Shown piece after piece: positions 1-64,000 of a stretch of 64,000 nucleotides of DNA. The DNA comes from Salinibacterium sp. G-O1 (GTDB lineage: Bacteria; Actinomycetota; Actinomycetes; Actinomycetales; Microbacteriaceae). A model generated the notes under the pieces. That model did not search any database, was not told the DNA's origin, and was given only the letters and a program-made list of their open reading frames with translations. Location of the stretch: assembly GCF_030063305.1 (NCBI RefSeq), contig NZ_JASISV010000001.1, positions 558,001 through 622,000 of the forward strand, read 5' to 3'. How positions within the stretch are numbered: position 1 is the stretch's first letter; every line of letters starts with the position of its first letter. The position numbers and the translations under genes are program-made.

Positions 1-58
1 GTCACAAGCCGGCCTCAACGTCGCGCTCGGGCTTGCATTGGGAGGTGCAGCAGCATGA
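1..58 (+). CDS. pilM: Type IV pilus assembly protein PilM, C-terminal end only
   Basis: Only the last 18 codons are inside the window; the frame read from base 2 ends LGLALGGAAA and stops at 56-58. A short Gly/Ala-rich tail of this kind is usual at the end of the actin-like PilM ATPase. The next gene starts inside this stop (ATGA), and the next two genes look like PilN and PilO, which supports PilM. The identification rests mainly on context because almost all of the protein is missing. Confidence 0.5.
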   Translation, partial: SQAGLNVALGLALGGAAA

Positions 59-783
59 GCGCCAAGAAGCAAAGCAGCGCGCGTTTAGTCGTCGGTGGCC
101 CCGCTCACGCCAACCTGCTTCCGCCCGAAGTGGGAATCGCGGCACGGGCTCGCGCGATGCGCCGCACTGCGAGTGTTCTCGTGGTGTTGTCGGTAGCTCT
201 CGTGCTGGCCAGTGTCGTAGCCGTGTCTGTGCTCGCGCTGGTCGAGGATGCCAAGCTTGATGCAGCCAATGCGAGAACCGACCAGCTGGTGCAGGAACAA
301 GCCCAATACTCGGAGGTTCTGCGAGTCAAGGGCATGCTCGAGGCAGCGAGCGCCGCGCAGCTCGTGGGCACCTCGACCGAAATCGACTGGAAGTCTTACC
401 TGGTAAACATCCAGAACAGTCTTCCCGAGGGCACTCTCGTGACCAACGTCTCTGCTGAGACGGCGACACCGATTGTGGACTTCGTTCAGCCGTCGGTTCC
501 TCTTCAGGGCGACCGTATCGGCGAGCTCCGCTTCACTGCGACCAGCACGTCGCTTCCGAACGTTGAAGCGTGGCTCGTTGCTCTCTCGACCCTCACTGGA
601 TACGTCGACGCGTCGCCGGGCTCCGTGACGTTGGACGAGGAGTCATTGACCTACCAGGTAACGATCACGATGCACATTAACACCGATGCACTGTTGCTTC
701 GGTTCGACGAAGCGGGCCGCGCCGCAAGAGAAGCGGCGACAGCACAGACGGCATCGGATGCCAGCGACAGCGAGAGTGAATGA
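55..783 (+). CDS. pilN: PilN-like type IV pilus inner-membrane assembly protein
   Basis: A 242-residue bitopic protein. It has a short cytoplasmic N-terminus including NLLPPEV (residues about 21-27), the conserved segment by which PilN binds PilM, then one membrane helix at about 42-65. A coiled-coil-like stretch and a periplasmic-type ferredoxin-like domain follow (about 110-215), and the tail is Ala/Ser/Glu-rich. It overlaps pilM upstream and pilO downstream by four bases each, so the three are translationally coupled. PilN and PilO form the alignment subcomplex of type IV pili. Sequence similarity in this family is weak, so the call relies on architecture and gene order. Confidence 0.75.
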   Translation: MSAKKQSSARLVVGGPAHANLLPPEVGIAARARAMRRTASVLVVLSVALVLASVVAVSVLALVEDAKLDAANARTDQLVQEQAQYSEVLRVKGMLEAASAAQLVGTSTEIDWKSYLVNIQNSLPEGTLVTNVSAETATPIVDFVQPSVPLQGDRIGELRFTATSTSLPNVEAWLVALSTLTGYVDASPGSVTLDEESLTYQVTITMHINTDALLLRFDEAGRAAREAATAQTASDASDSESE

Positions 784-1439
784 CCATGAATAATCGATTC
801 TGGATGATCATTGCCGGTGCCATCGGCGTCGCGATCTTCGCGTTCGGCTGGTTTCTCGGTGTTGCTCCGAAGGTGGATGAGCTGAATGCGTCCATCGCGC
901 AACAGGCGTCCGTCGAGGTGCAGAACAAACTGCACGAAGCCTCGTTGGCCGATCTGAAGGTGGAGTTTGAGCAGATTGATGCTCTCAAGTCTGAGCTGGC
1001 GAGCGCTCAGATGCTTCTTCCGGCCGGTGATGATCTGTCGACCTTCCTCGGCGAACTGCACCGACTGGAGGCGTCAAGCGGCGTAGTTCTGACTCTCTTC
1101 GGCGCAAGTGACGGCCAGGGATTCATCCCTGCGCCGGCATCCGGGGCAACCAATCCCCTCGTGACCGAGGCTAACTTCATCGCCATCCCCATCAACCTGA
1201 CGGTGAGCGGAACACGCGAGCAGGTCATCCAGTTCGTCAGCGATCTGCAATTTGGCACGCGGCTGTTCCTCGTCACGGCGCTGACCGTCGCACAGGATCC
1301 CGAGAATCCGGATGTCTACGACGGCAACATTTCGGGCCTGGTGTACGTGCTGGTTGACCCCTCATCGCCACCGCCAACTCCGACAGCCCCCGCGGCAGTG
1401 GAGACCGAGGCGGCTGCCGAGGGGGAGCCGACCACCTAG
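780..1439 (+). CDS. pilO: PilO-like type IV pilus assembly protein
   Basis: A 219-residue protein with an N-terminal membrane helix (about 8-28), a coiled-coil region (about 30-80) and a compact C-terminal domain (about 85-195), followed by a Pro/Ala/Glu-rich tail. This is the normal PilO plan. The ATG at 780 overlaps the pilN stop; a second ATG at 786 is possible. The operon ends here: the next gene is 109 bases away, behind a hairpin. PilO heterodimerises with PilN. The substrate pilin genes and the ATPases must lie upstream of the window. Confidence 0.72.
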   Translation: MTMNNRFWMIIAGAIGVAIFAFGWFLGVAPKVDELNASIAQQASVEVQNKLHEASLADLKVEFEQIDALKSELASAQMLLPAGDDLSTFLGELHRLEASSGVVLTLFGASDGQGFIPAPASGATNPLVTEANFIAIPINLTVSGTREQVIQFVSDLQFGTRLFLVTALTVAQDPENPDVYDGNISGLVYVLVDPSSPPPTPTAPAAVETEAAAEGEPTT

Positions 1440-1481
1440 GAAGGGTTCGGTGTTGTAGCGAATAAGCCGCACCTGAGTCAA

Positions 1482-1503
1482 GGGGGCGCAGCAATGCGCC
1501 TCC
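1482..1503 (+). terminator. Hairpin after the pilus operon, possible terminator
   Basis: Nine paired bases (1482-1490 with 1495-1503, one G-T pair) close a GCAA tetraloop. No T-run follows, so this is either a weak or factor-assisted terminator or part of the leader of the next gene. A TAGACT -10-like box begins just after it at 1507. Confidence 0.4.
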
Positions 1504-1548
1504 TCGCTAGACTGGACGCCGACTGGCAGCCAGGCATGAGGAGCAGCG

Positions 1549-2382
1549 ATGACCGACACGAACCACGAATCTGGGACGAACAACCCGAACGGTGACCCGG
1601 AATATCGTGAACCCCACGACGACGCCGTGCAGGAAGCCGAGATCGTGGACGAGCCGGATACGGTTGTCGTTCATGACGAGCTGATCGTGGAAGACGACGA
1701 ATCCACCGTGGTCGAACCAGAGGTCACGCGCGCAAGCGTTGTCGAGCCCGAGGTTGCGCGACCCACGGTGACCGAGCCCGTCGTCGCGACGGATGACCCG
1801 GCCGCCGTCCGCACGGAAGATCCGACAGTCGCCGCGCCCCAGCAAGTGGTCTACGTGCAGACGCCTGCCGCGCCACGCAAGCTCGGCAACCGGGGGATCG
1901 GCACGCTGATCGCGTTGCTGTCTGCTCTCATCTTCGGCGCACTGCTCGCGGTCATCACCGCGGTCATTCAGTACGCCAATTCGGGTCGATTCGACTTCGG
2001 ATTCCTCTCGCAGGCCCAGTTCTACATCCCAATGCTGTTCTTTGCTGTGGCGTTCGTTCTGCTGGTGCTTCTCGTCAACCGCGGGGCCTGGTGGGCGTAC
2101 ATCATCGGCAGTGTGCTGGTTGCGGTCGTCGTCTACTTCGGCACGATCGGCTTCGGCCTGCTGATCACCGGCGTGATCTCAAACACCCCCTCTGAGGCGA
2201 ACGAGCGATTCGTCGCGCAGCTGTCGAATCCTTTCGTTATCGCATCGGCGCTTCTCGCGCGCGAGGTGTCGCTCTGGTTCGGCGCGCTCATCAGCCGCCG
2301 CGGACGCAGCCTCAAGGCGCGCAATGCTGTGCGGCGTGAGGAGTACGAGCGCGAGCTCGCAGAGCGCCGCGCGCGGGTCTGA
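1549..2382 (+). CDS. Membrane protein of unknown function with acidic N-terminal domain
   Basis: I do not recognise a named family. The 277-residue product starts with a strongly acidic, probably disordered segment (about 1-85) containing imperfect VVEPEV/TVTEPV repeats. Four hydrophobic segments follow (about 108-132, 150-170, 177-195 and 198-215), then a basic Arg-rich C-terminus with an EEYERELAERR helix. The start is supported by GAGGAG at 1538-1543. The next frame begins on the stop codon of this gene, so the two are probably co-expressed. A polar acidic tail on a four-helix core suggests interaction with a basic partner, but no function can be assigned. Confidence 0.7.
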   Translation: MTDTNHESGTNNPNGDPEYREPHDDAVQEAEIVDEPDTVVVHDELIVEDDESTVVEPEVTRASVVEPEVARPTVTEPVVATDDPAAVRTEDPTVAAPQQVVYVQTPAAPRKLGNRGIGTLIALLSALIFGALLAVITAVIQYANSGRFDFGFLSQAQFYIPMLFFAVAFVLLVLLVNRGAWWAYIIGSVLVAVVVYFGTIGFGLLITGVISNTPSEANERFVAQLSNPFVIASALLAREVSLWFGALISRRGRSLKARNAVRREEYERELAERRARV

Positions 2383-2861
2383 TCACCAGCAACGAGTCAC
2401 CGTCGCGAGCCGCTCGTGCGGGGCTGGCCGTCTTCGCCACGGTCGGCTACCTCGCGGCGCTCATCGCGCTGTGGGGCATCCTGAGCGTGATTGTCGACCG
2501 CGATGTTGTCGACTATCCGGATGCCGGCACATTGCTGGGGCCCGCGATGGCCCTGGCGGCCTGTGTCGTCACCTTCGTCTTCGTGATGAGGGCATCGGCC
2601 GGGCCGAAGCCGTGGAGACACGTGGCGGGTGCCGCCGTGATCACGACCGTTGCCACCCTTCTGGTGGCGGGCATCGGCTACAGCATCACCCGGGGCGATT
2701 TTGCGTGGATGCCCGCAGCAGCCCTCCACTTTGCGCTGGGGCCGTTCGTGCCGGGGGCAGCCGTGCTCTCGGCGGCGGTGGTTGCAGCGTCACGAGCTGT
2801 CACCAGGCGGCCGGGAAAGGGTGGTCCGGCGGCGGAATCATTTGACCGCCGCCCCGGATGA
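2379..2861 (+). CDS. Small four-helix membrane protein of unknown function
   Basis: The frame is open from 2340 to the stop at 2859-2861 and encodes about four hydrophobic helices; it may belong to a Microbacteriaceae-restricted DUF family. The first ATG/GTG/TTG in frame is the GTG at 2487, but starting there would cut away a convincing first helix (GLAVFATVGYLAALIALWG). The codon overlapping the stop of the upstream gene is CTG (CTGA at 2379-2382), so I place the start there tentatively, with 2487 as the conservative alternative. The rpsL promoter lies inside the last codons of this gene. Confidence 0.6.
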   Translation: MITSNESPSRAARAGLAVFATVGYLAALIALWGILSVIVDRDVVDYPDAGTLLGPAMALAACVVTFVFVMRASAGPKPWRHVAGAAVITTVATLLVAGIGYSITRGDFAWMPAAALHFALGPFVPGAAVLSAAVVAASRAVTRRPGKGGPAAESFDRRPG

Positions 2862-2870
2862 GACTATTCT
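2842..2870 (+). promoter_or_regulatory. Promoter of the str operon (rpsL)
   Basis: TTGACC at 2842-2847 and TATTCT at 2865-2870 are separated by 17 bases, close to the sigma-70-family consensus for a vegetative actinobacterial promoter. The predicted start is near 2877, which leaves a leader of about 235 bases before rpsL. The -35 box is inside the preceding coding region. Confidence 0.75.
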
Positions 2871-2876
2871 TTTCGA

Positions 2877-2901
2877 GGTGTGCGCTTTGTCGTGCGCCTG
2901 A
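2877..2901 (+). promoter_or_regulatory. 5' leader element GGTGT...CGTGCGCCTGA of rpsL mRNA
   Basis: The predicted 5' end of the transcript begins GGTGT (2877-2881), followed by CGTGCGCCTGA at 2891-2901. GGTGTGC can pair with GTGCGCC using G-U wobbles around a short loop. Similar pairs of blocks occur at the predicted 5' ends of the infA and rplM transcripts. The role is unknown. Confidence 0.4.
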
Positions 2902-3112
2902 ATCGTGCTCATGGCACCGATCAGGCACATGCGCCTCGCACCAAGGGTTCGTTCTTCGAGCGGCCCCCACGGCATACCCGCAAATTTCCTTCCCAGGAAG
3001 CCAGCGGGTCCAGATGAACTCACGCGATTGCGTTCTTGTAGAAAAGAACCGATCTCGCGAATGCTAACCATCAAGACGCTGTCACCGTGCAGCAACAACA
3101 AGGAGTTACTTA

Positions 3113-3487
3113 GTGCCCACCATTCAGCAGTTGGTGCGAAAGGGCCGTTCGCCAAAGGTCGTCAAGACCAAGGCTCCCGCCCTGAAGTCCAACCCGCAGC
3201 AGCGCGGCGTTTGCACCCGCGTCTACACAACTACCCCGAAGAAGCCGAACTCGGCTCTTCGCAAGGTCGCCCGCGTCAAGCTTTCCAACGGCACCGAGGT
3301 CACCGCCTACATTCCAGGTGAGGGCCACAACCTGCAGGAGCACTCCATGGTGCTCATCCGCGGCGGTCGTGTTAAAGACCTCCCCGGCGTTCGCTACAAG
3401 ATCGTTCGTGGCGCACTCGACACCCAGGCAGTCAAGAACCGCAAGCAGGCCCGCAGCCTGTACGGCGCCAAGAAGGATAAGAAGTAA
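3113..3487 (+). CDS. rpsL: 30S ribosomal protein S12
   Basis: The 124-residue protein has the normal S12 length. The [12 protein letters not shown] loop (about residues 40-51) and the [10 protein letters not shown] segment hold the lysines and Pro-Gly turn that face the decoding centre; these are the positions where streptomycin-resistance substitutions arise, and they are wild type here. S12 monitors codon-anticodon pairing in the 30S A site. The start is GTG with AAGGAG at 3099-3104. It is the first gene of the str operon, and its stop overlaps the rpsG start (TAATG). Confidence 0.98.
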
Positions 3488-3957
3488 TGCCTCGTAAAGG
3501 TCCAGCACCGAAGCGTCCCGTAGTAGCGGACCCGGTCTACGGCGCTCCCATCGTGAGCCAGCTCGTCAACAAGATCCTGCTCGACGGCAAGAAGGGTCTG
3601 GCAGAGCGCATCGTTTACGGCGCACTCGAAGGCGTTTCGGCCAAGAACGGCGCGGATGCGGTTGTCACCCTCAAGAAGGCGCTCGACAACGTGCGCCCCA
3701 CCCTCGAGGTCAAGTCCCGCCGCGTCGGTGGCTCGACGTACCAGGTTCCGGTCGAGGTCAAGTCTCACCGCGCCAATACCCTCGCGCTTCGCTGGTTGAC
3801 CAGCTACGCCAAGGGCCGTCGCGAAAAGACCATGACCGAGCGCCTCACCAACGAGATTCTCGACGCATCGAACGGTCTCGGAGCGGCAGTCAAGCGCCGT
3901 GAAGACACCCACAAGATGGCCGAGTCGAACAAGGCATTCGCGCACTACCGCTGGTAA
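3487..3957 (+). CDS. rpsG: 30S ribosomal protein S7
   Basis: A 156-residue S7 with the typical N-terminal PRKGPAPKR, the central [15 protein letters not shown] hairpin (about 76-90) and C-terminal [15 protein letters not shown]7 nucleates assembly of the 30S head by binding 16S rRNA and contacts tRNA in the E site. The start overlaps the rpsL stop, implying coupling. A long structured spacer follows before fusA, which may be relevant because S7 is the autogenous regulator of this operon in enterobacteria. Confidence 0.98.
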
Positions 3958-3960
3958 CAA

Positions 3961-4011
3961 CTCATCGCTGGTCGGGCGGTGTCGGATTTCCGATGTCGCC
4001 CGATCGATGAG
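3961..4011 (+). promoter_or_regulatory. Extended three-helix hairpin between rpsG and fusA
   Basis: Three stacked helices can form: 3961-3967 with 4005-4011 (7 bp), 3972-3978 with 3997-4003 (7 bp) and 3982-3985 with 3990-3993 (4 bp) around an ATTT loop. Internal loops separate the helices. There is no T-run, so this is more likely a regulatory or processing structure than a terminator. Confidence 0.5.
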
Positions 4012-4046
4012 TGCAGCGTTCATTACACAAACTTTCGGAGGAACCT

Positions 4047-6164
4047 GTGGCACAGGACGTGCTCACCGACCTGAATAAGGTCCGCAACATCGGCATCATG
4101 GCTCACATCGACGCTGGCAAGACCACGACGACCGAGCGCATCCTGTTCTACACGGGCATCACCCACAAGATCGGCGAGGTGCACGATGGTGCAGCGACGA
4201 TGGACTGGATGGCGCAGGAGCAGGAGCGTGGCATCACGATCACCTCTGCTGCTACGACGTGTTTCTGGGACAAGCACCAGATCAACATCATCGACACCCC
4301 GGGCCACGTTGACTTCACCGTCGAGGTGGAGCGTTCGCTTCGCGTGCTCGACGGCGCTGTCGCGGTGTTCGACGGCAAGGAGGGCGTTGAGCCCCAGTCC
4401 GAGACCGTCTGGCGCCAGGCCGACAAGTACGACGTTCCCCGCATCTGCTTCGTCAACAAGATGGACAAGCTGGGCGCCGACTTCTACTTCACCGTAGACA
4501 CCATCATCAAGCGCCTCGGCGCCAAGCCGCTGGTCATCCAGTTGCCGATCGGTTTCGAGAACTCCTTTGAAGGTGTTGTCGACCTGGTCGAGATGCGCGC
4601 CCTCACGTGGCGTGGAGACTCCAAGGGTGACGTCGAGATGGGCGCCAAGTACGCCGTCGAAGAGATCCCGGCCGACCTCGTCGAGAAGGCGAACGAGTAC
4701 CGCACAGCGCTGCTCGAGGTTGTTGCCGAGACCGATGACGCGCTCCTCGAGCGCTTCATGGAGGGTGACACCGACTTCTCGGTGGCCGAGATCAAGAAGG
4801 CCATCCGCAAGCTCACCGTCAACAGCGAGATCTACCCGGTTCTCTGTGGTTCCGCTTTCAAGAACCGTGGCGTTCAGCCGATGCTGGATGCTGTTGTCGA
4901 CTACCTGCCGAGCCCGCTCGACGTGCCGGCAACCGAGGGTCACGACGTTCGCGACGAAGAGAAGATCGTTGAGCGCCACCCCGACTCGACCGAGCCGTTC
5001 GCCGCGCTCGCGTTCAAGGTTGCTGTTCACCCGTTCTTCGGTCGTCTCACCTACGTTCGCGTTTACTCCGGTAAGGCAGACTCGGGCGCTCAGCTGATGA
5101 ACTCGACCAAGGGCAAGAAAGAGCGCATCGGCAAGATCTTCCAGATGCACGCCAACAAGGAAAACCCTGTTGACAGCGTCACCGCCGGTCACATCTACGC
5201 GGTCATTGGCCTCAAGGACACGACCACGGGAGACACCCTGTGCGACCCGAACAGCCAGATCGTGCTCGAGTCGATGACATTCCCAGAGCCCGTCATCGAG
5301 GTTGCGATCGAGCCGAAGACCAAGGCTGACCAGGAGAAGCTGGGTGTCGCTATCCAGAAGCTCGCCGAGGAAGACCCGACGTTCCGCACCGAGCAGAACC
5401 AGGACACCGGCCAGACGGTCATCAAGGGAATGGGCGAGCTTCACCTCGACATCCTGGTCGACCGCATGAAGCGCGAGTTCAACGTCGAGGCAAACGTCGG
5501 TAAGCCCCAGGTGGCATACCGCGAGACGATTCGCCGCATCGTTGACAAGCACGACTACACCCACAAGAAGCAGACCGGTGGTTCAGGCCAGTTCGCGAAG
5601 GTGCAGATCTCACTCGAGCCGATGGAAGTCACGCCCGAGAAGATCTACGAATTCGAGAACAAGGTCACCGGCGGTCGCATCCCCCGTGAGTACATCGGAT
5701 CCATCGACCAGGGTTTCCAGGCGTCGATGGCAGTGGGCGTTCTCGCCGGCTACCCGATGGTCGGCGTCAAGGGAATCATCCTTGATGGCGCTGCCCACGA
5801 TGTGGACTCGTCAGAAATGGCGTTCAAGATCGCCGGCTCGATGGCATTCAAGGAAGCGGCCCGCAAGGCCGATCCCGTGCTGCTCGAGCCGCTCATGGCC
5901 GTCGAGGTGCGTACCCCAGAGGAATACATGGGAGACGTCATCGGCGACCTGAACTCGCGTCGTGGCCAGATCCAGTCGATGGAAGATGCGACTGGCGTCA
6001 AGGTCGTCACGGCCAAGGTGCCCCTGTCGGAGATGTTCGGTTACGTCGGCGACCTGAGGTCAAAGACCTCTGGCCGTGCTGTGTACTCGATGACCTTCGA
6101 CAGCTACTCGGAAGTTCCCCGCGCGGTAGCTGAAGAGATCATCCAGAAGAACAAGGGCGAGTAA
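4047..6164 (+). CDS. fusA: Translation elongation factor G
   Basis: A 705-residue translational GTPase that drives tRNA-mRNA translocation and, with RRF, ribosome recycling. The P-loop AHIDAGKT is at residues 19-26, with switch [10 protein letters not shown] and the NKMD base-recognition motif, followed by EF-G domains II to V. I chose GTG at 4047 because GGAGGA lies just upstream (4037-4042) and [17 protein letters not shown] is the normal EF-G N-terminus; the frame is open further upstream but without support. It lies in the str operon between rpsG and tuf. Confidence 0.98.
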
Positions 6165-6221
6165 TAGCCCTGCACCCGCGGCTCACCGAGCCCGAGTAAC
6201 ATAACAACATCCAATCGCGAA

Positions 6222-6243
6222 GCATCCGATATATGTCGGATGC
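6222..6243 (+). promoter_or_regulatory. Palindromic hairpin upstream of tuf
   Basis: GCATCCGA (6222-6229) pairs perfectly with TCGGATGC (6236-6243) around a TATATG loop, 29 bases before the tuf start codon. It may modulate tuf translation or be an mRNA processing site. No T-run follows. Confidence 0.4.
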
Positions 6244-6272
6244 CCAGCAACGAGTCCTGAGGAGGACCCACA

Positions 6273-7466
<1,194 letters not shown>

Positions 7467-7482
7467 TCCTTTAGATTCACAG

Positions 7483-7516
7483 CAGCAGGGCCGTACCTTC
7501 GGGTGCGGCCCTGCTG
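7483..7516 (+). terminator. Terminator of the str operon
   Basis: A 15-base stem (7483-7497 with 7502-7516, one G-T pair) closes a UUCG-type loop shortly after the tuf stop and is followed by TCGTT. This is a strong intrinsic-type hairpin. Confidence 0.85.
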
Positions 7517-7550
7517 TCGTTAACCCCGCCGTTCGAGCGTCCGTACCCAC

Positions 7551-7556
7551 TAGCCT
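7551..7556 (+). promoter_or_regulatory. -10 box TAGCCT, predicted leaderless start
   Basis: TAGCCT is followed by exactly six bases and then ATG at 7563. This spacing would place the first transcribed base on the start codon. No Shine-Dalgarno sequence is present. Confidence 0.5.
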
Positions 7557-7562
7557 GTGGTC

Positions 7563-7991
7563 ATGAGTCGAACGGTGGGCAAGATCGTTCTCGACGTGCT
7601 GGTAACCGTCGCACTCTCGCTCGTGATCCTCAGCACCTGGCGATGGATGGCCGGGTCGACGCTCGGTGATGGTTTCGGTGAGGCGGCGCAGCGGCTGTTC
7701 CTGTTCATGGACATCGGCCTGCTCGTCTGGCTGATCCTGATAGCGGTCGCGGCCGTTCGCCGGAAGCCGGCCGGCGCCGGTCTCACTCTCGTCTTCGGCG
7801 CCGTCGGAGCGCTGGCCAACCTGATCACGGTCATCATCGTGGGATATGTGCAGCAGGGCGGCTGGGCTGAACAGTTCATCCTGTTTGCCGTTGAAGCTGG
7901 CTCGGCGTTCCTCATTGCGGCCGTCGTGGCTGTACTACTCGTGCACCGACTGATTCTCAAGCCCTCCCAGACGGTGAATTCCCGACCATAG
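7563..7991 (+). CDS. Small integral membrane protein of unknown function
   Basis: The 142-residue protein has four hydrophobic helices (about 8-28, 45-65, 75-95 and 110-133) separated by short loops and carries no motif I recognise. I prefer the ATG at 7563 over the in-frame GTG at 7557 because a TAGCCT box lies exactly six bases upstream of the ATG, which would make the mRNA leaderless. The stop codon overlaps the -10 box of the topoisomerase gene that follows. Confidence 0.65.
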   Translation: MSRTVGKIVLDVLVTVALSLVILSTWRWMAGSTLGDGFGEAAQRLFLFMDIGLLVWLILIAVAAVRRKPAGAGLTLVFGAVGALANLITVIIVGYVQQGGWAEQFILFAVEAGSAFLIAAVVAVLLVHRLILKPSQTVNSRP

Positions 7992-7994
7992 TCT
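7989..7994 (+). promoter_or_regulatory. -10 box TAGTCT of the topoisomerase gene, predicted leaderless
   Basis: TAGTCT overlaps the stop codon of the upstream gene and is followed by six bases and ATG at 8001. There is no ribosome binding site, so transcription probably starts at the A of the start codon. Confidence 0.5.
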
Positions 7995-8000
7995 GGGCAC

Positions 8001-8966
8001 ATGCCCCGACTCCGCCGCAGCGACTCGAGCGGAAAGGGCCTGCGTCGACGGCGGGCCGGCAAGGGCTTCTCCTACCGCGACGAGAGCGGGCATCCGGTGT
8101 CTGCCGAGGAGCGAGCCCGCATCGAGCTCCTCGCGATTCCGCCCGCGTGGGAAGACGTCTGGATTTCGCTCTACCCGAACGGCCACATCCAGGCGACCGG
8201 TGTGGATGCCGCCGGCCGAACCCAATACATTTACCATCCGTTCTGGCGGCAGCAGAAAGACCGCCTCAAGTTTGATCGCGCGTTGAGTCTCGCGGAGTCA
8301 CTGCCGAGCGCCAGGCGCAGGGTCACCTCTGACCTCAGGGGCGGTGAGGCATCGAAGACCAGGGCTCTCGCTGCGGCGTTCCGCATGCTTGACACGGGCT
8401 CGCTGCGAGTTGGCTCCGAGCGCTACGTCGAGCAGAACGGCAGCCACGGATTGTCGACGCTGCTCTGCTGCCACGCCAGCGTGCGCGGCGACACCGTGAG
8501 CCTCGAGTTTCCCGCGAAGAGCGGGCAGCTGTGGGACTCGGAGATCGTCGACACCGACCTGGCCGCGGCGCTGCGCACTCTCGCGCGGAGGGGTGCGGAT
8601 GACCGACTTCTCGCCTGGAAGGAGGGCAGGTCGTGGGTTCCCCTCACCGCGGAGGACATCAATGCCTACGTTGCAGAACGCACGGGCGGCGAATTCACGG
8701 CGAAAGACTTCCGCACCCTGCGTGGTTCCGTCACGGCCGCGCTCAGCCTCGCGCAGGCAGGGCCGCAGGCGTCGGTGACCGCCCGCAAGCGCACAATAGC
8801 GCACGCGATGCAGGAGGTCGCCGCGGTGCTGGGAAACACCCCGGCCGTGGCGCGTACCAGCTACGTCGATCCGCGGATCGTCGACAAGTTCGACCGGGGA
8901 CGGACCATGGATCCGCTCGGTCGAGCGTCGGCGGAATCACGTCTGCGCGAACTTCTCCTCGATTGA
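8001..8966 (+). CDS. DNA topoisomerase IB (poxvirus/eukaryote-like)
   Basis: The 321-residue protein relaxes supercoils by nicking one strand and forming a 3'-phosphotyrosine link. The N-terminal domain has FSYRDESG and the IYHPFWRQQKDRLKF segment (about 77-91). The catalytic core begins with LRVGSERY (about 135-142), which carries the first catalytic Arg, then FTAKDFRTLRG (about 232-242), and ends with the tyrosine in ARTSYVDPRIV (Tyr288). The length matches bacterial TopIB enzymes, which are scattered and not essential. The gene is predicted to be transcribed on its own as a leaderless mRNA, and it converges with the IclR gene. Confidence 0.9.
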   Translation: MPRLRRSDSSGKGLRRRRAGKGFSYRDESGHPVSAEERARIELLAIPPAWEDVWISLYPNGHIQATGVDAAGRTQYIYHPFWRQQKDRLKFDRALSLAESLPSARRRVTSDLRGGEASKTRALAAAFRMLDTGSLRVGSERYVEQNGSHGLSTLLCCHASVRGDTVSLEFPAKSGQLWDSEIVDTDLAAALRTLARRGADDRLLAWKEGRSWVPLTAEDINAYVAERTGGEFTAKDFRTLRGSVTAALSLAQAGPQASVTARKRTIAHAMQEVAAVLGNTPAVARTSYVDPRIVDKFDRGRTMDPLGRASAESRLRELLLD

Positions 8967-8979
8967 GGTGGTGCCGGCG

Positions 8980-9741
8980 TCAGCGCCCGGACAACCGGGC
9001 ACTGAGCGCATCGGTGGTCGCCGCCGTCGCGCGGCCCAGCGTGGTCCACTCGTCGCCGACGGCATCGGTGCGAAAGGTGAGTCCGATCGCGGCGGCGGGG
9101 TAGTCGTTTCGGTCGACGGCGGCCGCACCCACCGAGCCGTACTCGGCGGTGATCTCGCCGAGCTCGGTGGCCCAGCCGCGGGCGCGTGTGTCGGCGAGCA
9201 CGCCGTCGAGGGCGGTGAGGCTTGAGGGCCCGATGGCGGTGCGAAGAGTGAGCTGGCGCTTGCTGGGGTAGAGAGCGCGCACCTGAGTGGCGGGCAGCAG
9301 GGCGAGCATGGCCCTGCCGGTGGCGGTGAGGTGGGCCGGAAGGTGAACTCCGATCGCCGAGACAGTCATGGGGGCGCGGAGCCCCTGCACCCGCGCCGCA
9401 TAGACGACATCCGTTCCGCTCAGCACGGCGAGATGGGCAACGACGGGAATCGGGGCGCTGGCGACCAGCTTCTCCATCAGGGGGGAGGCGAGCCTCGCCA
9501 GCCGGGTGCTGCGCAACGAGGCGGTCCCCAGCTCGGCGACGAGGGAACTGAGCCCGTAGGTGCGGTCTTCGGGGTAGTGCACGACGAATCCCTCGTCCAT
9601 GAGCACCGCGATGAGCTGGTACGCCGACGAACGGGGCAGATCGAGTGCGCGGGCGAGCGAGGCAGCGGGTACAGGGCCGCTACGCGAGGCGAGATAGCGC
9701 AGGATGGCGAGAGTATTGCGCGCGGCCGGGATCTGCGGCAT
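8980..9741 (-). CDS. IclR-family transcriptional regulator, probable regulator of the hut operon
   Basis: A 253-residue protein with an N-terminal winged helix-turn-helix (about 8-60; ASLARALDLPRSSAYQLI is the recognition region) and a C-terminal GAF-like IclR ligand domain. The start at 9741 is preceded by GTGAGG and gives the usual family length; an upstream in-frame ATG at 9786 would run through a palindromic operator and is less likely. It is divergent from hutH with an 80-base gap containing a 7-4-7 inverted repeat. A role in sensing histidine or urocanate is inferred from position. Confidence 0.85.
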   Translation of the reverse strand: MPQIPAARNTLAILRYLASRSGPVPAASLARALDLPRSSAYQLIAVLMDEGFVVHYPEDRTYGLSSLVAELGTASLRSTRLARLASPLMEKLVASAPIPVVAHLAVLSGTDVVYAARVQGLRAPMTVSAIGVHLPAHLTATGRAMLALLPATQVRALYPSKRQLTLRTAIGPSSLTALDGVLADTRARGWATELGEITAEYGSVGAAAVDRNDYPAAAIGLTFRTDAVGDEWTTLGRATAATTDALSARLSGR

Positions 9742-9750
9742 CCTCACCCC

Positions 9751-9768
9751 TGTCTGATATTTCAGACA
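9751..9768. promoter_or_regulatory. Inverted repeat, candidate operator for the IclR regulator
   Basis: TGTCTGA-TATT-TCAGACA is a perfect 7-bp inverted repeat with a 4-base spacer in the divergent IclR/hutH region. It lies 10 bases from the regulator start codon and 53 bases from the hutH start. IclR proteins bind short palindromes of this kind. Confidence 0.65.
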
Positions 9769-9821
9769 GCTTATCGCGACACCCACTGATGTGGCGAGGG
9801 CGCGCGTAGTTCACTGAGCCC

Positions 9822-11354
9822 ATGGATACCGTCACCGTCGGCATCGGGCCGCTCACTGCCGACGAGGTCATCGCCGTCGCTCGCCACAACGCCCGCGTGG
9901 GGGTGTCGTCACTGTCGGTCGAGGCGATGGCCCAGTCGCGTGCCGTGATCGACGCTCTCAGCGACGATGAGGCTCCGCACTACGGCATCTCGACGGGTTT
10001 CGGGGCGCTCGCGACCAAACACATTCCGGTTCAGCAGCGACTGCAGTTGCAGCGCTCACTCGTGCGCAGCCACGCGGCGAGCTCAGGACCCGAGGTCGAG
10101 CGCGAGGTCGCGCGCGGCACCATGCTGCTGCGGCTCTCGACCCTCGCCACCGGGCGCACCGGATCCCGCCCGGTGATCGCCGAGACCTACGCCGCCCTGC
10201 TCAACGCCGGCATCACCCCCATCATCGGCGAGTACGGCAGCCTGGGCTGCTCGGGCGACCTCGCACCCCTCGCGCACTGCGCCCTGGCGATCATGGGCGA
10301 GGGCGAGGTGACGGTGGGAGACCGGCGTCTCGCGGCATCCGACGCTCTCGCCGCCGCCGGCATCGAGCCGGTCGTACTGCGCGAGAAGGAGGGCCTCGCG
10401 CTGATCAATGGAACCGACGGGATGCTCGGAATGCTGTGCCTCGCCATCGGTGACCTCGCCGATCTGCTCGACACGGCCGACCTTGCCGCAGCGATGAGCG
10501 TCGAAGGGCTGGCGGGCACCGACCGGGTGTTCGCAGAGGATCTGCAGGCGCTTCGGCCGCATCCGGGTCAGGCCGAGTCTGCCGCGAACATGCGTGCCGT
10601 CCTTGAGGGCTCCGGAGTGATCGCCGCCCACCGCAGCGGCGGCTTCACCAGGGTGCAGGATGCCTACTCGTTGCGCTGTGCCCCACAGGTGCACGGCGCA
10701 GCCAGAGACACCCTCGCCCACGCCCGACTGGTCGCCGGCCGCGAACTCGCGAGCGCCATCGACAACCCAGTCGTGCTGCGCGACGGTCGGGTCGAATCGA
10801 ACGGCAACTTCCACGGCGCACCGGTCGGATATGTGCTCGACTTCCTGGCCATCGTCGTCGCCGACGTCGCGAGCATGAGCGAGCGACGCACCGACCGCTT
10901 CCTCGACAAGACTCGCAACGGCGGGCTCAACCCGTTCCTCGCCCACGATCCGGGCGTCGACTCCGGCCACATGATCGCCCAGTACACCCAGGCCGGGATC
11001 GTGAGCGAGCTCAAGAGACTCGCGGCTCCCGCCTCGGTCGACTCCATTCCGACGAGCGCGATGCAGGAAGACCACGTCTCGATGGGGTGGAGCGCTGCAC
11101 GCAAGCTGCGGCGCAGCCTCGACGGGCTGACGAGGGTGCTGGCGATCGAACTCATGACCTCGACCCGCGGCATCCAGATGCGGGGCGAGACACCAGCCCC
11201 GATGTCGGCCGCGGTCATCGAACGGCTGCGACGGGTTGTGCCCGGCCCCGGGCCTGACCGCTACCTCGCGCCAGACATTGCCGAAGCCGTTGCCCTCGTG
11301 GCGAACGGAGAACTGCTCCGCGCCAGCGGACTGAAGGAACGGACACCCAGATGA
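9822..11354 (+). CDS. hutH: Histidine ammonia-lyase
   Basis: A 510-residue enzyme that deaminates L-histidine to trans-urocanate, the first step of histidine use. The cofactor-forming tripeptide is Cys143-Ser144-Gly145 within [14 protein letters not shown]; many homologues have Ala-Ser-Gly, but Cys at this position occurs in actinobacterial enzymes. HYGISTGFG (about 53-61) holds the catalytic tyrosine. There is no clear Shine-Dalgarno sequence before the ATG. The gene heads an overlapping four-gene operon (ATGA to hutU) and is divergent from the IclR regulator. Confidence 0.96.
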
Positions 11355-12985
11355 TCACCGCACACCGTGGTTCGACCCTGCACACCCTCGGTTGGCCGCA
11401 GGAGGCGGCGCTGCGCATGCTCCAGAACAACCTGGACCCGGAGGTCGCCGAACACCCGGAAGACCTCGTTGTGTATGGCGGCACGGGCAAGGCCGCTCGC
11501 GACTGGCCGAGCTTCCATGCGATCGTGCGCACCCTCGAAACGCTGCGTGGCGACGAGACCCTGCTCGTGCAGTCCGGCAAGCCGGTGGGAGTGATGCAGA
11601 CCCACGAGTGGGCTCCTCGGGTGCTGCTGGCCAACTCCAACCTCGTCGGCGACTGGGCGAACTGGGACGAGTTCCGCCGCCTCGAGCAGCTGGGTCTGAC
11701 GATGTACGGCCAGATGACGGCCGGCTCCTGGATCTACATCGGCACCCAGGGAATCCTGCAGGGAACCTACGAGACCTTCTCGGCGGTGGCCGCCAAAAGG
11801 TTCAGCGGCACCTTGGCCGGCACCATCACCCTGACCGCCGGCCTCGGCGGCATGGGCGGCGCTCAGCCCCTCGCTGTCACCATGAACGACGGCGTCGCGA
11901 TCTGCATCGATGTCGACCCCAGCCGAATCTCCCGCAGGATCGAGCACGGCTACCTCGATGTGTCTGCGAACTCCCTCGACCACGCCCTTGAGCTCGCCTA
12001 CGCGGCGAGGGATGCCAGGAAGCCACTGTCGATCGGAGTGCTCGGCAATGCGGCATCCGTCGTTCCGGAGCTTCTCGCGATGGGTGCCGAGATCGACATC
12101 GTGACCGACCAGACCAGCGCGCACGACCCGCTCGCCTACCTGCCCCTCGGCGTCGACTTCGACGACTGGGCCACCGCGAAGCTCGATGCCGGATTCGCGC
12201 AGCGCGCCCGCGAATCGATGGCCGTGCACGTCGAGGCGATGGTCGGCTTCCAGAGAGCCGGAGCCGAGGTGTTCGACTACGGCAACAACATCCGCACCGA
12301 GGCGAAGGCGGCAGGCTACGCCGAGGCGTTCGCCTTTCCCGGGTTCGTGCCGGCATACATCCGCCCGCTCTTCGCCGAGGGCAAGGGACCGTTCCGCTGG
12401 GCAGCGCTCAGCGGAGACCCGCGCGACATCGCCAAGACGGACAAGGCCGTGCTCGAGCTGTTCCCCGAGAACGAGTCGCTCGCGCGCTGGATTCGCCTCG
12501 CGAAAGAGCGGGTGCATTTCCAGGGACTGCCGGCGCGCATCTGCTGGCTCGGCTACGGGGAGCGGGATGTGGCCGGGCTCAGGTTCAACGACATGGTCGC
12601 CTCCGGCGAGCTTGCTGCACCGCTCGTGATCGGCCGCGACCACCTCGACTCCGGGTCGGTCGCGAGCCCGTACCGCGAGACCGAGGCGATGAAAGACGGA
12701 TCTGACGCGATCGCGGACTGGCCGCTGCTCAACGCTCTGGTCAACACCGCATCGGGGGCGACCTGGGTGTCGATCCATCACGGTGGAGGTGTCGGCATCG
12801 GGCGCTCGATCCATGCGGGCCAGGTGACGGTTGCCGACGGCACAGCGCTCGCCGGCGAAAAGATCGCGCGAGTCTTGAGCAACGATCCCGGCATGGGCGT
12901 CATCCGGCACGTCGACGCTGGCTACGATGAGGCCATCGACACCGCGGCTCGACTCGGGGTGCGCGTTCCCATGCAGGAGGGCTGA
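11351..12985 (+). CDS. hutU: Urocanate hydratase
   Basis: The 544-residue NAD-dependent enzyme converts urocanate to 4-imidazolone-5-propionate. The protein has the near-invariant N-terminal region around [21 protein letters not shown] (about 22-42), a central Gly-rich NAD-binding part with [12 protein letters not shown], and the C-terminal [11 protein letters not shown] motif. The length is normal for the family. It overlaps hutH by four bases upstream and the next gene by one base (TGATG), so it is part of one translationally coupled operon. Confidence 0.96.
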
Positions 12986-13815
12986 TGCTGGCGCACGATC
13001 CGCTCTGGCCCCGCGCGGGCGACTGGCCGGTGCCGACAGGACGATCCGACGCCACGATCGTCGGCATCCCGACGCACTCGACATCGCTGTCGCCGACGCA
13101 GTCGCACCTTACTCCGGCGGCAGTCCGGGAGGCCCTGCGGCGCTTCAGCCTGCAAAGCTCGCTCGTCATCACCGACGCCGGCGACGCGACCGAGCCTGAC
13201 ACGGTGGATGCCACAGCCTTCGTCGCGGCGATCGACGCTGGTCTCGTGATCGCGCTCGGCGGCGACAACAGTGCGACGGTGCCGGTCGCTCGCGGCCGCA
13301 ACGCGCACGGGCTCGTCACAGTTGACGCCCACCACGACCTGCGCGACGGCGTGAGCAACGGATCGCCGGTGCGACAGCTGGTCGAGGCGGGCCTGTCCGG
13401 CACTCGCGTCGTACAGATCGGGATCGAACCCTTCGCCAACTCGCGCCACTACGCCGACCGCGCCGCCGATCTCGGCATCACGGTCATCACCCGGGACGTG
13501 CTGCGCCACCGCCCGATGGACGACATCATGGCCGAGGCGATCGAGATTGCGGCGGCCGGCGGGGGAGCCGTGCACGTAGACCTCGATGTCGACGCCTGCG
13601 ACCGCGCGGTGGCGCCCGGCTGTCCCGCGTCGGTGCCGGGCGGCCTCGCGGCGATCGACCTGCGCGTCGCGGCGAGGGTGGCCGGTGGGCATGCCGCCGT
13701 GGCATCCATCGACCTCGTCGAAGTGGATGCCGCGGCCGACGCCCCGGACGGACGCACCGTTCGACTCGTCGCCCTGTGCGTGCTCGAGGCGCTCGCCGCA
13801 CTGGAGACCCGATGA
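12985..13815 (+). CDS. hutG: Formimidoylglutamase-type ureohydrolase
   Basis: A 276-residue member of the arginase/agmatinase/formimidoylglutamase family; between hutU and hutI it should release glutamate and formamide from N-formimidoyl-L-glutamate. The metal-binding DAHHDLRDG (Asp114, His116, Asp118) and DLDVDACD (Asp201, Asp203) motifs are intact. The first motif, normally GGDHS, is GGDNS here, so the usual His ligand to manganese is Asn95. The start overlaps the hutU stop and the end overlaps hutI by four bases. The activity is assigned from operon position. Confidence 0.82.
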
Positions 13816-14954
13816 CCACGACCCTGGTCGACTCGATCGGCCTGCTCGTCACCCACGACGACGAGAGGCCGCCGCGCGAGAACGCGGCCATCGTCATCGA
13901 GAACGGGGTGGTGGCCTGGGTCGGCGACGCATCCGAGGCGCCGGCCGCCGACGAGCGGATCGACGCGGACGGTGGATGCGTCATCCCCGGCTTTGTCGAC
14001 AGCCACAGCCACCCCGTGTTCGCCGGCGACCGTGCCGACGAGTTCGAGGCACGCATGGGCGGAACGCGCTACGAGGCAGGCGGAATCCAGCGCACGGTGA
14101 GGCTGACCAGGGAGGCCACCGACGAGCAGCTGCTCGCGAACGCGACCCGACTCGTCGCCGAGGCTCGCGCGCAGGGCACGACCACGATCGAGATCAAGAG
14201 CGGATACGGGCTCACCGTCGCGGACGAGGAGCGAAGCGTGCGCCTCGCGTCGACCCTCACCCCCGAGGTCACGTTCCTCGGTGGGCACGTCGTGCCGCAG
14301 GGCTCCGACCGCGACGAGTATGTGGCGCTGGTCACCGGCGAGATGCTGGATGCCTGTGCCCCACATGCGAAGTGGATCGACGTGTTCTGCGAGGCCGGCG
14401 CCTTCACGGTCGACGAGAGCCGTGCCATCCTGACCGCCGGAATCGCCCGCGGCCTTGGCGCCCGAGTTCATGCCGGGCAGCTCGCCGAAGCCGGCGGGGT
14501 AGCCCTGGCGGTCGAGCTGGGGGCGGCGAGCGTCGACCACTGCACCTTCCTGTCTCGGGAGGATGTGGATCTGCTGGCGGGCGGCGAGACCGTGGCAACC
14601 CTGCTGCCCGGCGTCGAGTTCTCGACCAGGCAGCCATATCCGGATGCCCGCCGCCTGATCGACGCGGGCGTACCGATCGCGATCTCCACCGACTGCAACC
14701 CCGGCTCGAGCTACACGACCTCGATGGCGCTGTGCATCGCGCTCGCGGTGCGGGAGATGGGGATGACACCCCTCGAGGCGCTCACCGCGGCGACCGCCGG
14801 GGGCGCTGCAGCCCTGCGCCGAACCGACGTCGGCCACCTGAGAGTTGGCGCAAAAGCCGACCTCGTGGTGCTGGCGGCACCCACCTACGTGCACCTCGCC
14901 TACCGCCCGGGAGTGCCCCTGGTTCGGCGGGTACTGGCTGCCGACCTCGTCTGA
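13812..14954 (+). CDS. hutI: Imidazolonepropionase
   Basis: A 380-residue amidohydrolase that opens 4-imidazolone-5-propionate to N-formimidoyl-L-glutamate. The metal site starts with [13 protein letters not shown] (about 69-81) and continues with the GGHVVPQG and VHAGQL histidines and the STDCNPGSS aspartate. The start at 13812 overlaps the stop of the ureohydrolase gene (ATGA); an upstream in-frame codon at 13776 would lie inside that gene and is rejected. It is last in the hut operon. No strong hairpin follows; the S10 promoter begins 34 bases later. Confidence 0.95.
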
Positions 14955-14987
14955 CGCCTCCCGGGGCGCAAATCCGACACGCCCGGG

Positions 14988-15016
14988 TTGCAGCAATGGC
15001 AAACCTGTGACAAACT
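14988..15016 (+). promoter_or_regulatory. Promoter of the S10 operon
   Basis: TTGCAG (14988-14993) and CAAACT (15011-15016) are spaced by 17 bases. The predicted start near 15023 gives a leader of about 270 bases before rpsJ. I see no open frame and no single dominant hairpin in 15023-15291; the long leader could hold L4-type autoregulation, but no motif is recognisable. Confidence 0.6.
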
Positions 15017-15291
15017 CTTCTAGTTCAACACTTCCCGCTTACGTAGCGCGGAATCACTTCCAGGCAGTGCATAGTCCAGGTCCTAAGGATCGAGTGGCTA
15101 GGCCGCGGGAAGCAGAACCAGGTTCAACAACTCCCCGTGTATCTCGGATCAACTCCTTGCTGCGCGGCCGGAGTCACAACAAGCAAGCAATTGACAGATA
15201 AACAGTGGTGCGAAAGCAGAAGTGCTGAGCATATGGGGCCGAAAGGCGCCGCGCTGCAGTCCTGAGAAGTACTAAAGGAAGAGAGTCACCC

Positions 15292-15600
15292 ATGGCGGGA
15301 CAGAAGATCCGCATTCGACTGAAGTCGTATGACCACGAGGTCATTGACTCGTCGGCACGCAAGATCGTCGACACGGTAACCCGCGCGGGTGCCACGGTAG
15401 TTGGCCCAGTGCCGCTGCCTACCGAGAAGAACGTGATCGCCGTGATCCGCTCCCCTCACAAGTACAAAGACAGCCGCGAGCACTTCGAGAAGCGCACCCA
15501 CAAGCGACTCATCGACATCATCGACCCGACTCCCAAGGCAGTGGATTCGCTTATGCGACTCGACCTCCCCGCCGACGTCAACATCGAGATCAAGCTCTAG
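15292..15600 (+). CDS. rpsJ: 30S ribosomal protein S10 (NusE)
   Basis: A 102-residue S10, first gene of the S10 operon. It has the normal [14 protein letters not shown] start, the VGPVPLPT loop (about 38-45) and the [15 protein letters not shown] segment (about 54-68). S10 is part of the 30S head and, as NusE, links ribosomes and antitermination complexes to RNA polymerase. GGAAGAG precedes the start by a suitable distance. Confidence 0.98.
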
Positions 15601-15637
15601 CTCGCGCTACAGCTACTGAGTCGAATAGGAAACCTCC

Positions 15638-16288
15638 ATGACTAACACCAAGACGATCAAGGGATTGCTGGGCAAGAAGCTCGGCATGACCCAGGTCTGG
15701 GATGCGAACAACAAGCTCGTACCCGTGACCGTTGTCGAGATCACCCCCAACGTCGTGACGCAGCTGCGCACGCCGGAGATCGACGGCTACAGTGCCGTGC
15801 AGATCGCATACGGGCAGATCGACCCCCGCAAGGTCACCAAGCCCCTCACGGGCCACTTTGACGCTGCAGGCGTCACCCCCCGCCGCCACCTCACCGAGCT
15901 GCGCACCGATGACACGAGCGAGTACTCGCTCGGCCAGGAACTGACCGTCGACATGTTCGAGGTTGGCAAGAAGGTCGACGTCATGGGCACCAGCAAGGGC
16001 AAGGGATTCGCCGGTGTGATGAAGCGTCACAACTTCAAGGGTGTCTCCTCCAGCCACGGTTCGCACCGTAACCACCGCAAGCCCGGATCCATCGGTGCTT
16101 CCTCGACCCCGAGCCGTGTCTTCAAGGGCATGCGCATGGCTGGTCGTATGGGCGGTGACCGCGTTACCGTCCTCAACCTGATCGTCCACTCGGTCGACCT
16201 CGAGAAGGGCATCCTGCTCGTCAAGGGCGCCGTTCCCGGTGCCCGTGGTCGCATCGTCTTCGTCCGCAACGCAGTGAAGGGGGCATAG
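15638..16288 (+). CDS. rplC: 50S ribosomal protein L3
   Basis: The 216-residue L3 has the [16 protein letters not shown]-terminus and the long internal loop with [14 protein letters not shown] (about 128-141) and the [12 protein letters not shown] segment that reaches toward the peptidyl transferase centre. L3 is an early 23S rRNA-binding assembly protein. It lies in the S10 operon between rpsJ (37-base gap) and rplD (5-base gap). Confidence 0.98.
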
Positions 16289-16293
16289 TCGTA

Positions 16294-16950
16294 ATGGCTA
16301 CCTCAATCGACGTCATTGATGCTAAGGGCAAGAAGGTCGACTCGCTCGACCTTCCCGCCGAGGTCTTCGACGTGCAGACCAACGTCCCGCTCATCCACCA
16401 GGTCGTCGTCGCCCAGCGCGCCGCGGCTCGCCAGGGAACGCACAACACGCTGCGTCGCGGCGAGGTGTCAGGAGCCGGCCGCAAGCCGTTCAAGCAGAAG
16501 GGAACCGGTCGCGCTCGTCAGGGCTCGATCCGTGCTCCTCAGATGCGTGGTGGTGGCATTGTGCACGGTCCGCACCCGCGCGACTACTCACAGCGCACCC
16601 CCAAGAAGATGATTGCTGCTGCTCTTCGCGGTGCACTCTCGGACCGCGCTCGCGGTGACCGTCTTCACGTCATTGACTCCCTCTCGGTCGGCAACCTGCC
16701 GTCGACGAAGGCAATGGCCGCTCTGCTGCTCGACATCGCGCCCTCGAAGAACGTGCTTATCGTTCTGCAGCGCGACGACGAGACCAGCTACAAGAGCGTC
16801 CGCAACCTGCAGGCCGTTCACGTACTGCCATTCGACCAGTTGAACGCCTACGACGTGCTCATCAGTGACGACATCGTCTTCACCAAGGGTGCTTTCGAAG
16901 AGTTCGTAGCCTGGAACACCAAGGCGACCAAGGAAGAGGTCAGCGCATGA
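16294..16950 (+). CDS. rplD: 50S ribosomal protein L4
   Basis: A 218-residue L4. Its internal loop ([22 protein letters not shown], split here as [11 protein letters not shown] at about 68-78 and [11 protein letters not shown] at 79-89) extends into the exit tunnel, where macrolide-resistance changes occur; it looks wild type. In enterobacteria L4 represses the S10 operon and binds RNase E; whether it does so here is unknown. The stop overlaps rplW (ATGA). Confidence 0.98.
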
Positions 16951-17249
16951 CCACCGTCACGTTCAAAGACCCGCGCGACATCATCATCGCGCCCGTCGTC
17001 TCCGAGAAGAGCTACAGCCTGATCGATGACGGCAAGTACACCTTCGAGGTCGACCCCCGCGCCAACAAGACCGAGATCAAGCTCGCGATCGAGAAGATCT
17101 TCTCGGTCAAGGTCGGATCGGTCAACACGCTGAACCGCACGGGCAAGACCCGTCGCACCAAGTTCGGCATCGGAAAGCGCAAAGACACGAAGCGTGCGAT
17201 CGTCACGCTCAAGTCCGGTTCCATCGACATCTTCACGGCTGTCGGCTAG
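16947..17249 (+). CDS. rplW: 50S ribosomal protein L23
   Basis: A 100-residue L23 with [15 protein letters not shown] near the N-terminus and the tunnel loop [19 protein letters not shown] (about 61-79). L23 sits at the tunnel exit and is the docking site for trigger factor and SRP. It overlaps rplD by four bases and is separated from rplB by 19 bases with an AGGAG site. Confidence 0.98.
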
Positions 17250-17268
17250 GGACTGAGGAGAAATAACA

Positions 17269-18108
17269 ATGGCTATTCGCAAGTACAAGCCCACGACTCC
17301 AGGTCGTCGCGGTTCCTCGGTAGCAGACTTTGCCGAGATCACCCGCTCGACCCCGGAGAAGTCGCTACTCCGTCCACTGCCCAAGACCGGTGGTCGTAAC
17401 AACGCAGGTCGTATCACGACCCGCCACATCGGTGGTGGCCACAAGCGCCAGTACCGTGTGATCGACTTCAAGCGCAACGACAAAGACGGCGTCAACGCCC
17501 GCGTTGCCGAGATCGAGTACGACCCCAACCGCACGGCACGCATCGCGCTGCTGCACTACTTCGATGGTTCAAAGCGATACATCATCGCCCCGAACAAGCT
17601 CAACCAGGGCGACATCGTAGAGTCGGGCGCTTCCGCTGACATCAAGCCGGGTAACAACCTTCCTTTGAAGAACATCCCGGTCGGTACCGTCATCCACATG
17701 ATCGAGCTGCGTCCGGGTGGTGGCGCCAAGATGGCCCGCTCCGCCGGTGCATCGGTTCGACTCGTCGCCAAGGATGGCCCCTTCGCCCAGCTGCGTCTGC
17801 CGTCCGGTGAAATCCGCAACGTCGACATCCGCTGCCGCGCCACCATCGGCGAGGTCGGAAACGCTGAGCAGTCCAACATCAACTGGGGTAAGGCTGGCCG
17901 CATGCGCTGGAAGGGCGTTCGCCCGACCGTCCGTGGTGTCGCCATGAACCCCGTCGACCACCCTCACGGTGGTGGTGAGGGTAAGACGTCCGGTGGACGC
18001 CACCCCGTCACCCCCTGGGGTCAGAAGGAAGGCCGTACGCGTAAGCGCAACCTTCCGAGTGACAAGCTCATCGTCCGCCGCCGCAATGTCGGCAAGAAGC
18101 GCAAGTAG
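17269..18108 (+). CDS. rplB: 50S ribosomal protein L2
   Basis: The 279-residue L2 contains the conserved [15 protein letters not shown] region (about 51-65) and the C-terminal [20 protein letters not shown] segment (about 226-245), which carries the histidine required for full peptidyl transferase activity. L2 bridges the subunits through 23S rRNA. It is in the middle of the S10 operon with short gaps on both sides. Confidence 0.98.
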
Positions 18109-18119
18109 GAGTCAAGAAG

Positions 18120-18401
18120 ATGCCACGCAGTCTGAAGAAGGGCCCCTTCGTCGACGACCACCTGCTGCAGAAGGTCGTCAAGGCGAATGAGGCCAGTAGC
18201 AAGAACGTGATCAAGACCTGGTCGCGCCGCTCGATGATCATCCCCGCAATGCTGGGTCACACCATCGCGGTGCACGACGGTCGCAAGCACATCCCGGTGT
18301 TCATCACCGAAACCATGGTGGGCCACAAGCTCGGAGAATTCTCCCCCACCCGTACCTTCCGTGGACACGTGAAGGATGACAAGAAGGGTCGTCGTCGCTA
18401 A
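18120..18401 (+). CDS. rpsS: 30S ribosomal protein S19
   Basis: A 93-residue S19 with [15 protein letters not shown] at the N-terminus and the [18 protein letters not shown] motif (about 63-80). With S13 it forms the head of the 30S subunit near the A-site finger. The stop overlaps the rplV start (TAATG). Confidence 0.98.
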
Positions 18402-18811
18402 TGGTTGAATCCATCGCTCGCGTGAAGCACATTCGCGTCACACCGACGAAGGCTCGTCGTGTTGTTAACCTCATCCGTGGAAAGCAGGCGGTCGAAGCTC
18501 TGGCCATCCTGAAGTTCGCACCCCAGGGTGCCAGCGAGCCCGTCTACAAGCTCGTCGCAGCGGCCATGGCCAACGCGAAGGTCAAGGCAGACGCCAGCAA
18601 CAGCTACCTGGACGAGCAGGACCTGTTCGTCTCGCAGGCTTTCGTTGACGAGGGAACGACCCTGAAGCGGTTCCAGCCGCGTGCTCAGGGCCGCGCCTTC
18701 CAGATCCTGAAGCGCACGAGCCACATCACGATCGTGCTCGCGACTCCGACTGAAGCCGACGTTGAGAAGGCGTCAGCCAAGACCACCGCCACGAAGGCAG
18801 GGAAGAAGTAA
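18401..18811 (+). CDS. rplV: 50S ribosomal protein L22, with C-terminal extension
   Basis: The core (about residues 1-112) is a standard L22, with [18 protein letters not shown] near the N-terminus and the tunnel-lining hairpin with [17 protein letters not shown] (about 92-108). The 136-residue length exceeds the usual 110 because of a Lys/Ala/Thr-rich tail ([20 protein letters not shown]). The start is ATG at 18401, and the stop overlaps the rpsC start. Confidence 0.97.
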
Positions 18812-19614
18812 TGGGACAGAAGGTAAACCCCTACGGTTTCCGTCTGGGAATCACCACCGACCACGTGTCGCGTTGGTTCTCTGACAGCACCAAGGCCGGC
18901 CAGCGTTACAGCGACTACGTCGCTGAGGACGTCAAGATCCGCAACCTGCTCAAGACCTCACTCGACCGTGCAGGCGTAGCCCGCATCGAGATCGAGCGCA
19001 CCCGTGACCGTGTCCGCGTTGACATTCACACGGCGCGCCCCGGTATCGTCATCGGTCGCCGTGGAGCAGAGGCAGAGCGTATTCGCTCCGACCTCGAGAA
19101 GCTCTCGGGCAAGCAGATCCAGCTCAACATCCTCGAGGTGAAGAACCCAGAGGCTGAAGCTCAGCTCGTTGCACAGGGAATCGCCGAGCAGCTCGCTGCT
19201 CGTGTCGCGTTCCGTCGTGCAATGCGTAAGGGCATGCAGGGCGCCCAGCGCGTCGGCTCGGTCAAGGGTGTTCGCATCCAGGTTTCCGGTCGACTCGGTG
19301 GCGCTGAGATGAGCCGTTCAGAGTTCTACCGTGAGGGCCGCGTTCCGCTGCACACCCTTCGCGCCAACATCGACTACGGCTTCTACGAAGCAAAGACGAC
19401 GTTCGGCCGCATCGGCGTGAAGGTCTGGATCTACAAGGGCGACCTCACGAACAAGGAGCTTGCTCGCGAGCAGGCCAACCAGAAGTCATCCCGTCCGGAG
19501 CGTCGTGACGACCGTGGCGGCGACCGCCGCGACAGCCGTCCGCCCCGTGGCGCAGGCGGTTCCACCGCAGCGCCCAAGGCTGACGCACCAGTTGCAGCAG
19601 GAGTTGAGGCGTAA
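18811..19614 (+). CDS. rpsC: 30S ribosomal protein S3, with C-terminal extension
   Basis: A 267-residue S3: the KH domain with [20 protein letters not shown] (about 88-107) and the C-terminal domain with [20 protein letters not shown] are intact. S3 lines the mRNA entry site and has helicase activity with S4 and S5. The last 45 or so residues are Arg/Asp/Gly- then Ala/Pro-rich ([19 protein letters not shown]), a low-complexity tail. It overlaps rplV by one base. Confidence 0.97.
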
Positions 19615-19616
19615 CC

Positions 19617-20036
19617 ATGTTGATTCCCCGCAAGGTAAAGCACCGCAAGCAGCACCACCCCGGCCGTAGCGGCCAGGCGACTGGTGGAACGGTTGTTTCG
19701 TTCGGCGAGTACGGCATCCAGGCACTCACGCCTGCGTATGTCACCAACCGCCAGATCGAGGCCGCTCGTATTGCGATGACCCGTCACATCAAGCGTGGTG
19801 GAAAGGTGTGGATCAACATCTACCCAGACCGCCCGCTCACCAAGAAGCCTGCCGAAACCCGCATGGGTTCCGGTAAGGGCTCGCCCGAGTGGTGGATCGC
19901 CAACGTCAAGCCAGGTCGCGTGCTCTTCGAGCTCGCCGGCGTGAGCGAAGAGGTTGCCCGCGAAGCACTCACTCGTGCCATTCACAAGCTGCCCCTGAAG
20001 GCACGCATCATCAAGCGCGAGGAGGGCGACGCATAA
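19617..20036 (+). CDS. rplP: 50S ribosomal protein L16
   Basis: A 139-residue L16 with the conserved [17 protein letters not shown] start, [11 protein letters not shown], and the [20 protein letters not shown] segment (about 82-101) that contacts A-site tRNA. The ATG at 19617 follows the rpsC stop closely (GAGTTGAGGC upstream), and its stop overlaps rpmC. Confidence 0.98.
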
Positions 20037-20371
20037 TGGCGATCGGCACCAAGGAGCTCGCCCCAGTCGAGCTCGATACCTATGAAGACGAGCGACTCGT
20101 CGAAGAGCTGAAGAAGGCGAAGGAAGAACTTTTCAACCTTCGCTTCCAGGCCGCGACCGGCCAGCTCGAAAGCCACGGACGTATTCGCGCTGTCAAGCGC
20201 GACATCGCTCGCATCTACACGGTCATCCGTGAGCGCGAGCTGGGCATCCGGGCAACACCTGTTGCTGTCGAGGCTCCGGCCAAGGCAGAGAAGAAGACAA
20301 AGGCAACCAAGAAGACTGACGCAGCGGCAGAGCCCGCAGCTGAGGTCACCGACGCGACGAAGGAGGCGTAA
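20036..20371 (+). CDS. rpmC: 50S ribosomal protein L29, with long C-terminal extension
   Basis: I start at the ATG overlapping the rplP stop (TAATG at 20035-20039); the frame is open upstream, but that would overlap rplP. The 111-residue protein contains the L29 helical hairpin ([25 protein letters not shown], split at about 22-34 and 35-46). From residue 75 there is a Lys/Ala/Glu-rich tail of about 37 residues that standard L29 (60-70 residues) lacks. L29 sits at the tunnel exit next to L23. Confidence 0.96.
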
Positions 20372-20373
20372 TC

Positions 20374-20685
20374 ATGGCTAAGGTCACAGCACCCGCAGAA
20401 GGTGCAACCCCAGCGGCTGAGACTGCTGAGCTCGCTCGCGGTTACCGCAAGAGCCGCCGCGGCTACGTACTGAGCAACAAGATGGACAAGACCATCGTTG
20501 TCGAGGTCGAAGACCGCGTAAAGCACCCCCTGTACGGCAAGGTCATCCGCCGCACATCCAAGGTCAAGGTTCACGACGAGGCCAATGAGGCCGGCGTCGG
20601 TGACCTCGTTCTCATCAGCGAGACCCGTCCGCTCAGCGCTACGAAGCGCTGGCGCCTGGTCGAGATCCTCGAAAAGGCCAAGTAA
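20374..20685 (+). CDS. rpsQ: 30S ribosomal protein S17
   Basis: The 103-residue protein carries the S17 OB-fold ([19 protein letters not shown], about 30-48, and [19 protein letters not shown], about 51-69) with an N-terminal Ala/Glu-rich addition of about 20 residues. S17 is a primary 16S rRNA-binding protein of the 30S body. The start is two bases after the rpmC stop and the stop overlaps rplN, so it is tightly coupled in the S10-spc transcript. Confidence 0.97.
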
Positions 20686-21053
20686 TGCTTCAGCAGGAAT
20701 CCCGAGTTAAGGTCGCCGACAACACCGGCGCCAAGGAACTCCTCACGATTCGCGTTCTCGGTGGCTCCGGCCGTCGTTACGCGGGCCTCGGTGATGTCAT
20801 CGTCGCCACCGTCAAAGACGCGATCCCTGGCGGAAACGTCAAGAAGGGTGATGTCGTCAAGGCGGTCATCGTCCGCGTCATCAAGCAGACCCGTCGTTCC
20901 GACGGCTCATACATCAAGTTCGACGAGAACGCCGCCGTCATCCTGAAGGCAGACGGAGACCCCCGTGGAACCCGTATCTTCGGACCGGTTGGCCGCGAGC
21001 TTCGCGACAAGAAGTTCATGAAGATCATCTCGCTCGCACCGGAGGTGCTGTAA
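20685..21053 (+). CDS. rplN: 50S ribosomal protein L14
   Basis: A 122-residue L14 of exactly typical length, with [20 protein letters not shown] at the N-terminus and the [21 protein letters not shown] segment near the C-terminus (about 97-117). L14 forms bridge B8 with 16S rRNA and is the target of the silencing factor RsfS. It is the classical first gene of the spc operon, but here it directly follows rpsQ with no promoter gap. Confidence 0.98.
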
Positions 21054-21056
21054 CTC

Positions 21057-21539
21057 ATGGCAAACATTCGCAAGGGTGACCTCGTTCAGGTCATCAGCGG
21101 CCCGACCCAGGATCGCGGCGGAGACCGCGGCAAGCAGGGTCGCGTCATTGGCGTCATCGCTGAGAAGAACCGCGTGATCGTGGAGGGTGTCAACTTTGTC
21201 ACCAAGCACGTCAAGGTCGGTCAGACCCAGCGCGGCACGAAGACCGGTGGCATCGAGACGATGGAGGCACCGATTCACGTGTCCAACATCGCGCTCGTAG
21301 ACCCCGAGACCAAGCTCCCCGCTCGCGTTGGCTTCACTGTTGAGACGGATGACCGTGGCAAGACCACGCGCGTTCGTTACTTCAAGAAGTCACGCCGCGT
21401 CGAGACCAAGAAGTCAAAGGCATTGAAGGGCGAGGCAGCCGAAGAGAAGGCAGCCGAGAAGCCCGCAAAGGCAGCCCCGAAAGCCAAGAAGGATGCTGCA
21501 GCTGAGAAGCCCGCCGCAACCGAGAAGGACGCAAACTGA
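21057..21539 (+). CDS. rplX: 50S ribosomal protein L24, with C-terminal extension
   Basis: The KOW domain ([12 protein letters not shown], about 4-15, then [20 protein letters not shown]) and the [16 protein letters not shown] region define L24, an assembly initiator at the tunnel exit. The protein has 160 residues where about 105 is normal; the excess from about residue 118 is Lys/Ala/Glu-rich ([20 protein letters not shown] and onward). It lies between rplN and rplE with overlapping or near-overlapping codons. Confidence 0.96.
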
Positions 21540-22132
21540 TGACTGACACCGCAACTGCTGCGCCGACTGGCAAGACCCAGCCGCGCCTCAAGCAGAAGTA
21601 CCGCACCGAGATCGCTGCGCAGCTCAAGAAGGACTTCGGCTTCACGAACGTGCACCAGGTGCCCGGACTCGTGAAGGTCGTTGTCAACACCGGTGTCGGA
21701 GAGGCAGCCCGCGACGGCAAGATCATTGACGGCGCAGTGAAGGACCTCACGGCCATCACCGGCCAGAAGCCGCAGGTTACCAACGCACGCAAGTCGATCG
21801 CGCAGTTCAAGCTGCGTGAAGGCCAGCCGATTGGTGCACACGTCACGCTTCGTGGCGACCGCGCCTGGGAGTTCCTCGACCGCCTCGTCACGCTCGCGCT
21901 TCCGCGTATCCGTGACTTCCGTGGCCTGAGCGACAAGCAGTTCGATGGTCGCGGCAACTACACCTTCGGCCTCACGGAGCAGTCGATGTTCCACGAGATC
22001 GACCAGGACAAGATCGACCGCGTTCGCGGTTTCGACATCACTGTCGTCACCACGGCGAAGACGGATGAAGAAGGACGCGCGCTGCTCAAGGCGCTCGGCT
22101 TCCCGTTCCGCTCCGCTGAGAACACGAAGTAA
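21539..22132 (+). CDS. rplE: 50S ribosomal protein L5
   Basis: A 197-residue L5 with [14 protein letters not shown] (about 47-60), [23 protein letters not shown] in pieces at about 74-96, and the C-terminal [21 protein letters not shown]. It binds 5S rRNA and P-site tRNA. After it there is a 115-base gap before rpsH. The usual rpsN (S14) gene is missing from this position, and the gap is too short to hold it. Confidence 0.97.
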
Positions 22133-22247
22133 AGTCCCGCACAGTTTTACCGCCAACAGGCACCAGTTCAACCAAGCATCACCGATCGACCAGGTCGGCA
22201 TTCGCGTAACGGATGTCGAAACCGGGCGAGATATGGAAACACCCATC

Positions 22248-22646
22248 ATGACAATGACAGATCCGGTCGCAGACCTGCTGACCAGACTGAGGAACGCCAA
22301 CTCGGCGTACCACGACACGGTTTCGCTGCCCAGCAGCAAGCTGAAGACCCACATCGCCGAGATGCTCAAGAACGAGGGTTACATCGCGGCGTGGAAGATC
22401 GAGGAAGCCCGCGTTGGCCAGACCCTCACGATCGACCTCAAGTACGGCCCCAACCGCGAACGCTCCATCGTGGGCATCAAGCGCGTATCGAAGCCCGGCC
22501 TGCGTGTTTACGCAAAGTCGACCGAGATCCCCAAGGTCCTCGGCGGGCTCGGCGTCGCCATCCTGTCAACCTCCTCCGGTCTTCTGACCGACAAAGAGGC
22601 GACCTCGAAGGGCGTAGGTGGGGAAGTCCTCGCCTACGTGTGGTAA
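22248..22646 (+). CDS. rpsH: 30S ribosomal protein S8
   Basis: A 132-residue S8, the family length when read from ATG 22248; ATGs at 22233 and 22254 are in frame and also possible. It has [20 protein letters not shown] at the N-terminus and the 16S-binding [20 protein letters not shown] region (about 108-127). S8 is a primary assembly protein and, in enterobacteria, the repressor of the spc operon. The start is preceded by an unusually long 115-base gap after rplE. Confidence 0.96.
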
Positions 22647-22652
22647 CTGACC

Positions 22653-23189
22653 ATGTCACGTATTGGACGCCTCCCCATCTCCGTCCCTGCAGGGGTCGAG
22701 ATCAAGATCGACGGCCAGGCCGTCGCAGTCAAGGGCCCGAAGGGTGAGCTCAACCTCACCGTCAAGAACCCGATCAAGGTTGCACTCGAAGACGGACAGG
22801 TGCTCGTCACCCGCCCGGACGACGAGCGCGAATCGCGTTCGCTTCACGGCCTGACCCGCACGCTCATCGCGAACCAGATCGTCGGCGTTACCGACGGTTA
22901 CACCAAGGGCCTTGAGGTCGTCGGTACCGGTTACCGCGTCGCAGCCAAGGGCGCCTCGCTCGAGTTCGCTCTCGGTTACTCGCACTCCATCACGGTTGAC
23001 CCGCCCGCGGGCATCAGCTTCACGGTCGAGGGCAACAACAAGGTGACCGTCGTCGGCATCGACAAGCAGGCCGTCGGCGAAGTTGCAGCCAACATCCGCA
23101 AGCTGCGCAAGCCAGAGCCCTACAAGGGCAAGGGCGTGCGCTACGCCGGAGAAGTAGTCCGCCGCAAGGCCGGAAAGAGTGGTAAGTGA
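22653..23189 (+). CDS. rplF: 50S ribosomal protein L6
   Basis: A 178-residue L6 with [19 protein letters not shown] at the N-terminus, two tandem RNA-binding-like domains, and the C-terminal signature [20 protein letters not shown] (about 154-173). It sits near the GTPase-associated region. It lies six bases after rpsH and its stop is next to the rplR start. Confidence 0.98.
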
Positions 23190-23191
23190 TC

Positions 23192-23566
23192 ATGGCTCTC
23201 GGAATCAAACGAGGTAAGAGCAAGTCGGCAGCCAAGGCTCGCCGTCACACACGCCTTCGCAAGAAGGTCGTCGGCACCGAGGTGCGCCCGCGCCTGGTCG
23301 TCACCCGTTCAGCCAGGCACGTATTCGTGCAGGTTGTCGATGACTCAAAGGGTTTCACCCTGGCATCGGCATCCACGCTCGAGGCTGACATGCGCACTTT
23401 CGACGGTGACAAGACCGCCAAGGCACGCAAGGTTGGCGAGCTCGTCGCCGAGCGCGCAAAGGCAGCAGGCATCGAGGCAGTCGTATTCGACCGTGGCGGC
23501 AGCCGCTACGCAGGACGCGTCGCAGCGATCGCCGATGGAGCACGAGAGGGCGGACTGAACCTGTGA
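23192..23566 (+). CDS. rplR: 50S ribosomal protein L18
   Basis: I use the ATG at 23192 ([21 protein letters not shown]); an in-frame GTG at 23186 overlaps the rplF stop and is a weaker option. The 124-residue protein contains [20 protein letters not shown] (about 33-52) and the C-terminal [24 protein letters not shown]18 binds 5S rRNA. The stop overlaps the rpsE GTG start (GTGA). Confidence 0.97.
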
Positions 23567-24291
23567 CCGACGCAACGAATACCAACAAGGAGCAGGACGT
23601 GACGTCCGAAGTAACTGACGCACCCGCAGTGGTTACGGCTGAGGCCGTAGCTTCAGCTGCAGTCGTCGACGCGCCGGCAACGGACGTTACCAACGAGCCT
23701 CGCGAGGCCCGCCGTGGCGGCCGTGAGCGCAGCCCCAGCCGTGACCGTGGCAACAGCCGCGACGCGGAGAAGAGCCAGTTCCTGGAGCGCGTTGTCACGA
23801 TCAACCGCGTCTCGAAGGTCGTGAAGGGTGGTCGTCGCTTCAGCTTCACCGCTCTCGTGGTCGTCGGTGACGGTAACGGACTGGTCGGCGTTGGATATGG
23901 CAAGGCCCGCGAGGTTCCTACCGCCATCTCCAAGGGTGTCGAGGAAGCGAAGAAGAACTTCTTCCGCGTTCCCCGCGTCGCCCAGACGATCCCGCACCCC
24001 GTTCAGGGTGAGGCCGCAGCAGGCGTAGTACTGCTTCGTCCCGCATCCGCCGGTACCGGTGTTATCGCTGGTGGTCCAGTTCGCGCCGTACTCGAGTGCG
24101 CTGGCATCCACGATGTACTCAGCAAGTCACTCGGTTCGTCGAACACGATCAACATCGTGCACGCGACGGTAGCTGCCCTCAAGCAGCTCGAGGAGCCTCG
24201 TGCGGTTGCCGCACGTCGTGGCCTCGACCCCGAGCACGTCATCCCGGCTCGCCTCCTGCGCGCCGAGGCAGAAGCTAAGGCAGGTGTCTGA
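23563..24291 (+). CDS. rpsE: 30S ribosomal protein S5, with long N-terminal extension
   Basis: The S5 core begins at about residue 67 ([20 protein letters not shown]) and includes [20 protein letters not shown] and the [14 protein letters not shown] region. S5 takes part in decoding fidelity and mRNA unwinding. The total is 242 residues, against about 165-200 in most bacteria. The extra N-terminus has an acidic/Ala-Val-rich part and then an Arg-rich part ([19 protein letters not shown]). The GTG start overlaps rplR, so the extension is read from the natural coupling site. Confidence 0.95.
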
Positions 24292-24476
24292 TGGCTGCAC
24301 GCCTGAAGGTAACCCAGATCAAGTCCAAAATCAGTGAGAAGCAGAACCAGCGCGACACCCTGCGGAGCCTCGGGCTTCACCGCATCGGTGACGTCGTAGT
24401 TCGCGAAGACAATTCGCAGAACCGCGGCTACGTTCGCACTGTCGCTCACCTTGTCAAGGTCGAGGAGATTGACTAA
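24291..24476 (+). CDS. rpmD: 50S ribosomal protein L30
   Basis: A 61-residue L30, the normal short bacterial form, with [20 protein letters not shown] (about 6-25) and [15 protein letters not shown]. It is a late-assembly 50S protein. It overlaps rpsE and rplO by one base each (TGATG and TAATG). Confidence 0.97.
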
Positions 24477-25159
24477 TGGCTGACGAAAAGAACGCTGCCG
24501 AAAAGGCTGCACCCAAGAAGGCTCCGGCTAAGACCGCTGCCGCCAAGGCCCCTGCGGCCAAGGCTGCCGCGCCGAAGGCTGCTGCACCGAAGGCTGCCGC
24601 AGCCAAGAAGGCTCCGACCAAGGCTGCTGCTTCAACGTCAGACGACGCTGTAGCCGCCAAGGCTCCTGCTGCGAAGAAGGCTCCTGCTGCGAAGAAGGCA
24701 GCGTCTGGTGACGTTGCCCGCCCGCAGGTGCTGAAGGTTCACCACCTTCGCCCGGCCCCCGGTGCCAAGAAGGACAAGACCCGTGTTGGTCGCGGTGAAG
24801 GTTCAAAGGGTAAGACTGCTGGCCGTGGTACCAAGGGAACCAAGGCTCGTTACCAGATGCGTGTTGGCTTCGAAGGTGGTGGCGTTAACTTCGTCATGCG
24901 CGCCCCGAAGCTGCGCGGGTTCAAGAACCCGTTCCGCGTCGAGTACCAGGTTGTCAACCTCGAGAAGCTCGCCGAGCTCTACCCCAAGGGTGGGGATGTC
25001 ACCATCCTCGACCTGGTCGCAAAGGGCGCCGTTCGCAAGAACGAAAAGGTCAAGGTTCTTGGCGACGGCGACATTGCGGTTAAGCTGAATGTTGCAGTCG
25101 ATAAGGTCTCGAGCTCAGCTGAGCAGAAGATCGTCGCCGCGGGCGGTTCCATTAAGTAA
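24476..25159 (+). CDS. rplO: 50S ribosomal protein L15, with histone H1-like N-terminal extension
   Basis: The L15 core starts at about residue 82 ([20 protein letters not shown]) and contains [19 protein letters not shown] and the [19 protein letters not shown] segment. The total of 227 residues exceeds the usual 145-150 by an N-terminal region of about 78 residues made of Ala/Lys/Pro repeats ([19 protein letters not shown]). That composition resembles histone H1 tails and actinobacterial HupB tails. L15 is a late-assembly protein of the 50S core. The start overlaps the rpmD stop, so the extension is a genuine part of the reading frame. Confidence 0.96.
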
Positions 25160-25168
25160 CCATCCCGC

Positions 25169-25186
25169 CACTTGCCGATGCAAGTG
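25169..25186 (+). promoter_or_regulatory. First hairpin between rplO and secY
   Basis: CACTTGC (25169-25175) pairs with GCAAGTG (25180-25186) around CGAT. It precedes a stronger hairpin at 25200-25230. The two together separate the ribosomal genes from secY. Confidence 0.45.
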
Positions 25187-25199
25187 TTGGCGTTAAAAC

Positions 25200-25230
25200 G
25201 AGTGGGGTTCCCTCCCGGGGAGCCCCACTC
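25200..25230 (+). terminator. Strong hairpin before secY, partial terminator or processing site
   Basis: Thirteen base pairs (25200-25212 with 25218-25230, one G-T pair) close a five-base loop 30 bases before the secY start. There is only a weak T content downstream (GATTGCATTAC). It could reduce read-through so that secY is made at lower levels than the ribosomal proteins. Confidence 0.55.
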
Positions 25231-25259
25231 GATTGCATTACTACATAATCGGAGGCCTT

Positions 25260-26585
25260 GTGTTTAGAGCTGTCGCGCGGATCTTCCGCACGCCCGACCT
25301 TCGCAGGAAGATCGGGTTCACGCTCGGCATCGTTGCGCTGTTCCGTCTCGGTTCGTTCATCCCCGCTCCGTTCGTCGATTTCGGCAACGTGCAGCTGTGT
25401 CTCGCAGGAAATGCCGGCACCCAGGGTTTGTACGATCTCGTCAACCTCTTCAGTGGTGGGGCTTTGCTCCAGCTGTCGATCTTCGCTCTCGGGATCATGC
25501 CGTACATCACGGCGTCGATCATCGTTCAGCTGCTGCGCGTGGTCATCCCACACTTCGAGACTCTGTACAAAGAGGGCCAGGCTGGCCAGTCGAAGCTGAC
25601 GCAGTACACCCGCTACCTGACGATCGCGCTTGCTGTACTCCAGTCAACAACGCTGATCACCGTCGCGCGCAGCGGTTCGCTCTTCCCCTCCAACTCCGGC
25701 GTAGCCGAGTGCAGCCAGCTCATCACGGATGATTCCTGGTACGCCATCATGCTGATGGTCATCACCATGACGGCAGGCACTGGCCTCATCATGTGGATGG
25801 GTGAGCTCATCACTGAGCGCGGCATCGGCAACGGCATGTCGCTGCTGATCTTCACGTCAATTTCGGCTCAGTTCCCCGGCTCGCTCAGCAGCATCCTCGC
25901 CGCAAAGGGCGTTGAGGTCTTCATCGCGGTGATCGCCGTTGGCATCATCATCGTGGCCGCTGTGGTGTTCGTGGAGCAGTCGCAACGTCGCATCCCGGTG
26001 CAATATGCAAAGCGGATGGTCGGCAGGCGCACCTACGGTGGCAACAACACGTACATTCCGATCAAGGTCAACATGGCTGGCGTTGTGCCAGTGATCTTCG
26101 CATCGTCGTTGCTGTACCTGCCTGCCCTGATTGCGCAGTTCAACACACCGGCTGCCGGCGAGGCTCCGGCCGAGTGGGTCGTCTGGATCCAGAACTATCT
26201 GACCTCGGGCGATCACCCGCTCTACATGCTGCTCTACTTCGCCCTCATCGTCGGGTTCACGTACTTCTACGTCGCGATCACCTTCAACCCAGAAGAGGTT
26301 GCCGACAACATGAAGAAGTACGGCGGATTCATCCCCGGCATTCGCGCGGGTCGTCCGACCGCCGAATACCTGGACTACGTGCTGACGCGCGTTACCCTGC
26401 CGGGTTCTCTCTACCTCGGCCTGATCGCGTTGATCCCGCTGATCGCGTTGGTGCTCGTTGGCGCCAACACGAACTTCCCGTTCGGTGGGGCAAGCATCCT
26501 GATCATCGTCGGCGTGGGGCTCGAGACCGTGAAGCAGATTGACTCGCAGCTTCAGCAGCGTCACTACGAAGGGCTGCTCCGTTGA
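25260..26585 (+). CDS. secY: Protein translocase subunit SecY
   Basis: The 441-residue central channel of the Sec translocon. I chose GTG at 25260 because GGAGG lies just before it and [20 protein letters not shown] is the normal actinobacterial SecY N-terminus; the in-frame TTG at 25233 has no support. About ten membrane segments are visible, including the plug/second helix region with [20 protein letters not shown] (about 69-88) and cytosolic loops with [15 protein letters not shown]. The stop overlaps the adk TTG start (TTGA). Confidence 0.96.
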
Positions 26586-27181
26586 CCCGGCTTCTCCTCA
26601 TCGGGCCGCCCGGAGCAGGAAAGGGCACCCAGGCCGCTCGGCTTGCTGAGAACTACAGCATCCCCGCCATCTCCACCGGAGACATCTTCCGCTTCAATGT
26701 GAAGAACGAGACGGAACTCGGCTCCAAGGCGAAGGCCTACATGGATGCCGGCGACAATGTTCCGGATTCCCTCACCAACGCGCTCATCCGCGACCGTCTT
26801 GCCGAGTCTGACTGTGACGCAGGATTCCTGCTTGACGGCTACCCCCGCACGACGGACCAGGTGCGCGAGCTCGACGAGTTTCTTGCCGGGCACGGCACGG
26901 CGCTCGATGTTGTCGTGGAACTGGTCGCAGATCCGGATGTGGTCGTCGAACGACTCCGCAAGCGGGCGAGCGAACAGGGACGCAGCGACGACGGGGAGTC
27001 TGTCGTGAGACACCGCCTCGAGGTCTACCGCGACCAGACCGAACCGTTGATCGATGTTTACGATGGTCGCGGAGTGCTGGTGAAGGTCGATGCGATCGGC
27101 GAGATCGACGTCGTAACCGAGCGGATCACCGCCGCTCTCGCAGTGCGCGGCATCGAGCTCGCGGGCCACGCGAGCCACTAG
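26582..27181 (+). CDS. adk: Adenylate kinase
   Basis: A 199-residue enzyme that interconverts ATP + AMP and 2 ADP. The P-loop GPPGAGKGT is at residues 8-16, followed by the AMP-binding STGDIFR and LLDGYPRT motifs. The LID is the short form without the four-Cys zinc site ([12 protein letters not shown]), as usual in actinobacteria. The start is TTG overlapping the secY stop, which is uncommon but forced by the alignment of the N-terminal [11 protein letters not shown]. Confidence 0.96.
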
Positions 27182-27183
27182 TC

Positions 27184-28017
27184 GTGGCATTCGGCAACCG
27201 AAAGCTCTATAAGACTCCAGCTGAGCTGCGCCTGATGGTGGAGCCCGGAATACTCACGGCGGCTGCGCTTGCAGCCGTCAGGCTGGCCATTGCCCCAGGG
27301 GTCACGACCCTCCAGCTGGATGCAATCGCCGAGCGGGTCATCCGCGCGGGTGGCGGCGTGCCGAATTTCATGAAAGAGCCCGGCTACCGACACACGATCT
27401 GCGCGTCGGTGAATGATGAAATCGTTCATGGCGTTCCCGGTGACCGCGTCATCGCGGCCGGCGATTTGGTGTCAATAGACTGCGGTGCAGAGGTGGGCGG
27501 CTGGAACGGCGATGCTGCCTTCAGCGTCGTGGTGCCCGACCCCTCCCGACCCGAGGTCGTGGCGCAGCGGCAGCAGCTGTCCGACGCCACCGAACGTTCG
27601 CTGTGGGCTGGAATCGCGGCGCTGGCTACCGCGCGCAAGCTCAACGACGTTGGTGGCGCGATCGAGGATTCCCTGCAGGGCGACATCGAATACGGCATCG
27701 TCGAAGACTTCACCGGGCACGGGATCGGCCGTTCCATGCATGAAGATCCGCCAGTGTTCAACTATCGCGTGCGGGGATCGAGCCCGGAGATCAAACCAGG
27801 GCTCGTGGTGGCGATCGAGCCCATGGTGACCATGGGCGGCATCGACTCGCACGTGCTCGCCGATGACTGGACGATCGCGACAAACGATGGGCTCGACGCA
27901 GCGCACTGGGAGCACTCGATCGCTGTGCACGCCGGCGGGATTTGGGTTCTCACGGCGGAGGACGGCGGCGCTGACAAACTCGGGCCGCATGGCGTCATCC
28001 CGGTTCCTGTCGCCTGA
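27184..28017 (+). CDS. map: Methionine aminopeptidase, type I
   Basis: A 277-residue metallopeptidase that removes the initiator Met from nascent proteins. The five metal ligands are all present: the aspartates in SIDCGAEVGGWNGDAAF, the His in TGHGIGRSMHEDPPV, and the glutamates in VVAIEPMV and WEHSIAVH. The start is GTG two bases after adk. Convergent with the deacetylase gene, it ends three bases away, and the usual neighbour infA is displaced by the sugar locus. Confidence 0.96.
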   Translation: MAFGNRKLYKTPAELRLMVEPGILTAAALAAVRLAIAPGVTTLQLDAIAERVIRAGGGVPNFMKEPGYRHTICASVNDEIVHGVPGDRVIAAGDLVSIDCGAEVGGWNGDAAFSVVVPDPSRPEVVAQRQQLSDATERSLWAGIAALATARKLNDVGGAIEDSLQGDIEYGIVEDFTGHGIGRSMHEDPPVFNYRVRGSSPEIKPGLVVAIEPMVTMGGIDSHVLADDWTIATNDGLDAAHWEHSIAVHAGGIWVLTAEDGGADKLGPHGVIPVPVA

Positions 28018-28020
28018 CTC

Positions 28021-28746
28021 CTAGGGGAGCAGCCGTGTTGTGCGGGCGCGCAGGTGCACGTTGCATGACACAAAGGCTTCGGCGTAGCGAACGCCGGACT
28101 GAAGCCCACGGAAGGCAGCGACTGTCGTTATCTGCCCGAGTACGTCCATGTCGTCGTGGTGCTCCAGCCACGTCAACTGGCTCGCGTGGGAGCGCATCAT
28201 CGCCAACTTGGTATCGAGCTGCTCGGTGATGTCGACAAACTCGCTCGGTTGGAAACCCAGGCCAGCCATGGTGTCCATGTAGAAGAGCGCCGGAACCGCA
28301 CCGATCGGATCACTCCCCGTGTCGTAGAGGGGGAGTGTCGCGAGAAAGCTTGCTGAGAAGGCCAGCGCGGAGGCCTGATTGTGGTCCTCCATATAGTCGC
28401 CGGGCGAGTGGGTGATGATCACGTCTGGACGCGCACGTCTGATCGCGGTGGCAACGAGAAGCTTTTGATCCTCGCTGCTGGCATCGACCTCCCCGTCTGA
28501 AACTCCCAGATTCACATAGTCCGCGCCAATCAGCGACGCCGCCGAACCAGCCTCGCCACGGCGGGTCTCGGCCACGTCGGAACGCGTGCCCGAGGTTGCG
28601 CCGCGGTCACCGCCGGCGATGTGGCACATCGTCACGTGATGACCCAGTGACCGGTACTTTGCGAGAGTTCCCGCGCACATCAATTCAAGGTCGTCGGGGT
28701 GGGCGCCGATACCCATGATCCTCAAGGACGCGGACGGTACAGCCAT
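28021..28746 (-). CDS. PIG-L (LmbE-like) family deacetylase
   Basis: A 241-residue zinc-dependent de-N-acetylase-type protein. The metal site is the AHPDDLELMCAG motif (about 14-25) and the HSPGDYMEDHNQA segment (about 112-124). Relatives remove N-acetyl groups from GlcNAc-containing substrates such as mycothiol precursors, teicoplanin-type compounds or bacillithiol precursors. It is downstream of the ROK regulator, with AGGAGA before the ATG at 28746, so it belongs to the sugar locus rather than to mycothiol synthesis; an N-acylated sugar substrate is inferred. An upstream in-frame start at 28797 would overlap the ROK gene and lacks a ribosome site. Confidence 0.85.
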   Translation of the reverse strand: MAVPSASLRIMGIGAHPDDLELMCAGTLAKYRSLGHHVTMCHIAGGDRGATSGTRSDVAETRRGEAGSAASLIGADYVNLGVSDGEVDASSEDQKLLVATAIRRARPDVIITHSPGDYMEDHNQASALAFSASFLATLPLYDTGSDPIGAVPALFYMDTMAGLGFQPSEFVDITEQLDTKLAMMRSHASQLTWLEHHDDMDVLGQITTVAAFRGLQSGVRYAEAFVSCNVHLRARTTRLLP

Positions 28747-28756
28747 GGTGTTTCTC

Positions 28757-30010
28757 CTAGCGGGTGAGGTCGAGAAGTTCGTGTTCGCACGCGTCAATCG
28801 CCCGGCGACACGCGCCGATCAGCACGGCGTCATCGCCCAGTCCGGCGAGGAGGAGATCGGTGGTCAGCGGTGTGAGTTCGTTGAGCAGTTGCGTGAGCCG
28901 CTCGAGCATCCACGAGCCAGCTCGCGAAATGCCGCCGCCAATGATCACGAGGCTGGGATCAAGGATGCTGATCACCGACGCAATTCCCGCCGCGGTGTAC
29001 GCGAGAAGTGGTTCAACAATCGCGACCGCCTCGGGGTCGCCCGCTTCTGCATGGCGGTAGATGAGCGCTGCATCGACCCGCTGACGATCCCCTCCAGCGG
29101 CATTGACCAACGATCGACCTCCGCCAGACTCGATGAGCTTTTGGGCGGCACGCTGATACGCGGCGCCGCCAACGAGCGTTTCGAAGCGTCCGCGCCGGCC
29201 TTCGGTCGCCTCCGTGTCCAACCCAACGAGGGGCAGGTAGCCGATCTCGCCAGCACCACCGCGCGCCCCTCTGATCAGCTTTCCGGACTTCACGATGCCG
29301 AGCCCGACACCAAAGCCCAGGTGCACGTATGCCACATCGTCACACCCTCTGGCCGCCCCCCGCCATTGCTCGCCGACCACGGCGAGGTGAACCTCGTTCT
29401 CGATGTGAATGGGGCAATCGCCCAGAAAAGACATCTCGGCCACCAGATCGATGTCGTCCCAATCCGGCAGCTGTGGAGCGAGGGTCACCCGCTGCGTGGT
29501 GGGATCCACGATGCCCGGCGTCGCGATGCACAACGCGCGAATCTCCGAATTCTCAAGGTTGGCCGCCACGATGGCACGTTGCAGGGCTGCGCGCACCATG
29601 TCGAGAACTTCGGCGCCGGTGGCGACACCAATCAGATCGACCTGTTCCTGCGCGACCAGGGTGCCGGACAGGTCAGACACCGCCACGCGCGCACGTGTCG
29701 CGCCGATGTCAACGACGGCAACGTGGGCCGAGTCTTCGCGAAACGAGAGCAGCCGCGCGCGTCGACCGGGGCTGCCGGTGGGAGGCTCGGGGGTCTCGGT
29801 CACGCGATCTTCGTTGAGCAATTCGGTGGCGACGGCATCCACAGTGATTTTGGAAAGCCCCGTCGCTTTGCTGATGGCCGGGCGCGACATCGGCCCGCGC
29901 GTCCTGAGAGTGGAAAGCACCTGGCTGCGGTTCATCCTGCGCATCAGCTGCGGGGAACCGGTGACGGCAACAACGTGGTCACGCTCGGGGCTTTCCTCTT
30001 GCGGACACAT
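28757..30010 (-). CDS. ROK-family transcriptional regulator
   Basis: A 417-residue protein with an N-terminal winged helix (about 30-75; PAISKATGLSKITVDAVATE) joined to a ROK sugar-kinase-like domain. The phosphate-binding motif reads DIGATRARVAVSD in place of DIGGTK. The usual ExGH sugar-binding motif is EIGY (in GGAGEIGYLPL), and the Cys-rich zinc motif that normally follows is absent. This points to a non-catalytic sensor with an unusual ligand. It is divergent from the catabolic/transport operon and has AGGAAGG upstream inside a palindrome. Repression relieved by the imported sugar is inferred. Confidence 0.88.
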   Translation of the reverse strand: MCPQEESPERDHVVAVTGSPQLMRRMNRSQVLSTLRTRGPMSRPAISKATGLSKITVDAVATELLNEDRVTETPEPPTGSPGRRARLLSFREDSAHVAVVDIGATRARVAVSDLSGTLVAQEQVDLIGVATGAEVLDMVRAALQRAIVAANLENSEIRALCIATPGIVDPTTQRVTLAPQLPDWDDIDLVAEMSFLGDCPIHIENEVHLAVVGEQWRGAARGCDDVAYVHLGFGVGLGIVKSGKLIRGARGGAGEIGYLPLVGLDTEATEGRRGRFETLVGGAAYQRAAQKLIESGGGRSLVNAAGGDRQRVDAALIYRHAEAGDPEAVAIVEPLLAYTAAGIASVISILDPSLVIIGGGISRAGSWMLERLTQLLNELTPLTTDLLLAGLGDDAVLIGACRRAIDACEHELLDLTR

Positions 30011-30016
30011 AATAAA

Positions 30017-30036
30017 TAAGTTACCTTCCTAACTAA
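30017..30036. promoter_or_regulatory. Near-perfect inverted repeat, candidate ROK operator
   Basis: TAAGTTA-CCTTCC-TAACTAA (7-6-7, one mismatch between arms) lies in the divergent region between the ROK regulator and the isomerase gene, directly at the ROK ribosome site. ROK repressors bind AT-rich palindromes of this size, so it may control both directions. Confidence 0.6.
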
Positions 30037-30106
30037 TCAAATGACAAGTCCGAACCGGAACCCCGGACACCCTTCCATCGGACTCGCGAAGCCGAAGGAG
30101 ACTTTC

Positions 30107-30919
30107 GTGGAAAACAAGATCTGTCTGAACAGCAATACCTACCATGGCTTCGATTTCACGGATGCGGTCCGGGGCGCGCGAGACGCAGGCATCCATTTCA
30201 TTGAGATAGCGGCCGTGCGCGGGTACACCGAGCACGCTCGCTGGGAAATGACCGACGACGAGGTCGGGGCGATGCTGGCCACCCTGCGCGAGAACGACAT
30301 CACGATTCTCGGAATGTGCGGCCACACCAACATCATGACCGAGGACGGTCGCGAGAACCTGCGGAAGAATCTCGGCCTTGCTGCCAGGCTGGGCGCGTCC
30401 TATGTCGTCACGGGCACTGGCGAGACTCACGGAGACGAACACGTCATCGAAGATGACACCGAGCTGGTGGAAATTCTGAGAGAGCTGTCGGCCGTAGCGG
30501 AAGGCCACGGACTCACGCTCGCGGTCGAGACACATGGGGCGAGCTACGCCACCGGCGTGCAGATCAAGGAGCTCATCGGCAAGGTGGGCGCCCCCAACTT
30601 CAAACTCAACTACGACACGGCCAATGTCATCATGTACGCCGACACTCAGCCATACGACGACCTTCGCGAGAGTGCAGACGTGATCGTCGGTATTCACCTG
30701 AAGGACAAGGCCGGCGAAAGCGCGGAATGGAACTTCCCGGCGATCGGCGACGGGGATACTGACTTCGCGCGGGTGTTCTCGATTCTTCAAGAGACGCACT
30801 GCGTTGCACCCCTGAGCATCGAGATCGAGTTCACGTCGGAGGGGCCGGCATCGGTCGACGAGGTGCACGACGCGCTCGTGCGCTCGGCGAACGTTGTTCG
30901 CTCGCTGCGAGGAGAGTAG
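30107..30919 (+). CDS. Sugar phosphate isomerase/epimerase family protein
   Basis: A 270-residue TIM-barrel protein of the xylose isomerase-like superfamily. Likely metal ligands are the Glu in VETHG, the Asp in LNYDTANV, the His in GIHLKDK and the Glu in SIEIEF. I chose GTG at 30107 (GAAGGAGA upstream, protein starts ENKICLNSNTYHG); the in-frame ATG at 30041 adds 22 residues of no family character. It is the first gene of the + strand operon and is followed nine bases later by a dehydrogenase, a pairing typical of keto-sugar or inositol catabolism. The substrate is unknown. Confidence 0.85.
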   Translation: MENKICLNSNTYHGFDFTDAVRGARDAGIHFIEIAAVRGYTEHARWEMTDDEVGAMLATLRENDITILGMCGHTNIMTEDGRENLRKNLGLAARLGASYVVTGTGETHGDEHVIEDDTELVEILRELSAVAEGHGLTLAVETHGASYATGVQIKELIGKVGAPNFKLNYDTANVIMYADTQPYDDLRESADVIVGIHLKDKAGESAEWNFPAIGDGDTDFARVFSILQETHCVAPLSIEIEFTSEGPASVDEVHDALVRSANVVRSLRGE

Positions 30920-30928
30920 GCGAACACG

Positions 30929-31957
30929 ATGACGACAATTGCGATCGTCGGGCAGGGCTACATGGCGCGGACGCACGCCGCATCGTGGGCGAAATTGGGA
31001 TTCGCGGAGAACATCAAATACATCCAGACTCCTCGACCGGGTGAACCTCTCGAGCATGCCCCCTCGGCGACCTTCGTGACCGATCTCGATGCCGTGCTCG
31101 CTGACCCTGAGGTCGACGTGATCTCGATCTGCAGCCCGACCGACAGCCATCCGGAGATCGCGATTCGCGCGCTGCGGGCTGGCAAGAACGTGCTGCTCGA
31201 GAAGCCGATCGCCCTGACAATCAGCGACGCCCTCAAGATCCGTGATGCCGCCAGGGACAGCGGCGCGATCATGATGATCGCCCAGGTCATCAGATTCTTC
31301 AAGGGGTATCAACTGCTTCGTGATGACGTGCGCGACGGCCACCTCGGCACCGTGCTCTCGGTGCGGGGCTCCCGGTTGAGTAACCGGCCCGACTGGGCGA
31401 AATGGTGGCACGACGAGGAGCGTTCCGGTGGAGTCGTCGTGGATTTCAGCATTCACGACTACGACCAACTCAACCTGTTTCTGGGAGAGCCGGTAGCTGT
31501 TTCGGCGGTCAGCGTCAGCACGCTCGGTCCCATCGAGACGACCGTGGAGTATCGCGGGGGTGGAGTGGGGCAGGTGCTCAGCTTCGCTGACACCGCCCAG
31601 GGCGTTCCGTTCACGAGTTCGATCGAGGCTCTCGGAACGAAGGGCATGGCCGGGTACGACTTTGCGGCGGCCGCGCCCACAGCTGGGGCATCCGGTGTCA
31701 ATGTCTACTCGCGATCCGGTGTCAACGGGTCTGAATCCCGCGAGATCGAGGGCGATGACCCGTACACGGCACAGGTCGAGTACTTCCTCGATTGCATTCG
31801 CCACACCAGGCAACCGGGCCTCAGCACCACAGAGTCCGCGATCCGCGCGCTCGAGGTCTCGCTCGCGGCCCGTCAGTCAATCGCCACCGGTAGACGCATA
31901 ACCATCGAGTCGTGCGTAGCAGATGCTGATGCCGCCGGGACGGTGTTCGCGCCGTGA
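30929..31957 (+). CDS. Gfo/Idh/MocA-family sugar or cyclitol dehydrogenase
   Basis: A 342-residue NAD(P)-dependent oxidoreductase. The Rossmann motif GQGYMARTHAASW is at about 8-20, the EKPIALT motif (lysine of the active site) at about 91-97, and the VVDFSIHDYDQLN segment (about 170-182) carries the catalytic Asp/His pair. The C-terminal alpha/beta domain is complete. The stop overlaps the permease start by four bases (GTGA), coupling oxidation to import. The substrate is probably the imported sugar or its deacetylated form. Confidence 0.87.
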   Translation: MTTIAIVGQGYMARTHAASWAKLGFAENIKYIQTPRPGEPLEHAPSATFVTDLDAVLADPEVDVISICSPTDSHPEIAIRALRAGKNVLLEKPIALTISDALKIRDAARDSGAIMMIAQVIRFFKGYQLLRDDVRDGHLGTVLSVRGSRLSNRPDWAKWWHDEERSGGVVVDFSIHDYDQLNLFLGEPVAVSAVSVSTLGPIETTVEYRGGGVGQVLSFADTAQGVPFTSSIEALGTKGMAGYDFAAAAPTAGASGVNVYSRSGVNGSESREIEGDDPYTAQVEYFLDCIRHTRQPGLSTTESAIRALEVSLAARQSIATGRRITIESCVADADAAGTVFAP

Positions 31958-32913
31958 ACGCGTCGGTAGCGCAACATCCCGTCCTGCGCCTTCTCGCCAG
32001 GAACAATCTGTGGGTTGCGCTGCTCGTTGCGGTGATTGGTCTGAGCATCGCCTCGGCAACATTCCGGAATCCGGCCAACCTGCAGAACATCCTCGCTCAG
32101 AACGGCATCATCGGCATCGTCGCAATGGGCATGCTGGTGATGATGATCAGCGGGGGCTTCGACCTCTCGGTCGGCGCGGTCGGCGGCGCAGTCGCGGTTC
32201 TTGCCGCGTTCATCTCGCGCGAGGTCGGGCTGCCTGCAGCGTTGCTCGCCGGAGTGCTGCTCGCGACAGTAACCGGCCTCATCAACGGCCTCATCATTGC
32301 CCGGTTGCGAATCAACTCGTTCATCGCGACTTTCGCGCTGGCGAGCATCGTCACCGGGATCATGTTCGTGATCACTCAGGGCAAGTCGGTGGTGGGCAAA
32401 TCCGCTGAGTTGCAGGCGTTCGCGTATGGCTCAGTGTTCGGCGTCTCCTACCTTTTCCTCGCGTTCATGATGTTCGCGATTCTGACCCACCTCGTGCTCA
32501 CGAGAACCAAATGGGGCCACTGGATCTTCAGCGCTGGAGCAAACGAGCATGCCAGCTACCTCTCCGGGGTGCCAGTGGTGCCCGTAAAGATCGCGGCCTT
32601 CGTGTTCGGCGGAATCGCAACAGCGCTGGGCGGCTTGCTGATGTTCGGCCAGTCAGCGATCGGGCAGCCGACAGGAGCCGAGGCGTGGCCGCTGAACGCC
32701 ATCGCGATCTGTGTCATTGGTGGCACTGCACTCTCTGGCGGAGTCGGGCGGGTAAGCAACGTCATCGCAGCGACCATCCTGCTCGGCGTCATCGGGAACG
32801 GGATGAACCAGCTGGGGGTCTCGCCGTACTGGCAGCCCGCCGTCGTGGGCGCCATCATCCTCGCCGCCGTGATCGCCGACCGGGCGGGACGTTCGCGTGA
32901 CAGTGACCACTGA
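31954..32913 (+). CDS. Sugar ABC transporter permease, RbsC type
   Basis: A 319-residue integral membrane protein with about nine helices and the family signature SGGFDLSVGAVGGAVAVLAA (about 65-84), followed by the INGLIIARLRINSFIATFAL region. This is the permease class of the ribose/galactose/autoinducer-type (CUT2) importers, where one permease forms a homodimer. The GTG start overlaps the dehydrogenase gene. The binding protein follows after 63 bases. Confidence 0.92.
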   Translation: MNASVAQHPVLRLLARNNLWVALLVAVIGLSIASATFRNPANLQNILAQNGIIGIVAMGMLVMMISGGFDLSVGAVGGAVAVLAAFISREVGLPAALLAGVLLATVTGLINGLIIARLRINSFIATFALASIVTGIMFVITQGKSVVGKSAELQAFAYGSVFGVSYLFLAFMMFAILTHLVLTRTKWGHWIFSAGANEHASYLSGVPVVPVKIAAFVFGGIATALGGLLMFGQSAIGQPTGAEAWPLNAIAICVIGGTALSGGVGRVSNVIAATILLGVIGNGMNQLGVSPYWQPAVVGAIILAAVIADRAGRSRDSDH

Positions 32914-32976
32914 CGTGTTTCCCATCGATTCACAGAATGACCCAACCCATCACATACACAGAAAAGGTGCACCGCA

Positions 32977-33975
32977 ATGAACTCTCACAAGCGCACTAAC
33001 GTGCTCATGGCAAAGTCAGGGGTTGCCGCAATCGGCATCGCCAGTCTCGTCGCACTGGCAGGCTGTAGCTCTGCCAGTCCAGACGCTGCTCCCGGCGAGG
33101 CGGCCGGCTGCGACAACATAACGTTCCTGATCAACAACATGGCCAACCCCTGGATCGCAACCCTTGCCGACGGTGCTGTCGCGCAGGCTGCCGAGCTGGG
33201 CGCAAACCTCACCGTGCAGGACGGCGCCAATGACAACGCCACGCAGATTGCTCAGCTTCAACAGGCCGTTGCCAATGGCACCAGCGGCATTCTGATCCAG
33301 AGCATTGAGGCTGACGGGATCGTCCCCGCGGTCCAGCAGGCCAACGCCGCCGGAATCCCCGTCGTCGCCGTGAACGCGAACGTCGGCGACGGCGCCGAAC
33401 TCGTCACCTACGTAGGCGTCGATCAGTCGGATTATGGAGTCGGTCTCGCTCAGCTCGCCGAGCAGGCAATCCCGGACGGTGGAAAAGTCGCCCTCATTCA
33501 GGGCATCGTCGGCAACCCAGTCGAGGTGCTGCGCACCGAGGCATTTGTCGAAACGATCGGCAAGAATCCAGCGATCGAGATCGTCGCAACCGTCACGGAC
33601 AACTGGAGCAACGACGAAAACCTCGCCGTCGTCCAGGACCTCCTCACGAAGTTCGGTCCGGGTGAACTCGACGTCATCGTTGCCGAGGGACCCGAGATTT
33701 ACATCGGCGCCCAGTACGCGCACAGCATCGGGCGTGACGACGTGAAGTTCGTCGCCGGTGACTTCCCCAACCAGGTCCACGCGGGCATCGAATCCGGCGA
33801 GGTCTACGGCGCAGTGCTGCAGGATGGGGCAGAACAGGGCAAGGCAGGAATCACGGCCCTCTGCAGCTGGCTCGAAGGAAACGAGGACGCTGTGAAGCGG
33901 CCCACCGACTTCGTCGAGCTGCCGCTCGTGACCAAGGAGAACCTCAGCGAGTTCAGCACCTCCTGGGACTGGTAA
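32977..33975 (+). CDS. Sugar ABC transporter substrate-binding lipoprotein, RbsB type
   Basis: A 332-residue secreted lipoprotein. A signal peptide ends in the lipobox LAGC at about residue 29, followed by a Ser/Ala/Gly linker. The mature part begins with CDNITFLINNMANPWIATLA, the first strand and sugar-binding Asn/Trp region of periplasmic-binding family 4, and both lobes are complete through FSTSWDW. It lies between the permease and the ATPase, followed by a strong hairpin, which would let it be made in excess as binding proteins usually are. Confidence 0.92.
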   Translation: MNSHKRTNVLMAKSGVAAIGIASLVALAGCSSASPDAAPGEAAGCDNITFLINNMANPWIATLADGAVAQAAELGANLTVQDGANDNATQIAQLQQAVANGTSGILIQSIEADGIVPAVQQANAAGIPVVAVNANVGDGAELVTYVGVDQSDYGVGLAQLAEQAIPDGGKVALIQGIVGNPVEVLRTEAFVETIGKNPAIEIVATVTDNWSNDENLAVVQDLLTKFGPGELDVIVAEGPEIYIGAQYAHSIGRDDVKFVAGDFPNQVHAGIESGEVYGAVLQDGAEQGKAGITALCSWLEGNEDAVKRPTDFVELPLVTKENLSEFSTSWDW

Positions 33976-33987
33976 CCAGCCTGTAGC

Positions 33988-34021
33988 TGCGCCGGCCGAC
34001 CTTCGCGGGTCGGCCGGCGCA
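33988..34021 (+). terminator. Hairpin between binding protein and ATPase genes
   Basis: A perfect 14-bp GC-rich stem (33988-34001 with 34008-34021) with a six-base loop lies immediately after the binding-protein stop and 27 bases before the ATPase start. There is no T-run. It would stabilise the upstream mRNA or terminate part of the transcripts, lowering ATPase output relative to the binding protein. Confidence 0.6.
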
Positions 34022-34048
34022 GACGCATCCCATCGAAAGAGGAGCACG

Positions 34049-35581
34049 ATGCCAGAACTGCGCGATCCCGTCCCCCCTCGGGTGCAGATGATCGGGATAA
34101 GCCAGACCTTCGGAACCACGACGGTTCTTCACGACGTCGGACTGAGCATTGCGCCGTCGGAGATTCACGCCCTGGTGGGACAGAACGGGGCAGGCAAGAG
34201 CACACTGATGAAGATTCTCGGTGGCATCTATCCGGAACACCAGGGAACCGTGCGAATCGACGGCCACGAAGCAACACTGTCGTCACCGCGGGATGCGCTG
34301 CGCGAGGGCATCGGACTGATTCATCAGGAACTGAGCCTCGTTCCATCGCTGACGGTGGCCGAGAACATCATGCTGGGTATCGAGCCCGGCCGCGCCCTCT
34401 ACGGCAAGAAGACGACGCGAGACGCTGCTCACGCCGTCGTCTCACAAGTCCCGATGTTGGCCAGTCTTCCGCTGTCATCGCTCGTTTCCGAACTCAGCAC
34501 CGGCCTGCAGCAGCGGGTCGAGATCGCAAAAGTCCTGTCACGCGACGTGAAGGTGCTGGTGATGGATGAGCCGACGGCGCGACTCTCGGGGCCGGAACGA
34601 GCCGACCTTCGCGACCTCATGGTCGAACTCGCACGGAGCGGGATGGCGATCGTCTACATTTCCCACTTTCTCGAGGAAATCTTCCAGTCGTGTCACTCGG
34701 CAACGGTCCTTCGCAACGGTCGGGTTGTCGACAGCGGACCGATCGAAAAGTTCACCCTCGGATCGATGACCCGCGCGATGCTCAACGAGGAGCTCGCGGC
34801 CGAGGAAGCCGCCGCCACCTCCAGGGATGATCGGCGAATCGCGATGAAGCCGGTAATCGAACTCGTCGGGGTCACATCGGCGCGGGTGTCGGATATCGAT
34901 CTTGTGGTCAGCGAGGGCGAGATCGTCGGCCTGGCGGGCCTGGTTGGTTCGGGTCGCTCGCGAGTCGCCCGCACCATAGTCGGCGCTGAGCGCCTCACCG
35001 CGGGGCAGCTTCTCGTCGACGGGAAGCCAGTGTCGATCCACGGCCCCCGTGCCGCACTCGCGAGAGGCATCGTGCTGGTGCCGGAGGCCAGAAAGACGGA
35101 GGGCATCATCGGATCGGCCACCGCAGCGAAGAACATGATCCTCATGGCGCTGGACCGCGGCCTTGCCCCGCGGGGGGTGATCGATCGCAAGCGAAGTGTC
35201 GCGGCGATTGCCGACAAGTTTTCCGGACTACAGATTCGCCCGGCCGATCCGGCGCTTGAGGCCCAGCGCTTCAGCGGGGGAAACCAGCAGAAGCTGCTCC
35301 TCGCACGCGTGCTCCTGGCGCGGCCGCGCATGATCGTGGCAGATCAGCCGACCGCCGGCGTGGACGTTGGCACCAAAGCGCAGATCCATCGCCTGCTCAG
35401 AGCCGCCGGAGCCGACGGCACGGCGATCCTCGTTGCCTCGGACGACCTTGACGAGCTCATCGCCCTGTGTGATCGAATCGTCGTGATGAAAGATGGGCGT
35501 GTCGTCGGCTCGCACCTTCGGTCCGAACTCACCAGACAGAACCTCATCGACCTGATGTCGGGGGCAGAGGCGATCCATTAG
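34049..35581 (+). CDS. Sugar ABC transporter ATP-binding protein, two fused nucleotide-binding domains (RbsA/MglA type)
   Basis: The 510-residue protein has two ABC domains. Domain 1 carries Walker A GQNGAGKST (about 46-54), an LSTGLQQRVEI signature and Walker B VLVMDEPTA. Domain 2 carries a degenerate Walker A GLVGSGRSR (about 300-308), signature FSGGNQQKLLL and Walker B MIVADQPTA. One degenerate site is normal in CUT2 importers. GAGGAG precedes the ATG. With the permease and binding protein it completes the importer of the sugar locus. Confidence 0.93.
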   Translation: MPELRDPVPPRVQMIGISQTFGTTTVLHDVGLSIAPSEIHALVGQNGAGKSTLMKILGGIYPEHQGTVRIDGHEATLSSPRDALREGIGLIHQELSLVPSLTVAENIMLGIEPGRALYGKKTTRDAAHAVVSQVPMLASLPLSSLVSELSTGLQQRVEIAKVLSRDVKVLVMDEPTARLSGPERADLRDLMVELARSGMAIVYISHFLEEIFQSCHSATVLRNGRVVDSGPIEKFTLGSMTRAMLNEELAAEEAAATSRDDRRIAMKPVIELVGVTSARVSDIDLVVSEGEIVGLAGLVGSGRSRVARTIVGAERLTAGQLLVDGKPVSIHGPRAALARGIVLVPEARKTEGIIGSATAAKNMILMALDRGLAPRGVIDRKRSVAAIADKFSGLQIRPADPALEAQRFSGGNQQKLLLARVLLARPRMIVADQPTAGVDVGTKAQIHRLLRAAGADGTAILVASDDLDELIALCDRIVVMKDGRVVGSHLRSELTRQNLIDLMSGAEAIH

Positions 35582-35629
35582 CTGGTCGCGCACGATACAC
35601 CCCGAGTAGCGAAACGCCCGGGAATGACC

Positions 35630-35673
35630 TAAGCTTGATCCTTGGTGTTTCTGGCCGGTTTTGCCGTGCCTGA
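35630..35673 (+). promoter_or_regulatory. infA promoter -10 box and conserved leader element
   Basis: TAAGCT (35630-35635) is a plausible -10 box; I see no good -35. Nine bases on comes GGTGT (35644-35648), and CGTGCCTGA at 35665-35673, both matching the rplM leader with the same -10-to-GGTGT spacing and resembling the rpsL leader. The leader to infA is then about 87 bases. Confidence 0.45.
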
Positions 35674-35728
35674 AAATGCCGAAATCCCCGCAGACCAGCG
35701 AAATCTAACTTTTAGCGACGAAGAGGCT

Positions 35729-35950
35729 ATGGCCAAAAAAGACGGTGTCATCGAGATTGAGGGCGCAGTAGTCGAAGCTCTACCCAACGCAATGTTTCGC
35801 GTTGAGTTGACCAACGGCCACCGTGTACTTGCTCACATTTCGGGCAAAATGCGACAGAACTACATCAGGATCCTCCCGGAGGACCGTGTGGTTGTGGAGT
35901 TGAGCCCCTATGACCTGACCCGCGGCCGGATCACCTACCGCTACAAGTAG
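35729..35950 (+). CDS. infA: Translation initiation factor IF-1
   Basis: A 73-residue OB-fold protein, the standard IF-1 length, with [20 protein letters not shown] and the [19 protein letters not shown] core. It blocks the 30S A site during initiation. I start at the ATG at 35729; the frame is open upstream to a GTG at 35642, but that region contains the promoter leader. It begins the infA-rpmJ-rpsM-rpsK-rpoA-rplQ cluster. Confidence 0.97.
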
Positions 35951-36056
35951 TGCCGTGACGGTCGTTGCTCAGGCAACGCGCCAACGGTAATCGCGCTGGA
36001 AAGTAACGACTCGTGGCATCCCGCGAGTACGAAGACAGCGAGTACAAGGAATAACA

Positions 36057-36173
36057 ATGAAGGTAAACCCCAGCGTCAAGCCCATCTGTGACCACTGCCG
36101 CGTCATTCGCCGCAATGGAAACGTCATGGTGATCTGCAAGTCCAACCCGCGTCACAAGCAGCGCCAGGGCTAA
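36057..36173 (+). CDS. rpmJ: 50S ribosomal protein L36, zinc-binding form
   Basis: This 38-residue gene is easily missed because it is so short. The sequence starts [19 protein letters not shown] and ends NPRHKQRQG. Cys11, Cys14, Cys27 and His32 form the zinc site of the C+ type of L36. AAGGA precedes the ATG. It lies between infA and rpsM, as in most actinobacteria. Confidence 0.96.
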
Positions 36174-36258
36174 CAGCTCACCAGCTCGACCAGCAACACA
36201 ACTGAATAAGAACGGCAGAACCAGAAGCCACGATCGCGAAAGCGATTATGGCGGACAC

Positions 36259-36277
36259 CACCGGTTGGAGGCCGGTG
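36259..36277 (+). promoter_or_regulatory. Hairpin in the rpsM leader
   Basis: CACCGG (36259-36264) pairs with CCGGTG (36272-36277), about 45 bases before the rpsM start, in a 150-base gap after rpmJ. S4 regulates this operon in other bacteria through leader structure; this hairpin is a candidate but is short. Confidence 0.3.
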
Positions 36278-36323
36278 TACAGGTTTTGTCCCACACCTCC
36301 ACTCACTCACAGGAGAAGCCACC

Positions 36324-36698
36324 ATGGCACGTCTAGCCGGCGTCGACATCCCGCGCGACAAGCGCGTAGAGGTCGCACTGACTTACATCTACGGTGTTGG
36401 CCGTACGAGGGCCCTCAAGACCCTCGCCGACACCGGAATCAGCGGGGAGATCCGCGTAAAGGATCTGACCGATGAGCAGCTCATTGCCCTTCGCGACTAC
36501 GTCGAGGTCAATTTCAAGGTAGAAGGTGACCTCCGTCGTGAGGTTGCCGCTGACATCCGCCGCAAGGTCGAGATCGGCAGCTACCAGGGCATCCGCCACC
36601 GCAAGGGCCTGCCCGTTCACGGACAGCGCACCAAGACCAACGCTCGTACCCGTAAGGGACCGAAGCGCACCGTAGCCGGCAAGAAGAAGGCCCGATAG
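36324..36698 (+). CDS. rpsM: 30S ribosomal protein S13
   Basis: A 124-residue S13 with [20 protein letters not shown] at the N-terminus and the [19 protein letters not shown] motif (about 94-112) in the basic tail that reaches P-site tRNA. ACAGGAGAAGCC precedes the ATG. The gene for S4 (rpsD), which often follows rpsK, is not here. Confidence 0.98.
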
Positions 36699-36748
36699 TC
36701 GCTGGGTTCACCCCACTGACGTCGCCATAAAGGTTTTAGGAGAACACC

Positions 36749-37147
36749 ATGGCAGCACCAAAATCGGCCGTTCGTAAGCCGCGCAAGAAAGAAAAGAAGA
36801 ACATCGCGCTGGGCCAGGCCCACATCAAGTCGACGTTCAACAACACCATCGTCACGATCACCGACCCCACGGGTGCGGTAATCAGCTGGGCATCGTCGGG
36901 TACCGTCGGCTTCAAGGGTTCGCGCAAGTCGACCCCGTTCGCCGCACAGCTCTCGGCTGAGTCGGCAGCACGCCAGGCGCAGGAGCACGGCCTGAAGAAG
37001 GTCGACGTCTTCGTCAAGGGACCGGGTTCAGGTCGCGAGACCGCGATCCGCTCACTCCAGGCCGCTGGCCTCGAGGTCGGCTCGATCAACGATGTGACGC
37101 CGCAGGCGCACAACGGTTGCCGTCCGCCCAAGCGTCGCCGCGTTTAG
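36749..37147 (+). CDS. rpsK: 30S ribosomal protein S11
   Basis: A 132-residue S11 with [20 protein letters not shown] (about 24-43) and the C-terminal [20 protein letters not shown]. It forms the platform of the 30S subunit near the mRNA exit. A 16-bp hairpin follows before rpoA. The order rpsK-rpoA without rpsD between them is common in actinobacteria that carry rpsD elsewhere. Confidence 0.98.
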
Positions 37148-37155
37148 CTTTATCG

Positions 37156-37201
37156 GCTGATGGCCACGCGCACGAGCACGTCTCGGCGCGCGGCCATCAG
37201 C
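37156..37201 (+). terminator. Large hairpin between rpsK and rpoA
   Basis: A 16-bp stem with one A-G mismatch (37156-37171 with 37186-37201) closes a 14-base loop, starting eight bases after the rpsK stop and ending about 105 bases before rpoA. It is followed by TCCTGTTTG, a weak T-rich stretch. It is a likely partial terminator that tunes rpoA relative to the ribosomal genes. Confidence 0.55.
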
Positions 37202-37306
37202 TCCTGTTTGTAGCTCAACTCACTCACAACTCAACAGATCGACGGGCCAGCCACTCGTCGCGCCTCAAGTGTCATATAGCGGACACTTTGCCGAAAGGAA
37301 ACACCA

Positions 37307-38299
37307 GTGCTCATCGCACAGCGCCCCACTCTTGCTGAAGAGAACATCTCCGAGTTCCGCTCGCGCTTCGTCATCGAGCCGCTCGAACCCGGTTTCGGTT
37401 ACACCCTCGGAAACTCACTGCGTCGCACCCTGCTGTCATCGATCCCGGGAGCTGCCGTAACGAGCATCCGCATCGACGGCGTGCTGCACGAGTTCAGCAC
37501 CGTTCCCGGTGTCAAGGAAGACGTCACCGAGGTCATCCTGAACATCAAGAACCTTGTTGTTTCGAGCGAGCACGACGAGCCGATCACCGCTTACCTGCGC
37601 AAGCAGGGCGCCGGTGAGGTCACCGCTGCCGACATCTCGGCTCCGGCCGGTGTCGAGATCCACAACCCCGAGCTCGTCATCGCCACCCTGAACGACAAGG
37701 CGAAGTTCGAACTCGAGCTGACCATCGAGCGTGGACGTGGATATGTTTCCGCGACCCAGAACCGCAGCGAATTCAGCGAAGCCGGCCAGATCCCGGTCGA
37801 CTCGATCTACTCGCCAGTGCTGAAGGTCACCTACCGCGTCGAGGCAACTCGTGCCGGTGAGCGCACCGACTTCGACCGCCTGGTCGTGGATGTCGAGACC
37901 AAGAACGCGATCACCCCGCGTGATGCAGTCGCTTCGGCCGGTCGCACGCTGACCGAGCTGTTTGGTCTGGCTCGCGAGCTGAACAACGCCGCAGAGGGCA
38001 TTGAGATCGGCCCAGCGCCGGTCGACGCCGTTCTCTCCAGCGAGCTCAGCATGCCCATCGAAGACCTCGACCTGTCTGTGCGCAGCTACAACTGCCTCAA
38101 GCGCGAGGGAATCAACACCGTGAGCGAACTCGTCGCACTGTCGGAGACGCAGCTCATGAACATCCGCAACTTTGGACAGAAGTCGGTAGACGAAGTGAAG
38201 GACAAGCTTGTCGAGATGGGGCTGTCGCTTAAAGACAGCGTTCCCGGCTTCGACGGTGCCCACTTCTTCGGTGGCTACGACGACGAAACCCCTGCCTAA
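37307..38299 (+). CDS. rpoA: DNA-directed RNA polymerase alpha subunit
   Basis: The 330-residue protein has an N-terminal assembly domain (about 1-230) with [20 protein letters not shown] (about 23-42), and a C-terminal domain (about 250-315) with [19 protein letters not shown], which contacts promoter DNA and activators. It dimerises to nucleate RNA polymerase. The start is GTG with AAAGGAAA upstream. It lies between rpsK and rplQ as in most bacteria. Confidence 0.98.
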
Positions 38300-38338
38300 G
38301 CGTCTCACCGCAGACTTTTGATACTGGAGAACTAGAAA

Positions 38339-38878
38339 ATGCCTACACCCACAAAGGGACCCCGCCTCGGCGGAGGGCCAGCCCACGAGCGCCTCATGCT
38401 CGCGAACCTGGCCGCGGCCCTGTTCACACACAAGAGCATCAAGACGACCGAGACGAAGGCCAAGCGGCTGCGTCCCGTCGCCGAGCGACTGATCACCTTC
38501 GCCAAGAAGGGTGACCTGCACAACCGTCGCCGCGCGCTGTCGATCATCGGTGACAAGAGCGTCATCCACGAGCTCTTCACCGAGATCGCGCCGCTCGTCG
38601 AACTGCGTGAGGGCGGCTACACCCGCATCACGAAGCTCGGTTTCCGCAAGGGCGACAACGCGTCGATGGTTCAGATCGAGCTCGTGCTCGAGCCTGTCAA
38701 CCCGAAGCCGAAGTCGGTCAAGAAGACGGCAGCAGCCAAGGCTGAGCCCGTTGCCGCTGACGAGCCCGTTGCCGACGAGCCCGTGGCAGACGACACCGCC
38801 GATGAGACCGCTGTTGCAACCGAGGCTCCGGCCGAGGACGCAGCCGCTGACAAGGCTCCTGCAGAGGACGCCAAGTAG
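38339..38878 (+). CDS. rplQ: 50S ribosomal protein L17, with acidic C-terminal extension
   Basis: The L17 core occupies about residues 1-118 ([20 protein letters not shown] at the N-terminus; [20 protein letters not shown]). The protein has 179 residues instead of about 120-127. The extra C-terminus is Ala/Glu/Asp-rich with repeats of the type [14 protein letters not shown], strongly acidic unlike the basic tails on L15, L24 and L29. L17 sits near the tunnel exit. A strong terminator follows. Confidence 0.96.
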
Positions 38879-38892
38879 TAGTTGGTTATTGA

Positions 38893-38922
38893 GTTCGGCC
38901 CCGCTTTCGAGCGGGGCCGAAC
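38893..38922 (+). terminator. Terminator of the alpha operon
   Basis: A perfect 13-bp stem (38893-38905 with 38910-38922) closes a TTCG tetraloop 15 bases after the rplQ stop. No long T-run follows, but the stem is very stable. Confidence 0.85.
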
Positions 38923-38951
38923 CTCGTTAACCGGCCGATCCCGCGCAGGCG

Positions 38952-38957
38952 TAGTTT
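38952..38957 (+). promoter_or_regulatory. -10 box TAGTTT of the LigD-type polymerase gene, predicted leaderless
   Basis: TAGTTT is followed by six bases and ATG at 38964, the same spacing seen at several other isolated genes in this window. There is no ribosome binding site. Confidence 0.5.
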
Positions 38958-38963
38958 GGGATC

Positions 38964-39983
38964 ATGGCCAGCGAGGCGACGACGATTCAGGTTCCGGGCC
39001 CCCACGGGGTTCGTGACATGCGGGTGTCGAGCCCGTCCAGGGTGTTGTGGCCGGAGGCGGGCGTCACCAAACTGCAGCTCGCGGAATACGTGATCGCCGT
39101 CGGCGAGGCATTCGTGCTTGCCAACGGCGACCGGCCGGTCTCGCTGCAGAGGTTTCCCTCCGGTGTCGACGGCGAAGAGTTCTACTCCAAGAACCCGCCG
39201 AAGGGCGCTCCCGACTTCATCCGGAGCGCGCCTGTCGTCTACCCGAGCGGCAGATCCCATCCGCAGCTGGTCATCGACGAGCCGGCGGCCGCGGTCTGGG
39301 CCGTGCAGATGAACACGATCACGTTTCATCCATGGGCTTCGCGCGCCGGCAACAGCGATAACCCCGACCAGTTTCGCATCGATCTCGATCCGCAACCCGG
39401 CACGGATTTCGCGGACGCCACCAGGGTGGCCGTCGAGCTGCGCTCGGTGATGGCCGAGGCCGGGCTCACGGCGTTCGTCAAGACGTCCGGCAACCGTGGC
39501 CTGCACGTCTTCGCGCCCATCCGTCCCGAACACGAGTTTCTCGTCGTGCGCCACGCCGTGATCGCCGCGTGCCGCGAGCTCGAGAGGCGAATGCCGGATG
39601 CTGTCACCACGTCCTGGTGGAAAGAGGAGCGCGGCGAGCGGATCTTTCTGGACTTCAACCAGGCGAACCGGGATCGCACCATGGCCGGCGCGTACAGCCC
39701 GAGGCCGCTGCCTCACGCGCCCGTCTCGACACCGCTGGAGTGGTCGGAGCTGGATGGTGCCGATCCTCGCGAGTTCACCGTGCTCACGGTGCCAGGTCGG
39801 CTCGCGGAGAGTGGCGACCCCTGGCAGCATTTCGCAGACGACCCCGGAGAGCTTGGCGCGCTGCTCGAATGGTGGGAGCGTGACCTCAGCAACGGGCTGG
39901 GGGAGCTCCCATTCCCGCCCGACTTCCCGAAGATGCCGGGGGAGCCGCCTCGCGTGCAGCCCTCGCGCGCGAAAAAGCCCTAG
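38964..39983 (+). CDS. LigD-type polymerase/primase (archaeo-eukaryotic primase fold)
   Basis: A 339-residue stand-alone version of the polymerase domain of LigD, which fills gaps with ribo- or deoxynucleotides in bacterial end joining. The catalytic metal-binding pair is in RIDLDPQPG (about 138-146) and a further Asp in FLDFNQANRD; SGNRGLHVF and LQRFPSGVDGEEFYSKN are also family motifs. Neither a ligase nor a nuclease domain is fused. A separate ATP-dependent ligase gene converges 18 bases away. No Ku gene is in the window. Confidence 0.9.
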   Translation: MASEATTIQVPGPHGVRDMRVSSPSRVLWPEAGVTKLQLAEYVIAVGEAFVLANGDRPVSLQRFPSGVDGEEFYSKNPPKGAPDFIRSAPVVYPSGRSHPQLVIDEPAAAVWAVQMNTITFHPWASRAGNSDNPDQFRIDLDPQPGTDFADATRVAVELRSVMAEAGLTAFVKTSGNRGLHVFAPIRPEHEFLVVRHAVIAACRELERRMPDAVTTSWWKEERGERIFLDFNQANRDRTMAGAYSPRPLPHAPVSTPLEWSELDGADPREFTVLTVPGRLAESGDPWQHFADDPGELGALLEWWERDLSNGLGELPFPPDFPKMPGEPPRVQPSRAKKP

Positions 39984-40001
39984 CGCGCCGCTAGGTGAGC
40001 G

Positions 40002-41042
40002 TCAGCTGAAGACCGTTCCGAGGTCGTAGGCGACGGGGCGCTCCAGCTGGCCGAGCGTGCACGAGCGCGCTTCCCGGTCGGGACGCCATCGTTCGAACTG
40101 CACGGTGTGCCGAAAACGGGATCCCTCCAACTGGTCGTAGCGCACCTCGACGACGAGCTCGGGGCGCAAAGGCACGAACGACATGTCGCGCGAGCCGGAG
40201 AAGCGGCTACGTTCGGATTCGCCGACGATCGGGGCGCCGCTGTCATCACGGACCACCACATGATCGAGTTCAGCGATGAGCTCCTGGCGGCGCGCATTCG
40301 AGAACGCGGAGATGCCGCCGACGCCGCGCAGTTCGCCGTCGTCGCCGTACAGTCCGACGAGCAGTGAGCCCACACCGCTTCCCGACGCATGGATGCGATA
40401 GCCGATGGCGACAACGTCGGCGGTGCGCACGTGCTTGGTCTTGAGCATCGTGCGCTTCCCGGGCGCATAGGGGGCCGCAAGTGGTTTGGAAACCACCCCG
40501 TCGAGCCCGGCTCCCTCGAACTCGGTGAGCCACGTCTTGGCGAGCGCGCTGTCGCGGGTCGTCTGCGTAATGCGTAGCGGGGCCTCCAGAGCCTCGAACA
40601 ACCGTTCCAGGGCGGCCCGCCGCACCTCGAACGGCTCGTCTTTGAGCGAGCGGCCATCGAGGTGGAGCAGGTCGAACGCTACGAAGTCGGCCGGATTCTC
40701 CTGCGAGAGCCGCAGGATCCTGCTCTCGGCCGGGTGGATGCGCTGCGAGAGCGACTCCCAGTCGAGACGCTCGCGGCCGATCTGGCCCTGCCGAACGACG
40801 ATCTCCCCGTCGAGCACGCACGAGACCCCTAGCTGGCGGGTGAACTCGGCGACGAGCTCAGGAAAGTAGCGGGTCAGCGGCTTCGATCCGCGGCTGTCGA
40901 TCTGCACATCATCGCCGTCGACGTAGACGATCCCCCTGAAGCCATCCCACTTGGGCTCGTAGCTCAGGCCGGGGCCTTCGGGGATGCCTTTCACGGCTTT
41001 CGCGAGCATCGGCGCAACAGGAAATCCATCGGGAAGGTCCAT
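40002..41042 (-). CDS. ATP-dependent DNA ligase (LigC/LigD-ligase type)
   Basis: A 346-residue ligase. The nucleotidyl motif I is EPKWDGFRG (about 29-37; the Lys is adenylated), with motif Ia SRGSKPLTRYFPEL, motif III-IIIa FVAFDLLHLDG, motif IV GLDGVVSKPL and a C-terminal OB-fold. I start at 41042 (MDLPDGFPVAPML), because an upstream in-frame ATG at 41141 adds 33 unrelated residues. It converges with the LigD-type polymerase, and together they make a split end-joining or repair module. Upstream it is close to, but divergent from, truA. Confidence 0.9.
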   Translation of the reverse strand: MDLPDGFPVAPMLAKAVKGIPEGPGLSYEPKWDGFRGIVYVDGDDVQIDSRGSKPLTRYFPELVAEFTRQLGVSCVLDGEIVVRQGQIGRERLDWESLSQRIHPAESRILRLSQENPADFVAFDLLHLDGRSLKDEPFEVRRAALERLFEALEAPLRITQTTRDSALAKTWLTEFEGAGLDGVVSKPLAAPYAPGKRTMLKTKHVRTADVVAIGYRIHASGSGVGSLLVGLYGDDGELRGVGGISAFSNARRQELIAELDHVVVRDDSGAPIVGESERSRFSGSRDMSFVPLRPELVVEVRYDQLEGSRFRHTVQFERWRPDREARSCTLGQLERPVAYDLGTVFS

Positions 41043-41167
41043 TCGCCTACACTCGCACAGGGGTCGAGCAGTTAGATACCCCTTCCCCAGCCGATGCCCC
41101 CTGCGCCTGTCGATTGCCCACAACGGCACGGATCCGCGCAATGCGGGCCGGGGTTTTCTCGGTGAAA

Positions 41168-41173
41168 TAGACT
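41168..41173 (+). promoter_or_regulatory. -10 box TAGACT of truA, predicted leaderless
   Basis: TAGACT is followed by six bases and the second of two adjacent ATGs (41180). The spacing favours 41180 over 41177 as the start. Confidence 0.5.
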
Positions 41174-41179
41174 TGAATG

Positions 41180-42082
41180 ATGGAAGAGGCGAACCCTGTG
41201 CAGCCGGGGATTGTGATTCGGCTGCGTCTCGACATCGCGTATGACGGCACCAATTTTTCCGGGTGGAGCACGCAGCCTGAGCTTCGAACTGTCCAGGGCA
41301 CTATTGAAGACGCGCTTGGCGTTATCTTTCGCAAACACGGCCCCATTCCCACGCTTGTTGTCGCCGGTCGAACGGACGCTGGGGTGCACGCCAGCGGCCA
41401 GGTCGCTCACCTTGACCTCACCGCGGGGCAGTTACGCAGCCTCGACCGACCCCGCCGCGGCAACCTCGGGGGCCGACGCTATGACGGCCCAGCGTCGCTA
41501 GCTCGGCGGATTAACGGGATCGCGGGGCTTGAGGCCGACATCTATGTCTCCCGAGCGGTCATCGCCCCGGAGGGCTTCGACGCCCGTTTCTCGCCGATGT
41601 GGCGCCGCTATGAGTACCGCATTTCCGACAACGAATCTCCGCGCGATCCACGCTACCGAAATCACACTGTCTGGTATCCGGCGACGCTCGACGTCGACGC
41701 GATGAACGTTGCGGCACAAGAGCTGCTTGGGCTCCATGATTGGGCGGCCTACTGTAAGCCGCGCGAAGGAGCTACGACCGTGCGCAGTCTCGAAGAATTT
41801 CGATTCTCTCGCACCGACGAGGGGATCATCGTCGGCGAGGTGCGTGCCGATGCGTTCTGCCACAGCATGGTGCGGTCCCTCGTGGGGGCTGGGGTTTACG
41901 TCGGGCAGGGCAAGCTCGATTCGGGGCGACCAGCCGACATTCGGGATGAGCGCTCGAAGGGGAGCGAATTCAAAGTGATGCCGGCAAAGGGCCTTACGCT
42001 CGTCGAGGTGGGTTATCCCGCAGACGACCAGTTGGCAGCGCGGGCAGAGCTGACTCGCGCGCGACGAAACCCACTGGAGTAA
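41180..42082 (+). CDS. truA: tRNA pseudouridine(38-40) synthase
   Basis: A 300-residue enzyme that isomerises uridines 38-40 in the anticodon stem-loop of many tRNAs. The catalytic Asp is in the GRTDAGVHASGQ motif (about 59-70); LRLDIAYDGTNFSGW near the N-terminus and the MWRRYEYRI and FCHSMVRSLVG motifs confirm the family. There are two tandem ATGs (41177 and 41180); I choose the second because the -10 box sits exactly six bases before it. truA normally follows rplQ; here the ligase pair intervenes. Confidence 0.95.
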   Translation: MEEANPVQPGIVIRLRLDIAYDGTNFSGWSTQPELRTVQGTIEDALGVIFRKHGPIPTLVVAGRTDAGVHASGQVAHLDLTAGQLRSLDRPRRGNLGGRRYDGPASLARRINGIAGLEADIYVSRAVIAPEGFDARFSPMWRRYEYRISDNESPRDPRYRNHTVWYPATLDVDAMNVAAQELLGLHDWAAYCKPREGATTVRSLEEFRFSRTDEGIIVGEVRADAFCHSMVRSLVGAGVYVGQGKLDSGRPADIRDERSKGSEFKVMPAKGLTLVEVGYPADDQLAARAELTRARRNPLE

Positions 42083-42170
42083 TGGGCTTCTGTGTAGCCG
42101 CTAGTCGGGCATTCGACGGTCGGTAGCGTCGCGCCGCGCTCACCGGTACCACTCGCTGGCTCGGCGCGGT

Positions 42171-42200
42171 TTGACCGGAAGCGAGTCGAGCGTCTAGACT
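42171..42200 (+). promoter_or_regulatory. Promoter of rplM-rpsI
   Basis: TTGACC (42171-42176) and TAGACT (42195-42200) are separated by 18 bases. The predicted start near 42207 gives a leader of about 160 bases. The 284-base gap between truA and rplM contains this promoter and the leader element below and no gene. Confidence 0.75.
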
Positions 42201-42208
42201 CGACCCTT

Positions 42209-42230
42209 GGTGTCTGTGCCCCGTGCCTGA
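42209..42230 (+). promoter_or_regulatory. Conserved leader element of rplM mRNA
   Basis: GGTGT (42209-42213) lies nine bases after the -10 box, and CGTGCCTGA (42222-42230) follows. The infA leader has the same CCTTGGTGT and CGTGCCTGA blocks at the same distance from its -10 box; rpsL has a variant. Confidence 0.45.
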
Positions 42231-42366
42231 CACCCGATCATGAGCCCTCCAGTGTTTTGAAACAACTGTTGCAAAACACGCGGCTGTGTTCCGCGACATC
42301 GTCAACGAACCGACCACGGAGTGGGATTCACGAACACCTCAATCGATCAATGAAAGCAGCACTATT

Positions 42367-42813
42367 GTGACGCGTACATTCTCACCCAAGCCCGAAGACG
42401 TCCAGCGCGACTGGGTCATCATCGACGCAACCGACATCGTTCTCGGCCGTCTCGCAACCCACGTGGCAGTTCTGCTGCGCGGCAAGCACAAGGCAACTTT
42501 TGCCCCCCACATGGACATGGGTGACTTCGTCATCGTCATCAATGCGGAGAAGGTAGCCCTCACGGGTTCGAAGCTGGCCAACAAGAACTACTTCAGCCAC
42601 TCCGGTTACCCGGGCGGCCTGACCGTGACGACCTACTCCGAGATGGTTGCGAAGCACCCCACCCGCGCTGTCGAGAAGGCAGTTCGTGGAATGCTCCCGA
42701 AGAACTCGATCGGTCGCGCTCAGCTCACGAAGCTCAAGGTCTACGCAGGCGCAGAGCACCCGCACGCGGCGCAGCAGCCTACGCCGTACACCCTTTCCCA
42801 GGTCGCTCAGTAG
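42367..42813 (+). CDS. rplM: 50S ribosomal protein L13
   Basis: A 148-residue L13, the normal length from the GTG at 42367; the frame is open upstream from 42286, but that part is leader. Motifs include [19 protein letters not shown] (about 15-33) and the [21 protein letters not shown] region (about 112-132). L13 is an early 23S-binding protein. It is paired with rpsI as in nearly all bacteria. Confidence 0.97.
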
Positions 42814-42852
42814 CGCCCGCGCTTCTCACGCAAAGAACTAAGGACTTATAAA

Positions 42853-43368
42853 TTGGCCAAGATCGAAGACTCCGTCGCCGAGTCAGCACCCGCGAGCTTC
42901 ACCACCGAGACGCCTGCTGCTGGTTACTCCACCGAGACTCCCGCTGAGGATGCCCCCAAGGCTCCCCGCGCAGTCCTGACCGTTCCCGGCGCAGCCGTGG
43001 GACGCCGCAAGCAGGCCATCGCCCGCGTGCGCCTCATCCCGGGGGAGGGCACCATCACGGTCAACGGCCGTGAGCTCGCCGAGTACTTCCCCAACAAGCT
43101 GCACCAGCAGCTCATCAACGACCCGTTCAAGATCCTCGATCTGCTCGGCAGCTACGACGTCATCGCAAAGATCACCGGTGGTGGCCCCTCGGGCCAGGCC
43201 GGCGCACTTCGCCTCGGCATCGCGCGTTCGCTGAACCAGATCGACGAAGAGAACAACCGTGCGGCCCTGAAGAAGGCCGGCTTCCTGAGCCGTGACGCTC
43301 GCGTCAAGGAGCGTAAGAAGGCTGGACTCAAGAAGGCCCGTAAGGCTCCTCAGTTCTCGAAGCGCTAA
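42853..43368 (+). CDS. rpsI: 30S ribosomal protein S9, with acidic N-terminal extension
   Basis: The S9 core starts at about residue 45 ([20 protein letters not shown]) and ends with the C-terminal KAPQFSKR, whose terminal Arg reaches the P-site tRNA anticodon. The 171-residue total exceeds about 130 through an N-terminal Glu/Thr/Ala/Pro-rich region ([20 protein letters not shown]). The start is TTG with AAGGACT upstream, which is weak. It is co-transcribed with rplM. Confidence 0.95.
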
Positions 43369-43390
43369 AGCGCTTCGCGCAAGAGCAGGC

Positions 43391-44752
43391 ATGTCCAGGC
43401 TCTTTGGTACAGACGGTGTTCGCGGACTCGCGAATGGCGCACTGACCGTAGATCTGGCGCTCAACCTTGCCCAGGCGGCTGCGGTCGTCCTGGGCAAGGG
43501 AAGAGTCGCCGACGGTCGTCGTGCTTCGGGCCGTCGACCGGTGGCGGTCATCGCTCGCGACCCCCGGGTTTCCGGCGAGTTCATCGCCGCCGCGGTTGCC
43601 GCTGGCCTGGCGAGCTCGGGCGTCGACGTGTTCGACGCCGGAGTGGTGCCGACACCGGCACTCGCGTATTTGGTGGCGGATTTCAAGGCCGATCTCGGCG
43701 TCATGATCTCCGCATCGCACAACCCAGCGCCCGACAACGGGATCAAGTTCTTCGCCGCGGGTGGCACGAAGCTGCCCGATGAGGTCGAAGACCGCATCGA
43801 GGCGATGCTCGATCAGCCGAAGCTCGCGCCCAAGGGCGCTGACGTCGGTCGCATCAGGCGGTTCTCTGACGCCGAGGATCGCTACCTCGTGCACCTCCTG
43901 TCGACTCTTCCGCATCGGCTGGATGGCATTCATGTCGTGCTCGATTGCGCGCACGGTGCCGCGGCCGGCGTCTCGCCCCAGGTTTTCACTGACGCCGGTG
44001 CACAGGTCACCGTCATCGGAGCAGACCCCGACGGCATCAACATCAACGATGGGGTCGGATCGACCCACCTTGGCCCTCTCGCGGCGGCGGTCGTGGCGCA
44101 TGGTGCCGACATCGGCATCGCCCACGACGGCGACGCGGATCGCTGCCTTGCCGTGGATGCGCAGGGCAACACGATCGACGGCGACCAGATCATGGCCATC
44201 CTTGCGCTGTCGATGGCGGAACGCGGGGTGCTCACCGATCGGGCCCTTGTCGCGACCGTCATGAGCAACCTCGGCCTTCGGCGCGCAATGGCCTCCAACG
44301 ACATCCGGATGGTCGAAACCGCTGTGGGCGACCGCTACGTGCTTGAGGCGCTGTCTGCACAGAAGCTTTCCCTGGGCGGTGAGCAGTCCGGGCACGTCAT
44401 CATGACGAAGTTCGCGACCACGGGCGACGGCATCCTGACCGGACTGCACCTTGCCGCAGAGATGGCCAGAACGGAAAAGACGATCGCGCAGCTGGCGTCG
44501 GCCATGACGGTGTACCCGCAGGTTCTGATCAACGTTCGCGGCGTCAACCACCTCGGGCTGAAATCCAATTTCGACATCGCCGCTGCCGTTGCCACCGCGG
44601 AGGCGACGCTGGGCGATTCCGGTCGAGTGCTGCTTCGCCCGTCCGGTACGGAGCCGATGGTGCGGGTCATGGTCGAAGCCGAGCACCAGCATGTCGCTGA
44701 GTCGATCGCGGAGGGCCTCGCGGCCGTGGTTCGCGAGAGGCTTCCGCTCTAG
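43391..44752 (+). CDS. glmM: Phosphoglucosamine mutase
   Basis: A 453-residue alpha-D-phosphohexomutase converting glucosamine-6-P to glucosamine-1-P for UDP-GlcNAc and peptidoglycan. The phosphoserine loop is ISASHNP (Ser109), the metal loop [10 protein letters not shown] and the C-terminal phosphate-binding [16 protein letters not shown] start at 43391 ([12 protein letters not shown]), 22 bases after rpsI; the open frame upstream overlaps rpsI. Its stop shares CTAG with the convergent coaA stop. Confidence 0.96.
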
Positions 44753-45696
44753 ATCTTTCGCAGCAAGACGCTCGACACCGCATGGTTTGACCCCTTGCGC
44801 AGCACGAGTGAGGCGCGCGGCCGTGTCGGCAGGATGTTCTGCTCGAGGTTCGGCGCATTGATGCTGGCCCAGATTCCCCGGGCTCGCGCGCGAGCTTCGT
44901 CCTCGCTCAGCTCGGCGAACCGGTGGAAGTACGACTGCGGGTTGGAGAAAGCGCCGCGCTGCAGTCGGAGGAACCGCTCCTCGTACCAGCGCGCGATGTC
45001 GCTGGAGCGAGCATCCACGTAGATGGAGAAGTCGAAGAGGTCGCTGACGGCGAGACTTCGCCCCCCGACGGGTGGCTGCAACACGTTGAGACCTTCGATG
45101 ATCAGCACGTCTGGCGCGTTGACGACGATTTCGGCGTCGGGAACTATGTCGTAGGCAAGGTGCGAGTAGAAGGGCGCGCGAACCTCCCGAGCCCCGCTCT
45201 TGATCTTGCTGACGAAGCGGAGCAGCGCCCTGCGGTCGTATGACTCGGGGAAGCCCTTTCGTTCCATCAGCCCCCGCCGCTTCAGCTCGGCGTTGGGGAA
45301 GAGAAATCCGTCTGTCGTGACCAGCTCGACCCTGGGGGTGTCTTCCCACCGTGCCAGCAACTCGCGAAGCAGCCTCGCGATTGTCGATTTGCCGACCGCA
45401 ACCGAGCCGGCCACCCCGATCACAAACGGCGTGTGCGCCGCTTTACCCCCAATGAACGTGGATGTCGCGGCGTGCAGTTTCTGCGCGCCCTCCGCGTACA
45501 GGCTCAGGAGTCGGCTGAGCGGCAAATACACTTCTTCCACCTCGACCAGGTCGAGTTCGTCGCCCAGGCCGCGGAGTCCGATGATCTCTGTGCGGCTGAG
45601 CGGTGCCGTCATGGTGGGCGCGAGCGCAGCCCAATTCGCCCGTCCCAACTCGATGAACGGCGAGAATTGTCCGTTGTTGTTGAGGGGCTCTGACAT
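44749..45696 (-). CDS. coaA: Pantothenate kinase, type I
   Basis: A 315-residue enzyme for the first step of coenzyme A synthesis. The P-loop [12 protein letters not shown] (about 93-104) is followed by [13 protein letters not shown] and the [11 protein letters not shown] motif. The gene is convergent with glmM, sharing the CTAG stop tetranucleotide, and divergent from glmS. A TAGGAT box seven bases upstream of the ATG suggests a nearly leaderless mRNA. Confidence 0.95.
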
Positions 45697-45752
45697 CGGC
45701 TAAATCCTACCGGTGTGTCGCCGACAGGCTAAGGCAACTAAAATCAGTTCCC

Positions 45753-47618
45753 ATGTGCGGAATCGTGGGTTATGTCGGTAGCAACTCGAACGGCAGCAAG
45801 AGTGTCGAGGTGCTCCTCGGTGGACTGAAGCGACTCGAGTACCGCGGTTACGACTCGGCGGGCATTGCCGTCATCGACGAGTCGGGTCATCTCGGCACCC
45901 GCAAGCGCGCAGGCAAGCTGCAGGCGTTGCTGGACGACCTCGACAATGCGCCGCTCGCGAATGGTGCCACGGGTATCGGACACACGCGCTGGGCGACCCA
46001 TGGCGGGCCCACCGACCGCAACGCGCATCCGCACCTCTCTGCCGACGGCAAACTGGCGCTCATCCACAACGGAATCATCGAGAACTTCGCCGAGCTCAAG
46101 AGCGAGCTCGAGTCAACCGGCGCTAGCTTCAGCAGCGAGACAGATACCGAGGTCGCAGCCCTCCTGGTCGGCCTCGAATACGACAAGACGGCCGACCTGA
46201 CCGTTGCCCTTCGAAACGTCGTAGCGCGCCTCGAGGGTGCCTTCACCCTGCTGGTGATGCACGAGGACCAGCCTGGCGTCGTGGTTGGCGCTCGCCGCAA
46301 TTCGCCGCTGGTCATCGGACTCGGTGACGGCGAGAACTTCCTCGGTTCCGATGTCGCCGCCTTCGTGGAGTTCACCCGACGAGCCGTCGCGATCGGGCAG
46401 GACCAGATGGTCACCATTCGCCCAGACTCGGTCGAGATCATTGATTTTCAGGGCAACCCGGTGGAGGCCGAGGAGTTCGATATCGCGTGGGATGCGTCGG
46501 CCTCGGAGAAGGGCGGCTGGTCGAGCTTCATGGCGAAGGAGATCAGCGAAGAGCCTGACGCGGTTGCGAACACCACCCTCGGACGTGTGCACGACGGACT
46601 CGTCACTCTGAAAGAGCTTGAGCCCATCAGCGACGATGTGCTCGCTGGCATCGACCGCATCGTCATCGTCGCGTGTGGCACAGCCGCATACGCCGGCATG
46701 CTGGGCAAGTACGCCATCGAGGAGTGGTCGCGCATTCCGGTGGACGTCGAGCTTTCGCACGAGTTCCGCTATCGCAACCCGATCATCACCGAGCGCACGC
46801 TCGTGATTTCCATCAGCCAGTCCGGCGAGACCATGGACACCCTGGTCGCGGTGCAGCACGCGACGAAATCCGGCGCGCAGGTGCTCTCTATCTGCAACAC
46901 CCACGGGGCGACGATCCCGCGAGAGTCGCACGCTGTCGTGTACACGCACGCAGGTCCGGAGGTTGCCGTCGCGTCAACGAAGGCTTTCCTCGCCCAGGTG
47001 ACGGCGCTCTACCTGGTTGGCCTTCATCTTGCGAAGGTCAGGGGAACCCAGACTGACGAGCAGATCCGCGAGAGCGTGGCCGAGCTTCAGGCCGTGCCCG
47101 AGAAAATTTCCGAGGTGCTGAGCGTCTCGCAGGCCGAGATCGGCCAGATGGCGCGATGGATGACCGACACCCAGTCGGTGCTGTTCCTCGGTCGCAACGT
47201 CGGGTTCCCGGTCGCGCTCGAGGGAGCACTGAAGCTCAAGGAGCTGGCGTACATCCACGCTGAGGGGTTCGCCGCGGGCGAGCTCAAGCACGGCCCGATC
47301 GCCCTGATCGAACCGGGACAGGTCGTCATTGTGGTGGTCCCCAGCCCGCGTGCCCCGCACTCGCTTCACCCCAAAGTTGTGTCGAACATCCAGGAGATCC
47401 GCGCGCGCGGCGCTCGGGTGATCGCCATTGCCGAGAAGGGGGACGCGGCTGTGCTTCCCTTCGCAGACGAGGTCATCCCGATTCCGCTCGCAGGTCCGCT
47501 CTTCGAGCCGTTCCTGGCGGTGGTACCCCTGCACATCTTCGGCATGGAACTCGCGGCAGCGAAGGGTCTCGACGTAGACCAGCCGCGCAACCTCGCCAAG
47601 TCCGTCACCGTCGAGTAA
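45753..47618 (+). CDS. glmS: Glutamine-fructose-6-phosphate aminotransferase (isomerizing)
   Basis: The 621-residue enzyme makes glucosamine-6-P, the entry to amino sugars. The glutaminase nucleophile is Cys2 (MCGIVGYVG), the amidotransferase half runs to about residue 240, and the two SIS isomerase domains carry CGTAAYAGMLGK and SQSGETMDTL. It ends in SVTVE as usual. TAAAAT at 45739-45744 is a likely -10 box eight bases before the ATG. It starts an operon with acpS and alr, 20 bases before acpS. No glmS ribozyme-like leader can exist in so short a leader. Confidence 0.97.
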   Translation: MCGIVGYVGSNSNGSKSVEVLLGGLKRLEYRGYDSAGIAVIDESGHLGTRKRAGKLQALLDDLDNAPLANGATGIGHTRWATHGGPTDRNAHPHLSADGKLALIHNGIIENFAELKSELESTGASFSSETDTEVAALLVGLEYDKTADLTVALRNVVARLEGAFTLLVMHEDQPGVVVGARRNSPLVIGLGDGENFLGSDVAAFVEFTRRAVAIGQDQMVTIRPDSVEIIDFQGNPVEAEEFDIAWDASASEKGGWSSFMAKEISEEPDAVANTTLGRVHDGLVTLKELEPISDDVLAGIDRIVIVACGTAAYAGMLGKYAIEEWSRIPVDVELSHEFRYRNPIITERTLVISISQSGETMDTLVAVQHATKSGAQVLSICNTHGATIPRESHAVVYTHAGPEVAVASTKAFLAQVTALYLVGLHLAKVRGTQTDEQIRESVAELQAVPEKISEVLSVSQAEIGQMARWMTDTQSVLFLGRNVGFPVALEGALKLKELAYIHAEGFAAGELKHGPIALIEPGQVVIVVVPSPRAPHSLHPKVVSNIQEIRARGARVIAIAEKGDAAVLPFADEVIPIPLAGPLFEPFLAVVPLHIFGMELAAAKGLDVDQPRNLAKSVTVE

Positions 47619-47638
47619 GGGTCCCGGGGGAGACACTG

Positions 47639-48010
47639 ATGATCGTCGGGATCGGCGTCGACCTTGTCGACATCGCGCGCTTCGAGCACGGGCTGCAGCG
47701 CACGCCCGCGCTCATCTCGCGCTTGTTCGCCGAGAGCGAACAAGTCAAGAATGGGAAGCCGATGCCGCTGCGATCACTCGCGGGTCGATTCGCGGCCAAG
47801 GAAGCCTTCATAAAGGCCCTGGGCGATTCCACCGGCGTCACCTGGCACGATCTGCGGGTCGAATCCGATCACCTCGGCAACCCCAGCCTGGTGCTCGGCG
47901 AGGCCACGCAGGCGATCGCTGATGCGAAAGGCATCACGTCGGTGCACCTTTCGATGAGCCACGATGCCGGGGTGGCCATCGCCTACGTGATCGTGGAGTC
48001 CACGCCATGA
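47639..48010 (+). CDS. acpS: Holo-[acyl-carrier-protein] synthase
   Basis: A 123-residue phosphopantetheinyl transferase that activates acyl carrier protein using coenzyme A. The metal-binding motifs are IVGIGVDLVDIARFE (about 2-16) and RFAAKEAFIKALG (about 48-60). The C-terminal LSMSHDAGVAIAYVIVE matches the family. GGGGGAGA precedes the ATG. The stop overlaps alr (ATGA). Confidence 0.95.
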   Translation: MIVGIGVDLVDIARFEHGLQRTPALISRLFAESEQVKNGKPMPLRSLAGRFAAKEAFIKALGDSTGVTWHDLRVESDHLGNPSLVLGEATQAIADAKGITSVHLSMSHDAGVAIAYVIVESTP

Positions 48011-49092
48011 TGCGCGAGGCCCTGATCGATCTCGGCGCGATCTCGGGCAATGTCGAGAACCTGCGAGCCGCTGTGGGGGGTATGACGTCGATGGTGGTCG
48101 TCAAGGCCAATGGATATGGGCATGGCGCAACTCAGTCGGCGCGGGCGGCCGTCGCGGGAGGAGCCGACTGGCTCGGCGTCGTCGATATCGACGAGGCGCT
48201 TGAGCTGCGCGCAGCAGGCATCCAAACCCCGGTTCTTGCGTGGCTGCACGACCCGGATCAGGATTTCGCCGAGGCCATCGCCGCGCGGATCGACCTCGGG
48301 GTGAGCTACCTCGAGCAACTCGATCGGGTTGCCGCGGCATCCGGAACCGGCCAGATTCATCTCAAGGTCGACACCGGACTCGGCCGCAACGGCGCGGCAC
48401 CGGGGGACTGGGCGGCTCTGTTCGACGCTGCCGCGGCCCACGAGCGCGCCGGCCGGATCGTGGTGCGAGGCATCTTCAGCCATCTGGCCGGGGTGAGTGA
48501 CACCGATCAGGTGGCATCCTTCGAACAGGCCCTCGCGGAGGCCGCGGCGACCGGCCTCACGCCGGAACTCGTTCATCTCGCGGCGAGCGGTGCCGCGCTC
48601 GACGTGCCGAACTCCCGCTTCGACATGGTGCGGTTCGGGGTTGCTGCGTACGGACTATCGCCATACAGCGGAGGCTCCCACCCCGCCGTTTCGCTGACCC
48701 CAGCGATGCAGCTCAGCGGAGCGGTGGTCTCGGCCAAGCGCGTGAAAGCGGGAACCGGAGTGTCGTACGGGCACGAGCACGTCGTACCGAGAGACACCAC
48801 ACTCGCGCTGATTCCGCTGGGCTACGGCGACGGGATTCCCCGTCACGGTTCAGGTGCAGGACCGATCAGCATCAAGGGCAAGCGCTACACGGTGGCGGGC
48901 AGAGTTGCCATGGATCAGGTGGTGGTCGACGTGGGGGATGACGATGTTGCGGTCGGCGACCGCGCGATCTTCTTCGGCGACCCGGCCACCGGCGTGCCCT
49001 CTGCCGACGACTGGGCCGAGGCGTGCGGCACCATCAACTACGAAATCGTCACGAGGATCGGTAACCGTGTCGTGCGCCGGTACACGTCGTGA
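48007..49092 (+). CDS. alr: Alanine racemase
   Basis: A 361-residue PLP enzyme interconverting L- and D-alanine for peptidoglycan. The PLP-binding lysine is Lys33 in VVVKANGYGHGA. The second catalytic residue, the tyrosine, is in the TGVSYGHEHVV motif in the C-terminal beta domain. It overlaps acpS at its start and tsaE (GTGA) at its end. Tandem ATGs at 48007 and 48010 are both possible starts. Confidence 0.95.
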   Translation: MMREALIDLGAISGNVENLRAAVGGMTSMVVVKANGYGHGATQSARAAVAGGADWLGVVDIDEALELRAAGIQTPVLAWLHDPDQDFAEAIAARIDLGVSYLEQLDRVAAASGTGQIHLKVDTGLGRNGAAPGDWAALFDAAAAHERAGRIVVRGIFSHLAGVSDTDQVASFEQALAEAAATGLTPELVHLAASGAALDVPNSRFDMVRFGVAAYGLSPYSGGSHPAVSLTPAMQLSGAVVSAKRVKAGTGVSYGHEHVVPRDTTLALIPLGYGDGIPRHGSGAGPISIKGKRYTVAGRVAMDQVVVDVGDDDVAVGDRAIFFGDPATGVPSADDWAEACGTINYEIVTRIGNRVVRRYTS

Positions 49093-49574
49093 TCGTCGTC
49101 TCGACCGTGATCGACACCCCCGAGTCGATGGGCGAACTGGGCGCGACGATCGCCGCGGAGCTTGAGGCGGGAGACCTCGTGCTGCTCAACGGCGAGCTGG
49201 GCGCAGGGAAGACGACACTCACCCGGGGAATCGGCGAGGCTCTTGGCGTGCGGGGTGCCGTGACCAGTCCCACGTTCGTGCTCGCGCGCACCCATCCCCG
49301 TGAGGGCGGCGCGCCACTCGTGCACGTTGACGCGTACAGGCTCGGCAGCGCGCTCGAGCTCGACGACCTCGACATCGACTTCGAGGCGTCCATTGTCGTC
49401 GTCGAATGGGGCGCAGGCATGCTCGACGGTGTCGTCGACTCCTGGCTTGAGATTGACATCGACCGTCCACACGGCGGCGATATGGATGCCGAGGTCGAAC
49501 CGAGGCAGGTTCGCATCACCGGCCACGGACCGCGCTGGGCGCAACTGGGATGGATCGATGCTGCTCGCCATTGA
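49089..49574 (+). CDS. tsaE: tRNA t6A synthesis ATPase TsaE
   Basis: A 161-residue P-loop ATPase; GELGAGKTTLTRGI (about 37-50) is the Walker A region, with VTSPTFVLAR and HVDAYRLG downstream. TsaE binds the TsaB-TsaD complex that makes N6-threonylcarbamoyladenosine at position 37 of ANN-decoding tRNAs. The GTG start overlaps the alr stop. Its 3' end overlaps tsaB by 17 bases, so translation of the pair is coupled. Confidence 0.93.
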   Translation: MIVVSTVIDTPESMGELGATIAAELEAGDLVLLNGELGAGKTTLTRGIGEALGVRGAVTSPTFVLARTHPREGGAPLVHVDAYRLGSALELDDLDIDFEASIVVVEWGAGMLDGVVDSWLEIDIDRPHGGDMDAEVEPRQVRITGHGPRWAQLGWIDAARH

Positions 49575-50193
49575 CACGTCAGCCGGCACGAGTGTTGCCG
49601 TGGTCGACCTCGACGGCGGCATCCTCGCAGAGCTCTCCTCCGACGATACGCGCCGGCACACCGAGGTAATCGGCTCCCTCATCGCGGCGTGCATCGCTGA
49701 CTCCGGCATCACGGTTTCCGCGCTCTCCGGCGTGGTCGCAGGCATGGGTCCCGGCCCCTTCACCGGACTGCGGGTCGGCATCGCCGCGGCTCGCGTGTTT
49801 GCGGTGGGCGCTGGCACGAAGGTGATTCCGGCGGTCAGTCACGACGCCATCGCCTTCGGATGCACCGAACCGACACTGGTTGCGACAGACGCGCGCAGGC
49901 GCGAGGTCTACTGGTCGACCTATTCGGGCTCGGATGCCGCCGGCCTCCCGATCCGCACGAGCGGGCCGAACCTCGCCAAGGTGGGCGAGCTCGACACCGC
50001 AGTGCACGGATTCGCGGACTACCGCCTGGTGGAGGCCGCAACGGTGTCTGCCGGGGCTCTCGGGATGCTGGTCGAAACCATGCTCGCGAATGGCCGCGAC
50101 GTCGAGAGCTCCTTCGACGGGCATCCTGGCGCGCTCTACCTACGATCGCCCGACGTCACCATGTCGAACGGGCCAAAGCGGGTCACGACATGA
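49558..50193 (+). CDS. tsaB: tRNA t6A synthesis protein TsaB
   Basis: A 211-residue ASKHA-fold protein starting LLAIDTSAGTSVAVVD, with the GMGPGPFTGLRVGIAAARVF segment (about 62-81). It is the inactive paralogue that dimerises with TsaD. I use the ATG at 49558 inside tsaE; an upstream open frame is a shadow. The stop overlaps rimI (ATGA). Confidence 0.93.
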   Translation: MLLAIDTSAGTSVAVVDLDGGILAELSSDDTRRHTEVIGSLIAACIADSGITVSALSGVVAGMGPGPFTGLRVGIAAARVFAVGAGTKVIPAVSHDAIAFGCTEPTLVATDARRREVYWSTYSGSDAAGLPIRTSGPNLAKVGELDTAVHGFADYRLVEAATVSAGALGMLVETMLANGRDVESSFDGHPGALYLRSPDVTMSNGPKRVTT

Positions 50194-50675
50194 CCTGGCA
50201 GTTGCGAAGGGCCACAGCCGATGACCTCGACGCGATCATGGCGATCGAGTCGACGGTGTTTACGACAGACGCCTGGTCTTCGGCGATCATGCGGGCCGAG
50301 CTAGCAGACCGGCACGGGTACTACCTCGTCGCGTTTCCGCCCGGCGAACCCGACCAGATCGATGCGTATGCCGGGCTGCGCTCGCCGCTGAGAGAACCGC
50401 AGGCCGACATCCAGACCATCGCCGTCGCGGAGCGCGCGCGCCGTAACGGACTCGGGCGAGTGCTGATGTTGCAGCTGATGTCTGAGGCGCGCACCAGGGG
50501 AGCGCGTGAGATCTTCCTCGAGGTTCGCGCCGACAATCCCTCGGCGCAGGCGCTCTATGTTTCGCTCGGCTTCGAGCAGATCGCCGTGCGCCCAAACTAT
50601 TACCAGCCAGATGGCGTCGACGCGATCATTATGCGCATGGCCGTCGTCGAGCCGAAAGTGAGCGTGGCGCTATGA
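50190..50675 (+). CDS. rimI: Ribosomal protein-type N-acetyltransferase RimI
   Basis: A 161-residue GNAT acetyltransferase. The acetyl-CoA loop is in [17 protein letters not shown] (about 89-105), and the C-terminal [23 protein letters not shown] in two parts matches RimI. In E. coli RimI acetylates the S18 N-terminus, but in actinobacteria it often acts on several N-termini. It lies between tsaB and tsaD in an overlapping operon, a very common arrangement. Confidence 0.92.
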
Positions 50676-51715
50676 AGCCGTTAGTTCTCGGAATCGAGAC
50701 GAGCTGTGACGAGACGGGCATCGGCATCGTACGCGGCACCGAGCTGCTCGCCAACGTGATCTCGTCGTCCATGGATGAGCACGCCCGCTACGGCGGGGTC
50801 GTGCCTGAGGTCGCAGCGCGTGCGCATCTCGAGGCACTGGTGCCGGCGATCGAGCAGGCGCTCGCCGAGGCGGATGTCACGCTCGCTGATCTCGACGCGA
50901 TCGCCGTGACCAGCGGACCGGGGTTGGCCGGGGCGCTCATGGTCGGCGTCGGTGCGGCCAAGGCGCTGGCTGTCTCGCTGGACAAGCCGATCTTCGCGGT
51001 CAACCATCTCGTCGGCCATGTCGGAGCCGACCTCATCAGCGACACTGAGCCGCTCGAGTATCCGACAATTGCGCTTCTCGTGTCGGGCGGGCACACCTCC
51101 CTGCTGCTGGTGCGCGACCTGGTCTCCGACGTCGAGTTGCTGGGCGAGACGATCGACGACGCCGCCGGCGAGGCCTTCGACAAGGTCGCACGCCTGCTCG
51201 GGCTGCCGTACCCCGGCGGCCCGCACATCGACAGGGTCGCAGTGGGCGGAGACCCGAAAGCGATCCGTTTTCCTCGGGGCCTCAGCCTCCCCAAAGACAT
51301 GGCGAAGCACCGGTACGATTTCTCGTTCTCAGGGCTCAAGACTTCGGTGGCGCGCTGGGTCGAGCGCGAGCAGGATGCCGGAGCCGAGCTTCCGATCGCG
51401 GATGTCGCGGCGAGCTTCCGTGAGGCCGTCGTGGACGTGCTCCTCACCAAGGCGGTGGCGGCATGCAACGACCTCGGCGTACCCCGGCTTCTGCTCGGCG
51501 GTGGGGTGGTGGCCAACGCCCGGGTTCGCGAGCTAGCGGCAGAGCGCTGCGAGGCTGCTGGCATCCGGCTTCGTATTCCGCCGCTGTCGCTGTGCACAGA
51601 CAACGGCGCGATGATCGCCGCCCTCGGTGCTCAGCTGATCATGGCCGGTCGCCCGCCGTCGACCCTGGACTTCGGGGCAGACTCCACCCTTCCCGTCACC
51701 ACAATCCAGGCCTAG
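50672..51715 (+). CDS. tsaD: tRNA N6-adenosine threonylcarbamoyltransferase TsaD
   Basis: The 347-residue catalytic subunit of t6A synthesis. The metal-binding histidines are in [10 protein letters not shown] (about 110-119); [15 protein letters not shown] (about 5-19), [11 protein letters not shown] and [14 protein letters not shown] complete the ASKHA fold. The ATG overlaps the rimI stop. It closes the glmS-acpS-alr-tsaE-tsaB-rimI-tsaD series. Confidence 0.96.
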
Positions 51716-51760
51716 CGCTGCCTGGTGGACGCGTTGAGGTCGCCTGCCGGACGCGCCACG

Positions 51761-51790
51761 TTGACAATGTCACCGCCACGCTGGGACTAT
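51761..51790 (+). promoter_or_regulatory. Promoter of the DUF4190-like gene
   Basis: TTGACA (51761-51766) is a perfect -35 box; GACTAT (51785-51790) follows after 18 bases. A TTAGGAG ribosome site lies at 51817-51823 before the ATG at 51831. Confidence 0.6.
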
Positions 51791-51830
51791 GGCATCGCCG
51801 CTAGGCACCGACTTTCTTAGGAGCGCACTC

Positions 51831-52148
51831 ATGACCGACCCAACACCGTACTCAGAGCCGCAGCCCCAGCAGCCGCAGCAGCCGTACAACGCACAGCCGG
51901 CCGGGCCCAAGACAAACGTTCTCGCGATCATCGCGTTGATCGGTGGCTTCGTGGTTCCGCTCGCCGGAATTATCGTCGGCTTCATCGCTCTCAACCAGAT
52001 CAAGACCACGGGTGAGGCCGGCCGCGGACTTGCGATCGGTGGCATCGTCGTCGGCTTCGTCGTGGGCGCGCTGACGCTGCTGATCATCGCAGTGTCAGTG
52101 ATCCTCCCGCTCGTGCTGGTCGGCTCGTACGGCGGATACAACTACTAA
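51831..52148 (+). CDS. DUF4190-like small membrane protein
   Basis: A 105-residue protein with a Pro/Gln-rich cytoplasmic N-terminus (about 1-25) and two membrane helices (about 32-58 and 68-98) of the DUF4190 type, including the GFIALNQIKTTGEAGRGLAI loop. The function is unknown. Ribosome site AGGAGC is eight bases before the ATG. A second, related gene follows after a terminator. Confidence 0.75.
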   Translation: MTDPTPYSEPQPQQPQQPYNAQPAGPKTNVLAIIALIGGFVVPLAGIIVGFIALNQIKTTGEAGRGLAIGGIVVGFVVGALTLLIIAVSVILPLVLVGSYGGYNY

Positions 52149-52157
52149 TTCCCGCTG

Positions 52158-52186
52158 AAGCCCGCGCCTCGAAAGCGCGGGCTTCT
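52158..52186 (+). terminator. Terminator between the two DUF4190-like genes
   Basis: An 11-bp perfect stem (52158-52168 with 52176-52186) is followed by TTCTCTT, a reasonable intrinsic terminator. The next start codon is only 16 bases away. Confidence 0.7.
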
Positions 52187-52201
52187 TCTCTTGGAGCAAC
52201 C

Positions 52202-52708
52202 ATGACCACCAACACCCCAGACAACGAAATTCCTCCCGTACCGGTTCCGCCGGTCACTCCGCCCCCACCAGCTCCCGTCGAGCCCGCTCCGGCCGCTGCT
52301 GCGCCTCCCGCGCCGCTTCCTCCCGTGTCACCGGCGCCTCCCGCCCCCGCGGCCGCACGTCCCGACCCATACGCCGCCCCGGGCCAGACAGCACCGTATG
52401 CGTCGCCGGCCGCTGCGCCCCAGCCGAACCCATACGCCCCCGTGGCCGCTGGCCCGGTCCAGACCCTGAGCATCGTGGCGATGATCGTCGGCATCCTCGG
52501 CGTGCTCATGTCGTTCGTTGGGCTGGGATTCCTGCCGGCGCTCGCCGCCGTGATCATGGGCCACCTCGCCCAGAAGCGGCAGCCGTGGGCGAAGCCCTTC
52601 TGGGTCACCGCCCTCGTGACGGGCTACGTGGGCCTGGGAATCTCCCTGATTGCCGGGTTGTTCTTCCTGTTCGTCTTCATTGCGGCTTCCAGCGGCAGTT
52701 CCTTCTAG
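52202..52708 (+). CDS. Pro-rich DUF4190-like membrane protein
   Basis: A 168-residue protein. The first 80 residues are a Pro/Ala/Val-rich, probably disordered region (PVPPVTPPPPAPVEPAPAA and onward), followed by two membrane helices of the same DUF4190-type plan (about 87-113 and 135-160) with the MGHLAQKRQPWAKPF loop. It looks like a diverged duplicate of the upstream gene. The stop shares CTAG with the convergent methyltransferase. The function is unknown. Confidence 0.72.
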   Translation: MTTNTPDNEIPPVPVPPVTPPPPAPVEPAPAAAAPPAPLPPVSPAPPAPAAARPDPYAAPGQTAPYASPAAAPQPNPYAPVAAGPVQTLSIVAMIVGILGVLMSFVGLGFLPALAAVIMGHLAQKRQPWAKPFWVTALVTGYVGLGISLIAGLFFLFVFIAASSGSSF

Positions 52709-53886
52709 CCGATTACCCGTTCGACCAGCAGCGCCCTGCGCTTACCGCCCACGCGCGTAAGCATCAGGGTGCCGCTGGCGTCTCCCTTCGGCGCCAATGC
52801 CGTGCGGTATTCGGCGGGGTCGATATCGACTCCTCGCTTCTTGATCTCGAGCGTGCCGATTCCTCGCGCCGCGATCTCGCGCTTCAGGGTGCGCTTGTCG
52901 AGCGCGAAATCTTCGAGCACCCGGAAACAGGTGGCGAACGGGGTCACGTGAGCGGTGTCTGATGTCACGTACGCGATCGAGGGGTCGAGCATCCTGCCCC
53001 CGATTTTGCGCGCGAGGTCGCCGATGAGCCTGGCCCGGATGACGGCCCCGTCGGGTTCGTACACGAATTCACCCAGCGCGCCCGCTGCTTCGTCTGCGCT
53101 GTCTGCAGCGGCCGTCATCTCCGCCGTCCCGGCATCGCTGATGACGAGGGCTGAGCGACGGATGCCCGGGCGAGCAAGCGCTCCGAACCACAGCCCGAGC
53201 TCGACCACGTCCCGGTCGACCGAGACCCACTGGGCTTCGGCCCCGGGGGGAATCAGCTCGCGGTCGATGCCGGGACCGAGCTTGATGCCGGTCGGGTACA
53301 GTTCGGCCAGCCCGAAGGCGAAGTCGAGGGATGGCGACCAGTCGCCGGGGTCGCGAAGCCTGCGGGCGCCGTCGCGCCGGGCCGGGTCCAGGTAGATGCC
53401 GTCCACCCCCGCGAGGTTGGCCTCTTCCGCGGCCGAGTGCTCCACGCGGGCGTTCGACCACGGTGCGAGGTTGTAGGCGGCAATCGCGGCGGTGACCTCG
53501 TCACGCTCCACGGCGGTCACCTCGAGGTCGAGTGCCGCGATCGCCAGTGCATCCGCACCGATTCCACAGCCGAGATCGGCGACCCACTTGACGCCGGCAT
53601 CCGAGAAGCGGCCAGCGTGGTGAGCCGCCACCCCCAGACGTGTCGCCTGCTCGAGCCCCGCCTCGGTGAAGAGCATCCGGTCTGCGAATGATCCGAACTT
53701 GGTGGTTGCCCGGTGGCGCAATTTGGCCTGATTGAGCACCGCTGAGACGAGCCCGGCCGGATGCCCGGCTTTGCGAAGATCTGACACCGTGCGAACCACA
53801 TCCGCTGTGGAATCGAACGGCGGAAGGGAATCGAGCAAGCGGAGTCCTTCGGCAGAGAAAAGTTCTCGAAGTTCGGCCTGATCCAT
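52705..53886 (-). CDS. THUMP-like domain SAM-dependent methyltransferase
   Basis: A 393-residue class I methyltransferase. The SAM-binding motif is VADLGCGIGADALAIAALD (about 100-118), followed by AVERDEVTAAIAAYNLA and YLDPARRDG (motif IV region). The C-terminal part (about 300-393) matches the THUMP-like domain seen in this family of conserved bacterial proteins, suggesting RNA as the substrate. I start at 53886 (MDQAELRELF); the longer open frame runs through the groES promoter. TACCGT lies six bases before the ATG, so it may be leaderless. It is divergent from groES. Confidence 0.85.
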   Translation of the reverse strand: MDQAELRELFSAEGLRLLDSLPPFDSTADVVRTVSDLRKAGHPAGLVSAVLNQAKLRHRATTKFGSFADRMLFTEAGLEQATRLGVAAHHAGRFSDAGVKWVADLGCGIGADALAIAALDLEVTAVERDEVTAAIAAYNLAPWSNARVEHSAAEEANLAGVDGIYLDPARRDGARRLRDPGDWSPSLDFAFGLAELYPTGIKLGPGIDRELIPPGAEAQWVSVDRDVVELGLWFGALARPGIRRSALVISDAGTAEMTAAADSADEAAGALGEFVYEPDGAVIRARLIGDLARKIGGRMLDPSIAYVTSDTAHVTPFATCFRVLEDFALDKRTLKREIAARGIGTLEIKKRGVDIDPAEYRTALAPKGDASGTLMLTRVGGKRRALLVERVIG

Positions 53887-53938
53887 TCCCTCACGGTACC
53901 CGTGACGGCGGAGTAAACATGACAGGGTCGTGATTCGT

Positions 53939-53965
53939 CTGGCACTCACGTTGATCGAGTGCCAG
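53939..53965. promoter_or_regulatory. CIRCE element (HrcA operator) of groES
   Basis: CTGGCACTC-N9-GAGTGCCAG is a perfect 9-9-9 inverted repeat and matches the core of the CIRCE consensus (TTAGCACTC-N9-GAGTGCTAA). It overlaps the -35 box of the groES promoter, as expected for repression. Confidence 0.9.
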
Positions 53966-53979
53966 CGAAGCTCTATAGT
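53951..53979 (+). promoter_or_regulatory. groES promoter
   Basis: TTGATC (53951-53956) and TATAGT (53974-53979) are separated by 17 bases. The start near 53986 lies within the second CIRCE-like repeat. Confidence 0.75.
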
Positions 53980-53980
53980 T

Positions 53981-54013
53981 GGGTTGGCACTCTCACAGGG
54001 AGTGTGCCAACCC
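53981..54013. promoter_or_regulatory. Second, imperfect CIRCE-like repeat at the groES transcription start
   Basis: TTGGCACTC (53984-53992) faces GAGTGTGCCAA (54000-54010), the same half-sites with a two-base insertion in the right arm and a shorter spacer; the arms extend by GGG/CCC. In the mRNA it would form a long hairpin at the 5' end, a known stabiliser of unprocessed groE mRNA. Confidence 0.7.
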
Positions 54014-54040
54014 AAGGTTTCTAGAAAGCAGAGGTCAACC

Positions 54041-54337
54041 GTGTCGGTGTCCATCAAGCCGCTCGAAGATCGAATCGTCATCAAGCAGGTAGAGGCAGAA
54101 ACGACCACAGCGTCGGGTCTTGTCATCCCTGACACCGCGAAGGAGAAGCCCCAGGAGGGCGAGGTCGTCGCAGTGGGCCCAGGCCGCATAGACGATAACG
54201 GCAACCGCGTCCCGCTCGACATCGCAGTGGGCGACAAGGTCATCTACTCCAAGTACGGCGGAACCGAGGTGAAGTACGGCGGGGAAGACCTCCTCGTGCT
54301 CTCAGCTCGCGACGTGCTTGCGGTCGTAGTCCGCTAA
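54041..54337 (+). CDS. groES: Co-chaperonin GroES
   Basis: A 98-residue co-chaperonin with [20 protein letters not shown] near the N-terminus, the mobile loop [20 protein letters not shown] (about 18-37), and the [20 protein letters not shown] region. It caps the GroEL folding chamber. The GTG at 54041 has AGAGG upstream. groEL does not follow: a terminator and rarD come next, so the main groEL must be elsewhere, as in many Actinobacteria. Confidence 0.96.
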
Positions 54338-54376
54338 TTACGTTTCGCCAGAGTCCCGCGCATGCGGGTTCTGCCA

Positions 54377-54409
54377 AAAAGACCCCGTGGTTCTGCCACG
54401 GGGTCTTTT
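54377..54409 (+). terminator. groES terminator
   Basis: A perfect 14-bp stem with AAAA at its left base and TTTT at its right base (54377-54390 with 54396-54409) is a textbook intrinsic terminator, 39 bases after the stop. Confidence 0.93.
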
Positions 54410-54426
54410 GCGTGCCCAGCCACACG

Positions 54427-54432
54427 TAGGCT
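54427..54432 (+). promoter_or_regulatory. -10 box TAGGCT of rarD, predicted leaderless
   Basis: TAGGCT is followed by six bases and GTG at 54439, with no ribosome binding site. It lies just after the groES terminator. Confidence 0.5.
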
Positions 54433-54438
54433 GGATTG

Positions 54439-55383
54439 GTGCCCCCGACTTCCGCTACCGACGACCGGGTGTCGCGTCCCGGCCTCGCCTTCGCTCTCGC
54501 ATCGTACGTGCTCTGGGGTTTTCTCCCCGTGCTGTTTGTTTCCCTTCGGCCGGCCGGTCCCATCGAGATCGTTGCCTGGCGGATTGTGCTCTCGCTGATC
54601 TTCTGCGCCCTCCTGATCTCGGTGACTCGCGGATGGCCTAGGTTGCGCGCCATCGTGCGCGATCGAGCCACCCTGGTGTCTCTGTCCGTTGCCGGAGTAT
54701 TTATCCTCGTGAACTGGGTCGTCTACGTCTTCGCCAGCCTGAGCGGGCATGTGGTCGAGGCGGCCCTCGGATATTTCACCAACCCGATCGTGACCGTGCT
54801 GCTCGGGGTGATCGTGCTGCGCGAGCGACTGCGCCCGCTGCAGTGGATAGCGATCGGCGTCAGTGCGGTGGCTGTGCTCGTTCTCGCCATCGGCTACGGC
54901 TCTTTCCCATGGATAGCGCTCACCCTCGCCTTCAGCTTCGGTTTTTATGGGCTCGTCAAGAAGCGCGTGGGTCCGAAAGCCGACGCGATCAGTGGCCTGA
55001 CGGTCGAAACCGCAGTGCTCGCGCCTGCCGCGGTCATCGCGCTGCTGATCATCAGCGCTGCCGGCGGATTGACCATCGGGACCCAGGCGGCCGGTCACAC
55101 CGCTCTCATGCTCGCGCTCGGCGTCGCCACAGCGGTACCGCTCATCCTCTTCGCAGCGGCGTCGCGCAGGCTGCCGCTGACCTACATGGGACTTGTGCAG
55201 TACATCGCGCCGATTCTCCAGCTCCTTGTCGGTGTCGTGCTGCTCAAGGAGGACATGCCGCCCGAGCGCTGGATAGGGTTCGGCATAGTGTGGCTCGCGC
55301 TGGCGATCCTGACCGTTGACATGTTCGCCTCATCCGGTCGGCAGAGACGACGCCCGGCGCCCATGGTGGAAGCCGTGCCGTAA
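54439..55383 (+). CDS. rarD: RarD-type EamA family transporter
   Basis: A 314-residue membrane protein with ten helices formed by two EamA repeats. The starting segment GLAFALASYVLWGFLPVLFV and the second-helix motif PIEIVAWRIVLS (about 38-49) are typical of RarD. Substrates of this family are mostly unknown (drug/metabolite transporter superfamily). I prefer GTG at 54439 over TTG at 54436 because of the -10 box spacing. It is a single-gene unit. Confidence 0.88.
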   Translation: MPPTSATDDRVSRPGLAFALASYVLWGFLPVLFVSLRPAGPIEIVAWRIVLSLIFCALLISVTRGWPRLRAIVRDRATLVSLSVAGVFILVNWVVYVFASLSGHVVEAALGYFTNPIVTVLLGVIVLRERLRPLQWIAIGVSAVAVLVLAIGYGSFPWIALTLAFSFGFYGLVKKRVGPKADAISGLTVETAVLAPAAVIALLIISAAGGLTIGTQAAGHTALMLALGVATAVPLILFAAASRRLPLTYMGLVQYIAPILQLLVGVVLLKEDMPPERWIGFGIVWLALAILTVDMFASSGRQRRRPAPMVEAVP

Positions 55384-55420
55384 CCGATCACACCGCACCT
55401 TTTCGGTCGATTGCCGAATC

Positions 55421-55473
55421 GTTACGTACTGATAACGGAATATAACGATCGTGCCGTGTTACACGTCTGTAAC
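55421..55473. promoter_or_regulatory. Two GlnR-like boxes upstream of livJ
   Basis: GTTAC-N6-ATAAC (55421-55436) and GTTAC-N6-GTAAC (55458-55473) match the two-site layout of the actinobacterial GlnR consensus gTnAc-N6-GaAAc; a further ATAAC lies at 55442-55446. The second box overlaps the -35 region (TTACAC) of the promoter. Nitrogen control of the transporter is inferred. Confidence 0.4.
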
Positions 55474-55486
55474 CCCCCTGTATTGT
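55459..55486 (+). promoter_or_regulatory. livJ promoter
   Basis: TTACAC (55459-55464) and TATTGT (55481-55486) are spaced by 16 bases. The leader to the ATG at 55573 is about 80 bases, with CAAGGAG as the ribosome site. Confidence 0.5.
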
Positions 55487-55572
55487 GCCGGGACCCCGGT
55501 GCCAATAGCTTGGCTAGAGGGCCCCACCGAAGTGGCTCTCATTTCCATGTCATACAACACGCAAGGAGCAAC

Positions 55573-56847
55573 ATGAGCGTATTCGCGAAGGCAACAGCCC
55601 CACGCTCGCGGTCACTTAAGTCCCTGATCAGCGGTGTCGCCGTCGTCGGCGTCAGCGCACTCGTCCTCAGTGGCTGTGCAGCACCAGCAGAAGAAGGTGG
55701 CAACAGCGCCGGACCGGCGCAGGACCTCTCGCTCAAGATCGGTACGGCACTTCCCGTCACCGGTAACCTCGCTTTCCTCGGCCCGCCCGAGATCGCTGGT
55801 GGCGAGTACGCAGCAGCCGAAATCAACGCGGCCGACCTCGGCGTGCAGATCGAGCTCATCCAGGGTGACTCGGGTGATACCGACAACAAGGCATACGAGA
55901 CCGAGATCCCTCGCCTCCTGGGTGAAGGTGTCAAGGCCATCCTTGGTGCAGCATCATCAGGCGTGTCGCTGCAGTTCATCGACCAGGTAACTGGCGCTGG
56001 AGTCATCCAGTTCTCGCCGGCCAACACCTCGGCGGCATTCACCGACTACGCCGACAACGGACTGTACTTCCGTACGGCCCCGTCTGACGTGCTCCAGGGC
56101 GAGGTGCTCGGCAACCTGATCGCAGAGTCGGGTGCAGAAACCCTCGGGATGATCGTGCTCAACGACTCCTATGGCACCGGCCTCGCCAAGGTCGCCAAGG
56201 CTGCCTTCGAAGCTGCCGGCGGTGAAGTGGTGGCTGAGGTCAGCTACAACACCGGTGACACCACCTTCGACGCGCAGATCTCTGAGGTTCGCGCGGCTGA
56301 CCCCGACGCGATCGCACTGATCACGTTCGAGGAAGTGTCGACCATGATTCCCGCTCTGAGCGGGTACCCGGCCGACCAGCTCTACTTCGTAGACGGCAAC
56401 CTGAAGAACTTCGGCACCACGTTTGCTCCGGGCACCCTCACGGGCGCCAAGGGCACGCTTCCCGGCCTGAGCGTCGACACGTTGACGGAGTTCACCGGAA
56501 ACCTGAACACGTTCTGGCAGGGCGAGGGTAACCCCGCACTCGAGGACTTCAGCTACGCAGCCGAATCTTATGACTCGGTTGTTCTGCTCGCTCTCGCAGC
56601 ACTCGCAGCCGGTTCGACCGACTCGGACAAGATCGCTGCGAAGCTGCAGGAAGTCTCCGGTGGTTCTGGTGACGGTGAGAAGTGCACGAGCTTTGCAGAG
56701 TGCGCTGACATCATCAACGGTGGCGGCGTAGCTGACTACGACGGCATCTCAGGCCCGATCACGCTGAACGATGTCGGAGACCCGACTGAGGCCACCATCG
56801 GTGTCTACCAGTTCGGTGAAGACAACAACTACAGCGCAATCAACTAA
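55573..56847 (+). CDS. livJ: Branched-chain amino acid-type ABC transporter substrate-binding lipoprotein
   Basis: A 424-residue secreted lipoprotein; the signal peptide ends in LSGC (Cys about 34), followed by an Ala/Glu/Gly linker. The mature part begins with LKIGTALPVTGNLAFLGPPE and ends YQFGEDNNYSAIN, a full type I periplasmic-binding fold of the LivJ family. The open frame extends upstream, but ATG 55573 has an AAGGAG site and starts the signal peptide. It is followed by a terminator and faces livF-livG-livM-livH, so the binding protein has its own promoter. The ligand could be amino acids, amides or urea. Confidence 0.88.
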   Translation: MSVFAKATAPRSRSLKSLISGVAVVGVSALVLSGCAAPAEEGGNSAGPAQDLSLKIGTALPVTGNLAFLGPPEIAGGEYAAAEINAADLGVQIELIQGDSGDTDNKAYETEIPRLLGEGVKAILGAASSGVSLQFIDQVTGAGVIQFSPANTSAAFTDYADNGLYFRTAPSDVLQGEVLGNLIAESGAETLGMIVLNDSYGTGLAKVAKAAFEAAGGEVVAEVSYNTGDTTFDAQISEVRAADPDAIALITFEEVSTMIPALSGYPADQLYFVDGNLKNFGTTFAPGTLTGAKGTLPGLSVDTLTEFTGNLNTFWQGEGNPALEDFSYAAESYDSVVLLALAALAAGSTDSDKIAAKLQEVSGGSGDGEKCTSFAECADIINGGGVADYDGISGPITLNDVGDPTEATIGVYQFGEDNNYSAIN

Positions 56848-56861
56848 GACTGCGCGGTAGG

Positions 56862-56889
56862 AGGGCCCCCGGCGAAAGCCGGGGGCCCT
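56862..56889 (+). terminator. livJ terminator
   Basis: A perfect 12-bp stem (56862-56873 with 56878-56889) with a GAAA loop, followed by TCGTCG. It is located 14 bases after the stop. Confidence 0.88.
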
Positions 56890-56944
56890 TCGTCGTGCCA
56901 GGCGCTCTCTCGCAGCGCTCAGGGGCGCCCGCAGGCAGCGAAAA

Positions 56945-56971
56945 ACCCCGCTCCTGCAGCAGGAGCGGGGT
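56945..56971 (-). terminator. Terminator of the livH-livM-livG-livF operon
   Basis: A 13-bp perfect inverted repeat with a single central base (56945-56957 with 56959-56971). Read on the minus strand it is followed by a T5 run, so it ends the operon coming from the right. Confidence 0.88.
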
Positions 56972-56988
56972 CAGTCGGTGACAGTGGG

Positions 56989-57726
56989 TCAGGTGCCGAG
57001 CGTACCGAGGTAGAGGCCGATGACCTTCGGGTCGTTCAGCAGCTCGCGCCCGGTGCCTTCGTACGCATCGCGACCCTGGTCAAGGACGTATCCGCGATCG
57101 CAAATTTGCAGGCATCGGCGAGCGTTCTGCTCGACCATGATTGTGGTGACGCCTGCCTTGTTGATCTCTGAGACGCGCAGGAATGCTTCATCCTGACGCG
57201 CTGGGGACAGACCGGCGGATGGCTCGTCCAGAAGCAGCACGTGGGGGTCCATCATCAGCGCACGCGACATGGCTACCATCTGGCGCTCACCGCCGGACAG
57301 CGACCCTGCGCGTTGCTTGAGGCGCTGACCGAGTTCGGCGAAGATGCCCGTGACAAACTCCAGGCGCTCTGCATAGATTTTCGGGTTCTGGTACAGCCCC
57401 ATCTGGAGGTTCTCTTCGATGGTCAGGCTGGGGAACACGTTGTTGTTCTGCGGCACGAAGCCGACACCGCGCGCCACCAGTTTGTTCGCCTTAAGCCCAG
57501 TGATGTCCTCACCGTTCAGCTCGATGCTGCCGCCGCGGATTTTCACCTGCCCGAAGATGGACTTGAGCAGCGTGGACTTGCCGGCGCCGTTCGGGCCGAT
57601 GATGCCGATCAGTTCACCCTGCTCGGCGACGAGGTTGGTGCTGTTGAGGATGTTGACGCCCGGCAGATATCCTGCCGTCAGGTCGGTGACCTTGACCACC
57701 GCCGTCTTTGTCGCGGTATGGCTCAT
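56989..57726 (-). CDS. livF: Branched-chain amino acid-type ABC transporter ATP-binding protein LivF
   Basis: A 245-residue ABC ATPase. Walker A GPNGAGKST (about 43-51), signature LSGGERQMVAMSRAL (about 142-156) and Walker B VLLLDEPSAGLSP. The ATG overlaps the livG stop and has GGAGAAG upstream. It is the last gene of the four-gene minus-strand operon and forms the ATPase heterodimer with LivG. Confidence 0.92.
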   Translation of the reverse strand: MSHTATKTAVVKVTDLTAGYLPGVNILNSTNLVAEQGELIGIIGPNGAGKSTLLKSIFGQVKIRGGSIELNGEDITGLKANKLVARGVGFVPQNNNVFPSLTIEENLQMGLYQNPKIYAERLEFVTGIFAELGQRLKQRAGSLSGGERQMVAMSRALMMDPHVLLLDEPSAGLSPARQDEAFLRVSEINKAGVTTIMVEQNARRCLQICDRGYVLDQGRDAYEGTGRELLNDPKVIGLYLGTLGT

Positions 57727-58754
57727 GAGCTCTTCTCCGGGTGTTCTGGCGGGGTGCTGTCTTTATGGGATCGTGAGCGGATGTTGCCGTCGAGGGTGGC
57801 AACCTCGTCTGCCATGTACTTGCCGACCTCCGGGATGTCCCCGGCAATGCGGCCGGTGACAACTCCCAGGTCGACATCCTGATGCGCACCGAGGTACGCG
57901 TCGATGACGGCCTGATTTTTCATGACCTCGTCAGGCGGGCCCTCTGCAACAACCTTGCCCTCGGCCATGACGATCACCCAGTCGGCGATGTGGCGAACCA
58001 TGTGCATGTCGTGCTCGACGAACAGCACCGTCATCCCCTCGTCCTTAAGGTCGAGGATGTGGTCGAGCAGTGACTGCGTCAGAGCCGGGTTGACCCCGGC
58101 CATGGGCTCGTCGAGCATCACGAGTGTCGGCTCGCTCATGAGTGCCCGTGCCATTTCGAGGAGCTTCCGCTGGCCTCCAGAGAGGCTGGCCGCGAAATCT
58201 TCGCTCTTCTCGGCGAGCTTGAACTTCTGAAGGAGCACCATGGCGCGCTCTTCGATTTCGCTCTCCTGCTTGCGCCACAGGGCAGGGAACAGGCTCGACA
58301 GCAGGCGTTCGCCGCGCTGACCCTTCGCGCCGAGTTTCATGTTCTCGAGCACGGTCAGAAGACCGAGGGCTTTGGTGAGCTGGAAGGTGCGCACCTGACC
58401 CAGCTGCGCAACCTTGAACGCGGGGACTCCAGACAGGGAGTGCCCCTCGAACGTCCACTTTCCCGCGTCTGGCTTATCGAACCCGGTGAGCAGGTTGAAC
58501 AGTGTCGTCTTGCCTGCACCGTTGGGTCCGATGAGGGCGGTGATGGCGTTTCGTGGAATCTCGATGTGTTTGACGTCGACCGCGGTGAGCCCACCGAAGG
58601 TGCGACGGATGTCGTCCGCGATGATGATCGGATCGACCTTCGCCACTCCAGGAGCAATCTCGCCCTTGTGCAGGCCCGTCGACTTGGGGCGCTGCTCGGG
58701 TGCTGCGGTGCTCATCGGTTCGTCGCCGCCCGGCAGTTCTTCACTGTTTGACAA
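57723..58754 (-). CDS. livG: Branched-chain amino acid-type ABC transporter ATP-binding protein LivG
   Basis: A 343-residue ABC ATPase with an N-terminal linker of about 45 residues and a C-terminal addition of about 40 residues. Walker A is GPNGAGKTT (about 76-84); signature LSGGQRKLLEMARAL; Walker B VMLDEPMAGVNP. The start is TTG at 58754 with AAGGAG seven bases upstream; an internal ATG at 58715 is an alternative. It overlaps livM by 14 bases. The extra C-terminus (from about residue 300) is unlike canonical LivG of about 255 residues. Confidence 0.9.
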   Translation of the reverse strand: MSNSEELPGGDEPMSTAAPEQRPKSTGLHKGEIAPGVAKVDPIIIADDIRRTFGGLTAVDVKHIEIPRNAITALIGPNGAGKTTLFNLLTGFDKPDAGKWTFEGHSLSGVPAFKVAQLGQVRTFQLTKALGLLTVLENMKLGAKGQRGERLLSSLFPALWRKQESEIEERAMVLLQKFKLAEKSEDFAASLSGGQRKLLEMARALMSEPTLVMLDEPMAGVNPALTQSLLDHILDLKDEGMTVLFVEHDMHMVRHIADWVIVMAEGKVVAEGPPDEVMKNQAVIDAYLGAHQDVDLGVVTGRIAGDIPEVGKYMADEVATLDGNIRSRSHKDSTPPEHPEKSS

Positions 58755-59724
58755 AGGTCAGCTCCTTCTTATTGCCCAGGAGTCCCTGGGGTTTGAAGAT
58801 CACGAGCAGCATGAGCGCGACTCCGACGAGGATAAAGCGCAGCGTCTGGGCCTGCGTGGTCGACATGAACGGCAGGATGCCGCTGGTCACCAGCGCTGGC
58901 AGCACGTTGCTCAGGAAGGTTTGCACCACCCAGAACAGCACCGCGCCCAGCACCGGACCAAAGACTGTCGCGGCACCACCGAGAAGCAATGCCGTATAGA
59001 TGAAGAACGTCAGGGACGTCACGTAGACGCCGGGATTCACCGAGGATGGCAGGGCGTACACGATGCCCCCGAGGGCACCGAACACACCGCCGATGACGAG
59101 AGCCTGCATCTTGTAGGCGTAGACGTTCTTTCCGAGCGCACGCACCGCATCTTCGTCTTCACGGATGCCCTTGACGACGCGTCCCCAGGGGCTGCGCATG
59201 ATCGTGAACACGATCAGCACGGCAAGCGCGAGGATGACGAGGCCGAAGATGCGCACCCACCATCCCGTCGCGTTGTACGTGAACGGCCCGATCCCGTAGG
59301 TTCCGTCCGGGATGGGGTTGGAGGCACGGAAGCTGTCGTGGTAGCCGCTGAGGCCGTCTGCGGAGCCAGTGATGGCATCGAAGGTGTTGGTCAGGAACAA
59401 CAGGCGCACGACCTCGGCCGCCGCGATGGTCACGATGGCGAGGTAATCGCCACGCAGTCGCAGGGTGGGGATACCGAGGAGCAGCGCGAAGATGATCGAC
59501 GCACCGACCCCGACGAACATCCCGGCCCACCAGGGGAAGCCGAAGGTGAGAGCCGAGATTGCGTACCCATATGCTCCGATGGCCATGGATGCCGCAACAC
59601 CCATGTTGAGCAGGCCGGCGTAGCCGAAGTTGACCGCGAGACCCACGGCTGCGAGCGCGTAGGCGATCGTGGCGGGGCTGAGGATGGACGATGTCGTATT
59701 CGACAGAATCTGAAGGAAGTCCAT
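58741..59724 (-). CDS. livM: Branched-chain amino acid-type ABC transporter permease LivM
   Basis: A 327-residue permease with about nine membrane helices and the family loop GDYLAIVTIAAAEVVRLLF (about 92-110). The helix NFGYAGLLNMGVAASMAIGAYG (about 33-54, in two parts) is the LivM signature. It is three bases downstream of livH and overlaps livG by 14 bases, so the order is livH-livM-livG-livF. Confidence 0.92.
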   Translation of the reverse strand: MDFLQILSNTTSSILSPATIAYALAAVGLAVNFGYAGLLNMGVAASMAIGAYGYAISALTFGFPWWAGMFVGVGASIIFALLLGIPTLRLRGDYLAIVTIAAAEVVRLLFLTNTFDAITGSADGLSGYHDSFRASNPIPDGTYGIGPFTYNATGWWVRIFGLVILALAVLIVFTIMRSPWGRVVKGIREDEDAVRALGKNVYAYKMQALVIGGVFGALGGIVYALPSSVNPGVYVTSLTFFIYTALLLGGAATVFGPVLGAVLFWVVQTFLSNVLPALVTSGILPFMSTTQAQTLRFILVGVALMLLVIFKPQGLLGNKKELTFVKQ

Positions 59725-59727
59725 GGT

Positions 59728-61050
59728 CTAACCCACTCTCTCTTTCCGGCCGAGCAACCCTTGAGGACGCAGCAGCAAGACCAGCACAAGTACGCCGAGC
59801 GCCCCGACGTACTTGAGGTCGGACGATATCCAGAGGGTGGAAAGTTCCACCAGCAGACCAATGACGATCGATCCGACGAGCGCGCCGAACGCGGTTCCGA
59901 GACCACCCAGGGTCACGGCGGCGAAGATGAGCAGCAGGATCTGCGCACCCATATCCCACCGGATGCCGGGGCGGAAGTACGCCCACAGGATTCCGGACAG
60001 ACCGGCAAGACCCGCTGCGACGATCCACACGACGCGAACGACGAAGTCGACGTCGATGCCGGATGCCGCGGCGAGGGATGGATTGTCGGCCACCGCTCGC
60101 GTTGCCTTGCCGATGCGTGTTCGCACCAGCCACCAGGCGACCGCGAGGATCACCACGACGCTGATTCCCATGCTGGTCATGTCAACGACGCTGAGGGACA
60201 CCGAACCGAAGAGCTTGATCTTGGGGGAGTCCGCGCCGGGAAGTTGTGCGGTGCCGCCACCGATGAAGAACTGGAAGATGTACCGTAGCGCCAGCGAGAG
60301 ACCGATGCTGACGATCATCAGCTGAACCACGCCGACCCCGCGTTTTCGCAGGGGTCTCCAGAGGCCGGCATCCAGAACGTAACCGAACGCCATGCTCAAC
60401 AGGATCGCTATGGGAATGGCACCCCAGATGGGCACGCCGAGGCCACCAGACATCACGAGGGTGGCGAGGGCGCCGAACGTCACCATCTCGCCGTGAGCGA
60501 AGTTCGAGATACTCGTGGTGCCGTAGACGAGCGAGAGGCCGATCGCCGCGAGACCGAGCATGAGACCGAAGTTGAGGCCATTGACGGTTCGCTCGACGAG
60601 TTGGTCGAAGAAGCTCGTCTGGTTGCGCTCACCACGACCGATGAAGAAGTTCATGACCGCGCTGCCGCTCGGCCCGATGCTCACTTCTTTGACGTTCGGG
60701 GAATCGTCGGCCTCGTCAACGACAGCGATGTCGGTGGGCAGAGTGTCTTCGTTGAGGGTGACCGTGTAGTCGCCCTTCTCGGGAACACCGATGGCCCAGC
60801 GGCCTTCAGCGTCCGTCTTGACTTCCGCCGAGTATCCGCCCCCATCGACCTTGATCTCGATGTCTTCGAGCGGCACACTGTTGAGCTTGACGTTGCCGAC
60901 CACCTTGAAGTCGTACTTGTCGAGGTTGATGTCGTCGGCCGCGGCCGGACCGGCGAGCAGCGTGAGCGCAAGGGTCGCTGTAAGCGTTGCAAGGGCTAGG
61001 ACGCCACTGCGCTTTGTCCAGCGAGCGCGACGTATTCGGGTAGTAGTCAC
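59728..61050 (-). CDS. livH: Branched-chain amino acid-type ABC permease LivH with a secreted N-terminal beta-domain
   Basis: A 440-residue protein. The C-terminal 290 residues are a standard LivH permease (GLSLVYGTTSISNFAHGEMV, about 171-190). Before it are a signal-like hydrophobic segment ending LAGPAAA (about 31-37) and a domain of about 80-90 residues (about 40-128) resembling carboxypeptidase-regulatory-like or CNA-B-type beta-sandwiches (VKLNSVPLEDIEIKVDGGG, TDAEGRWAIGVPEKGDYTV). I start at the GTG at 61050 with AGGAGG just upstream; the longer frame passes through the promoter region. It is first in its operon. The domain may contact the binding protein or the cell wall. Confidence 0.88.
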   Translation of the reverse strand: MTTTRIRRARWTKRSGVLALATLTATLALTLLAGPAAADDINLDKYDFKVVGNVKLNSVPLEDIEIKVDGGGYSAEVKTDAEGRWAIGVPEKGDYTVTLNEDTLPTDIAVVDEADDSPNVKEVSIGPSGSAVMNFFIGRGERNQTSFFDQLVERTVNGLNFGLMLGLAAIGLSLVYGTTSISNFAHGEMVTFGALATLVMSGGLGVPIWGAIPIAILLSMAFGYVLDAGLWRPLRKRGVGVVQLMIVSIGLSLALRYIFQFFIGGGTAQLPGADSPKIKLFGSVSLSVVDMTSMGISVVVILAVAWWLVRTRIGKATRAVADNPSLAAASGIDVDFVVRVVWIVAAGLAGLSGILWAYFRPGIRWDMGAQILLLIFAAVTLGGLGTAFGALVGSIVIGLLVELSTLWISSDLKYVGALGVLVLVLLLRPQGLLGRKERVG

Positions 61051-61215
61051 AAAACCTCCTGACGGCACCAGCCAAAGCTGTGCTCCGCGGGTGCTGGCGC
61101 ACCGTCTTCGATGACGATACTGCGCAAATGTGTCTCGGGTGTTTCCATCGGGACACATTTCGGTCTTGCCATTATGGGGTGTGGAATACCCGCAGGGCGA
61201 ACGGGTTAATATTGG

Positions 61216-61225
61216 ATACCGGTAT
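61216..61225. promoter_or_regulatory. Palindrome between livH and guaB
   Basis: ATACCGGTAT is a perfect 10-base palindrome, extended imperfectly to GGATACCGGTATTC, in the 221-base divergent region. TAATAT at 61208-61213, a plausible -10 box for guaB, lies beside it. A degenerate GTTAA-N6-ATACC (61205-61220) overlaps and could be a poor GlnR-like half-site. No regulator can be named. Confidence 0.35.
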
Positions 61226-61262
61226 TCAGCGCGGCATCCCGGTCTCAAATGTTCCAAAGTAA

Positions 61263-62774
<1,512 letters not shown>

Positions 62775-62792
62775 TTGGGCCGGCGCGTCCGA

Positions 62793-63938
62793 TCAGAGGG
62801 CGAGCGCCATCCGCATGATCGCCTCGGCGAGCACCTCCGGGCTGCAGGCGAGGTTGAGTCTGGCGAAGCCACGACCCTGGGTTCCGAAGGTGGGCCCGGC
62901 GTTGAGGGCGACCCGTGCTTCCTCCAGAATCCGGATGCTCGGATCGTCGCCCAGCCCCATCGCCCTGAAGTCGAGCCAGGCGAGGTAGCTGGCTTCGGGC
63001 ATCCGGTAGCCGACCTCGGGGAGCAATTCGTCGAGAAGGCTCGCGAGAAGGTCACGGTTTGAGGTGATGGAGGCCAGGGCGCCATCCAGCCACTGCTGGC
63101 CGTGCTCGAACGCGGCAACGCTCGCGTGCAGGCCGAGCAGGCTCGTGCGGAACCCGACCTCTTCGGGCATCCGGTCGAGCACACGAAGGCCCCGCTTGCC
63201 GCCGGCGACCATGATGGCGCACTTGACGCCGGCGAGGTTCCATCCTTTGCTGGCTGACGTGACGGTGATTCCGCGCTTGCGGGCCTCATCCGACACGCTG
63301 AGGTACGGGACGAAATCCACCCCGGGATGCACCAGCGGTCCGTGGATCTCGTCGCTGATGACGGTGACCCTGTGTGTGTCGGCGAGGCGGGCAACGGCCT
63401 GCAGAGTCTCGGCCGAATGCACGAGGCCGAGAGGGTTGTGCGGGTTGCACAGCAGCAACGCGGTGGCTCCGCCCGCGAAGGCGCGCTCGAGCCCATCCAG
63501 ATCGATGCTCCAGGTTGTGCCATCGTCGAGAAGGGGTACCTCGGCGATCACGCCGCCTGCCTCGGGAACCAGGTCGAAAAACGGCGGGTAGACCGGGGGC
63601 ATGATGACGACGGCATCCCCAGGGCTGATCGACTGGCGCAACGACTCGACTATCGCCACGCTCACGTCGGTTGCGGTGCGCACCTTGAGTGGATTGACGA
63701 CCCACCCCCAGGTGCGTTCGGCGTAGCCCGCGAAGGCGGCTGGCAGCGGACCGGGGGAACCCACATACCCGGTGTCGGACGCCTCAATCCTGGCGATCAT
63801 CGACTCCGCGATGACAGGCGCAAGCGCGTAATCCATCTCGGCGACGAACAGCGGAAGCACGTCTGAGGGGTATGCCGTCCACTTCTCACTGGTGCGAGTG
63901 CGGAGCTGGGCCAGCGGAACTGCGCGAACGTCGGTCAT
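62793..63938 (-). CDS. MalY/PatB family aminotransferase or cystathionine beta-lyase-like enzyme
   Basis: A 381-residue fold-type I PLP enzyme. The PLP lysine is in TVTSASKGWNLAGVK, with LPLFVAEMDYALAP near the N-terminus and the LLCNPHNPLG motif. The family includes PatB C-S lyase and MalY. I start at 63938; CAAGCT lies exactly six bases before the ATG and no ribosome site is visible, so this may be another leaderless gene. It is divergent from the GuaB3-type gene and convergent with guaB. The substrate is not determinable. Confidence 0.88.
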   Translation of the reverse strand: MTDVRAVPLAQLRTRTSEKWTAYPSDVLPLFVAEMDYALAPVIAESMIARIEASDTGYVGSPGPLPAAFAGYAERTWGWVVNPLKVRTATDVSVAIVESLRQSISPGDAVVIMPPVYPPFFDLVPEAGGVIAEVPLLDDGTTWSIDLDGLERAFAGGATALLLCNPHNPLGLVHSAETLQAVARLADTHRVTVISDEIHGPLVHPGVDFVPYLSVSDEARKRGITVTSASKGWNLAGVKCAIMVAGGKRGLRVLDRMPEEVGFRTSLLGLHASVAAFEHGQQWLDGALASITSNRDLLASLLDELLPEVGYRMPEASYLAWLDFRAMGLGDDPSIRILEEARVALNAGPTFGTQGRGFARLNLACSPEVLAEAIMRMALAL

Positions 63939-63966
63939 AAGACAAGCTTGCCTCATCCATCGCGCC

Positions 63967-63972
63967 TAGACT
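63967..63972 (+). promoter_or_regulatory. -10 box TAGACT of the GuaB3-type gene, predicted leaderless
   Basis: TAGACT is followed by six bases and GTG at 63979, repeating the spacing seen at the other leaderless candidates. Confidence 0.5.
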
Positions 63973-63978
63973 TGACGC

Positions 63979-64000
63979 GTGAATGACATCGAAATTGGCC
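63979..64000 (+). CDS. Start of a GuaB3-type IMP dehydrogenase family gene (partial)
   Basis: Only seven codons are in the window: GTG then NDIEIG. Actinobacterial GuaB3 proteins begin with a similar (M)xxIEIGRGKR pattern, and guaB is often followed by guaB3, with or without intervening genes, so the call is plausible. An ATG at 63983 in another frame gives MTSKLA and fits less well. The rest is outside the window. Confidence 0.45.

Follow-up and report, generated by a model that had tools for sequence, protein, structure and literature searches.

Gene content and setting of the locus

Seven genes within the window (the whole 64,000-nucleotide stretch of Salinibacterium sp. G-O1 analysed here) encode a PIG-L deacetylase, a ROK-family protein, a xylose-isomerase-like TIM-barrel protein (TIM), a Gfo/Idh/MocA oxidoreductase (GFO), and the three components of a CUT2 sugar importer (Table 1). 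The first-pass annotation had placed these open frames at the same coordinates and on the same strands; its family assignments were also confirmed, all of them above the Pfam cut-offs. No separate kinase gene was found within the seven-gene locus. The enzyme functions named below are predictions from sequence.

Table 1. Features of the locus and its right border, in window positions
Feature	Coordinates	Strand	Remarks
PIG-L (LmbE-like) N-deacetylase	28021..28746	-	open frame reaches TTG at 28797
ROK-family protein, probably repressor	28757..30010	-	start may be ATG 29944
Divergent ROK/TIM promoter region	29944..30106	.	imperfect palindrome 30017-30036
Xylose-isomerase-like TIM barrel (epimerase/isomerase)	30107..30919	+	open frame from 30041
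Gfo/Idh/MocA oxidoreductase (GFO)	30929..31957	+	PF01408
CUT2 ABC permease	31954..32913	+	PF02653 (BPD_transp_2), 124.6 bits
CUT2 sugar-binding protein (SBP)	32977..33975	+	PF13407 (Peripla_BP_4), 170.6 bits; lipoprotein by eye
CUT2 double-domain ATPase	34049..35581	+	PF00005 (ABC_tran), two matched stretches, 176.1 bits
Native map-infA spacer, right border of insertion	35609..35727	+	kept upstream of infA (ATG 35729)

The locus interrupts the ribosomal-protein cluster as a clean insertion that separates map from infA. Alignment of the retained spacer with the map-infA spacer of genome G735 gave a score of 164, the best of 200 shuffles being 22. In a check for mobile-element borders, no exact stretch of at least 7 bp common to both locus junctions was detected. 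Two repeats lie in the region 35578-35703, one direct (20 bp, 70% identity) and one inverted (10 bp). Only distant relatives of TIM were present in plasmid records (31 records, all below 60% identity, the top-ranked at 28.7%).

The likely start of PIG-L, read by eye, is the ATG at 28746, 11 bp past the ROK stop. The protein scored 87.9 bits against PF02585 (Pfam cut-off 28.2). Residues H10, D12, D13, and H116 were unvarying in all 22 aligned PIG-L rows; we take the AHPDD...H motif to comprise the metal and catalytic residues. The structural model (pLDDT 94.1) matched 2ixd (Z 30.0), BshB (Z 29.7), and GalB (Z 28.8). Archaeal diacetylchitobiose deacetylase (Dac) was matched with Z 28.1-28.4 over 218-219 residues at 26-28% identity in the fold alignment, but the fit is not specific, since BshB and GalB fit similarly. 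BshB1/BshB2, MshB, and Mca have the PIG-L fold and the metal-site motif in common with this protein; they are enzymes of thiol biosynthesis or conjugate amidases, whereas the gene context of the window PIG-L is catabolic. Thiol biosynthesis was rejected, as the NCBIfam cut-offs for all four were missed, including those of BshB1 (TIGR04001; 118 versus 182.5 bits) and MshB (TIGR03445; 30.7 versus 224.35 bits). Identical PIG-L proteins occur in two of the compared loci, L006 and L043.

The ROK domain (PF00480, 162.6 bits in Pfam) spans residues 99-401 and is preceded by an N-terminal extension, as in NagC/Mlc. These 98 residues matched no Pfam helix-turn-helix family at 0.001, although they look HTH-like by eye. 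The equivalog cut-offs of NagC and Mlc were missed (127 versus 650 and 101.7 versus 530 bits), and, despite the ROK domain, no kinase model was matched at its own cut-off. The closest ROK proteins among the compared loci are those of L117 (43%), located beside PIG-L, and L109 (37%), located beside the NagB-like gene of the source genome described below. The protein is probably a repressor of the locus, active in the absence of the sugar.

A palindrome had been noted earlier in the divergent promoter, with no position given. The best candidate with arms of 7-10 bp, around TAAGTTA-N6-TAACTAA, is within chance expectation: it was equalled by 34% of 300 Markov shuffles and by 57% of 300 random 162-bp stretches of the window, and was dropped as a regulatory element. 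With up to 6 mismatches, its 20-mer was absent from L109, L023, and L058; one copy at 6 mismatches lies 17 bases before the ROK open frame of L117, and scattered copies at 5-6 mismatches are present in L120 and L122. A longer imperfect palindrome (81%) is located at 30074-30099.

The likely start of TIM, GTG 30107, is preceded by AGGAG, as read by eye. TIM scored 105.9 bits against PF01261 (AP_endonuc_2), and its residues E163, H165, D192, H219, and E261 were unvarying in 15 of 15 rows. GFO scored 87.5 bits against PF01408 (GFO_IDH_MocA). Its best NCBIfam match was inositol 2-dehydrogenase IolG, at 123.7 bits versus an equivalog cut-off of 355; IolE was matched weakly by TIM (22.7 bits). Gfo/Idh/MocA enzymes and xylose-isomerase-like TIM barrels also occur together in levoglucosan (LgdA-B1-B2-C) and inositol (Iol) loci, but the window enzymes do not reach the corresponding equivalog cut-offs. 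Neither PIG-L nor a NagB-like gene is known to us from loci of these two kinds.

The combination of a BPD_transp_2 permease, a Peripla_BP_4 binding protein, and a double ATPase identifies the importer as CUT2. Ribose import was rejected: the equivalog cut-offs of RbsB, the permease, and RbsA were missed (89.9 of 337, 159.7 of 398, and 370.4 of 745 bits), and most of the positions that we take to be the ribose contacts of E. coli RbsB are replaced. Namely, in an alignment with ribose-binding proteins inspected by eye, Asn64, Asp89, Arg90, Asn105, Arg141, and Asn190 were replaced, and Asn13, Asp215, and Gln235 were kept.

A NagB-like protein encoded outside the locus

The source genome encodes a NagB-like protein (C2:1052548-1053462; E 9.4e-113) on another contig than the window locus. 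Its gene stands in a run with genes for a SBP, a ROK protein, an ATPase, and a permease, that is, in a second ROK/CUT2 locus. The earlier description of the window locus as self-contained is therefore too strong, because a likely partner enzyme comes from another part of the genome. In Glaciibacter superstes (L023), the PIG-L half and the NagB-like half are present in one locus. The model of the L023 NagB-like protein matched the glucosamine-6-phosphate deaminases 2bkv (Z 29.2) and 1dea of E. coli (Z 28.4). A canonical-looking NagB (L104) is also encoded in the source genome.

Residues were counted in those 42 of the 53 members of the NagB-like cluster that have at least 270 residues; the catalytic and phosphate-binding positions (the latter comprising the loop, Arg172, and Lys208 in E. 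coli numbering) are those that we presume from the E. coli enzyme. The catalytic D, E, and H were kept in all 42 members and the last E in 41, as they were in the protein of the source genome; the equivalents of D72, H143, and E148 were kept in 42, 42, and 41 members, respectively. The phosphate site is altered: the loop Ser is replaced by Pro in 41 of 42 members, the Arg by Ser or Gly in 42, and the Lys by Gln in 42. The source-genome protein shows the same replacements. No Asp was found at the Asp141 equivalent in the 42 members (31 have Met), so the chemistry may differ, although this position is a weak guide, the reference NagB of the source genome having Thr there. Three NagB-like members missed the nagB equivalog cut-off (TIGR00502; 78.4, 48.7, and 45.2 versus 236.9 bits).

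Conserved linkage and co-occurrence in related genomes

The PIG-L-selected loci are the best 80 of 537 confirmed candidates. Thresholds of 1e-45 (PIG-L) and 1e-25 (NagB-like) were chosen by us, and TIM and GFO were labelled loosely by HMM on six-frame open frames. Among the recognised neighbours of PIG-L, a NagB-like gene was the commonest: 46 of these best 80 loci have one at most 9 kb away, and in 29 it directly adjoins PIG-L on the same strand. It was absent from this distance in the remaining 34 of the best 80, many of whose contigs are short; among the loci of at least 15 kb within this set, it was present in 21 of 42. Ten further loci from family f28, each shorter than 4 kb and selected by TIM rather than by PIG-L, were counted apart, and four of them carry a NagB-like gene. 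The pair of PIG-L and NagB-like genes was seen in animal-gut Clostridia, Kiritimatiellota, Chloroflexota, Spirochaetota, Paenibacillaceae, and Actinomycetota.

In the tree, the window PIG-L clusters with those of L023, L027, and L117 (support 99/97). All three loci contain a NagB-like gene, which adjoins PIG-L in L027 and L117.

The survey of the phylum covered 346 genomes; the PIG-L and NagB-like searches were taken to refer to the same genome set from their matching handles and counts. PIG-L was detected in 14 genomes, all of which also have the NagB-like gene; 10 genomes have the NagB-like gene only and 322 neither. The 14 genomes span four families (f1, f28, f63, and f83), 11 of them belonging to one family. 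In one of these 11 (G383), the sole NagB-like match is weak (3.7e-37) and lies about 7.6 kb from PIG-L. The source genome is among the 14, its two genes being unlinked.

The Pfam tally of the other operon genes comprised 75 of 157 unlabelled open frames, 20 of which were scanned singly. A PfkB kinase occurs in 17 of the best 80 loci (16 with a NagB-like gene) and a class II aldolase in 11, all with a NagB-like gene, each family being named from one scanned member. The operon of L096 includes a GH112 lacto-N-biose phosphorylase, and L120 a BadF-family ATPase; we presume that the BadF family includes GlcNAc kinases. In 12 of the best 80 loci, PIG-L is accompanied by an enolase-superfamily dehydratase and a NagB-like gene is lacking; PIG-L of this type therefore has a part in a further route as well.

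The grouping seen in the window recurs as a unit. In L120 (genome G495, of the same phylum and another class), genes for ROK, SBP, a 503-residue ATPase, the permease, PIG-L, TIM, and GFO form one run on one strand; the locus also has a NagB-like gene. In 12 of the best 80 loci, PIG-L has both TIM and GFO at a distance of up to 9 kb, and in 11 of these both are on the PIG-L strand. Loci without PIG-L, named in the first-pass annotation as the finding that would speak against its proposal, gave a mixed picture: among 17 other TIM loci, PIG-L was present within the short stretch in 10 and absent from it in 7 (L008, L009, and L018-L022), four of which carry a permease of the same kind as in the window.

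A possible amino-sugar route and its alternatives

Bacterial catabolism of GlcNAc and GalNAc is usually described as phosphorylation first, followed by deacetylation and deamination; for GlcNAc, this is the NagA-NagB route. In the AgaA-AgaS route, GalNAc is phosphorylated before deacetylation, as outlined in passages of PMC12118421. We consider it somewhat probable that here an unphosphorylated N-acetyl-amino sugar is imported, deacetylated by PIG-L and, ahead of any kinase step, deaminated by the NagB-like protein. The CUT2 importer would take up the sugar in free form or as a small derivative, and cytoplasmic PIG-L would take off the N-acetyl group. The NagB-like isomerase/deaminase from the second ROK/CUT2 locus would then free ammonia from the free amino sugar, yielding a ketose. 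TIM and GFO would be accessory; their probable part is to change stereochemistry or to open up a rarer derivative, and the amino-sugar reading leaves them unexplained. While the sugar is absent, the locus is probably kept silent by the ROK protein.

The proposed route resembles NagA-NagB and AgaA-AgaS in that deacetylation precedes an isomerising deamination, followed by a kinase and aldolase or by glycolysis. It differs in that the sugar is phosphorylated first in those systems, whereas here PIG-L is paired with a NagB-like protein lacking the phosphate-binding residues and with ABC import. The Dac route likewise employs a PIG-L-type enzyme. Dac deacetylates unphosphorylated GlcNAc compounds, and deamination there follows phosphorylation; to our knowledge, no CUT2/ROK locus belongs to that route.

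The earlier suggestion of a deacetylase in place of a kinase is not upheld: PfkB and aldolase genes are located with the NagB-like gene in related loci, and the kinase therefore seems to act later. For the N-acylated sugar that was also suggested as a substrate, there is support from the NagB-like partner and from the lacto-N-biose phosphorylase in one operon; the exact substrate and the order of steps we still infer.

More broadly, PIG-L and a new NagB subfamily may constitute a widespread pathway new to description, acting on free, unphosphorylated N-acetylhexosamines, the resulting ketose being the only substrate of the kinase, and the window genome may hold a form of it divided between two ROK/CUT2 loci. 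This is offered tentatively, its chances being a shade under even. If true, it would be a separate amino-sugar route, stripping and deaminating before rather than after phosphate is added, and would assign a role to two groups of proteins whose scores here fall short of every specific family cut-off. Such a route was not found among the matches listed (titles and abstract openings) in the open-licence PMC literature; a description may exist, particularly among preprints or in journals behind a subscription.

Alternatively, GFO and TIM could open an N-acetylhexosamine glycoside or derivative by oxidation, elimination or epimerisation, and reduction, that is, by the 3-keto-sugar chemistry of levoglucosan or C-glycoside pathways. 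PIG-L would then deacetylate the product, phosphorylation and ordinary NagB would follow, and the NagB-like protein would be unused. GFO resembles 3-keto-type dehydrogenases and TIM resembles sugar epimerases, in both cases below the NCBIfam cut-offs; the recurrence of TIM with GFO and the canonical-looking NagB of the source genome also fit. We nevertheless regard this as unlikely, given the NagB-like gene in every PIG-L genome of the phylum survey, the source genome included, and given loci that keep PIG-L and the NagB-like gene with no TIM or GFO in the covered stretch (L117 and L071, 18-21 kb; L037 and L049, on short contigs).

An N-acylated, rhizopine-like aminocyclitol, whose ring would be processed by the IolG-like GFO and TIM after deacetylation, is quite unlikely as a substrate. 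The similarities to IolG and, weakly, IolE are in its favour, but the NagB-type partner, PfkB, aldolase, and lacto-N-biose phosphorylase of related loci point to aldoses. NagB-type deaminases act on open-chain aldoses, which makes the aminocyclitol named in the first-pass annotation less likely.

It is very unlikely that PIG-L is a metal enzyme for some other step on a keto product of GFO and TIM, in the manner of GalB (4-oxalomesaconate hydratase): the GalB structure 5cgz is among its best fold matches and sequence matches (E 9.1e-13), but BshB and Dac fit about equally well (Z 28.1-29.7), and for an enzyme linked to a NagB-type deaminase, release of an amine is a natural step.

Gene content and insertion of the sugar locus

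The genome of Salinibacterium sp. G-O1 (3.14 Mb, 6 contigs) contains the window at G000:C1:558001-622000. All seven open frames of the sugar locus were present there, in the orientations described by the first-pass annotation. Each of the seven proteins exceeded the Pfam cut-off of its own family, and none reached an NCBIfam cut-off among the matches listed (for the ATPase, the best 25 of 190). The gene encoding the xylose-isomerase-like barrel protein (TIM) probably starts with GTG, with AGGAG in front. For the palindrome suggested in the divergent promoter between the ROK and TIM genes, the best short-armed candidate does not exceed chance, with 34% of 300 Markov shuffles scoring equally high.

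Features of the seven-gene locus and of related loci
Feature	Location	Orientation	Remark
adk, map	window 26582-28017		divergent from congeners
map	window 27184-28017		left flank of the locus
Seven-gene locus	window 28017-35729		clean insertion
PIG-L, ROK		leftward	between map and infA
TIM, GFO (Gfo/Idh/MocA), permease, binding protein, double ATPase		rightward	between map and infA
TIM start	window 30107		probable
Native spacer	window 35609-35727		right of ATPase gene
infA	window 35729		right flank of the locus
NagB-like gene, same genome	C2:1052548-1053462		outside the locus
Second ROK/CUT2 locus	L109:7544-12876 (G000:C2)		adjoins apparent ilv genes
URO-D gene	L120:7630-8772		after NagB-like gene
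URO-D-like gene	L043:6132-6794		by eye
URO-D-like gene	L058:13580-14587		by eye

The locus is a clean insertion in the ribosomal-protein cluster, with map on its left and the leader region of infA on its right, because the junction is short in four relatives and the native spacer is kept on the right. The distance from the map end to the infA match is 158 and 411 bp in two congeners (G735 and G739) and 212 and 245 bp in two members of the same order (G001 and G002), with zero matches to the seven genes in these stretches; it is 7,711 bp in the window. The spacer aligned to that of G735 with a score of 164, whereas none of 200 shuffles scored above 22. No TIM relatives at E 1e-20 or better were found in 197 other genomes of the order. 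We infer that the locus was acquired by horizontal gain.

Identity to two congeners is low for the adjoining adk (61-83%) and map (72-75%); nearby identities to congeners are 94% for secY (one congener), 100% for infA, and 98-99% for rpoA. A map match at 1e-60 was absent from seven of 11 other relatives, six of these seven being congeners. This part of the cluster, adk to map, is a possible hot spot of replacement.

Linkage of PIG-L to a NagB-like gene

TIM relatives at 1e-12 or better occurred in 12 of 395 other genomes of the phylum, 11 of them from a single family (f28). The co-occurrence anticipated for the set was borne out in part: L120, a locus of genome G495, carries all seven families in one run, and PIG-L lay near TIM in 10 of the 17 TIM loci from those genomes, but was missing from the other seven within the short stretches examined.

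The PIG-L proteins of ten f28 loci and of the window were aligned for a further search, and the best 80 of 537 candidates were retained; these loci, selected by PIG-L, were tallied separately from the ten selected by TIM. Their hosts include Microbacteriaceae, Clostridia, Chloroflexota, Paenibacillaceae, Spirochaetota, and Kiritimatiellota, among others. Besides PIG-L, neighbours clustered within 9 kb included a single dominant family, a NagB-like protein of about 315 residues, present in 46 of these best 80 loci and the immediate same-strand neighbour of PIG-L in 29. It was also found in four of the ten f28 loci (each <4 kb). The PIG-L tree placed the window with L023 (Glaciibacter superstes; 53% identity in the search), L027, and L117 in one group (support 99/97; branching inside it unsure). 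All three have a NagB-like gene, which adjoins PIG-L in two.

In Glaciibacter superstes, ROK and PIG-L lie opposite GFO, binding protein, ATPase, permease, and NagB-like genes, with no TIM recognised in the locus. The run in L120 comprises ROK, binding protein, ATPase, permease, PIG-L, TIM, GFO, and NagB-like genes; genes for a URO-D protein and for a BadF-family ATPase come next. The window genome encodes its own NagB-like protein (E 9.4e-113) in a run of binding protein, ROK, NagB-like, ATPase, and permease genes (L109). The apparent ilv genes next to this run, noted by eye, are those for dihydroxy-acid dehydratase and acetolactate synthase.

Among 347 genomes of the order, including our own, the PIG-L subfamily was present in two and the NagB-like family in one, the window genome. 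In the other PIG-L carrier, G091, the match was less strong (4.6e-48), and an enolase-superfamily gene neighbours it. Across 346 genomes of the phylum, PIG-L occurred in 14 and NagB-like in 24: both in 14 (all PIG-L carriers), NagB-like alone in 10, and neither in 322. Eleven of the 14 belong to f28, so four independent families (f1, f28, f63, f83) are represented. The two genes adjoin in G398 and G465. The NagB-like family is expanded in two small f28 genomes (G511 and G529; 1.5-1.6 Mb), with five matches each.

Predicted functions and routes

The PIG-L model (pLDDT 94.1) matched BC1534 (Z 30.0), BshB (29.7), GalB (28.8), diacetylchitobiose deacetylase (28.4), and MshB (22.9), and the metal-site residues were invariant in 22 of 22 rows. 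The modelled fold alone does not choose between a deacetylase and a GalB-like hydratase; the NagB-like partner gene favours deacetylation.

Two NagB-like members had no Pfam match at 0.001, and three matched NCBIfam nagB far under its cut-off. The Glaciibacter superstes model (mean pLDDT 85.5, start of low confidence) resembled glucosamine-6-phosphate deaminases (Z up to 29.2) and 6-phosphogluconolactonases (Z up to 23.1). The residue comparison covered the cluster members of 270 residues or more (42 of 53) and took the window genome's canonical NagB as reference. Asp64, Glu65, and His134 (each 42/42) and Glu139 (41/42) were kept, while Ser39 of the phosphate loop was replaced by Pro (41/42), Arg163 by Ser or Gly (42/42), and Lys198 by Gln (42/42). 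The own-genome member shows the same substitutions. Neither these members nor the reference have Asp where the E. coli enzyme has Asp141. The replaced residues correspond to what we take to be the phosphate ligands of the E. coli enzyme (loop, Arg172, Lys208). Since catalytic residues are kept and these presumed ligands lost, the protein is a putative deaminase of an unphosphorylated amino sugar.

Gene families, linkage, co-occurrence, residue loss, and the insertion itself are observed. The route we favour, with activities, substrate, order, and regulation all predicted, would begin with import of a free N-acetyl-amino sugar. PIG-L would then deacetylate it, the NagB-like protein would deaminate the product, and phosphorylation would follow. 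No description of such a route was found among the open-licence PMC papers listed; subscription journals or preprints may hold one. TIM and GFO were not seen in the PIG-L/NagB-like loci L117 and L071 (18-21 kb) or L037 and L049 (short contigs), and would therefore be accessory.

Among the best 80 of 537 loci, PfkB kinases occurred in 17, of which 16 also had NagB-like; 11 loci, all of them NagB-like carriers, encoded class II aldolases (each cluster named from one scanned member). The L096 operon also contains lacto-N-biose phosphorylase, which releases free N-acetylhexosamine; GH3, GH65, or DUF4838 proteins are encoded in other related operons. Among the remaining 157 operon genes, 75 were assigned to Pfam families for a tally, in which no other family was common: none was shared by more than 4 of the 75.

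Enolase-superfamily dehydratases were present in 12 of the same best 80 (L031, L082, L084-L087, L091, L097-L101), often with an SDR or zinc alcohol dehydrogenase and never with NagB-like; this PIG-L type therefore feeds at least two routes, the second perhaps an oxidative amino-sugar route. The URO-D-type genes of L120, L043, and L058 could possibly serve methyl transfer from an O-methylated substrate.
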